DNA from: Solirubrobacterales bacterium
GTDB taxonomy: Bacteria > Actinomycetota > Thermoleophilia > Solirubrobacterales > Solirubrobacteraceae
Direction of reading: 5' to 3'
NCBI GenBank assembly: GCA_019240655.1
Contig: JAFAXX010000032.1
Coordinates: 1 to 32,869, forward strand
DNA: 32,869 nucleotides
Both the position numbers and the translations under genes were made by a program. Positions 1 to 32,869 of the stretch are shown in pieces; the stretch's first letter is position 1; each line of letters starts with the position of its first letter. The notes under the pieces were generated by a model. The model saw nothing but the letters and a program-made list of their open reading frames with translations, searched no databases and was not told the DNA's origin.

Positions 1-5
1 TGCGA

Positions 6-55
6 CCCCGTCCGGACGGGGCTGGCTGGTCCCAGGGATGCCTCGCGCAGCGAGG
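6..55 (-). terminator. Back-to-back hairpins downstream of the PAS-domain gene
   Basis: Positions 6-21 form a perfect 16-bp palindrome (CCCCGTCCGGACGGGG), and 41-55 form a 6-bp stem CCTCGC/GCGAGG with a 3-nt loop. The second starts 10 nt beyond the stop codon of the minus-strand gene ending at 65, where an intrinsic terminator would sit. Neither is followed by a T-run, which is common for high-GC actinobacterial terminators. The 6-21 palindrome could instead be an operator for a gene outside the window. Confidence 0.4.
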
Positions 56-64
56 CCCCAAGCC

Positions 65-601
65 CTAGTCGACCGCGCGCAGGCGCCGCTCGCGGGGCGC
101 CTGGAGCACGACCAGGGCGGCGCGTGGCGGCCCGCACGGGGCGATCCGGGCCCGCATCCGCACGCCGAAGGTGTTCCATGGGCGGACGATCGCGCTGGCC
201 GGTTCCTCGGAGCCCGAGGCGGCGCTGGCGATCGCTGCGGCGAATCCGGTCCCCGACTGCGCCTCGGCGTCGGCGGGAACGACCAGCTCCGCTACCGGCC
301 GGTTGATCGCCTTCTCCTCGGCCACCGCGAGCAGCGTCTGCGCCCGGCGGGAGACAGCCTGGACCAGCATCGCGTGGTCGATCACCAGGAACGCGTCGCG
401 GTCGGTCGGCAAGATGTCGCGGCGGGTCTCCAGCAGCAGGCCGAGCCCGCAGGAACGGCACACGCGAGCGGTCGGCGCGGGGGCCTCATCGGTAGGCGCC
501 GGCGCGGCGCAGTGCCCGCAGAACCAGGCCCATTCGACGGCCTCGCTCGCGGTCCCCTGCACCAGCCTCAATGCCGGCCTCGATCGTTGGAACTCACTCA
601 T
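65..601 (-). CDS. Zinc-ribbon plus PAS-like domain protein
   Basis: A 178-aa protein of unknown specific role. Residues 28-51 carry two CxxC pairs (C28/C31 and C48/C51), typical of a small zinc ribbon. From about residue 68 the segment around FLVIDHAMLVQAVSRRAQ looks like a PAS-fold core: a strand ending in an aspartate, then the helix that in sensor proteins follows the ligand pocket. There is no kinase, cyclase or DNA-binding domain, so it is at most a sensor or adaptor. The start is the ATG at 601, because further upstream the frame runs into the tRNA-Ser gene. A -10-like TAGGAT lies at 618-613, 11 nt before the ATG. The PAS call rests on pattern recognition; the zinc ribbon is seen directly. 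Confidence 0.65.
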   Translation of the reverse strand: MSEFQRSRPALRLVQGTASEAVEWAWFCGHCAAPAPTDEAPAPTARVCRSCGLGLLLETRRDILPTDRDAFLVIDHAMLVQAVSRRAQTLLAVAEEKAINRPVAELVVPADAEAQSGTGFAAAIASAASGSEEPASAIVRPWNTFGVRMRARIAPCGPPRAALVVLQAPRERRLRAVD

Positions 602-682
602 GCCCGCTTTGCATCCTAGCCTCTGGTCTGCGCGCAGGAACCCACACGACGAGATTTTGTTCAGCCTTCCGGGTCTCGGAAA

Positions 683-772
683 CGGAGAGGGGGGGATTCG
701 AACCCCCGAACGAGGTTGACCCCCGTTACGCGATTTCCAGTCGCGCCCGTTCAACCGCTCCGGCACCTCTCC
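683..772 (-). tRNA. tRNA-Ser (anticodon GGA)
   Basis: The minus strand folds as a class II tRNA of about 90 nt. The acceptor stem GGAGAGG (772-766) pairs with CCTCTCC (690-684), followed by discriminator G. The T arm has a 5-bp stem of C/G pairs around TTCGAAT (691-707). The anticodon stem CGCGA/TCGCG encloses CTGGAAA, giving anticodon GGA (plus-strand TCC at 736-738). A long variable arm lies between the anticodon and T arms, as expected for serine tRNA. It decodes UCC and UCU. CCA is not encoded. Confidence 0.96.
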
Positions 773-815
773 GGGGTCGGTGCTTAGGCTACCGCGGCCC
801 GGCGCTACGACGCAC

Positions 816-2030
816 TCAGAGCTGCCAGCGGCCGCCCTGGAGCAGCACGTGCTCCCGGCCCTCGGCGTCGGTTCCGGCCACCGAAACCTCGTCACTTCCG
901 ATCATGAAGTCGATGTGCAGCTGGCTGCGGTTGATCCGGGCGGCGTCGCCGGCGGCGGTCACGGCGAAGTCGAGACCCTGGCCGAGGGCGATGTGGCTGG
1001 CCGCGTTCTCGTCGAGCAGCGTGTCGAAGAACACCGTGCCGAGGTGGCCGATCCGGCTCTCGCGGTCGACCAGGGCGACCTCACCGAGCCGGGCCGCCCC
1101 GTCGTCGCGGGCCGTGAGGTTGCGCAGCGTGTCGGCGCCGTGGTCGGCGTCGATCTCGACCGCGCGCCCGGCCTCGAAGCGAACGCGCAGCCCGGTGACC
1201 ATCGCGCCGGAGACGAACAGCGGCTTGGTCGCGCTGACGACTCCCTCGACCCGCGCGGGATCAGGAGTGGTGAACACCTCCTCGGTGGGCAGGTTCGGGG
1301 CATGGGCGATCCCGTCGACGGTTTCGAGCTGCCCGCACGTCCACCGGCTGCTCGGCAGCAGGCCGACGCGCAGGTCGGTGCCCGGGCCGGCGAATCGAAG
1401 CGCGTCGAGCCGCAGCCGCTCGAGCTTGGCGGCCGCCTCGGTCAGGTCGCCCAGGCGGCGCCGCCAGGCGCCGACCGGCTCCTTCTCGTCCAGGCGGCAG
1501 ACGTGCGCGACCTCGCTCCACAGCCGCGCCAGCGCCTCGGCCGGCTCGAGCTCCGGATGCACGAGCTCGGCCCACCCCGGGCTAGGGCACGGCGCCACTG
1601 TCCAGTTCACCTCGCGGGCATTGATGACCTCGATCGACTCGCGCACCGACGGGAGCATGTCCCGCCCCAGCCGTGACGTGTCGACCCCGTCCATCACGTG
1701 CGGCGCGACCGGCCCGGTGAGCGAGATCACCGCGCAGCGGTGCTCGCCGAGGGCGCGCACACGCTCGCCATACCAGGGCGGAACGAAGGCGAGCGTGTCC
1801 GCCGGCGCGTGCACGGCGCGCGAGCGCTTGAGGTGCATGTCGAACACCGACAGGTCGACGAACTTGGCGCCGTCCCGGTAGGCGGTCTCGGCGATCATCC
1901 GGGCCAGCGGCTCCTTCCCCGGCTCGGAGGCGAGCGACACGATCTGCCCCGGGCGGACGTTGGCGCCGAAACGGACGATCAGCTGGGCGAGCTCGCGGAT
2001 CGTCGACTCGTGGGTGAGGGCCCGGCTCAT
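816..2030 (-). CDS. M29-family metal-dependent aminopeptidase (AmpS/AmpT type)
   Basis: A 404-aa cytoplasmic aminopeptidase of the thermophilic M29 family, which removes N-terminal residues using a two-metal site. The family's metal-site segments are visible: NLPTEEVFTTP (glutamate ligand), LDENAASHIALGQG (glutamate and histidine) and the C-terminal SQLHIDFMIGS (His and Asp ligands). Length matches the usual 400-410 aa. The ATG at 2030 opens the expected N-terminal sequence, while in-frame sequence further upstream is low-complexity antisense of the neighbouring gene. TATGCT at 2042-2037 is a good -10 hexamer 6 nt from the ATG, with no Shine-Dalgarno, so the transcript is probably leaderless. 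It is divergent from the acyl-CoA ligase at 2128. Confidence 0.92.
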   Translation of the reverse strand: MSRALTHESTIRELAQLIVRFGANVRPGQIVSLASEPGKEPLARMIAETAYRDGAKFVDLSVFDMHLKRSRAVHAPADTLAFVPPWYGERVRALGEHRCAVISLTGPVAPHVMDGVDTSRLGRDMLPSVRESIEVINAREVNWTVAPCPSPGWAELVHPELEPAEALARLWSEVAHVCRLDEKEPVGAWRRRLGDLTEAAAKLERLRLDALRFAGPGTDLRVGLLPSSRWTCGQLETVDGIAHAPNLPTEEVFTTPDPARVEGVVSATKPLFVSGAMVTGLRVRFEAGRAVEIDADHGADTLRNLTARDDGAARLGEVALVDRESRIGHLGTVFFDTLLDENAASHIALGQGLDFAVTAAGDAARINRSQLHIDFMIGSDEVSVAGTDAEGREHVLLQGGRWQL

Positions 2031-2036
2031 AGGACG

Positions 2037-2042
2037 AGCATA
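2037..2042 (-). promoter_or_regulatory. -10 hexamer for a leaderless aminopeptidase transcript
   Basis: TATGCT on the minus strand ends 6 nt before the ATG at 2030, so transcription would begin at or next to the A of the start codon. No Shine-Dalgarno-like sequence is present in the gap and no convincing -35 was found. Leaderless mRNAs are common in Actinobacteria. The start-site claim is inference. Confidence 0.45.
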
Positions 2043-2117
2043 CGAGGCGGCGGCCGGCACGCGCTTGCACTGAGCGCCTTGGAGGCTCATGCTTTCGACA
2101 ATCGAGGCAGAGCACGA

Positions 2118-2189
2118 GGAGGGCGTGATGAGCGACACAGCTCGGGAGGGCGTGATCAGCGAGCGAGCATGCGAGGGCCTGATGATGGA
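2118..2189 (+). repeat. Triplicated 27-bp unit at the acyl-CoA ligase start
   Basis: Three imperfect copies of an 18-bp core (consensus GGAGGGCGTGATSAGCGA) begin at 2118, 2145 and 2172, exactly 27 bp apart. The third copy is the most diverged. The period is nine codons, so the reading frame is kept. Copies 1 and 2 carry a GGAGGG Shine-Dalgarno-like sequence and copy 3 a GAGGG, each just upstream of a possible start: ATG 2128; GTG at 2152, which is in frame; and ATG 2182/2185. The repeat thus multiplies translation-initiation signals. Confidence 0.8.
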
Positions 2190-3780
2190 CGACTTCCCGC
2201 TCTCGTTGAGAGCGGTGATCGAGCGTGCCGAGACCCTCAGCTTTCGCCGCCCGGTGGTGTTTCGCCGGCCCGATGGGTCGATCCACCGGACGACGCTCGG
2301 CGAGTGCGCGGCCCGCGCGCGCCGGCTGGCCGCCGGGTTGGCCGCCCTCGGCATCGGCGCCGGCGAGCGCGTCGCCACCATGCTCTGGAACCAACCTGAG
2401 CACCTCGAGGCCTACCTGGCCATCCCGCCGATGGGCGCGGTGATCCACACGCTGAACCCTCGTCTGCACACGGACGAGCTGAGCTTCATCGCGGCGGATG
2501 CCGCGGACCGCGCGATCATCGTCGACGAGACGCTGCTCGACGTGTTCGAGGCGCTCCGCGCCGAGTGGCAGTTCGAGCACGTGATCGTCGTTTCGCACTC
2601 CGGCTCGGCGCCGGATGCAGCGCTCGAGTATGAGTCGCTGACCTCGGCGCACGAGCCGATGGACTGGCCGGAGATCGGCGAGCGGCGGGCGGCCGCGATG
2701 TGCTACACGTCGGGCACGACGGGACGGCCCAAGGGCGTCCTGTACTCGCACCGCTCGGTCGTCCTGCATTCGCTCGTGACCGCGCTGCCGGACACCATGG
2801 GGGTGAGCACGCACGACGTGATCCTCCCGGTGGTACCGATGTTCCACGCGAACGCCTGGGGGCTGCCCTACGCCGCGGCGTTCGCGGGAGCGGCGCTCGT
2901 GCTGCCCGGCCCGCGGCTCGATGCCGAGAGCGTGCTCGACCTTCTGGCCGGCGAGCGGGTGACCGTCACCGCGGGCGTGCCGACGGTCTGGATGTCGGTG
3001 CTGCAGGCGATCGAGGAGCAGCCCGACCGCTGGGATCTGAGCGCGCTCAAGCGGATGATCGTCGGCGGCTCCGCGGTGCCCCGCAGCCTGCTCGAGGGCT
3101 TCGACCGCCACGGTCTGACGATCCTCCAGGCGTGGGGCATGACCGAGACCTCGCCGCTCGGGAGCATGTGCCGCGTGCCCCCAGAGCTCGATTCCGCCTC
3201 CACCGAGGACAGATACGACTTCCGCGCGCGCCAGGGGATCGCGGTGCCGTTCATCGAGCTGCGGGCCCGCGGCGACGACGGCGAGCTGATCCCCTGGAAC
3301 GACCAGGCGATGGGCGAGCTCGAGGTCCGGGGGCCGTGGGTGGCGGCCGGCTATCACGGCGGCGCCGGCCAGGAGAAGTTCACCGACGACGGCTGGTTCC
3401 AGACGGGCGACGTCGTCCGCATCGACGAGCACGGCTGCATCCGGATCACCGATCGGGCCAAGGACCTGGTCAAGTCCGGCGGCGAGTGGATCTCCTCCGT
3501 CGACCTCGAGAACCTGCTGATGGCCCACCCGGCCGTGGCCGAGGCCGCGGTGATCGCGATCCCGGATGAGCGGTGGGGAGAGCGGCCCCTGGCCGCGATC
3601 GTGCTCCGCGAGGGCCAGGAGGCGAGCCCCGACGATCTGCGCCAACACCTCACCGGGCAATTCGCCAAGTGGCAGATACCGGAGCGGATCGAGTTCATCG
3701 AGGAGATTCCGCGCACCGCCACGGGGAAGTTCAAGAAGACCGAGTTGCGAGAGCGCTTCGTCCAGGCGGTCGCGCGGTAG
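2128..3780 (+). CDS. Long-chain/medium-chain fatty-acyl-CoA ligase (ANL superfamily)
   Basis: Activates a carboxylic acid to its CoA thioester through an acyl-adenylate. The 550-aa protein has the whole ANL core: phosphate-binding loop YTSGTTGRPKG at about 193-203, AWGMTETSPLG, the GWFQTGDVV motif, the hinge region DRAKDLVKSGGEWISS and the C-terminal catalytic lysine loop PRTATGKFKK. Length and motifs fit fatty-acid CoA ligases; the exact chain length is not readable. The ATG at 2128 is chosen because GGAGG at 2118-2122 precedes it at good distance. The ATG at 2182/2185, immediately before DDFPLSL where family members usually begin, is the main alternative. The 27-bp triplication makes the N-terminus ambiguous. 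No beta-oxidation genes adjoin it. Confidence 0.93.
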   Translation: MSDTAREGVISERACEGLMMDDFPLSLRAVIERAETLSFRRPVVFRRPDGSIHRTTLGECAARARRLAAGLAALGIGAGERVATMLWNQPEHLEAYLAIPPMGAVIHTLNPRLHTDELSFIAADAADRAIIVDETLLDVFEALRAEWQFEHVIVVSHSGSAPDAALEYESLTSAHEPMDWPEIGERRAAAMCYTSGTTGRPKGVLYSHRSVVLHSLVTALPDTMGVSTHDVILPVVPMFHANAWGLPYAAAFAGAALVLPGPRLDAESVLDLLAGERVTVTAGVPTVWMSVLQAIEEQPDRWDLSALKRMIVGGSAVPRSLLEGFDRHGLTILQAWGMTETSPLGSMCRVPPELDSASTEDRYDFRARQGIAVPFIELRARGDDGELIPWNDQAMGELEVRGPWVAAGYHGGAGQEKFTDDGWFQTGDVVRIDEHGCIRITDRAKDLVKSGGEWISSVDLENLLMAHPAVAEAAVIAIPDERWGERPLAAIVLREGQEASPDDLRQHLTGQFAKWQIPERIEFIEEIPRTATGKFKKTELRERFVQAVAR

Positions 3781-3850
3781 CCGTCTGCGCTCGCCGTGGG
3801 GCGGGTAGCGAGATAGCCGCCACGCTTGCGCTTGCCGGGGGGCGGGTAGC
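3778..3850 (+). repeat. Two-copy intergenic direct repeat
   Basis: The gap after the acyl-CoA ligase holds two related copies, 3778-3809 and 3814-3850. Both run from TAGCCG to GGGGCGGGTAGC, and the second is 5 nt longer in the middle. The first copy begins with the stop codon of the ligase. The second ends in TAGCAA, 6 nt before the ATG at 3859, where a -10 element for a leaderless transcript would lie. The duplication probably copied a promoter-like end. Confidence 0.6.
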
Positions 3851-3858
3851 AAATCCTC

Positions 3859-4839
3859 ATGCCGTTCGTCTCCACCCGGCAACACGGCACTGCGGACTAC
3901 GCGACCGGCGCCGCGCTGCTCGCCGCTCCCCGCTTGCTGGGCTGCCGTGACGGGGTGGCCAACGCCGTCCTCCGGGGTGCCGGAGTCGCGAAGCTCGGCT
4001 TGAGCGCGACTACCGACTACGAGCTGGGGCTCGTCCGGCGCGTGCCGGTTCCGGTGCATCTGGCGATCGACGCGGCCACCGGTGCGCTGCTCGTCGTGGG
4101 GGCGGCACGGCTCAGGCGCCGCCGCGCCGGCGTAGCGAGCTGGCTGCCGCATGGAGTCGTGGGCATCACCGAGATCGCTCTGGCCGCCGTGACCGAGCGC
4201 CGGCCGTCCGACCGCTTGCCGGCGGCGAGCCCAGCCGTGAGCCCCGCCGTCAGCCCGGCCGGCAGCCCGGCCGTGAGCCCCGCCGTCAGCCCGGCCGGGA
4301 GCTCGGCGGGCGAGGAACGCGCTCCCGCGCCGGCGGCCGCCGAGCCGGCGGGTGCGGAGCCGATCGTGCCCGCTCCGGCGACTGCCGCAGCGCGCGCCGC
4401 TGCGGAGCCGACCGTCCCGGGTCCGGCGACCGGCGCTTCGGCTGCGCCTCCCTCCCGGGACGCCCCGGTCGCGCGGACCCCGGACGACGACATCCTGGTC
4501 GCACGCGAGGAGGCCGCCGCCGCTGCGGCCGCTGCGCGAATCGGCGGCGTCGTCTCCAGCGCCTCGATCGACGACCCGGCGATGGAGCCGGTCTACCAGG
4601 CCGGCGGCGGGGAGCAGGAGGGCTGGGAAGAGACGGAGGCGGCGCTGATCGAGAACGCGACCCACGGCGAGGGCGCGGCGAATCCGGAGACCGACGCCTT
4701 CACGCCCGAGCTTGAGGCTGACCGGTCGGGCGCAGCCTACGCCGAGGCCGACAGCCTGCCCTCGACCGAGGTGATCGAGGATCGCGAGGCCGACGAGGAC
4801 TTCTCCGGTACGCACCCGCGTCCGGACAGCGAGGGCTGA
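3859..4839 (+). CDS. Membrane-anchored hypothetical protein with long low-complexity acidic tail
   Basis: A 326-aa protein not recognised as a named family. Residues 1-115 hold short hydrophobic segments separated by charged turns (DYATGAALLAAPRLLG; VHLAIDAATGALLVVGAARL; a segment near 95-113) and are probably a small membrane domain of three to four helices. The rest is Ala/Pro/Ser/Glu-rich and likely disordered. It begins with two 12-residue repeats of the SPAV/SPAG type and ends in a strongly acidic stretch. No catalytic motif was seen. There is no Shine-Dalgarno before ATG 3859, but TAGCAA ends 6 nt upstream, consistent with leaderless expression. The same-strand gap to the secreted phosphoesterase is 100 nt. 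Confidence 0.6.
   Translation: MPFVSTRQHGTADYATGAALLAAPRLLGCRDGVANAVLRGAGVAKLGLSATTDYELGLVRRVPVPVHLAIDAATGALLVVGAARLRRRRAGVASWLPHGVVGITEIALAAVTERRPSDRLPAASPAVSPAVSPAGSPAVSPAVSPAGSSAGEERAPAPAAAEPAGAEPIVPAPATAAARAAAEPTVPGPATGASAAPPSRDAPVARTPDDDILVAREEAAAAAAAARIGGVVSSASIDDPAMEPVYQAGGGEQEGWEETEAALIENATHGEGAANPETDAFTPELEADRSGAAYAEADSLPSTEVIEDREADEDFSGTHPRPDSEG
4228..4299 (+). repeat. In-frame 2 x 36-bp tandem repeat
   Basis: Two adjacent 36-bp units (4228-4263 and 4264-4299) differ at two positions and encode the same 12 residues, of pattern SPAV-SPAV-SPAG. Each unit is built from three 12-bp subunits, a sign of slipped-strand expansion. It lies in the disordered linker of the protein at 3859-4839. 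Confidence 0.85.
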
Positions 4840-4939
4840 CCGGCTAGGCACCCCGGATTGCCACGACAGTCATGGGCGTCGGCCCGTCCGGGGTGGCCGG
4901 GGCGAAACTTGAGCTCTCCCTCTGGGTTATCGCCCAGGG

Positions 4940-7063
4940 ATGTCGGTGCTGCCGCGCGGGAGCTGGCGATTGCGCCTTCGATGCTTGGGTGCCCTACTGG
5001 TTGCGGTGGCGCTGGCCGGGCTGGGCGGCGTCACCGGGTCGGCGCCGGCGGCTGGCACGGCTGCGGGCTGCATCACGGTAGCCGGCGTGAGCACGGCGGC
5101 GCCGTCCGCGTGCTGCCCGCCCGGCAAGCACACTTCAACGCGGAGCGTGCCCAAGGCGCTCGCCGTCCACGCCACTCCCAACCCTGCCTCCGCGGGCCAG
5201 GCGGTGACGATCTCGGGGCGCGTCACCGGCGGCGGGGGATGCGGCCGGACGGTGACGATTTGGCGCCGATCCGGGGGCCAGCGGAGGTTCTCCGTGGTGA
5301 CGCCGACGCTCACCGATGCTTCCGGGCACTTTGAGGTGCAGTTCATCCCCGGTGAGATCGAGACGACCGGAGCGTGGCTGGCGACCGTGCCTCGCCTGCG
5401 CAGCCCGGTGGTGACCCAGCCGGTGTACGCCGCGGTGACACTCTCGAGCACGGCGACGTTTGCCGTCGCCGGCGACCGGCAGATGCTTTCCGGTCAGCTC
5501 GCCCCCGCCCGGACCGGGGAGTCGGTGGCGCTCCAGCGGCTGGCTGCTGCCGGTTGGCAGACGGTCGCCCGCCCCCGGCTCGACCCGACCGGCAGCTTCG
5601 CGGCCTCGCTGGTGCTCGAGGTGGCCGGCCTCGAGCGCTGGCGCGCCGTCCTTCCGGCCAGCTCGCGCAACCCCGAGTCGCGCTCGCCCGAGGTGATGAT
5701 CCGCGTCGCGCCGGCGACCGGAATCCACAAGATCCGCCACGTGGTCGTGATCATGCAGGAGAACCGCTCGTTCGACAGCTACTTCGGCACCTATCCCGGC
5801 GCTGACGGGATCCCGCGCGGTGCCTGCGTGCCCGATCCGCTCAACGGCGGCTGCGTCGCCCCCTATCACGACTCCTCGGATGTGAACTACGGCGGCCCTC
5901 ACGGCCAGTCGAACGCCGCCGCCGACATCAACGGCGGGCTGATGAACGGGTTCGTCGCCCAGGCCCAGCAGGGACTCGGCTGCAGCACCACGAATCCGAA
6001 CTGCAGTCCCTGCACGCAGCAAGCCCAGGCGCAGAGCGGACAGACCAGCCAATGCGTCGACGTGATCGGCTATCACGATGCGCGGGAGATTCCCAACTAC
6101 TGGAAGTACGCCCGGGACTTCGTCCTCCAGGACCACATGTTCGAGCCGAACTCGTCATGGAGCCTCCCGGCGCATCTGTTCATGGTCTCCGAGTGGTCGG
6201 CGTTCTGCACCAATCCACTGAAGCCGTTTTCGTGCCATGGCGCGCTGCAGTGGCCCAATCCCGACTGGCCCACCGGCACGTTCTCGACGATGAGCGCTCC
6301 CGCCGACGGCCAGCTCCACTACGCGTGGACCGACATGACCTACCTGCTCCACAAGCAGAACGTCAGCTGGGGCTATTACGTCTTCCACGGGACTGAGCCG
6401 GACTGCGAGAACGACAGCGCGATGACGTGTGCGCCGATACAGCAGGTGCCCCAGACGCCCGGCATCTGGAACCCGCTGCCCGCGTTCTCGGACGTCACCG
6501 AGGACGGCCAGCTTGGCAACGTCCAGTCGCTGAGCAACTTCTTCGCCCAGGCCCGGAATGGAACGCTCCCGGCGGTGTCCTGGATCGATCCGAACGGGAC
6601 GGTGTCCGAGCATCCTCCCGCGCTCGTGAGCGCGGGACAGACGTACGTCACCGGGCTGATCAACGCAATCATGCGCAGCCCGGACTGGCCCAACACGGCG
6701 ATCTTTCTCTCCTGGGACGACTGGGGCGGCTTCTATGACCACGTCGTCCCGCCGGTCGTCGATCGCAACGGCTACGGTCTGCGGGTCCCCGGGTTGGTGA
6801 TCAGCCCGTACGCCCGCTCTGGCTACGTCGATCACCAGACGCTGAGCCACGACGCGTACAACAAATTCATCGAGGACGACTTCCTCGGCGGCGAGCGGCT
6901 CAACCCGGCCACCGATGGCCGCGCCGATCCGCGTCCCGATGTTCGTGAGAGCAACCCCTTGCTGGGCAACCTGACGGCGGACTTCGACTTCGACCAGCCG
7001 CCCCGGCGTCCGGTGATCCTGCCCGTCGACCCGGCGCCCGGACCGGCCTCACGCGCCCCGTAG
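4940..7063 (+). CDS. Secreted phosphoesterase (phospholipase C / acid phosphatase, PlcC-AcpA family)
   Basis: A 707-aa exported hydrolase of phosphate esters. Residues 1-38 form a Sec-type signal peptide (basic start, then [15 protein letters not shown]). Residues about 70-255 hold two beta-rich, Ig-like segments. The phosphoesterase domain starts near 262, with the family's ENRSFD motif at 274-279 carrying metal-binding and nucleophile-region residues. Further family motifs are [31 protein letters not shown] and [20 protein letters not shown]. Cysteine pairs around 295-375 may form disulfides. Phospholipids or other phosphate esters are plausible substrates; the choice cannot be read from sequence. 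No twin-arginine motif was seen, unlike mycobacterial Plc proteins. A short imperfect hairpin (CTGGG/CCCAG, about 4922-4937) sits just before the ATG and could mask the initiation region. Confidence 0.9.
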
Positions 7064-7073
7064 GCCTGGGCGA

Positions 7074-7111
7074 CGCGGCGGATAACCGGCCGGCGCGCGC
7101 GGGACGCCGCG
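7074..7111 (+). terminator. Stem-loop after the phosphoesterase gene
   Basis: CGCGGCG (7074-7080) pairs perfectly with CGCCGCG (7105-7111) across a GC-rich loop that contains a further CCGG/CCGG palindrome. It starts 10 nt after the stop codon. There is no T-run. Probably a transcription end or mRNA 3' stabiliser. Confidence 0.4.
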
Positions 7112-7217
7112 GCTCGGTGAGTGCAAGCGCCGCTTCGCGCTCGGGACATCGCAGGCGCCCAAACTTTGGACACGCGGCCAGTGCCGGGGGGTGGGGGGCT
7201 TCGGCATGATCCCCGCC

Positions 7218-7511
7218 ATGAACGCCGAGCGTACCCGGGCCTACCGGAGGGTGATGCACACCCTGAGCGAGGCGGGCCCGAGCAAGCTGCTCGACGAGGA
7301 GCAGGACCGCCTGCGCCATGCCGCCGACACGCTGCTCTTCAGCCAGCGGGTCCTCGACGACGATGACTCTCAAGCCGCGCTGGCCGACACCGAGCGGTTG
7401 TGTCGCTGGCTGGTCGACAGCGGACGCTGGCAGGAGGTCACCGCGATGCGGCTTGCCGATGACGTTGCGGAGTGCGGCCCGGAGCAGCCGGGCGAGCTAC
7501 GGGCGGCCTGA
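7218..7511 (+). CDS. Small hypothetical helical protein
   Basis: A 97-aa protein, charged and probably all-helical, with no cysteine pairs, signal peptide or membrane segment. The family was not recognised. ATG 7218 (MNAERTRAYRR) is preferred; ATG 7206 adds four residues (MIPA). Neither has a clear Shine-Dalgarno beyond the G-run at 7187-7199. The last 74 nt overlap the 3' end of the convergent MerR regulator gene, so antisense interference between the two messages is possible. Codon-position GC looks coding, and the LLDEEQDRLRHAADTLLFSQ stretch resembles a real amphipathic helix. Confidence 0.55.
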   Translation: MNAERTRAYRRVMHTLSEAGPSKLLDEEQDRLRHAADTLLFSQRVLDDDDSQAALADTERLCRWLVDSGRWQEVTAMRLADDVAECGPEQPGELRAA

Positions 7512-8409
7512 GGTCCACCGCGAGATCGCCTGAGGCGACTACGCCGGCGGCGGCAACCGCGTCCTCGCCGAGGTGCCGGAGGCCACAACGGCGGGCGACG
7601 TCCATCCCGCTCGCGGGGCCTACGAGTGCCACCGGCCAGCGGGTGCCGAGGCGGCGAATCGCGTCGACGTGCGGCGCCAGACGATCCGGCAGCTGAGTGG
7701 CGAGCACGATCAGGTCCGGGGCGACGCTTTCAGCAGTGGATCCCAGCGCGTCGAGCGGCGTGGCGGCGCCGAGGTAGGTGATCCTCCAGCCGAGGTGGTG
7801 CAGGGCGATGCCGAAGACGATCAGGTCCAGGGGGTGGCGCTCGACGGGCGGGCAGGCGATGAGAGCGCGCGGGCCGAGGCCGCGATCCCAGCCGCGGGCC
7901 AGCGCGAGCAAGCGCGAATGCAGGAAGTTCTCGGCGAAGTGTTCCCGGGCCAGCGGCGCGAGAGCGTGTCGCCGGCGCTCGCCGGCCTCCCGCACGAACG
8001 GCAGCAGCACCTCCCGGATGACCGCGGTGGCCGAGTAGTCGCTCAGCAGCTCGTGCAGGGCGCGCTCGGCCGAGGACTCCTCGAAGGCGGCGAAGGCGTC
8101 CTGGAGCTCGCGGACGACGCGCGCGGCCGCGTGCTCGGGGACGCCGGAGCCGCGACCCGCGCGTACGCTAAGACGGGCCGCCATCGAGAGCTCGGCGGCC
8201 TGGGCGGGAGGAATCTGCTCGCTGATGTAGCGCTTCATCAGCCTCACCCGCGCCTCGTCGAGCGCCGAGTACAGGCGGGTGTTGCCCGCCGTCCGGCGCG
8301 GCTTCAACAGCCCGTAGCGCCGTTCCCAGACCCGCAGCGTGTCGGTCGTCACGCCCACGCGGCGGCTGAGCTCGCTGATGCGCATCCAGGCCGAGGCAGG
8401 CGGCGGCAA
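7438..8409 (-). CDS. MerR-family regulator with B12-binding domain (CarH/LitR-like photoreceptor type)
   Basis: A 323-aa transcription regulator. Residues 10-76 are a MerR winged helix-turn-helix (RISELSRRVGVTTDTLRVWE, then RRYGLLKPRRTAGNTRLYS). Residues about 95-175 form the helical cap of cobalamin-binding regulators, and 180-295 a Rossmann-like B12 domain with ERHPLD (190-195), where H192 occupies the cobalt-ligand position of the ExHxxG motif. In the CarH signature W-x9-EH the EH pair is present (E156-H157), but the tryptophan is R146, and the motif glycine is D195. Family members repress light-inducible genes in the dark using adenosylcobalamin; whether this one still senses light is uncertain. 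TTG at 8409 is the likely start, with AGAAGG 4 nt upstream. A SigB-type promoter precedes it. Divergent from the PRC-barrel gene. Confidence 0.85.
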   Translation of the reverse strand: MPPPASAWMRISELSRRVGVTTDTLRVWERRYGLLKPRRTAGNTRLYSALDEARVRLMKRYISEQIPPAQAAELSMAARLSVRAGRGSGVPEHAAARVVRELQDAFAAFEESSAERALHELLSDYSATAVIREVLLPFVREAGERRRHALAPLAREHFAENFLHSRLLALARGWDRGLGPRALIACPPVERHPLDLIVFGIALHHLGWRITYLGAATPLDALGSTAESVAPDLIVLATQLPDRLAPHVDAIRRLGTRWPVALVGPASGMDVARRCGLRHLGEDAVAAAGVVASGDLAVDLRPPVARPAAPGRTPQRHRQAASR

Positions 8410-8455
8410 CTTACCTTCTTCCGTGCGGTTGCGGCTGGCTCGTTCGGCCGGGGTG

Positions 8456-8481
8456 TTACCCGCGGTATCCGCATCGAAAAC
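8456..8481 (-). promoter_or_regulatory. SigB/SigF-type promoter for the MerR regulator gene
   Basis: On the minus strand, GTTT at 8481-8478 is followed after exactly 16 nt by GGGTAA at 8461-8456. This is a full match to the actinobacterial general-stress sigma consensus GTTT-N14-16-GGGTAA. Predicted transcription starts near 8448, leaving about 40 nt before the TTG at 8409. Assignment to a SigB-like factor is by consensus only. Confidence 0.65.
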
Positions 8482-8510
8482 GAGACACCACAGGACTCAA
8501 TCTGGACGGA

Positions 8511-8541
8511 AGTTGGACATTTCTGTTGTCGAAGTCCAACT
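8511..8541. promoter_or_regulatory. 8-bp perfect inverted repeat, putative operator
   Basis: AGTTGGAC (8511-8518) and GTCCAACT (8534-8541) are perfect inverted copies around a 15-nt spacer. A further related half-site, TCTGGACG, lies at about 8501-8508, and TGTTGTCG lies in the spacer. The motif overlaps the -35 side of the plus-strand SigB-like promoter, so a bound protein would block transcription of the PRC-barrel gene. The adjacent MerR/B12 regulator is the obvious candidate binder (inference). Confidence 0.5.
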
Positions 8542-8550
8542 GCCGGGTAT
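8525..8550 (+). promoter_or_regulatory. SigB/SigF-like promoter for the PRC-barrel stress gene
   Basis: GTTG at 8525-8528 and GGGTAT at 8545-8550 are separated by 16 nt, a near match to GTTT-N14-16-GGGTAA. Transcription would begin near 8557, giving a leader of about 65 nt before the TTG at 8624. It lies inside the putative operator at 8511-8541. Confidence 0.5.
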
Positions 8551-8623
8551 CGAAGTGCGCGACGGGCAACGACCCACCGCTCCGGGCCCAAGAGCGATCA
8601 AACCAAAATACTTGGAGGGAACC

Positions 8624-9514
8624 TTGAGTACCAGTGAGGCATACGCCTGGAAGGGCCGTGAACTCCATGGCCAGGAGGGCGAGAAGATCGGGACGATCAA
8701 GGAGATTTACGAGGACGCCCACACTGGCCGGCCGGAGTGGGCGCTCGTGACCAGCGGCCTGCTCGGGAAGCGCTCGCATTTCGTCCCGCTGGCCGGCGCG
8801 CAGCCGGCCGGTGACGACGTTCGCGTCAACGTGACCAAGGACCAGGTCACCTCCGCTCCGAGCATCGACGACGACGACGAGCTGTCGGAGGCGGAGGAGC
8901 GCCGGCTGTTCGAACACTACGGCGTGCCGTATACCGACGAGGGATCGGTGACCGCCCAGGGTGGCCCGCAGGGGGCCGGCGGGAGGACGGGTCAGGACGA
9001 GTTCGCGACCCGCGGCGCGCGAGGCGGGGCCGGCCGCGAAGCTGACCTGGCGCGCGAGGGCGAGTACGCCGACGAGGGCGAGTACGCCCGCGAGGGCGAG
9101 CTTGCCGGCCGCGGCGGCGAAGGTTACGACACGAGTGGTCCCACCACCGACGAGGCGATGACCCGCTCCGAGGAGGAGCTCCGCGTCGGCACGACACAGC
9201 GTGAGCGAGGCCGCGCGCGCCTGCGCAAGTACGTCGTGACCGAGGAGGTGCAGACCACCGTTCCGGTGCAGCGCGAGGAGGTCCGGATCGAGCGTGAGCC
9301 GATCACCGAGGAGACCGCGGGCCGCGCCATGGAGGGACCCGATATCTCCGAGGAGGAGCACGAGGTCATCCTCCACGAGGAGGAGCCCGTGGTCGAGAAG
9401 CGCGCCGTTCCCAAGGAGCGCGTGCGGCTCGCCAAGGACACCGTCACGGAGGAGCAGCAGGTCTCCGGTGAGGTCCGCAAGGAGCGGATCGAGCCCGAGG
9501 GCGAAGACATCTAG
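8624..9514 (+). CDS. PRC-barrel and DUF2382 (YsnF/AvaK) stress protein
   Basis: A 296-aa cytoplasmic protein. Residues 1-75 form a PRC-barrel domain (GQEGEKIGTIKEIYEDAHTG, then PEWALVTSGLLGKRSHFVPL). A charged linker of about 110 residues holds short repeats built on REGEY/DEGEY. The C-terminal part, about 190-296, is DUF2382, with its alternating acidic/basic strands (LRKYVVTEEVQTTVPVQREEV; VVEKRAVPKERVRLAKD). This pairing is typical of general-stress proteins; the molecular role is unknown. The TTG at 8624 is the start because GGAGGG (8614-8619) is well placed and the PRC domain begins at once; no in-frame ATG fits. It is controlled by the divergent region that also carries the MerR/B12 regulator promoter. 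Confidence 0.88.
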   Translation: MSTSEAYAWKGRELHGQEGEKIGTIKEIYEDAHTGRPEWALVTSGLLGKRSHFVPLAGAQPAGDDVRVNVTKDQVTSAPSIDDDDELSEAEERRLFEHYGVPYTDEGSVTAQGGPQGAGGRTGQDEFATRGARGGAGREADLAREGEYADEGEYAREGELAGRGGEGYDTSGPTTDEAMTRSEEELRVGTTQRERGRARLRKYVVTEEVQTTVPVQREEVRIEREPITEETAGRAMEGPDISEEEHEVILHEEEPVVEKRAVPKERVRLAKDTVTEEQQVSGEVRKERIEPEGEDI

Positions 9515-9538
9515 CCGAAGTTCCCGTGTAGCTCACGA

Positions 9539-9585
9539 GCCGGGAAGCGGGCTCTGCCGGCCGGAGGGTGTCGGCAGGGCCCGGC
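9539..9585. terminator. Large bidirectional hairpin between convergent genes
   Basis: GCCGGG (9539-9544) pairs with CCCGGC (9580-9585), and the inner CTCTGCCGGC (9552-9561) pairs with GTCGGCAGGG (9570-9579) apart from wobble-type mismatches, around an 8-nt loop. It lies between the stop of the PRC-barrel gene (9514) and the stop of the convergent phosphatase gene (9623), where a bidirectional terminator is expected. There is no T-run. Confidence 0.6.
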
Positions 9586-9622
9586 TTCGCGCCTGGGCCG
9601 AGCATCAGCGGGCCGTGAGCGG

Positions 9623-11089
9623 CTATTCGACCGCGAGCACGACGACCGTGCCGTCGTCCTGCAGCGGCTCGCGCCAGCAGTCGGTAACCGCCTGCTGGAT
9701 GGCCATCGCCGTCGATGCTGCGGTCCGGCTCTCGGCCTGCTCGACCGCCTCGCGGATCCCGTCGGCGCCGAAGTGGTTTCCGTCTTCCATGTGGCGTGCG
9801 GTGATCCCGTTGGTGACCACGATCAGCCGCTCGCCGGAGCGGAGCCGCCGCCGCGAGGGCGAGAACGAGCGGTCTGCTCCGGCCGCACCCAGCGGCTCGT
9901 GCATGGGACCCTCCAGCTCCTCGAAATCGCCATCGGAGCTGACCAGGTAGGCGGCCGGGGCGCCGCAATTGGCCCACGTGAGCGTCGCGGTGGCGGCTCG
10001 CCAGCGCGCGACCCAGGCGGTCACGAAGAAGGCCGCGTTGTCGAGCCGGCGCACCGTCTCGTCGATGCTCTCGAGTGCCGAGATGAGGTCCTCCCCGCGG
10101 CGACGCGCCGCGCGCAGCGCGCCCAGCGCCGCGGCGCCCAAGCCGGCGGCCGTCGGACCGCTGCCGGCCGCGTCCGCCACGGCGAGCCAGGCGCCGTCGC
10201 GATTCTCGACGAAGTCGAACCAGTCGCCGCCCACCTCGTATGCGGGCAGCAGTGCCCCCGCAAGCTGGACCCCGGCCATTCGCGCGACCCGAGGAGGAAA
10301 CAGGTTCTGCTGGATCTCGGCCGCGGCGGTCGTGGGCTTGCGCCGCCGGGTCGCCTCGATGAAGTCGGTGTATTCGTTCGCCAGCTCGAGCGCCGCGGCC
10401 CCCTGCTTGGCGATGTCGGCGAGCGGAGACCGAGGAACGCCCATGCAAAGCAGCAACCCGGTGACGCGGCCCCGCAGCCACAGCGGCTCGGCGACGCACC
10501 CGGGCAGCTTTTCCTGGAGGCGCTTGTAGAACGTCGGCAGCCCCTCGGGAACGATCTCCGGGCCGAGCGCCGGCGGCGCGTCGAGCCGGCCGGGAAACTC
10601 CTCCGAGCCGGCCAGGCGGAGGAGGTGCGAGCCGTCGATGTCGACCACGTACAGCGCCACCGCGACTCCGCCGGCGCGGCGCGCCTCGGCCACGAGCTGG
10701 TCGGCGACCAGATGCGGCGGCACCTCGTCGAGGATTCTGGTGACCTCAAGGGACAGCGGCGCCTGGCGCCCCAGATGGCCCGGGCTGCGGTATGGAAGCG
10801 TGGCGACCTCGCCGGCCGGCTCGCGGCCGCGCGTCGAGTCCTCCGGCCGCCCCTCGAGGCCGTCGAGCGCCTGCTCGAGTGCTCGCCGGGTGGGAAAGTG
10901 CCGGTAGAGAGTGGAGCGTCCGACGCCGGCCGCAGCCGCGAGCTCGGACATCGTTACCCCGCGGTCCCCGCCCAGCGCGATCGCCGCCTCGAGGATCCGC
11001 TGGCGGCTGGCCAGGGCATCGGCGCGCGTGAACGGCGCGCCGGTCTCGACGGCGAACTCCAGGTCCGATGCTTTCGCTGGCTCAGTCAC
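9623..11089 (-). CDS. TetR-type HTH / GAF-like / SpoIIE-type PP2C phosphatase fusion
   Basis: A 488-aa protein with an unusual domain order. Residues 27-71 are a TetR-type helix-turn-helix (VTMSELAAAAGVGRSTLYRH, 45-64). Residues about 105-245 look like a GAF sensor, followed by a short helical linker with QQNLFPP (260-266), the usual lead-in to RsbU-like phosphatases. Residues 280-488 are the SpoIIE/RsbU PP2C domain: EVGGDWFD (285-292), VADAAGSG (303-311, D306) and the terminal QDDG (477-480). The TDG motif reads TNG, with N427 for the usual metal-site aspartate, so activity may be reduced. RsbU-type phosphatases dephosphorylate anti-anti-sigma factors; here a DNA-binding head is attached directly. 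The start is GTG 11089, the only start upstream of the HTH, with a poorly placed Shine-Dalgarno. Confidence 0.88.
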   Translation of the reverse strand: MTEPAKASDLEFAVETGAPFTRADALASRQRILEAAIALGGDRGVTMSELAAAAGVGRSTLYRHFPTRRALEQALDGLEGRPEDSTRGREPAGEVATLPYRSPGHLGRQAPLSLEVTRILDEVPPHLVADQLVAEARRAGGVAVALYVVDIDGSHLLRLAGSEEFPGRLDAPPALGPEIVPEGLPTFYKRLQEKLPGCVAEPLWLRGRVTGLLLCMGVPRSPLADIAKQGAAALELANEYTDFIEATRRRKPTTAAAEIQQNLFPPRVARMAGVQLAGALLPAYEVGGDWFDFVENRDGAWLAVADAAGSGPTAAGLGAAALGALRAARRRGEDLISALESIDETVRRLDNAAFFVTAWVARWRAATATLTWANCGAPAAYLVSSDGDFEELEGPMHEPLGAAGADRSFSPSRRRLRSGERLIVVTNGITARHMEDGNHFGADGIREAVEQAESRTAASTAMAIQQAVTDCWREPLQDDGTVVVLAVE

Positions 11090-11287
11090 CCTTCACGTGT
11101 AGCCGTCCTTGCCGGACGGACGCCCGAGCGGCGACACCGTGCCGGGCGATCTCACCCATCGTACGCAGTCCGCGCCGACGGTGTCCCGTGCGACGTCCCG
11201 GATGTCCCGGATTGGGGTCGCGACTGCATCGTGGAGTGCGGAGCGGGGTATCTCCCAGGTGTCCACTCAACCTAGGAGGGAGCAAGC

Positions 11288-11644
11288 ATGCAGATCCCGA
11301 AGGATCAGATCGTCAGCCTGCTGCAGAGTCGCGGCGCTGGCGATCAGGCGGCTCAGGCGGCTGCCCAGCTGCCCGACCAAGTCGACCACGAGCAGCACGG
11401 CGCTTTGCTCCAGCAGCTCGGCGTCGACCCTCAGGAGCTCGTGGGGGGCGCGGGCGGCCAGCAGGGCGGTGCCGGTCAGCAGTACGGCGGGGGAGGTCAG
11501 CAGCAGTACGGCGACCAGCAGCAGTACGGCGATCAGCAGCAGCAGTACGGCGGCGGGGGCGAGCAGCAGTACGGGGATCAGCAGCAGCAGTCCGGCGGCG
11601 GCGGCGAGCAGCAGTACGGCGGCGGACAGGGCGACCAGTACTGA
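11288..11644 (+). CDS. Small conserved-type protein with Gln/Gly/Tyr-rich prion-like tail
   Basis: A 118-aa protein in two parts. Residues 1-52 (IPKDQIVSLLQSRG, then LPDQVDHEQHGALLQQLGVDPQEL) resemble a short helical module seen in small actinobacterial proteins. Residues 53-118 consist almost only of Gln, Gly, Tyr, Asp and Glu, in repeats of the form QQYG(D/G), with seven tyrosines. Such tails behave as prion-like or condensate-forming segments in other proteins. The Shine-Dalgarno AGGAGGG at about 11274-11280 is excellent, so it is probably highly translated. GGGTAT at 11246-11251 could be a SigB-type -10, but no matching -35 was found. Function unknown. Confidence 0.75.
   Translation: MQIPKDQIVSLLQSRGAGDQAAQAAAQLPDQVDHEQHGALLQQLGVDPQELVGGAGGQQGGAGQQYGGGGQQQYGDQQQYGDQQQQYGGGGEQQYGDQQQQSGGGGEQQYGGGQGDQY
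11476..11643 (+). repeat. Short-period CAG/TACGGC repeat tract
   Basis: Irregular tandem units of the form CAGCAGTACGGC, with one or two extra CAG or GGC codons, fill this stretch, which encodes the QQYG-type tail. Almost every glutamine is CAG, as expected of slippage-driven expansion. Length variation between strains would be likely. Confidence 0.8.
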
Positions 11645-11677
11645 TCCCAGGGACTGACGGGAGCGCGCCCCGAGCGG

Positions 11678-12319
11678 ATGCTGACTCTGTACCCAGAGCT
11701 CCCCGCCCCCCGGGCGCGCGCCGTCAGCCGTGACCTGGCTGTGCTGTTGTGCGTGATCGCCTTCGCGTGGCTGGCGGTCCGCGTCTACCACGAAGTCGAT
11801 CGCCTCTCCGGTGTCGGCGCCTACGTGACCCAGGCCGGCGCCGGCATCAGTGTCGAGTTCGCCACGTCCGCGCAGGCGGTCCGCGAAGTGCCGCTCGCCG
11901 GCGGGACACTGGCGGGTGCGCTTCGGTCCGCCGGCGCGGCCGCTTCCGGCCGCCTCGAGGCGCTCGGCCAGTCGAGCCAGGACAGCGTCCATCAGGTCGC
12001 GCGGCTGGTGGGCTGGCTGACCTGGGCGGTTCCCACGGTCCTCCTGCTCGTCCTGGTGCTTCCCGCCCGCGCCCGGCAGATCGGTCGCCTGAGCCGGGCC
12101 AGCGCCGCGGCGGCCGAGGACTCGCCGGAGCGCCGCCGGCTGCTCGCGTTGCGAGCGCTGCTGTGCGCACCCGATCGGGTGCTGTTCGCCCACACGCCTG
12201 ATCCGGCCGGCGACCTGCTCGCCGGCCGCTACGACGCGCTCGTCGCCGCGGCGCTGGAGGACGCGGGGGTTCGGCCGCGGCCGCGGGTGCGCGGCATGCG
12301 CCCACCGCACCCGGGGTAG
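11678..12319 (+). CDS. Two-helix membrane protein, hypothetical
   Basis: A 213-aa protein with membrane segments at about 19-37 (LAVLLCVIAFAWLAVRVYH) and 112-131 (WLTWAVPTVLLLVLVLPARA). Between them is an Ala/Gly/Ser-rich, probably extracytoplasmic region of about 75 residues. The cytoplasmic C-terminal 80 residues are Arg/Leu-rich. The family was not recognised. It lies 33 nt after the Gln-rich protein gene and ends 9 nt before the BrkB gene, so it probably belongs to an operon with the latter. No catalytic motif was seen. Confidence 0.65.
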   Translation: MLTLYPELPAPRARAVSRDLAVLLCVIAFAWLAVRVYHEVDRLSGVGAYVTQAGAGISVEFATSAQAVREVPLAGGTLAGALRSAGAAASGRLEALGQSSQDSVHQVARLVGWLTWAVPTVLLLVLVLPARARQIGRLSRASAAAAEDSPERRRLLALRALLCAPDRVLFAHTPDPAGDLLAGRYDALVAAALEDAGVRPRPRVRGMRPPHPG

Positions 12320-12328
12320 ACCGAACCC

Positions 12329-13384
12329 ATGCTCGACAAGTTCGACGAGTTCCAGCAGTCACACCGGGCGCTGGCGCTGCCGCTGGCGGTGATCAGGAAG
12401 TTCAGCGACGACCAGGCGGGCAATCTCGCCGCGATCATCGCCTACTACGCGTTCTTCTCGCTGTTCCCGCTGCTGCTGCTGTTCACCACCGTGCTCGGGT
12501 TCGTCCTCCAGGGCAACCCGTCGGCACGGGAGAAGATCGTCCATTCCGCGCTGGGTCAGTTCCCGATCGTCGGCAACCAGCTTCAGGCTCATTCGCTCAG
12601 CGGCAGCGGGCTCGCGCTGGCGGTCGGAATCGTCGGCACTCTGTGGGCCGGGCTCGGGGTGACGGTCGCGGCCGAGAACGCCTTCAACCAGATCTACGCC
12701 GTCCCGCGCCGCGAGCGGCCGAACTTCGTCCACTCCCGTCTGCGCGGTTTCGGAATCCTGGCGGCGCTGGGGGTGCTGCAGGTCATCTCCAGCGCGGCCT
12801 CGGGCGCGGTCAGCGGCGGCGTCGGGGGCTTGGCCGCGACGATCGCGGGCATCGCGGTCTCGCTCGCGCTGAACCTGGTCCTGTTCTTCACCATGTTCCG
12901 CCTGCTGACCGACGACTCGGTCCCGACCAGCGAGCTCTGGCCCGGGATCATCTGCGCCACGGTGCTGTGGGAGATCCTCCAATCGGGGGGCGGTTTCTAC
13001 ATCAACCACGTTGTCAAGAACGCGTCGAACACCTACGGGACCTTCGCCACCGTTATCGGGCTGATCACGTGGCTGCACCTGGGCGCGCAAGCGGTGATCT
13101 ACTCGGTCGAGGTCAACACGGTGGTCAGCCTGAAGCTGTGGCCGCGCAGCTTGTTCGGGCCGAAGCGAGAAGAGGACAAGCGGACGCTTACGCGGATCGC
13201 CAAGACCGAGGAGCGCTCGCAGCCGCAGCGGGTGCACGTGACTTTCGACGAAGGCGACGATCGTCCGGGCGCGGAAGCGGCCGGCGAGCGCCAGGAAGCG
13301 CGAGGCGACCGCGCCGGAGACGAAGCCGCCGGCCAGGAGCAGGTCAGCGGCCGCCGGGGGTCAGGCTCGACGCCGCCCTCGTAG
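12329..13384 (+). CDS. YihY/BrkB-family inner membrane protein
   Basis: A 351-aa polytopic protein of the YihY/virulence-factor BrkB family (once misnamed RNase BN). The conserved opening is visible: the cytoplasmic stretch before AAIIAYYAFFSLFPLLLLF, then about six membrane helices to residue 270, including the family's ITWLHLGAQAVIYSVEVN near the last helix. The remaining 80 residues are a charged, probably disordered tail ending near an Arg/Gly-rich stretch. Transport function is assumed for the family but the substrate is unknown. It begins 9 nt after the two-helix membrane protein, so the two are likely co-expressed. Confidence 0.9.
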   Translation: MLDKFDEFQQSHRALALPLAVIRKFSDDQAGNLAAIIAYYAFFSLFPLLLLFTTVLGFVLQGNPSAREKIVHSALGQFPIVGNQLQAHSLSGSGLALAVGIVGTLWAGLGVTVAAENAFNQIYAVPRRERPNFVHSRLRGFGILAALGVLQVISSAASGAVSGGVGGLAATIAGIAVSLALNLVLFFTMFRLLTDDSVPTSELWPGIICATVLWEILQSGGGFYINHVVKNASNTYGTFATVIGLITWLHLGAQAVIYSVEVNTVVSLKLWPRSLFGPKREEDKRTLTRIAKTEERSQPQRVHVTFDEGDDRPGAEAAGERQEARGDRAGDEAAGQEQVSGRRGSGSTPPS

Positions 13385-13414
13385 GCACGCGCCCGTGCGG
13401 GCGACGTGTTCGCG

Positions 13415-13930
13415 TTACCGGTCCGAGCCGAACGCGATATCGGCGGCCACGCGGATGACCTCCGACCACTCGGCGTCGAACCAGCGGATCCCCGTCGGCA
13501 TCAGCACGCCCTCGCGCAGCCCGCCGCAGGGCAGCCGCACCACCCAGTCCTCGGCCGCGGTGTCGTACCAGACGCTGGGGTCCTCGCCGGCCGGCTCGAG
13601 CCGCTTGCGAAGCGTCTCGCAAGCCGGACACGGCTGCTCCACGGAGCGACGACTTGGCGCGTGCGAGAACGCGCGCAACGGGAGCGCCACGCCGCCGCAG
13701 GTCGGGCACGGCAACCGCAGCCACCAGCCCCTCGACGGCGCGTGGAAGGCGATCAGGCCGACCTCCGCTGCTCTTCCGAGACCCAGCGGAGAACACGTGG
13801 CCTGGCGTAAGTTGAGTCGGCGCGGCTTTATCTCAGCGCTCCCTCGTCGCGAGCGCACGGCGCCCGCGCTTGGACTCGGTTGCTCCGGTTGCTGTTGTCC
13901 GCTACCCGAATCACGGAGGCGATAACGCAC
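13415..13930 (-). CDS. Hypothetical protein with CxxC zinc-ribbon-like motifs
   Basis: An open frame of 171 codons whose C-terminal two thirds look coding. PCPTCGG and PCPACE give two CxxC pairs about 25 residues apart, and aromatic-rich segments follow (WYDTAAEDWVVRLPC; GIRWFDAEWSEVI). The first 50 residues are basic and low-complexity, so the true start may lie well inside the GTG at 13930. It is 27 nt downstream of the alcohol dehydrogenase on the same strand and could be the last gene of that operon. It converges on the BrkB gene with a 30-nt gap. Family not recognised. Confidence 0.5.
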   Translation of the reverse strand: MRYRLRDSGSGQQQPEQPSPSAGAVRSRRGSAEIKPRRLNLRQATCSPLGLGRAAEVGLIAFHAPSRGWWLRLPCPTCGGVALPLRAFSHAPSRRSVEQPCPACETLRKRLEPAGEDPSVWYDTAAEDWVVRLPCGGLREGVLMPTGIRWFDAEWSEVIRVAADIAFGSDR

Positions 13931-13957
13931 CCCGCGCCGGAAGGTTTCGTCGCCGCG

Positions 13958-15007
13958 CTACGAACCGCCGCCGTCCGCGCCCGCCGGTATGAGGATCCCA
14001 CGGCCCTGCAGCCTTCCACCGTCGAGGTCGGCCATCGCGTCGTTGATCGCGTCGAGTGGGTAGGTGCTCGTGTGCAGGCTGACCTTTCCCTGCGCGGTGA
14101 GGGTCATCAGCTCCTGCAGGTCGCTGTAGGTGCCGACGAGATTGCCGATGAACGAGATCTCTCTCGAGATCACGTCGATCGTCGGAATGTTGATGTTCTC
14201 GCCGTAGCCGATGACGTAGTAGAAGCCGCCGTCACGGATCATCGCGATGCCGTCCTCGATCGCCCCCTTCTCGCCCACGAAGTCGATGATCGCCTCGGCG
14301 CCGAGCCCGTCCGTCATCTCCTTGACGGTGTCGACGTGGCCGCCGTCCACCTTCACCGTCTGGTCGGCGCCCATCTCGCCGGCCAGCGCCAGTGCCTGCT
14401 CGGAGGGATCGATCACGATCACCTCGGCCGGCGTCATCGCCTTCAGGCACTGGATGCCGATGTGGCCGAGGCCGCCGGCGCCGATCACCACGGCGCGCGT
14501 GCCGGCACTCAGCACCGGTAGCGCGCGCTTGACGGCGTGGATCGCCGTCAACCCGGCATCGGCCAGCGCGGCGATGTCCTTGGGCTCGAGCCCGGTGTCC
14601 AGCTTGACCACCGACCGCGCCGAGGTGAGCAGGAAGTCGGCAAACCCGCCGTCGCGGTCGATGCCCGGGAAGGATCCGCTGAGGCAGTGCATGTCATCGC
14701 CGCGCCGGCAGGGGATGCACAGGCCGCAGGAGATGAACGGATGCACGATCACGGTGTCGCCGGGCTGCACGTTGGTGACCGCCGGGCCGATGTCGTGCAC
14801 CCAGCCGGCGTTCTCGTGTCCGGGCGTGTACGGCAATTCCACTCCCGACTTCTCCGCCCACTGGCCCTCCTGGATGTGCAGGTCGGTCCGGCACAGTCCG
14901 GCAGCGCCGATCCGCACCACGACATCGAGCGGTCCGCTCGCCTTCGGCTCGTTGACCTCGTCGAGCTTCAGTGCCTCGTGGTAGGCGTGCAACCTGGCGG
15001 CCTTCAT
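13958..15007 (-). CDS. Zinc-dependent NAD(P)-alcohol dehydrogenase of the propane-monooxygenase-cluster type
   Basis: A 349-aa medium-chain dehydrogenase that oxidises alcohols to aldehydes or ketones. The catalytic zinc ligands are C39 (GLCRTDLHI) and H64 (GHENAG). The structural zinc site is C94, C97, C100 and C108. The Rossmann dinucleotide loop is GAGGLGHIG near residue 172. Family members with the segments GLCRTDLHI and GHENAGWV often stand beside prm/mim-type diiron monooxygenases and oxidise the secondary alcohol product; here that substrate is inferred from neighbours only. Its ATG overlaps the stop of the upstream DUF59 gene (ATGA), so translation is coupled. Confidence 0.92.
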   Translation of the reverse strand: MKAARLHAYHEALKLDEVNEPKASGPLDVVVRIGAAGLCRTDLHIQEGQWAEKSGVELPYTPGHENAGWVHDIGPAVTNVQPGDTVIVHPFISCGLCIPCRRGDDMHCLSGSFPGIDRDGGFADFLLTSARSVVKLDTGLEPKDIAALADAGLTAIHAVKRALPVLSAGTRAVVIGAGGLGHIGIQCLKAMTPAEVIVIDPSEQALALAGEMGADQTVKVDGGHVDTVKEMTDGLGAEAIIDFVGEKGAIEDGIAMIRDGGFYYVIGYGENINIPTIDVISREISFIGNLVGTYSDLQELMTLTAQGKVSLHTSTYPLDAINDAMADLDGGRLQGRGILIPAGADGGGS

Positions 15008-15714
15008 CCCAACACCACCTCCTCAGGATCGTCGACTTCCACTCCCCGATGAGCCCGCAGGAGCGAGCGGCAGATGCCACCGTTGACCTCGAGACTCATC
15101 CGCACCAGCCGGGCAGTGCGCAGCCACCGCCTCAGCTCCCCCGCGAGCACCGGCTCCCCGCTCGGCAGGACGAACGCCGGCGCGTCCGGGTCGGCCGTCA
15201 GGCCCAATCGCCGCCGCAGCTCCACGCACCGCTGCGCGTCGCGCACGTCCGGCAGATCGGACACGGTCAGGCCCGCCACCTCGTCGAGCTTGGCGCCGCG
15301 CCGGAACAGCTCCTCGATCAGGCGCGACTGGCGCCCCACCAGCGCCTTGCGCAGGAACAGCTCGCGCAGCGAGGCCAACTCGTCGTCGGCGGTCTCGCCC
15401 GGAAACGCCCCGGTGAACCCATCCCCACGCCCCAGAGCGGTGTTGATCTCCTCGCCCGTGTAGTGATCCTCGAGCCGGATCGTGATGTCCCGCACCTCGG
15501 GCAGCCGGCGCACGACCTCGCGCGCGTCGGCTGCCATCAGGAACGCGAAGTTGGGCGCGCACTGGGGCGTGGGCAGCCGCAGCGCCACCGCCACGTCGCC
15601 CTCGGGACTGACCTCGCACGAGGCAACGAACCCGAGCCCGGTGATCGGTTCGTCGAGCTCGGGGTCGTAGACCTCGGCGAGCGCGTCCAGCACGCTCGCC
15701 GTCGTCGCCGTCAT
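15004..15714 (-). CDS. DUF59 / MIP18-type iron-sulfur assembly-like protein
   Basis: A 236-aa protein. Residues 6-105 are a DUF59 (MIP18/PaaD) domain with the usual DPEL start (17-20), a central beta sheet and the conserved cysteine in TPQCAP (C52). The C-terminal 130 residues are an extra helical region without cysteine clusters, found in the longer DUF59 proteins of propane/MimABCD-type gene clusters. A role in maturing an iron enzyme is likely from family knowledge. ATGA overlaps at both ends tie it translationally to the amidohydrolase (upstream) and the alcohol dehydrogenase (downstream). The ATG at 15714 is chosen for this overlap and the immediate domain start. Confidence 0.85.
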   Translation of the reverse strand: MTATTASVLDALAEVYDPELDEPITGLGFVASCEVSPEGDVAVALRLPTPQCAPNFAFLMAADAREVVRRLPEVRDITIRLEDHYTGEEINTALGRGDGFTGAFPGETADDELASLRELFLRKALVGRQSRLIEELFRRGAKLDEVAGLTVSDLPDVRDAQRCVELRRRLGLTADPDAPAFVLPSGEPVLAGELRRWLRTARLVRMSLEVNGGICRSLLRAHRGVEVDDPEEVVLG

Positions 15715-16757
15715 CCGGACTCGACCAGCTGCGCGTCCTCCCTCGCCGCCGGGGTCTCGTCGCGCAGCCGCAGCTCCTCGGGCACCGGGATGTCGTAGAG
15801 CGCCGCCGCGTTCAGTCCCATGATCTTCTTCTTGGTCGCGGTCGTGACCGCCGGGTAGTCCGAGTACTCCTCGGTGCCGGGCATGGTCCAGTCGATGAAT
15901 CCCTCGACCTGCCACTTCGGCTCCCAGATGCCGTAGTCGCTGCCGAAGAGCATCTTGTCCTCGCCCACCCAGAACAGCAGCTCACCCATCACGCGGTTGA
16001 AGAACCGCGGGCGGGCGTGCATCAGCCCGCCGATCACCACCGCGAGGCCGGCGTAGACGTTGGGCTCCTGTGTGGCCATGAAGCAGAAGTCATCGATCCG
16101 CGGCAGCCCGACGTGCTCGATGATGAAGTTGAGCTCCGGGTTTCTGGTCGCGGCGATGTCGACGTCCTTGATGTCGAAGGCGTCCTTGTCGAGCGGCCAG
16201 ATCGTCGGGCCCTTGTGCGCGTGGACGTTCTTGATCCCGAGCTCCTGGCACTTGTCCAGGAACACCTGGGCCTCGGGATCGCTGAGGGACCACCCGCGCG
16301 AGCCGTTGTACCACTCGGCCGTGTAGACCTTGACGCCCTTGAGGTTGTAGCGCTTGGCGTCCTCCTCGAGCTGCTTGAGCCCCGCCTCGCCCTCGCGCGG
16401 GTCGAAGCGGCCGTTGACGATCACCCGGTCGCGATTCCTCTCCATCAGGCCGGCGTTCTTCTCGGTCGTGTTGAAGCCCGTCGTGTACCACGACCTCAGA
16501 TACGTCGACTGGAGGATCGCGGCGTCGGCGTGCCCCTGTTCGAAGACGTCGCGCTCGTAGTCCTCCGCGGAGTACTTCATGAACTTCTCGAGCGGCCAGT
16601 GGGTTTCCGGGGGCCCAAGGCCCATGTACGCGTGGAAGCACTCGATCCAGCCCTTGGCGTACTGCTCCTGCCCCTTCACCCAGTTCTCGGGACTGGCGTC
16701 CCAGAAGTGAGTGTGCTCGTCTACGACGAAGTACTTCTCCCCGCCCCTCTCATACAT
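15711..16757 (-). CDS. Amidohydrolase (PF04909 type) of the diiron-monooxygenase-associated group
   Basis: A 348-aa TIM-barrel metal hydrolase. The HxH metal motif is near the N-terminus (VVDEHTHFW, H15/H17); later histidines occur in NVHAHKGP and IIEHVGLPR, and the closing aspartate in LFGSDYGIW. Close relatives are regularly encoded beside prmABCD/mimABCD-type monooxygenases, where the protein is needed for an unclear step, so true hydrolase activity is not assured. The ATG at 16757 follows a good Shine-Dalgarno (GAGAGGGGAG on the minus strand). It is the first gene of an ATGA-coupled trio with DUF59 and alcohol dehydrogenase. The hydroxylase, reductase and coupling subunits of the monooxygenase are absent. 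Confidence 0.88.
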   Translation of the reverse strand: MYERGGEKYFVVDEHTHFWDASPENWVKGQEQYAKGWIECFHAYMGLGPPETHWPLEKFMKYSAEDYERDVFEQGHADAAILQSTYLRSWYTTGFNTTEKNAGLMERNRDRVIVNGRFDPREGEAGLKQLEEDAKRYNLKGVKVYTAEWYNGSRGWSLSDPEAQVFLDKCQELGIKNVHAHKGPTIWPLDKDAFDIKDVDIAATRNPELNFIIEHVGLPRIDDFCFMATQEPNVYAGLAVVIGGLMHARPRFFNRVMGELLFWVGEDKMLFGSDYGIWEPKWQVEGFIDWTMPGTEEYSDYPAVTTATKKKIMGLNAAALYDIPVPEELRLRDETPAAREDAQLVESG

Positions 16758-16837
16758 CCAATACTCCCCTCTCTCGAGAATGGCGATGCGGTGCGGAACT
16801 CTACACGCCGGCGGATCGTGAGCCGGGCTGGTCCGGT

Positions 16838-17251
16838 TCAGGCGGACGTGCGCTCCGGGTCCTGCGGCGTCGGGAAGTCGCGGTCGATCAGCTCGATCCG
16901 GTAACCGTCGGGGTCGCGGACGAAGCAGATGCGGCCGACCTCCTCCCGGCCTCCCGGTGAGTACGGTGGCTTCTCCGGCTCGATCCCGTCGCGGCCGAGT
17001 GTCGCGAGCAGCCCGTCGAGGTCCTCGACCACGAGCGCCATGTGGTTGTAGCCCTCGCCGAGGTCGTAGGGCTCTTTGCGGCCATGGTTGACCGTGAGCT
17101 CGAGCGTGTCGCCGTCACCCGGCAGCCCGAGGTACAGGTTGTAGGCGGTGTCGAAGTTGAGCCGACCCCGGCGCTCGAAGCCGAGGGCGCGGTAGAACCG
17201 CTCGGAGGCCTCCGGGTCACGGACGCGAAGGCACGTGTGGACGAATCGCAT
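16838..17251 (-). CDS. Glyoxalase I-like VOC-family metalloenzyme
   Basis: A 137-aa protein close in length to bacterial GloA (about 135 aa). All four metal ligands are in place: H5, E51, H70 and E120. GloA isomerises the thiol adduct of methylglyoxal; Actinobacteria generally lack glutathione, so mycothiol or another partner, or a different VOC reaction, is possible. TAGGCT at 17264-17259 ends 7 nt before the ATG and there is no Shine-Dalgarno, suggesting a leaderless transcript independent of livF upstream. It ends 80 nt before the amidohydrolase start and may be read through into it. Confidence 0.85.
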   Translation of the reverse strand: MRFVHTCLRVRDPEASERFYRALGFERRGRLNFDTAYNLYLGLPGDGDTLELTVNHGRKEPYDLGEGYNHMALVVEDLDGLLATLGRDGIEPEKPPYSPGGREEVGRICFVRDPDGYRIELIDRDFPTPQDPERTSA

Positions 17252-17270
17252 GCGGCCGAGCCTATCGCCC

Positions 17271-17289
17271 GGCGGCGATCACCGCCGCC
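17271..17289 (-). terminator. Hairpin between livF-like and VOC genes
   Basis: GGCGGCG (17271-17277) pairs perfectly with CGCCGCC (17283-17289) around a 5-nt loop, 30 nt past the stop codon of the LivF-like gene. It could end that transcript before the VOC gene, which has its own -10-like hexamer. No T-run. Confidence 0.45.
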
Positions 17290-17318
17290 GTCGTGCCGGC
17301 CGGGCGCGCCGGCGTAGG

Positions 17319-18049
<731 letters not shown>

Positions 18050-18053
<4 letters not shown>

Positions 18054-19009
18054 CGTGCCGCCACGACTCGCCGGAACTCACGCGGCGGACAGCCGTAGGC
18101 GCGGCGGAACAGCCGGCTGAAGTGCGGCGCGCTCGGCAGGCCCCAGCGACTGGCGATGGCCGCGATCGGCTGATCGGCGAATACCGGGTTGAGGAGGTCG
18201 CGACGACAGCGCTCGAGCCGCGCCGCCCGGATCCAGTCGCACACGCTGAGGCCCTCACTCTCGAACACGCGGTGCAGATAGCGGGTCGAGATGAAGCAGG
18301 CCTGCGCGACCTTCTCCGGGTTCAGCGTCGGATCGCTCAGCTTCGCCTCGATGTAGGACTGGGCTCGCAGCAGCAACTCGGCCCGGGTCCGGGGCTGCGC
18401 CGGATGGGTCGAGGCGCCGAGATCCAGATACAGCCGCCGGACGAGGTCGATGATGTGCTCGGCCAGCCCGACGTCGTGGCGAGCGATGCTGCCGTCGGCC
18501 AGTCCCGCCGCGGCTCCGCAGAAGAAGCGCGCGGCGAGCCGAGGCAGTCCCGCCTCCCCGGGGATCTTGATCGCGGTGAGGCGGGAGATGGTCGAGGCGT
18601 GCTTGCCAAGGGTCGCCTTGGGCAGCTTCAGTACGAGCAGATCGAACGGCTCCGGGGCGCGGAACACCGCCGGATGCGACGTGTCATAGGTCGTGATGTC
18701 GCCGGGGCCGAGCACTGTCTCACGCTGCTGCTGGGCGCCCTTGAGCCGTCCGCGCAGGAGGATCGAGATGTGCAGGGCCTCGGGATCTCCGATCGCGATG
18801 TCGGTGTGGCTGCGGCTCATGGTGTTGGCGGCCGCTGCGACGCGGAAGACGCCGATCGAAGCGAGCCAGTCGCCCCACATCCGCGCGGAGAAGGGCTCCT
18901 GTGAGTCCGTGCGGATCTGCAGAGGGTGATAGACGTCGCACGACGACTTGGCCCAGAACTCCACACGGTGCGGCGCCGGCACGACGCCGGTATCGATCAG
19001 CAGGGTCAT
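18050..19009 (-). CDS. AraC-family transcription regulator
   Basis: A 319-aa regulator. Residues 1-190 form an AraC-binding-like (PF14525-type) sensor region with [18 protein letters not shown], and 210-319 the paired helix-turn-helix domain: [19 protein letters not shown], then [32 protein letters not shown]. Relatives activate catabolic operons for small organic molecules. The effector is unknown. Its stop overlaps the start of livF (ATGA). The ATG at 19009 lacks a strong Shine-Dalgarno. A GCTT-N16-GGGTAA sequence lies 66-91 nt upstream. The divergent MetE-like gene starts 286 nt away, so this regulator probably controls both directions. Confidence 0.9.
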
Positions 19010-19294
19010 CGCAAACTGAAACGATCCGTCAGGACCGTGGCTGTTGCCTCTCCCGGGGCGACGCTGAAAGCGGTTTACCCCATCAACGCCTCATATAAGC
19101 GTCGAGACGGCGCGGCCCCGCCGGAGGGAGTTGCCGCTGGGCGCACACCCCCGCACGCCAGTTGCGCGCGAGCGCACTCGTGCACGGCCGCCGCCAGGCG
19201 GCCGATCGGGCCGCTCGTAGCATCGGCGCTCGCAGGCTTTTGCGTCAGGCGCCGCATCTTCGAGTTGGGCGCAGGGCGCGGGAGGGAGTGGACA
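19010..19294. promoter_or_regulatory. Divergent control region between AraC-livF and MetE-like operons
   Basis: This 285-bp gap has no gene. The part next to the AraC gene is less GC-rich. Minus-strand GCTT (19100-19097), 16 nt, GGGTAA (19080-19075) nearly matches the SigB-type consensus and points toward the AraC gene. A perfect inverted repeat, GCGGCC/GGCCGC with 5-nt spacer, lies at 19198-19214 and could be an operator. GGAGGGA at 19281-19287 is the ribosome-binding site of the MetE-like gene. No direct repeat pair typical of an AraC operator was clear by eye. Confidence 0.45.
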
Positions 19295-20521
19295 TTGCAG
19301 CGGATCCTCGCGACTCATACCGGCAGCCTGATCAGGCCGGCTGACCTGCTTGCGTTTCTCTCGGCTCGGGAGCGCGGCGACGCCTACGACGAGGACGGCT
19401 ATGCCGGGTGCCTGCGCCGGGCGGTCCGGGACGTGGTGAGTCGCCAGGTCGAGGCGGGCATCGACGTCGTCGACGACGGCGAGATGGGCAAGGCGAACTG
19501 GATCACCTACCTGTACGAGCGGGCGAGCGGCCTCGAAGCGCGACTGACGACACTCGAGGGCACGAGCATGTTGCCGCCCAGCCGGGACCGACAGGCGTTC
19601 CCGGGCGCATACGCCGCGCTCGACGCGCCCGACGAGGCGGCCAACCGGGAGAGCATGGGCGCCTCCGACGAGAACGCCCGCGAGGAGGCGCCGGGCGCAA
19701 ACCAGGGCGTCGAGTGGGTCTGCACCGGCCCGATCGTCTACGACCGCACGGCACTCGACCGCGACATCGCCAACCTGCGCGCCGCACTGGAGGGCCACCG
19801 GGTGCTCGACGCGTTCATGCCGGTGGTGGCCCCTGCGAGCGCCTACTGGCTGCGCAACGAGCACTACGAGAGCGAGGAGGAGTTCATCTTCGCGCTGGCC
19901 GACGCGCTGCGCGAGGAGTATCGCGGAATTGTCGACGCCGGCTTCCTGCTGCAGGTCGACGACGCCGTGCTGATGCACGAATGGGACACGATGCTCAGCC
20001 GCGGGCAGACCGACGCCGACTACCGCCGCTGGGCGCGGCTGCGCGTGGACGCGCTCAACCACGCGCTGGAGGGACTGCCCGAGGAGCGCGTGCGCTACCA
20101 CGTGTGCTGGGGCAGCTGGCACGGGCCGCACGCCTATGACCCGCCGTTGCGCGACACCGTCGAGCTCATCCTGCAGGTGAAGGCCGGCTATTACGCGATC
20201 GAGCAGGCGAATCCGCGGCACGAGCACGAGTGGCGGGTGTGGGAGGATGTAGCCTTGCCCGACGGCAAGAAGTTGATTTCCGGAGTGGTTACCCATCACA
20301 CGAACGTCGTCGAGCACCCCGAGCTCGTGGCGCAGCGGCTCACGCGACTGGCCGCCGTGGTCGGGCGCGAGAACGTGCTGGCCGGAACCGATTGCGGGTT
20401 TGCCCAGGGCGCGTTCATTCACCGCGTGCACCCGGAGATCCAGTGGGCCAAGTTGGCCGCGCTCGCCGAGGGCGCGCGAATCGCCTCGCGGGAGCTGTGG
20501 GGCGTCAAGGCAGCAGTCTGA
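19295..20521 (+). CDS. MetE C-terminal-type zinc methyltransferase-family protein
   Basis: A 408-aa protein equivalent to only the catalytic half of cobalamin-independent methionine synthase. It opens with THTGSLIRP, the family's barrel start. All zinc ligands are visible: H269 and C271 (YHVCWGSW), E303 (AIEQAN) and C367 (GTDCGF). Stand-alone MetE-core proteins act on other thiols; epoxyalkane:coenzyme M transferase belongs to this group. Reaction and substrate cannot be named from sequence. TTG 19295 is the start because GGAGGGA lies 7 nt upstream and the domain begins at once; there is no in-frame ATG nearby. Nineteen nt separate it from the solute-binding protein gene, so they form an operon. 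Confidence 0.87.
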   Translation: MQRILATHTGSLIRPADLLAFLSARERGDAYDEDGYAGCLRRAVRDVVSRQVEAGIDVVDDGEMGKANWITYLYERASGLEARLTTLEGTSMLPPSRDRQAFPGAYAALDAPDEAANRESMGASDENAREEAPGANQGVEWVCTGPIVYDRTALDRDIANLRAALEGHRVLDAFMPVVAPASAYWLRNEHYESEEEFIFALADALREEYRGIVDAGFLLQVDDAVLMHEWDTMLSRGQTDADYRRWARLRVDALNHALEGLPEERVRYHVCWGSWHGPHAYDPPLRDTVELILQVKAGYYAIEQANPRHEHEWRVWEDVALPDGKKLISGVVTHHTNVVEHPELVAQRLTRLAAVVGRENVLAGTDCGFAQGAFIHRVHPEIQWAKLAALAEGARIASRELWGVKAAV

Positions 20522-20540
20522 GAGAGGAGACACCCCAGAG

Positions 20541-21887
20541 ATGAAGATTCGCAGGCATCGGCTCGCCCTTACGGCGCTCCTGGCGACGGCGATCGTCGCC
20601 GCGGGCTGCGGCTCGAGCAGCTCGGGCACCAAGAGCCCCGCTTCGGCCACCAGCGCAACCACGACCGGCGCCGGCGCCGCGAGCACGCCGACCAGCACCG
20701 CGCCGAGCACGTCGGGAGGCGGTGGCGCCGGCTCGGCCGCGGTCACCAACTACCTCACCTACGTGCACGGCAAGGGCGGCACGGCCAGCGGCACGCCGGT
20801 GACGATCGGCTGGATCAACCAGCAGGGCGGCCAGCAGCAGGTCGGCCCGCTGGCCACCGCGGGAGCGGAGACCGCTGTGAAGTACATCAACGCGGAGCTG
20901 GGTGGAATCGGTGGCCATCCCCTGGCCCTCAAGGAGTGCTTCATCCGTACCGCCGAGGAGGAGGGCACGACATGTGCCCAGCAGATGCTCGCCGACAAGG
21001 CGATCTCGGTGGTCGACGAAGGCGCCGTGGCGATCGGGATCCAGTCCTTCTACTCGACCCTGGCCGGGGCCAAGCCGGTGATCGTCGGAGTGTCGGTCAC
21101 GCCGATCGACTCGGTCCAGAAGAATGCGGTGATCTACTTCGGCGACCCGACGCACATCCTCGCGCCGTTCGGTACCTACGCCAAGCAGGTGCTGCACGCC
21201 AACAGCGCGTCGCTGATCTACCCGAACATCGCCGGATTGACCGATGGCGCCAAGGCGATCTCGCAGGGGATGAAGAGCGCAGGGGTGTCGCTCAAGGAAG
21301 TGTCCTACGACGAGTCCAATCCGGACCTGATCGGGCCGATCAGCAGCGCGGGCGCGTCCAGCGCCGACCTGGTGATTCCCTATACCGACTCCTCCGGCTG
21401 CGTGAACCTGGCCAAAGGGCTCAAGCAGGTCGGCATATCCGAGGCCAAGAAGATCGTCTCCGCGCCGCTGTGCCTGAACGGCCAGGTGGCGGCGGGCCTC
21501 GGGGGCGACTTCCCGATCTGGACGTACGCAATCGCCAGTTCGCTGTACGGTGACACCACCGATCCGGGCCTGGCGCCCTATACCAAGGTGATGGCCAAGT
21601 ACAGCACCCCGGCCGACGCGCCCGATCCGTGGAATCTCGTCGCCTTCGCGCAGGTCCTGACCACCGCCCGGCTCTTGAATCAGATCGGCTACGGCAAGAT
21701 CGCCCCGACGGCGATCCTGACCAAGGCCAAGGCGTTCACCGGACCGATCGCGCTCGGGGCCCCGCAGCTGCAGTGCGGCAAGTACGCCGCCGCTCCGGCG
21801 GTCTGCAACGACCGGACGCAGTTCTTCGAGTATCACGGCAAGCACATGTTCACGAAGGCGGCGAGCTGGCTGCAGCCGCCGTCCTGA
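20541..21887 (+). CDS. Branched-chain-amino-acid-type ABC solute-binding lipoprotein
   Basis: A 448-aa exported binding protein of the Leu/Ile/Val (Peripla_BP_6) class. The signal peptide ends in a lipobox, VAAGC, with C23 the lipidated cysteine. A Ser/Thr/Gly-rich spacer reaches residue 70. The periplasmic-binding fold follows, with its VTIGWINQQGG opening strand and GAETAVKYINAELGGIGG. It should present a small organic ligand to a LivHMGF-type transporter; only the LivF-like ATPase at 17319 is nearby. The ligand is unknown; HAAT-type proteins also bind aromatic acids, amides and urea. GAGAGGAGA upstream is the ribosome-binding site. It follows the MetE-like gene in an operon. Confidence 0.92.
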   Translation: MKIRRHRLALTALLATAIVAAGCGSSSSGTKSPASATSATTTGAGAASTPTSTAPSTSGGGGAGSAAVTNYLTYVHGKGGTASGTPVTIGWINQQGGQQQVGPLATAGAETAVKYINAELGGIGGHPLALKECFIRTAEEEGTTCAQQMLADKAISVVDEGAVAIGIQSFYSTLAGAKPVIVGVSVTPIDSVQKNAVIYFGDPTHILAPFGTYAKQVLHANSASLIYPNIAGLTDGAKAISQGMKSAGVSLKEVSYDESNPDLIGPISSAGASSADLVIPYTDSSGCVNLAKGLKQVGISEAKKIVSAPLCLNGQVAAGLGGDFPIWTYAIASSLYGDTTDPGLAPYTKVMAKYSTPADAPDPWNLVAFAQVLTTARLLNQIGYGKIAPTAILTKAKAFTGPIALGAPQLQCGKYAAAPAVCNDRTQFFEYHGKHMFTKAASWLQPPS

Positions 21888-21917
21888 GCCGGCTTGCATG
21901 GGTGGCCGAGCCGCCCC

Positions 21918-21960
21918 GGCCTAGTCGAGAAACGAGCTGTGGCCGTGTCTCGACCAGGCC
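21918..21960 (+). terminator. Long imperfect inverted repeat after the solute-binding gene
   Basis: GGCCT-a-GTCGAGA (21918-21930) pairs with TCTCGAC-c-AGGCC (21948-21960): 12 of 13 positions pair across a 17-nt loop. It lies 31 nt after the stop codon and 43 nt before the next start. A transcription terminator or attenuator is likely. A 14-bp palindrome of GC pairs (21969-21982) follows directly. No T-run. Confidence 0.55.
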
Positions 21961-22003
21961 CTCATAGGGCGCGCCGGCGCGCGCGACCTGTAGCGTCGGC
22001 GCG

Positions 22004-23647
22004 ATGAGCCCCTATCGCTACGACCCGGTGGCGTTCCGGGAGGTCTTCGAGCATCACTTGACCTACCTCGCGGGGGTGCGGCGCAACAGCCGGCGGTTCG
22101 CCTCGCGGCCGGCTCTCCACGATCCGGCGACCGGCCGCCGCTGGACCTACGAGCAGCTATGGGCGGACGCCGGTCGGCTCGCCGCCGGCCTCGCCGAGGC
22201 CGGCGTCCGGGCCGGGGAGGTGGTGGTCTTCCAACTGCTAAACGGTCCCGAGTTCGCGCTGCTGTGGATCGCCGTCCAGCGGCTGGGCGCGATCGCGTCC
22301 CCGATCAACTACCGGCTGGCCGCGGGTGAGGTAGCGCATGTGCTCGGCGACAGCCGCCCCGTCGCGTTCGTCTTCGACGCCAGCGTCGCCGAAGTGGCTG
22401 AGGATGCGCTGGCGCGGTCGGCGCACCGGCCGGCGCTGCTCGGCGAGGTCGGCGAGGGTGGCGTCCCGGGAGCCGCGCCGTTCGCGGAGATGCTGCGCGA
22501 CTCCGCCGGCGATCTGCCGGAGCTGCCCGGCTCCGACGTGTACGCCGAGACCACGCGCCTGTACACCTCCGGCACGACCGGGCTGCCGAAGGGTGTCTCG
22601 CTGAACAGCCTGGTCGAGGTGCTCACGGCCCATGACGTGATCATGCACTTCCCGCTCGCGCCCGAAGACCGCACGCTCAACATGACGCCCTGGTTTCACC
22701 GTGGCGGTCTCTACTCAGGCGGCCCGAACCCGGTGCTCTACGTCGGCGCGGAGGCGGTCTCGCTGCGGCAGTTCGACGCCGCCACCGTGCTCGACTGGGT
22801 GCAGCAGCACCGGCTCACTTTTCTGATCGGCGCCCCTACCAACCTCGCCCTGCTCAGTGCCGAGCAGCAAGCTCGATCGCGGGATCTGTCGAGCCTGCGA
22901 GGCATTGTCACGATGGGCGCGCCGCTCGAGCGCGAGGCGTGCCTGCGCTACCAGGAGCTCCTCACCCCGCGGATCTTCAACGGGTACGGCACCACCGAGG
23001 CGTTCTGGAACACCTTCCTGCGGCCGCCCGACCTCCCCGCGCACGCCGGCTCGGCCGGGCGCGCCTGCACCGATGACGACGTCGCCGTCGTGCGCGTCTA
23101 CGAGGACCGGGTAGCCGATCCCGGCGACCACGCCGCCCAGGACGGCGTCGAGGTGGGCGAGGTGATCGTGCGCTCGGTCAAATCGGGCTATGCCTACGTC
23201 AACCACCCTGAGGAGCAGCGAGCCCGGTTCCGGGACGGCTGGCTGTACATCGGCGACCTGGCCACGTGGGACGCCGACGGCTACGTGACGATCGTCGGGC
23301 GCAAGGACGACATGATCATCTCGGGTGGGGAGAACGTCCACCCCACCCAGGTCGAGGCGGTGCTCGGCGAGCATCCCGCGATCGCCGACTCCGTCGTCGT
23401 CGGGGTGCCGGACCCCCAATGGGGTGAGCTCGTCGTCGCCTACGTCGTCCGCGCCGACCCGGCGCTCGACGCCGCCGCCTGCGAGGCCCACTGCCACGGG
23501 CATCCGATGCTCGCCGGCTACAAGCGTCCACGCGCCTACCGCTTCATCGACGCGATCCCGATGACCGCCACCGGCAAGAAGCTCCACTACCAGGTGCGGG
23601 AGCAGGCCCGGCGCGACGCCGCCGACGGGCAGCTCGAACGACCGTGA
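22004..23647 (+). CDS. Acyl-CoA ligase (ANL superfamily), substrate unknown
   Basis: A 547-aa enzyme that activates an organic acid to its CoA ester. Motifs: phosphate loop YTSGTTGLPKG from residue 187, GYGTTEAFWN, the GWLYIGDLATWD motif, hinge GRKDDMIISGGENVHP and catalytic-lysine loop PMTATGKKLHYQ. It is only distantly similar to the ligase at 2128, and its placement beside the MetE-like/solute-binding operon suggests a catabolic role (inference). TAGCGT (21991-21996) ends 7 nt before the ATG, with no Shine-Dalgarno, so its mRNA may be leaderless. Its stop is 7 nt from the end of the convergent M23-like gene. Confidence 0.92.
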   Translation: MSPYRYDPVAFREVFEHHLTYLAGVRRNSRRFASRPALHDPATGRRWTYEQLWADAGRLAAGLAEAGVRAGEVVVFQLLNGPEFALLWIAVQRLGAIASPINYRLAAGEVAHVLGDSRPVAFVFDASVAEVAEDALARSAHRPALLGEVGEGGVPGAAPFAEMLRDSAGDLPELPGSDVYAETTRLYTSGTTGLPKGVSLNSLVEVLTAHDVIMHFPLAPEDRTLNMTPWFHRGGLYSGGPNPVLYVGAEAVSLRQFDAATVLDWVQQHRLTFLIGAPTNLALLSAEQQARSRDLSSLRGIVTMGAPLEREACLRYQELLTPRIFNGYGTTEAFWNTFLRPPDLPAHAGSAGRACTDDDVAVVRVYEDRVADPGDHAAQDGVEVGEVIVRSVKSGYAYVNHPEEQRARFRDGWLYIGDLATWDADGYVTIVGRKDDMIISGGENVHPTQVEAVLGEHPAIADSVVVGVPDPQWGELVVAYVVRADPALDAAACEAHCHGHPMLAGYKRPRAYRFIDAIPMTATGKKLHYQVREQARRDAADGQLERP

Positions 23648-23654
23648 CCCTCTC

Positions 23655-24914
23655 TCATCGCCAGGCCGCGAGCCCGCGCACCGGCGTCTCGCTCTCGCCG
23701 GCGTATCCAGACGGCGAGAGCAGCGCGGTCGGGAAGTCGCCGATCGGCTTCCATCCGGTGGCGGTCATGGTTACCGCGGTGTCGAGCGCGGTGACGTTGT
23801 CGGCCCAGTCCCAAGCGTAGATCGTCAGGCGGTAGCGCCCGGGCGCGAGCGCCGTCGGCAGCGGTGGCGTGAGGCCGCCCGCCACGCGGTACACCCAGCG
23901 GGGGACGCACACCAAGCGGCTGGCAAAGCACGAGTATCCCGGCGCCTGTGCGTCCGGAGCGTAGATCAGCGAGCGGTCGGCCCACGGCAGCAGATGGGTG
24001 CCACGGAAGGCCCATTCCAGGGGCGTGAGCGCGGTTCCGCGGTCGGTGGACAGCCGGTAGGCGAGCGCCGCCGGCGCCAGCACCGGCGTCACGTACGTCG
24101 TCTCGCGCACGAGGGTCTGCGGACTGTAGGCGGCCACGGTCGCCTGCCCGTCGGCGGTGAGCGACGGCGGCCCGATCACCGGAGGGACGCGGTTGACATA
24201 GGGAACGAGCACCGTCCCGCCGGGCCGCAGAGGATTCACGTAGTTGCCGGTGTAGTCCAGCTCCGAGAAGGCGACGTGCCCGTAACCGGCCATCACGTGG
24301 CCGACGACGGTCTTGAACGGGGTCACCAGTTGGCCGGTCTCGACGGCCGGGTTGATGTGCCAGTAGACGTAGTTGCCGACCTCCACCCGGGCGTCCGGCC
24401 CCGATCGCACGAGGACCTCGGCCACCCCGGGCTGGACGGCATAGACCGCGGAGCCATCGGGCGCCTGGATGTCCAACGCGACATGCAGCGACCCCGGCCG
24501 GAGCTCGTTGAGCCCGGCGCGCAACGGATGCTGCTGGTGAAACGGTCGCAGCGGCCACCCGAGCTCAGCTCCGTAGGGCCGGCAACCGGTCGAGCAGCTC
24601 AGGCCGTCGGCGTACAGCGACGGCACCTCGCCCCGGGTGGGGGCGCGGTCGTCCCGGTCAGGGGGAAACGGCAGTGTCGCGTACGGCGAGCCGCCAAGCA
24701 GGCGGGCCGCCGCGGGCCGGCGGACCACCGATGCAGAAGACCGGCGCGCGGCCGCGTGCGGCAGGGCCCGGCTCGGGCGGGCGGTCGTCGACTCAGCCCA
24801 AATCCCGAGTGTCACGGCCAGCGCGGCGGCGGCGGCCAAGAGTGCGCCGACGGCCGCGATCCGCGCCCGCCGAGGCACGCTCGTGTCGATCGTGGTGATT
24901 GCCGCCTGTGGCAT
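23655..24914 (-). CDS. Membrane-anchored M23/LytM-like protein with an incomplete zinc site
   Basis: A 419-aa exported protein. A basic start and a hydrophobic segment (about 18-38) form a signal anchor, followed by a Pro/Arg/Ala linker. Residues 140-220 resemble the LytM endopeptidase fold. The first motif HxxxD is present (H144, D148). The second, normally HxH in HLHFE, reads HVAFSEL, so H213 is kept but the last zinc-ligand histidine is A215. The protein is therefore probably an inactive binding or scaffold version, like other degenerate M23 domains that act as regulators. The remaining 200 residues are a beta-rich domain with a cysteine pair. The ATG at 24914 is the only start before the anchor. 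A perfect palindrome lies 23 nt upstream. Confidence 0.75.
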   Translation of the reverse strand: MPQAAITTIDTSVPRRARIAAVGALLAAAAALAVTLGIWAESTTARPSRALPHAAARRSSASVVRRPAAARLLGGSPYATLPFPPDRDDRAPTRGEVPSLYADGLSCSTGCRPYGAELGWPLRPFHQQHPLRAGLNELRPGSLHVALDIQAPDGSAVYAVQPGVAEVLVRSGPDARVEVGNYVYWHINPAVETGQLVTPFKTVVGHVMAGYGHVAFSELDYTGNYVNPLRPGGTVLVPYVNRVPPVIGPPSLTADGQATVAAYSPQTLVRETTYVTPVLAPAALAYRLSTDRGTALTPLEWAFRGTHLLPWADRSLIYAPDAQAPGYSCFASRLVCVPRWVYRVAGGLTPPLPTALAPGRYRLTIYAWDWADNVTALDTAVTMTATGWKPIGDFPTALLSPSGYAGESETPVRGLAAWR

Positions 24915-24936
24915 CTATGGACCGGGCGGACCCGTT

Positions 24937-24952
24937 CCGGTGCTCGCACCGG
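24937..24952 (-). promoter_or_regulatory. 16-bp palindrome upstream of the M23-like gene
   Basis: CCGGTGC (24937-24943), TC, GCACCGG (24946-24952) is a perfect palindrome apart from its two central bases, 23 nt before the start codon at 24914. Position and symmetry suit an operator; a short hairpin in the leader is the alternative. Confidence 0.4.
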
Positions 24953-25044
24953 ATACGGTACCTACACCGACGGTTCTTCGCCGCGGTTTGCGCCGATCCT
25001 CCGCCGCGGGTGCTCCGGCCCACCCGGGTCTCGTCATGGCCAGA

Positions 25045-25299
25045 TCAGGAGTGGGCGCTTGGCGTGGGTACGAGCGGTCCGCGCGCCGCCGCCCGCGCCC
25101 GCCGACGCGGGAGCCTGATCCGAACGTGCTCGGCGACCAGGTACGAGCCGACCACGAACGCCAGGACGAGGATCGTCTCGAGCCTCTCGCGGAGCACGAG
25201 CAGCCCGCTGTCGAGCACGACCGCCCCGTGGCTCAGGTTGGTGGGAGCTCCGCCGGCCGGTCGGCGACTGGACGCCCGCCGCGTGGCCAATGCCGCCAC
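25045..25299 (-). CDS. Small single-pass membrane protein or gene remnant
   Basis: An 84-aa frame with one convincing membrane helix (LETILVLAFVVGSYLVAEHV) after SGLLVLRER. The latter recalls the first helix of FTR1-type iron permeases (consensus LREGLE) with Gly replaced by Arg, but no further FTR1 helices follow in any minus-strand frame. It begins 12 nt after the rtcB stop on the same strand, from a GTG at 25299 without a clear ribosome-binding site. It is either a tiny membrane protein of the rtcB operon or a degraded gene. The FTR1 resemblance is weak. Confidence 0.4.
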   Translation of the reverse strand: MAALATRRASSRRPAGGAPTNLSHGAVVLDSGLLVLRERLETILVLAFVVGSYLVAEHVRIRLPRRRARAAARGPLVPTPSAHS

Positions 25300-25311
25300 A
25301 CGCGGAGCGCG

Positions 25312-26751
25312 TCAGCCCTTTACAACGCCGATCGGCCGCAGCCGCGCCACCCGGGCCGCCAGGCCCGCGCGCTCGACCACGGCGACGACGTTGTCCACGT
25401 CCTTGTAGGCCTGCGGCGCCTCCTCGGCGAGCCCGCGCGATGACACCGCGCGCACGACGATTCCGTCGGCTTCGAGCTGCCGGCGCAGCGCCGCGCCGTC
25501 GACTGATTTGCGCACGGCGGTCCGCGACTGTCGTCGCCCCGCGCCGTGGCAGGTGGTGCCGAAGGAGCGGCGCATCGAGCCCTCACGGCCGGTAAGCACG
25601 TAGGAGGCGGTGCCCATGCTGCCCGGGATGAACACCGGTTGTCCCACCTCCCGGTAGGCCGCGGGAATCTCGGGATGCCGGGGCGGAAAGGCGCGCGTCG
25701 CGCCCTTGCGGTGCACGCAGAGCCTGCGAGCACCATGCTCCTCGAGCTTGGCCACGTTGTGGGCGACGTCATACACCTGCCGTGTCTCGCGCGCCGTCGC
25801 CACTCCGAGGACCCGCGCCACGCCGTGCCTGACGCGATCGGCTATCGCGGCTCGGTTGGCCCAGGCGAAGTTCGCCGCGGCGGCCATCGCCGCCAGGTAC
25901 GCCTGTCCGTCGGGCGAGCCGATCGGGGCGCATGAGAGCTGGCGGTCTGGCAGCCGGATCCCGTAGCCGGCGAGCTTGGCGTCCATGCGCTTCACGAAGT
26001 CGGTGCACACCTGGTGGCCGAGGCCGCGGGATCCCGAGTGGATCAGCACGGTCACCTGTCCCGGCTCGAGCCCGAAGGCGGCGGCGGCGGCCGCGTCGTA
26101 GATCCGCTCGACCGCCTGCAACTCGAGGAAGTGGTTGCCGGAACCGAGCGTGCCGATCTGGCTGGCACCGCGCTCGCGGGCCCGCGCCGATACGGCCGCG
26201 GGGTCGGCCTCGGGAAGGCGACCGCCGGACTCGGTGAGCTCGAGGTCGGCCTCGGTCCCGATGCCCAGGTCCTCGAGCAACGCCCGGGGACCGAGCGAGA
26301 GCACCCGCGCGAGGTCGGCGCCGGCCACTCCCTCGCGCGCGCCGCGGCCCCCGGCGCCGACCGGCACCCGGCGGGAGAGCTCGTGCACCAGTGGCTCCCT
26401 GCGCGCGCCCAGGGCGTCGACGTCGAGCGGCAGCGCCAGCAGCCGGACGCCGCAATTGATGTCGTAGCCGACGCCACCGGGAGAGACGACGCCGTCCGGC
26501 TCCTCGGTTGCCGCCACGCCGCCCACCGGGAAGCCGTAACCCTGGTGGATGTCCGGCATCGCCAGCGACGCTTCGACGATCCCCGGCAGGGTGGCCACGT
26601 TGCCAAGCTGCTCGAGCGAGTGGTCGCGTTCGATCGCGGCCAGAAGCTCGGCGTCGGCGAACAGCCGGCCCGGCACCCGCATTCCCGGCACCGACCCGAT
26701 CGGGATCTCCCAGAGCTCGTTGTCAAGTTGCCTCAGCGCCAGCTCAGACAT
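25312..26751 (-). CDS. rtcB: RNA-splicing ligase RtcB
   Basis: A 479-aa GTP- and Mn-dependent ligase joining RNA 2',3'-cyclic phosphate (3'-phosphate) ends to 5'-OH ends. Metal and catalytic residues are all visible: C100 in DINCGVR, H207 in GSGNHF, H238 in HSGSR, H331 in AHNVA and the guanylated histidine H402 in CHGAGR. The ATG at 26751 begins the expected N-terminus and overlaps the end of the archease gene by 8 nt, so the pair is translationally coupled. Bacterial RtcB is used in RNA repair and tRNA healing; no RtcR regulator or sigma-54-type promoter is present here. Confidence 0.96.
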   Translation of the reverse strand: MSELALRQLDNELWEIPIGSVPGMRVPGRLFADAELLAAIERDHSLEQLGNVATLPGIVEASLAMPDIHQGYGFPVGGVAATEEPDGVVSPGGVGYDINCGVRLLALPLDVDALGARREPLVHELSRRVPVGAGGRGAREGVAGADLARVLSLGPRALLEDLGIGTEADLELTESGGRLPEADPAAVSARARERGASQIGTLGSGNHFLELQAVERIYDAAAAAAFGLEPGQVTVLIHSGSRGLGHQVCTDFVKRMDAKLAGYGIRLPDRQLSCAPIGSPDGQAYLAAMAAAANFAWANRAAIADRVRHGVARVLGVATARETRQVYDVAHNVAKLEEHGARRLCVHRKGATRAFPPRHPEIPAAYREVGQPVFIPGSMGTASYVLTGREGSMRRSFGTTCHGAGRRQSRTAVRKSVDGAALRRQLEADGIVVRAVSSRGLAEEAPQAYKDVDNVVAVVERAGLAARVARLRPIGVVKG

Positions 26752-27181
26752 CGAGCACCACACGAGCGACATACCCCGGCCCGCCGGGCTCGAACATGAG
26801 GCCGTGGAGCGTGACCGCCTTGACCAGCGGTGGCGGAGCCCCGAGCACGCCCTCGACGGTGGCGCTGAGGCCGTCCGGCCGCAGGTCGGCGTCGGCGAGG
26901 CCGGTGGCCACGAACCCCTCCGACTCGCCGAGGAACACGAGCTCCTCGAGCCACCCGGCCAGCAGCGCCGCGCGGTCCCGGCGAGGGCCTGCCGGGGGGC
27001 AATCCAGGACCGGCTCGGGCGGCACGGTGACGGTTCGCCGCACGGGCGCCGCATCACCCGCGGCGCGAGGCCCGCCCAGCAGGTCGGTCAGCGCGGCGAG
27101 GGCGTCGGCGAACACCTCGCGCTCGCTGTGCGCCTCGATCTGGAGCTCGACCTCGGCGGTGTGCTCGGCCCAGCGGTACAC
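26744..27181 (-). CDS. Archease, RtcB activator
   Basis: A 145-aa protein of the archease family, which speeds guanylylation and multiple turnover of RtcB and binds metal through acidic residues. The opening YRWAEHTAEVELQIEA matches the family's EHTADV motif with Glu instead of Asp, a conservative change at a metal-ligand position. The end KAVTLHGLMF, then ARVVLDV, is also typical. The start is GTG 27181; the frame is open for 32 further codons upstream without any ATG, GTG or TTG. Those codons contain the 15-bp repeat described separately, so the N-terminus sits at the edge of an expanded tract. It overlaps rtcB by 8 nt. Confidence 0.9.
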   Translation of the reverse strand: MYRWAEHTAEVELQIEAHSEREVFADALAALTDLLGGPRAAGDAAPVRRTVTVPPEPVLDCPPAGPRRDRAALLAGWLEELVFLGESEGFVATGLADADLRPDGLSATVEGVLGAPPPLVKAVTLHGLMFEPGGPGYVARVVLDV

Positions 27182-27183
27182 GT

Positions 27184-27243
27184 CCTCACGGTATCCGGCG
27201 TCACGGTACCTGGCGTCACGGTACGCGACCTCACGGTACCCGG
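27184..27243 (-). repeat. Four 15-bp tandem repeats abutting the archease start
   Basis: Units at 27184-27198, 27199-27213, 27214-27228 and 27229-27243, minus-strand consensus CCGGGTACCGTGASG. A degraded fifth copy, ACGTGTACCGCTGGG, is the archease start itself (GTG TAC CGC TGG). The period is five codons, and in the archease frame it would read Y-R-(D/E)-x-x. The tract lies in the divergent promoter region shared with the DUF457 gene at 27327. Confidence 0.85.
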
Positions 27244-27314
27244 CCTCACACGCGGCCGTTCGGGTCCGTGCGCAGCCTCACAGCGCGGTGCTCTTGCCGC
27301 GGTCGCGCGTCGCC

Positions 27315-27320
27315 GATAAT
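27315..27320 (+). promoter_or_regulatory. -10 hexamer for a leaderless DUF457 transcript
   Basis: GATAAT ends 6 nt before the GTG at 27327, and CTTGCC (27293-27298) lies 16 nt upstream as a possible -35. There is no Shine-Dalgarno before the GTG, so transcription probably begins at the start codon. This also supports choosing GTG 27327. Confidence 0.45.
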
Positions 27321-27326
27321 CGATGG

Positions 27327-28052
27327 GTGACCACCGTCTCGCCATGTTCCCGAAAGCGCCTTCAGGGACGGCGTCCGCCCGCGCTCTCGCCGGCGACGCT
27401 CGCGTTCGTCGTCGTGCTGCTCGCCGGCGCCGACTGGGGCGCGAGGGTCGCCGGCGACACCGTGTTCCCTGGCGGTCCGCTCGATGAGCTCGCGCATCTC
27501 CTGACGACGGTGGTCGTGTTCTGGGCGCTCGGGTCGCGGGCCTGCCGGCGGTTTCTCGTGCCGGCCATGATCGCATCGGTGGCGATCGACCTCGACCATG
27601 TCCCCGGTCGCTTCGGCGTCGACTGGCTGACTGCGGGCACCCCGCGGCCCTACTCGCACTCGGTCCTCGTGGTGGCCGCTGTTCTCGGGCTTGCGGCCCT
27701 GTGGCCGCGGCGGCGTGATCTGCTGCTCGGGGTGGCGATCGGCTTGGCGATTCACTTCTGGCGCGACATGGGCGAGGGCGGGGCCGGCGTCTCGCTGCTC
27801 TGGCCGGTCTCCTACCGCGCGTACCAATATCCCCACGGCGCGTATGTCGCGGTCATCGCGCTGTTCGTTGTGATCGACGCCGCGCGCTGCGTGTTCGGCG
27901 GGCGAGCAATGAGCGAGCCGGTCGGAGCGGCACCGGTGCCCACGCCGCGCGGCGGCCGGCTCCGGGTCGCCGCCCAGCCGAGGCTCGAGCCCGGTTACAA
28001 CGCGACCTGTGAGCCCATCATCACCGTGCGCTCGGCGGGCAGCTTGAACTGA
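27327..28052 (+). CDS. DUF457 (YdjM-type) membrane-bound metal-dependent hydrolase
   Basis: A 241-aa membrane protein with about five helices. Family motifs with candidate metal ligands are DELAHLLTT, AIDLDHVPGRFG, RPYSHSVL and IHFWRDMGEG. The hydrolase label comes from the family; no substrate is known. The C-terminal 40 residues are low-complexity and overlap the 3' end of the convergent kup gene by 58 nt. GTG 27327 is the start, supported by GATAAT 6 nt upstream; the ATG at 27323 is out of frame. Confidence 0.8.
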   Translation: MTTVSPCSRKRLQGRRPPALSPATLAFVVVLLAGADWGARVAGDTVFPGGPLDELAHLLTTVVVFWALGSRACRRFLVPAMIASVAIDLDHVPGRFGVDWLTAGTPRPYSHSVLVVAAVLGLAALWPRRRDLLLGVAIGLAIHFWRDMGEGGAGVSLLWPVSYRAYQYPHGAYVAVIALFVVIDAARCVFGGRAMSEPVGAAPVPTPRGGRLRVAAQPRLEPGYNATCEPIITVRSAGSLN

Positions 28053-30208
28053 TCCATCGGCGTGGCCGCGTTGCGCGCCATGGCGATGAACAGCGCCTTG
28101 CGCCAGCGCGCCATGCCGGAATCGGCGGACGGAGTGATCGTCATCCGCGAGACGATGTACGCCGCGTGCTCGAGGTCGAGATTTCGGCTCAGCAGGCCCT
28201 GCTTGCGGGCCAGCGCCAGCGCTGCCGGCACGTCCTGACTGTCGCGATAGCCGACGCGGATGGTCACGTGGATGATCTTGCACAGGCCTGTGCCCACCGT
28301 GTCGGTGACCAGGCGGTCCGAGGGCTCGACGTGAGGGACGCTGACTGGATCGATCGAGACGATAAGCACCTTCTCGTGCATGGCGTGGATGCGTTCGACC
28401 TCCGCGCGCAGCGCCAGGGGCGTGGTCTCCCGGCCGGGGTTGAGGAATACCGCGGTGCCCGGAACGCGGGAGATCGGCGACTGGCCGGTGCGAAGATCTT
28501 CGAGGAACTCGGTCAGCGAGCCTTCCTCCTCGATGCGGTTGCGGGTGACGATTTCACGGCCGCGCCGCCAGGTGATCATGACGAAGGCGAAGACGAGGCC
28601 GACGCACAGAGGCAGGTAGGCACCGTGCTCGACCTTCGACACGTTCGCGCTGAAGAACGCCACCTCGACGGTCAAGAACAGACCACCGAGGATGGCGAGC
28701 CGCCAGCGGGGAGTGCGCCACAGAGAGCGTGCGACGGCCAGGAACAGAATCGTGTTGAGAATGAATGTGCCGGTGACCGCGACCCCGTAGATGTCGGCCA
28801 GCTTGGCCGAGTGGCGAAAGCCGACGATCAGCGCGACGACGCCGGTGGCCAGCAGCCAGTTGATCACCGGGACATAGATCTGGCCCTCGGTCTCGGAGGT
28901 GTGACGTACCCGCAGGCGCGGCAGGAGACCGAGCTGAACCGCCTGGCGGGCCACCGAGTAGGAGCCCGTGATGGCCGCCTGCGAGGCGATGATCGTAGCC
29001 ATCGTCGCGAGGATCACCATCGGGATGAGCAGGGCGTGCGGGACCAGCAGGAAGAACGGGTTGGCGATGTCGGCGGGATGGTGCAGTATCAGCGCGCTCT
29101 GGCCGAGGTATGACAGCAGCACCGCCGGCAGGACGACGAGGAACCACGTGAAGCGGATCGGGCCGGCGCCGAAATGGCCGCGGTCGGCGTACAGGGCCTC
29201 CGCTCCGGTCACGCACAGCACGACGCCGCCCAGGGTCAGGAACGCCGCCACGCCGTGGTCGACCATGAAGCGCACCGCCCAGGTCGGCGACAGCCCTTGG
29301 ACGACGCTCGGATCTCGCGCCACCTGGGTCGCCCCCAGCACGGCGATGATGGTGAAGAAGAGCAAGATGATGGGCCCGAACAGCCAGCCGACTGCCCCCG
29401 TGCCGTAGCGCTGTACGGCAAACAGCAGCACCAGGATGGTCAGCGAAATGGGGACGACGAGATGCGAGAGGCTCGGACTGACCACGTTGAGGCCCTCGAC
29501 GCTCGAGATAACCGAAATGGCCGGGGTGATCATTCCGTCACCGAAGAACAGGCCGGCGCCGAAGATGCCTAGGATCACCAGGGCCCCGGCGTGCGGGACC
29601 TTGCGGCGTTGGACCAGCGCCGCCAGCGCCATGATCCCGCCGTCGCCGCGGTTGTGGGCGCGCATGATGAAGCCGGCGTACTTGAACGAGACCTCGATCA
29701 TCAGCGCCCAAAAGATCAGCGACACGACGCCATAGACGCCCGCCAGCGTGGGCCGCGCGGCGTCGGCGTGCTGCCCGAAGATCGTCTGGACCGTGTACAG
29801 CGGGCTCGTACCGAGGTCGCCGTAGACGATGCCCAGCGCGCCCAGCGCGAGCACCAGGCGGCTGGCGTGGGCGACGACGTCGCGGTGGTCGTCGCTGCGG
29901 AAGTCCTTTGGCGCCTCCTTCGGCAGCGGCGCGGGACGGACGGGCCAGGCCCCCAGCTTGTGGGCGGCCTCGTTGAAGCTGCGGGGTGCCCGCGGCGCGG
30001 CTGGGCTCGGCTCGGCGTCCGTGCGCCGCTGTCCGGCCGAGGGACCGCGCTCTCGGGTCGCCGAGAGGCCTCGCCCCGGCTCCGCGTCGGAGCCGGAGTC
30101 CTGCCGTCCCGCGCCGGCCCCTTCCGGCGCCGGCGCCGGATCTGGCTGCGGCTCCGCCGGCGAACCCGACGCGGGCAGAACGCTTCGGCGTTGGTCTGGT
30201 GCGGTCAT
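27995..30208 (-). CDS. kup: Kup/Trk-type low-affinity potassium transporter
   Basis: A 737-aa K+/H+ symporter of the Kup (HAK/KUP/KT) family. The hallmark GIVYGDLGTSPLYT marks the first of about 12 membrane helices (130-500), followed by FKYAGFIMRAHNRGDGGIMAL, GDGMITPAISVISSVEGL and the cytoplasmic C-terminal domain (about 530-737). The first 100 residues are a Pro/Ala/Gly/Glu-rich disordered extension not seen in standard Kup. The ATG at 30208 has no better internal competitor, since no other ATG occurs before the first helix. TAGAAT at 30238-30233 may be its -10. The 3' end overlaps the DUF457 gene. Confidence 0.93.
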   Translation of the reverse strand: MTAPDQRRSVLPASGSPAEPQPDPAPAPEGAGAGRQDSGSDAEPGRGLSATRERGPSAGQRRTDAEPSPAAPRAPRSFNEAAHKLGAWPVRPAPLPKEAPKDFRSDDHRDVVAHASRLVLALGALGIVYGDLGTSPLYTVQTIFGQHADAARPTLAGVYGVVSLIFWALMIEVSFKYAGFIMRAHNRGDGGIMALAALVQRRKVPHAGALVILGIFGAGLFFGDGMITPAISVISSVEGLNVVSPSLSHLVVPISLTILVLLFAVQRYGTGAVGWLFGPIILLFFTIIAVLGATQVARDPSVVQGLSPTWAVRFMVDHGVAAFLTLGGVVLCVTGAEALYADRGHFGAGPIRFTWFLVVLPAVLLSYLGQSALILHHPADIANPFFLLVPHALLIPMVILATMATIIASQAAITGSYSVARQAVQLGLLPRLRVRHTSETEGQIYVPVINWLLATGVVALIVGFRHSAKLADIYGVAVTGTFILNTILFLAVARSLWRTPRWRLAILGGLFLTVEVAFFSANVSKVEHGAYLPLCVGLVFAFVMITWRRGREIVTRNRIEEEGSLTEFLEDLRTGQSPISRVPGTAVFLNPGRETTPLALRAEVERIHAMHEKVLIVSIDPVSVPHVEPSDRLVTDTVGTGLCKIIHVTIRVGYRDSQDVPAALALARKQGLLSRNLDLEHAAYIVSRMTITPSADSGMARWRKALFIAMARNAATPMDQFKLPAERTVMMGSQVAL

Positions 30209-30383
30209 GTCTGGTGCGCGCCGAGAAGCCCGATTCTACTCACCGTTGGGCGGTCGGGTGCACGGTGCTCGACGACTTCGCTCGCTGCTCGCGCGCTGGC
30301 AGTTCACTCGCGCCTCGGAGGCGCTGGCGCGGCGCGGCGCGAGCCGCTGTCGCTGACCGACCGGCGCGGACGGCCAACCGGGG

Positions 30384-30773
30384 TCAGACGTCCTCCGAAT
30401 CGGCCTGCTCGGCGCGGGGGTCGACCCCAGGGTGATTCAAATCGACGATCAGCAGCTCGCCGTCCAGGCGAGCCGGCCGTCTGACCGACGTCGAGGTGTC
30501 GATTTCGTAGTAGCTGACGAACGCGGAGCCCGAGATCAGCCAGGTGGCGTGATTTTCGACCGGCGCCCGAACCTGGTAGGCGTGCTCCACGGAGCTGTCG
30601 GCCTTCCGCAGGCCGACCAGCCGCGCGTCTGCGTCGTATAGAAGTTCGACGAACTCCGGTCCCTGCAGCGCGTCGAAAGAAGCCTTGTTCAGCGAGATGA
30701 CGCCCTTCTTCTGGATCGTCACGAAAGGCTGGCGTCCCGAGCGCCGCTGGCGCGTGAAGGTCTCGAACGGCAT
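30384..30773 (-). CDS. Small hypothetical protein, beta-rich
   Basis: A 129-aa protein. The segment VTIQKKGVISLNKASFDAL, then VELLYDADARLVGLRKAD, looks like a compact alpha/beta fold with alternating strands, as in small actinobacterial proteins of unknown function. There are no cysteines, signal peptide or membrane helix. The start is ATG 30773, before PFETFTRQRR; an in-frame ATG at 30869 adds 32 residues rich in Asn/His, whose codons are poorer in GC than the rest and look intergenic. It is followed by 175 nt without a gene before kup, containing a 7-bp palindrome (30310-30324). Confidence 0.65.
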   Translation of the reverse strand: MPFETFTRQRRSGRQPFVTIQKKGVISLNKASFDALQGPEFVELLYDADARLVGLRKADSSVEHAYQVRAPVENHATWLISGSAFVSYYEIDTSTSVRRPARLDGELLIVDLNHPGVDPRAEQADSEDV

Positions 30774-30919
30774 GCTGGGGATGCTATTGAAAGACAGCGC
30801 GGCGCGCCCGTCATTGCCGTTTGGTTGATGATTGGCGTGGTTCGCGCGTAGCGAGACGTCGACCCCCATCGGGAACCCAACGCGTGTCAGTACTTCGATC
30901 AGAGCGTCGAACCGGGGAC

Positions 30920-31903
30920 GTGTGCGTCGGCGTGATCGCGAATCCCGCCTCCGGGCGGGACGTTCGCCGCCTCGTTGCCGGCGCCTCGGTGTTCGGCAAC
31001 GCCGACAAGGCGGCCATGGTGCTCCGCCTGATGGCGGGGCTTGGCGCCACCGGGGTCGAGCGAGTGCTGATGCTGCCGGCCGGCGATGGGCTCTCGACGA
31101 CGCTGCACCGTTACCTGCGCGCCGCGCCGCCCGGGCTCCCGGCGCTCGAAGAGCTCGAGATGGCGCTCGAGGGCACCGCCCGTGACAGTACCGTCGCCGT
31201 TACGCGGATGCTCGCCGAGGGGGTGCGGGCGATCGTCGTCCTCGGAGGCGACGGTACGCACCGCGTCGTCGCCAAGGCGTGCGGCGACGTTCCGCTTTGC
31301 GCAATCTCGACCGGAACGAACAACGTCTTCCCCGAGATGCGCGAGACCACCGTGGCCGGTATGGCGGTGGGGCTGGTGGCGACCGCACGTGCGGGTCGCG
31401 CGGCGCTGCGTCGCGAGAGCGCGCTCGCGGTATCGGTGAACGGGGCCGAGCCCGAGCTGGCGCTCGTCGACGTTTCGGTGAGTGCGCAGCGGTTCGTGGG
31501 CTCGCGCGCCGTGTGGCGACCGGACGGCGTCAGCGAGCTGTTCGTCACGTTCGCTACGCCCGCCGCCGTGGGGCTTTCGGCGATCGCCGGCGCGTTACAG
31601 CCACTGCCACGCGGCGGCGGGCGCGGGCTGCACGTCCGCCTCGCCCCGGACGGGGAGCGGACCGTGCTCGCTGCGATCGCGCCCGGGTTGATCGCGCCCG
31701 TTCGCGTCGCCTCGCACCGGGTGATCGAGCTCGGCGAGCTGGTCGAGCTGGCGGCCGGCACGGGCGCCATCGCGCTCGACGGCGAGCGCGAGCTCGAACG
31801 CCCGCGGGCCGTTTCGGCGACCATCCGGCTTGTGCCGGGGCCGTACACTATCGACGTCGACGCGGCCATGGCGATCGCCCAGGCCCAGCGCCGGACGACA
31901 TAG
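30920..31903 (+). CDS. acoX: AcoX-type NAD-kinase-fold protein
   Basis: A 327-aa protein with the diacylglycerol/NAD-kinase fold: CVGVIANPASGRDVR at the N-terminus, then the nucleotide-binding VVLGGDGTHRVV near 112 and ISTGTNNVFPEM. AcoX stands first in many acetoin dehydrogenase operons; its exact reaction is not settled. GTG 30920 is preferred because the fold starts at once; GTG 30884 would add 12 residues. It lies 33 nt before the E1-alpha gene on the same strand and is likely co-transcribed with it. The divergent gene at 30773 shares its 146-bp upstream region. Confidence 0.85.
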   Translation: MCVGVIANPASGRDVRRLVAGASVFGNADKAAMVLRLMAGLGATGVERVLMLPAGDGLSTTLHRYLRAAPPGLPALEELEMALEGTARDSTVAVTRMLAEGVRAIVVLGGDGTHRVVAKACGDVPLCAISTGTNNVFPEMRETTVAGMAVGLVATARAGRAALRRESALAVSVNGAEPELALVDVSVSAQRFVGSRAVWRPDGVSELFVTFATPAAVGLSAIAGALQPLPRGGGRGLHVRLAPDGERTVLAAIAPGLIAPVRVASHRVIELGELVELAAGTGAIALDGERELERPRAVSATIRLVPGPYTIDVDAAMAIAQAQRRTT

Positions 31904-31936
31904 CTTGCGACAAGCACAGGAGGAAGGGAGGAGGCC

Positions 31937-32869
31937 GTGTCCGCAGTGGCGCACCCCCATGTGGGGGACCTGTCGAAGGAGCAGCTGCTCGACGCCTATC
32001 GGGTGATGCGCACAATCCGCGAATTCGAGGAGCGCCTGCACCGCGAGTTCGCGACCGGTGAGATCCCCGGCTTCGTCCATCTCTACGCGGGCGAGGAGGC
32101 GATCGCGGCCGGCGTCATCGGCCATCTGCGCCCCGACGACTACGTGGCCAGCACGCACCGCGGCCACGGACACGCGATCGCCAAGGGCTGCGACGTGCCG
32201 GCCATGATGGCCGAGATCTACGGCAAGCGAACCGGCCTGTGCCACGGCAAGGGCGGCTCGATGCACATCGCCGATCTCCATCAGGGTATGCTCGGGGCGA
32301 ACGGCATCGTCGGCGGCGGTCCGCCGTTGATCTGCGGCGTCGGCCTGACGGCGAAGGTCAAGCAGACCGACCAGGTGGCGGTCTCGTTCACGGGCGACGG
32401 CGGCTCCAACCAGGGGACTTTCCTCGAGGCGCTCAATCTCGCCAGCGTGTGGCAGCTGCCGTGCGTCTTCGTGGTCGAGAACAACGGCTATGCCGAGGCC
32501 ACGTCGAGCATCTTCCACCAGTCCGGGGTCGACGTCGCCAAGCGCGCCGACGGCTTCGGGATGCCCGGGGTCGTCGTCGACGGCTTCGATTTCTTCGCCG
32601 TACACGAGGTCGCCGGCGAGGCGATCCACCGCGCGCGCGGCGGTGGCGGCCCGACCCTCATCGAGTGCAAGGTGGGCCGCTACTTCGGGCACTTCGAGGG
32701 CGACCAGCAGACGTATCGCAAGGCGAACGAGGTGGAGGACCTGCGGCGCGAGCGCGACTGCCTGCAGGCCTTCGCACGGCGGGTCACCGAAGCGGCGATG
32801 ATTACGCGCTCCGAGCTCGAGGCGATCGACCGCGCGACATCGGAGCTCATCGACGGGGCGGTCGCCGAC
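31937..32869 (+). CDS. acoA: Acetoin/2-oxoacid dehydrogenase E1 alpha subunit (partial, cut by window end)
   Basis: The first 311 codons of a thiamine-diphosphate-dependent E1 alpha subunit. The TPP-binding motif GDGGSN begins at residue 153 and closes with ENNGYAE at 181-187. GKGGSMHIAD and GANGIVGGGPP are family segments. RYFGHFEGDQQTYR near the end is typical of acetoin-dehydrogenase alpha (AcoA) rather than pyruvate E1. Acetoin is split into acetyl-CoA and acetaldehyde by the full complex. GTG 31937 follows the strong Shine-Dalgarno GGGAGGAGG. With acoX upstream, an acoXABC operon continues beyond the window. No stop codon is present. Confidence 0.92.
   Translation, partial: MSAVAHPHVGDLSKEQLLDAYRVMRTIREFEERLHREFATGEIPGFVHLYAGEEAIAAGVIGHLRPDDYVASTHRGHGHAIAKGCDVPAMMAEIYGKRTGLCHGKGGSMHIADLHQGMLGANGIVGGGPPLICGVGLTAKVKQTDQVAVSFTGDGGSNQGTFLEALNLASVWQLPCVFVVENNGYAEATSSIFHQSGVDVAKRADGFGMPGVVVDGFDFFAVHEVAGEAIHRARGGGGPTLIECKVGRYFGHFEGDQQTYRKANEVEDLRRERDCLQAFARRVTEAAMITRSELEAIDRATSELIDGAVAD

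What the first reader, a model, noticed from the sequence alone, without database searches (positions are those of the whole stretch)
9623..11089. DNA-binding TetR head fused to a GAF/SpoIIE-type phosphatase, with TDG changed to TNG
The frame joins a TetR helix-turn-helix (27-71), a GAF-like sensor and a PP2C phosphatase of the RsbU/SpoIIE class in one 488-aa protein. TetR heads normally precede a ligand-binding helical domain, and RsbU-type phosphatases normally feed partner-switching without touching DNA. A fusion could place the phosphatase at its own target promoters or let dephosphorylation state feed back on transcription. N427 replaces a metal-site Asp while D306 and the terminal DD remain, so catalysis may be weak, or the domain may be a binding module.
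Basis: partly seen in the sequence, partly recalled or inferred. Interest (0 to 1): 0.72.

Follow-up and report, generated by a model that had tools for sequence, protein, structure and literature searches.

The report
DNA-binding TetR-headed stress phosphatase family
A soil bacterium and many of its relatives carry a single protein that joins a DNA-reading head, a sensor and a stress-signalling phosphatase, and the promoters of these genes often carry a shared short DNA word that changes with the type of head, which suggests that the protein binds its own promoter.

Summary
The fusion is real: one 488-aa minus-strand frame (9623-11089) with TetR_N, a GAF-fold sensor and an RsbU/SpoIIE-type PPM domain. 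It is not an artefact: the same order spans 56 places in 43 of 399 same-class genomes (lower bound); 0 of 20 relatives fetched from other classes carry the head. N427 is unusual: 72 of 75 homologues, the window included, have Asp, 3 Asn. The window copy also lost H377; its HTH and GAF show no private changes. So the family looks catalytically intact and this copy is probably a weak or dead phosphatase. New here: GGGACA is the most enriched 6-mer upstream of the window's group (36 seen, 2 expected, 17 of 28 promoters), GAGACA upstream of a second group (19 seen, 0.7 expected, 12 of 24), with a shared flank. Eight relatives without the head show one such word in all. This supports a head that binds its own promoter, often shared with a divergent PRC/DUF2382 or membrane-protein gene. 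Binding, substrate and activity are untested. Ten literature searches gave no paper on such a fusion.

The parts
9623..11089 (-). TetR-GAF-PPM fusion gene, GTG start, 488 aa
10868..10996 (-). TetR_N helix-turn-helix (residues 32-74)
   Evidence: Pfam PF00440 E 4.8e-10; RSTLYRHF in 20 of 20 clade A sequences listed
10751..10852 (-). linker, residues 80-113, low model confidence (pLDDT under 50 for 80-124), taken as flexible
   Evidence: least conserved of the four regions compared
10343..10750 (-). GAF-fold sensor, residues 114-249
   Evidence: Foldseek to GAF domains; no Pfam GAF match in this protein
9626..10297 (-). PPM (RsbU/SpoIIE-type) domain, residues 265-488
   Evidence: Pfam PF07228 E 9.1e-30; Foldseek to SiaA, RsbX, SpoIIE, Rv1364c
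9809..9811 (-). N427 codon (AAC) in place of the Asp of TDG
   Evidence: 72 of 75 homologues D, 3 N, window included
9959..9961 (-). A377 codon in place of the His of the CGHP motif
   Evidence: 56 of 75 homologues H; private to the window among 16 orthologues
11182..11208 (-). candidate operator: GGGACA, GGGACG, GGGACA as direct repeats, 93-119 bp upstream of the start codon
   Evidence: the support is comparative and not significant in the window alone
11288..11644 (+). divergent small Q/G-rich gene that shares the intergenic region
   Evidence: no Pfam match
12329..13384 (+). BrkB-family membrane protein gene; a BrkB gene lies in the flanks of several relatives
8657..9514 (+). PRC-barrel/DUF2382 gene, tail to tail with the fusion here, head to head with it in several relatives (start chosen by me)

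Best explanation
This is a member of a family of DNA-binding, sensor-controlled PPM phosphatases seen here only in the class of the window (41 of 43 genomes in one order, Solirubrobacterales by the record names). The TetR-type head binds words of the form A(a)nY-G(G/A)GACA in front of its own gene, often in a region shared with a divergent gene, and so autoregulates (supported by sequence, binding not shown). The head hangs on a probably flexible linker instead of the usual TetR ligand domain, so the GAF domain is the likely signal receiver and the helix before the PPM domain the likely dimer contact, as in RsbU-type enzymes (inferred). In most members the PPM domain is probably active on STAS anti-anti-sigma proteins (inferred). 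In the window's copy two motif residues are lost, so it is probably a weak or dead phosphatase kept as a sensor or binding module on DNA (inferred).
For: Same architecture at 56 places in 43 of 399 same-class genomes (counted by me from its table as matches that start at residue 32 or before and reach 410 or beyond; one of the 56, in G157, has a stop inside). In the window's group GGGACA is the top 6-mer upstream: 36 seen, 1.98 expected, in 17 of 28 promoters; in group 1 it is GAGACA: 19 seen, 0.71 expected, in 12 of 24. Against dinucleotide shuffles clade A shows 32 against mean 3.98, largest of 300 is 10; against other intergenic DNA of the same loci 6.07 per kb against 0.40. Both groups show A at -4 (22 of 36; 14 of 19) and C/T at -1 (34 of 36; 19 of 19), and group 1 has palindromes such as CGAGACACGGTGTCTCG. 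Site type follows head group (36 and 8 against 4 and 19, Fisher 5.7e-7). Head-less relatives: 1 GGGACA and 0 GAGACA in eight 300-bp regions. Of 20 neighbours scanned, 6 are PRC/DUF2382 or PRC, 4 MS_channel_1st_1 and 3 Holin-X, all divergent and across groups. Possible partners in the genome: 6 STAS and 8 HATPase_c_2 matches over cut-off. Window-private changes at columns invariant in 15 orthologues: PPM 5, HTH 0, GAF 0.
Against: No binding or enzyme data. In the window itself GGGACA is not enriched (13 against 17.5 in shuffles) and the repeat cluster alone is not significant (29 of 100 shuffles reach it). Clade A sites show no fixed spacing or palindrome. 11 of 28 group 3 and 12 of 24 group 1 promoters lack their group's word, and group 2 (9 members) has no strong word. 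GAGACA is also somewhat raised in group 3 (8 against 0.76) and GGGACA in group 1 (4 against 1.26). Sequences are related and some upstream regions share stretches, so Fisher's p overstates. The inverted pair at the genome's sigma/STAS locus C191 is absent from 7 of 7 relatives examined. PPM identity of the window copy is within the range of the others (0.656; 0.646-0.718), so general decay is not shown.
Confidence: 0.62

Rival explanations
1. The upstream element belongs to another regulator that controls this gene neighbourhood; the TetR head binds elsewhere or not at all.
For: Sites in clade A are half-site-like with variable spacing; the divergent neighbours recur and could be the controlled genes; GGGTAT is also enriched in group 3 (10 seen, 0.36 expected).
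Against: The site variant follows the head group; eight head-less relatives show one site in all; sites occur beside different divergent neighbours (PRC in L016, L018, L044; MS channel in L043; Holin-X in L120; zinc ribbon in L035).
Confidence: 0.22
2. The window copy is an active phosphatase in spite of N427 and A377: Asn still holds the metal and the His is not essential.
For: All ten relatives with Glu at 377 and three of the four with Asp keep all five conserved Asp, so the His can be replaced; two other N427 members are otherwise intact at these positions (L022, L028); overall PPM identity is normal.
Against: PPM1A D239N is called catalytically inactive (PMC7072254, passages; motif equivalence recalled); two motif losses in one copy and 5 private changes in PPM against none in HTH and GAF.
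Confidence: 0.25
3. The TetR head has lost DNA binding and is only a dimer or protein-contact module.
For: The usual TetR C-terminal domain was not found and the linker has low model confidence.
Against: RSTLYRHF is kept in 20 of 20 clade A sequences, the window's HTH has no private changes; group-matched promoter words.
Confidence: 0.1
4. Assembly or frameshift artefact joining two genes.
For: The genome is fragmented (191 contigs).
Against: Full-length frames in many genomes, among them the named strain Conexibacter sp. CPCC 206217 (L047).
Confidence: 0.01

Closest known systems
RsbU/SpoIIE-type PPM phosphatases with GAF or PAS sensors (RsbU, RsbZ, OsaC, Rv1364c)
   Same: GAF then PPM, and the PPM fold; sensor-linker-PPM layouts of this kind are described in PMC12143880 (passages)
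   Different: TetR helix-turn-helix at the N terminus; D427N and H377A in this copy
TetR family regulators
   Same: TetR_N head over the Pfam cut-off; frequent divergent neighbour and upstream repeats, in group 1 also as palindromes
   Different: no TetR ligand/dimer domain found; the HTH is followed by a linker and GAF-PPM
TetR-PAS-GAF-PPM relatives (L023, L026, L054)
   Same: TetR_N, SpoIIE and the same GAF-PPM core
   Different: a longer stretch and a PAS domain between head and GAF-PPM (PAS over the cut-off in L023 and L026, below it in L054)
Head-less GAF-PPM relatives (L078, L083-L086) and a receiver-GGDEF-GAF-PPM protein (L079)
   Same: GAF-PPM core 38-43% identical
   Different: no TetR head; practically no GGGACA/GAGACA upstream of the head-less ones

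Membership tests
TetR family regulators | TetR_N helix-turn-helix | tested here: met
   PF00440 39.5 bits, cut-off 24
TetR family regulators | C-terminal helical ligand-binding/dimer domain after the HTH | tested here: not met
   no such Pfam match at E <= 1; NCBIfam TetR models match only the HTH part and far below cut-off; low-confidence linker, then a GAF fold
TetR family regulators | palindromic operator at own or divergent promoter | tested here: inconclusive
   group-specific repeats; palindromes seen in group 1, not in clade A
RsbU/SpoIIE-type PPM phosphatases | PPM/SpoIIE fold | tested here: met
   PF07228 104.5 bits; Foldseek
RsbU/SpoIIE-type PPM phosphatases | conserved metal-site aspartates, among them that of TDG | tested here: not met
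   D289, D306, D478, D479 present; 427 is N in this copy, D in 72 of 75 homologues
RsbU/SpoIIE-type PPM phosphatases | dephosphorylates a STAS anti-anti-sigma protein | not testable with these tools
   6 STAS matches over cut-off exist in the genome, none of them on the window's contig C139
GAF domains | GAF fold | tested here: met
   best Foldseek hits are GAF domains or GAF-containing proteins; model mean pLDDT 71.2, TM 0.54
GAF domains | Pfam GAF profile match | tested here: not met
   none at E <= 1 in the window protein; sub-threshold in L028

The most novel reading that the evidence does not exclude
A DNA-anchored partner switch: the GAF signal and the DNA-bound state of the TetR heads together set whether the PPM domains dimerise, so that occupancy of the protein's own promoter directly gates stress-sigma signalling, and in copies such as this one a dead PPM domain holds phospho-STAS proteins on the promoter as a co-regulator.
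Probability: 0.2. Interest if true: 0.85.

Novelty: new variant of a known kind. Interest (0 to 1): 0.62.

Why it matters
Partner-switching phosphatases are known to act through protein partners. A whole family that carries a conserved DNA-reading head, with a candidate operator that changes with the head, makes it directly testable whether such a phosphatase can report on, or be controlled by, its place on the chromosome. It also gives a defined DNA word to look for when mapping regulons in Solirubrobacterales, a little-studied soil group.

Tried and rejected
Regulon at sigma/STAS genes: the only GGGACA-to-TGTCCC pair within 30 bp in the genome lies between a sigma-like and a STAS gene on contig C191 (the STAS gene is confirmed by Pfam, the sigma gene is named by me from its sequence). 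The reversed-pattern control gives as many pairs. In the seven closest orthologous sigma loci (L142-L148) the pair is absent from 7 of 7; three carry no site, four a single one, in L143 within the sigma-STAS gap. I dropped the idea. Direct pairs in the genome: 10 against 6 for the reversed control, most of them inside frames. TGTCCC-to-GGGACA pairs: as many as in the control.

Sigma-B-like promoters: GGGTAT is enriched upstream of group 3 (10 against 0.36) but a GTTT or GGTT word before GGGTA is present in only a few cases. Helical phasing: the 10 same-direction distances fall at 9-12 and 20-22 bp (p 0.0006 against uniform); looked for after seeing the data, three of ten from the window, so only suggestive. 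Fixed spacing or palindrome in clade A: none clear. Sigma-70 promoter scan: 0 found. NCBIfam: only matches below cut-off.

Rows dropped or chosen: the broken second copy of G162 (L080) and the L077 plus-strand fragment were left out; one search kept 75 of 80 rows (those spanning residues 285-425); one search kept 62 of 63 sequences (one near-duplicate) and its one-member group (L082) is in no count; one search used 15 of the 18 loci (L049 partial, L050 broken, L051 partial). Of the relatives without a TetR head listed I count eight (L083-L086, L090, L097-L099) and leave out L024, L077 minus, L080 and L095 (uncertain or broken 5' ends), L079 (the stretch examined is coding) and L087 (frame broken by a stop); those left out show no GGGACA or GAGACA in the same stretch either; in a longer stretch L077 minus has two GAGACA. 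Start codons there are my guesses. The 20 neighbours scanned were picked by me out of 62 called; 7 of 20 were of other kinds or without a match over cut-off. One search scored three and four candidates per genome, so counts are lower bounds. One search examined 20 of the 65 matches from other classes (20 of the best 24).

Full report
The frame at 9623-11089 on the minus strand encodes 488 residues from a GTG. Pfam finds TetR_N at 32-74 (39.5 bits, cut-off 24) and SpoIIE at 298-487 (104.5 bits, cut-off 25) and no GAF. The full model, from an alignment of 16 sequences, has a mean pLDDT of 68.8 (pTM 0.50), is best in the PPM part and has low confidence at 80-124 and 236-265; its best solved matches are the PPM domains of SiaA, RsbX, SpoIIE and Rv1364c. 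A model of the middle part alone (mean pLDDT 71.2) matches a GAF domain first (3ci6_B, E 9.5e-5, TM 0.54, rmsd 5.9) and then mostly GAF domains and GAF-containing phytochromes.

It is a family, not an accident. Of 399 same-class genomes searched, 62 have a match at E <= 1e-20. Counting from that table, 56 places in 43 genomes, the window's own included, start at residue 32 or before and reach residue 410 or beyond; one of them has a stop inside. Two of the 43 genomes (G162, G122) are outside the order. Named records with relatives are MAGs titled Solirubrobacterales, Solirubrobacteraceae, Conexibacter and Gaiellaceae, and the strain Conexibacter sp. CPCC 206217. Within the genus 14 of 28 genomes, the window's own included, have some match at E <= 1e-40, the closest 73% identical. 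In 396 genomes of the phylum the only matches that reach the TetR region are the window's own and the two of G077 of the same family; the others start at residue 88 or later. Of 20 matches from other classes that I fetched (of 65; 20 of the best 24), 0 carry a TetR-type head by a profile built from the family, against 6 of 6 positive controls. Some relatives within the class show other heads on the same GAF-PPM core: a longer TetR part plus PAS, a receiver plus GGDEF, or none.

N427. Among 75 homologues, the window included, five acidic positions are nearly fixed: D289 in 74, D306 in 74, D427 in 72 (3 Asn), D478 in 73, D479 in 74. The other two Asn carriers, L022 (50% identical to the window) and L028 (44%), have near relatives with Asp, so the change probably arose more than once; I built no tree for this. 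The window copy also lacks H377 of the CGHP motif (56 of 75 have His). Among 16 orthologues the window has 5 private changes at PPM columns invariant in the other 15 (largest number in any other: 3) and none in the HTH or GAF; its overall PPM identity is ordinary. SpoIIE is said to place D628, D746 and D795 at the metals (PMC5468089, passages; PMC8080068, one passage); N427 aligns with the Asp of TDG in Rv1364c, which I take for the D746 position. PPM1A D239N, the same motif by my recall, is called catalytically inactive and binds one substrate less well (PMC7072254, passages). So a weak or dead phosphatase is likely for this copy but not shown, and it is not the state of the family.

A candidate operator. 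Comparing the 260 bp upstream of 17 orthologues (window included) with the rest of the same loci, GGGACA/TGTCCC ranks first of all 6-mers: 27 against 0.98, in 13 of 17. Four clade A loci not used for that search add 5 copies in 3 of 4; four group 1 loci not used to find GAGACA add 3 copies in 3 of 4; some of these upstream regions share short stretches with earlier ones. The excess stands against dinucleotide shuffles (32 against 3.98, largest of 300 is 10) and against other intergenic DNA of the loci (14 copies in 2307 bases against 10 in 25273, crude gene calls of mine). Grouping 62 TetR-headed proteins by identity gives three main groups: in group 3 (28, with the window) GGGACA leads, 36 against 1.98, in 17; in group 1 (24) GAGACA leads, 19 against 0.71, in 12; group 2 (9) has no strong word. 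Counts are of single arms, so a palindrome counts twice. The two groups share the flank, A at -4 and C/T at -1, and group 1 contains real palindromes (CGAGACACGGTGTCTCG in L028). Site type against group: 36 and 8 against 4 and 19, Fisher 5.7e-7; by promoter 16 and 3 against 2 and 11, with 9 and 11 undecided, 1.9e-4; both are inflated by kinship. Eight GAF-PPM relatives without the head have one GGGACA and no GAGACA in 300 bp before my guessed starts. The window carries GGGACA, GGGACG, GGGACA at 11182-11208; alone this would not be significant.

Neighbours. The gene next door is often divergent, and among 20 that I picked and scanned 13 are of three kinds: PRC or PRC/DUF2382 (L016, L018, L044 near the window's clade; L021, L110, L111 farther off), a mechanosensitive-channel TM-helix protein (L043; L060, L106, L114 farther off) and Holin-X (L036, L039, L120); BrkB lies near in many clade A loci and directly before the fusion in L037. 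In the window the divergent gene is a small Q/G-rich protein without a Pfam match, BrkB follows, and the PRC/DUF2382 gene lies tail to tail. That such genes belong to stress responses is my recall; two searches with DUF2382 gave one paper, seen only in the listing.

How it most likely works. Shown by sequence: the fusion, its conservation, and a promoter word that goes with the head and its group. Inferred: the head binds this word and autoregulates; since no TetR dimer domain is found and the linker looks flexible, binding to loosely spaced arms may be tolerated; the GAF domain takes the signal and the helix before the PPM domain passes it on by dimer contact, as described for RsbU and relatives (PMC12143880, passages). 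The genome has possible partners: 6 STAS and 8 HATPase_c_2 matches over cut-off (some of the latter may be histidine kinases) and 3 other SpoIIE-type matches. A link of the sites to the sigma/STAS locus on C191 was tested and not supported.

Literature. Ten searches of the held library listed no paper whose title or abstract start describes a TetR-SpoIIE fusion. Two candidates were checked by passages: the places shown for 'tetr' are parts of other words. Other listed papers, such as PMC3183031 and PMC12943098, were seen only in the listing. Databases of domain architectures were not available, so automatic annotation of such fusions may well exist.

Noticed in passing
L080 (G162 C14), also L050: A second copy of the fusion in one genome is broken into two frames, beside a stretch similar to the PRC/DUF2382 gene: a likely pseudogene.
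   Followed up: partly
L051 / L089 (G210 C239): A partial copy matching only the first part of the fusion (within residues 2-183, 58% identical), head to head with a PRC/DUF2382-like gene.
   Followed up: no
L079:775-3327: Receiver-GGDEF-GAF-PPM protein: the same GAF-PPM core joined to a diguanylate cyclase.
   Followed up: partly
L018 and L082: Two other relatives with altered acidic positions (D306E and D478A in L018, D289N in L082), so single losses recur in the family.
   Followed up: partly
window 7438-8409 minus: MerR-type regulator with a B12-binding_2 domain next to the PRC/DUF2382 gene; by recall this resembles B12-dependent light-responsive regulators.
   Followed up: no
L140 (G000 C191), 791-3467: Two sigma-like genes flank a STAS gene with three GGGACA sites in about 850 bp; the inverted pair is not found in seven relatives.
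   Followed up: yes
upstream regions of group 3 loci: GGGTAT, by recall the -10 word of sigma-B-type promoters, is enriched (10 against 0.36) without a clear -35 partner.
   Followed up: partly
window 11288-11644 plus: Small gene with a long Q/G/Y-rich repeat tail, divergent from the fusion.
   Followed up: no
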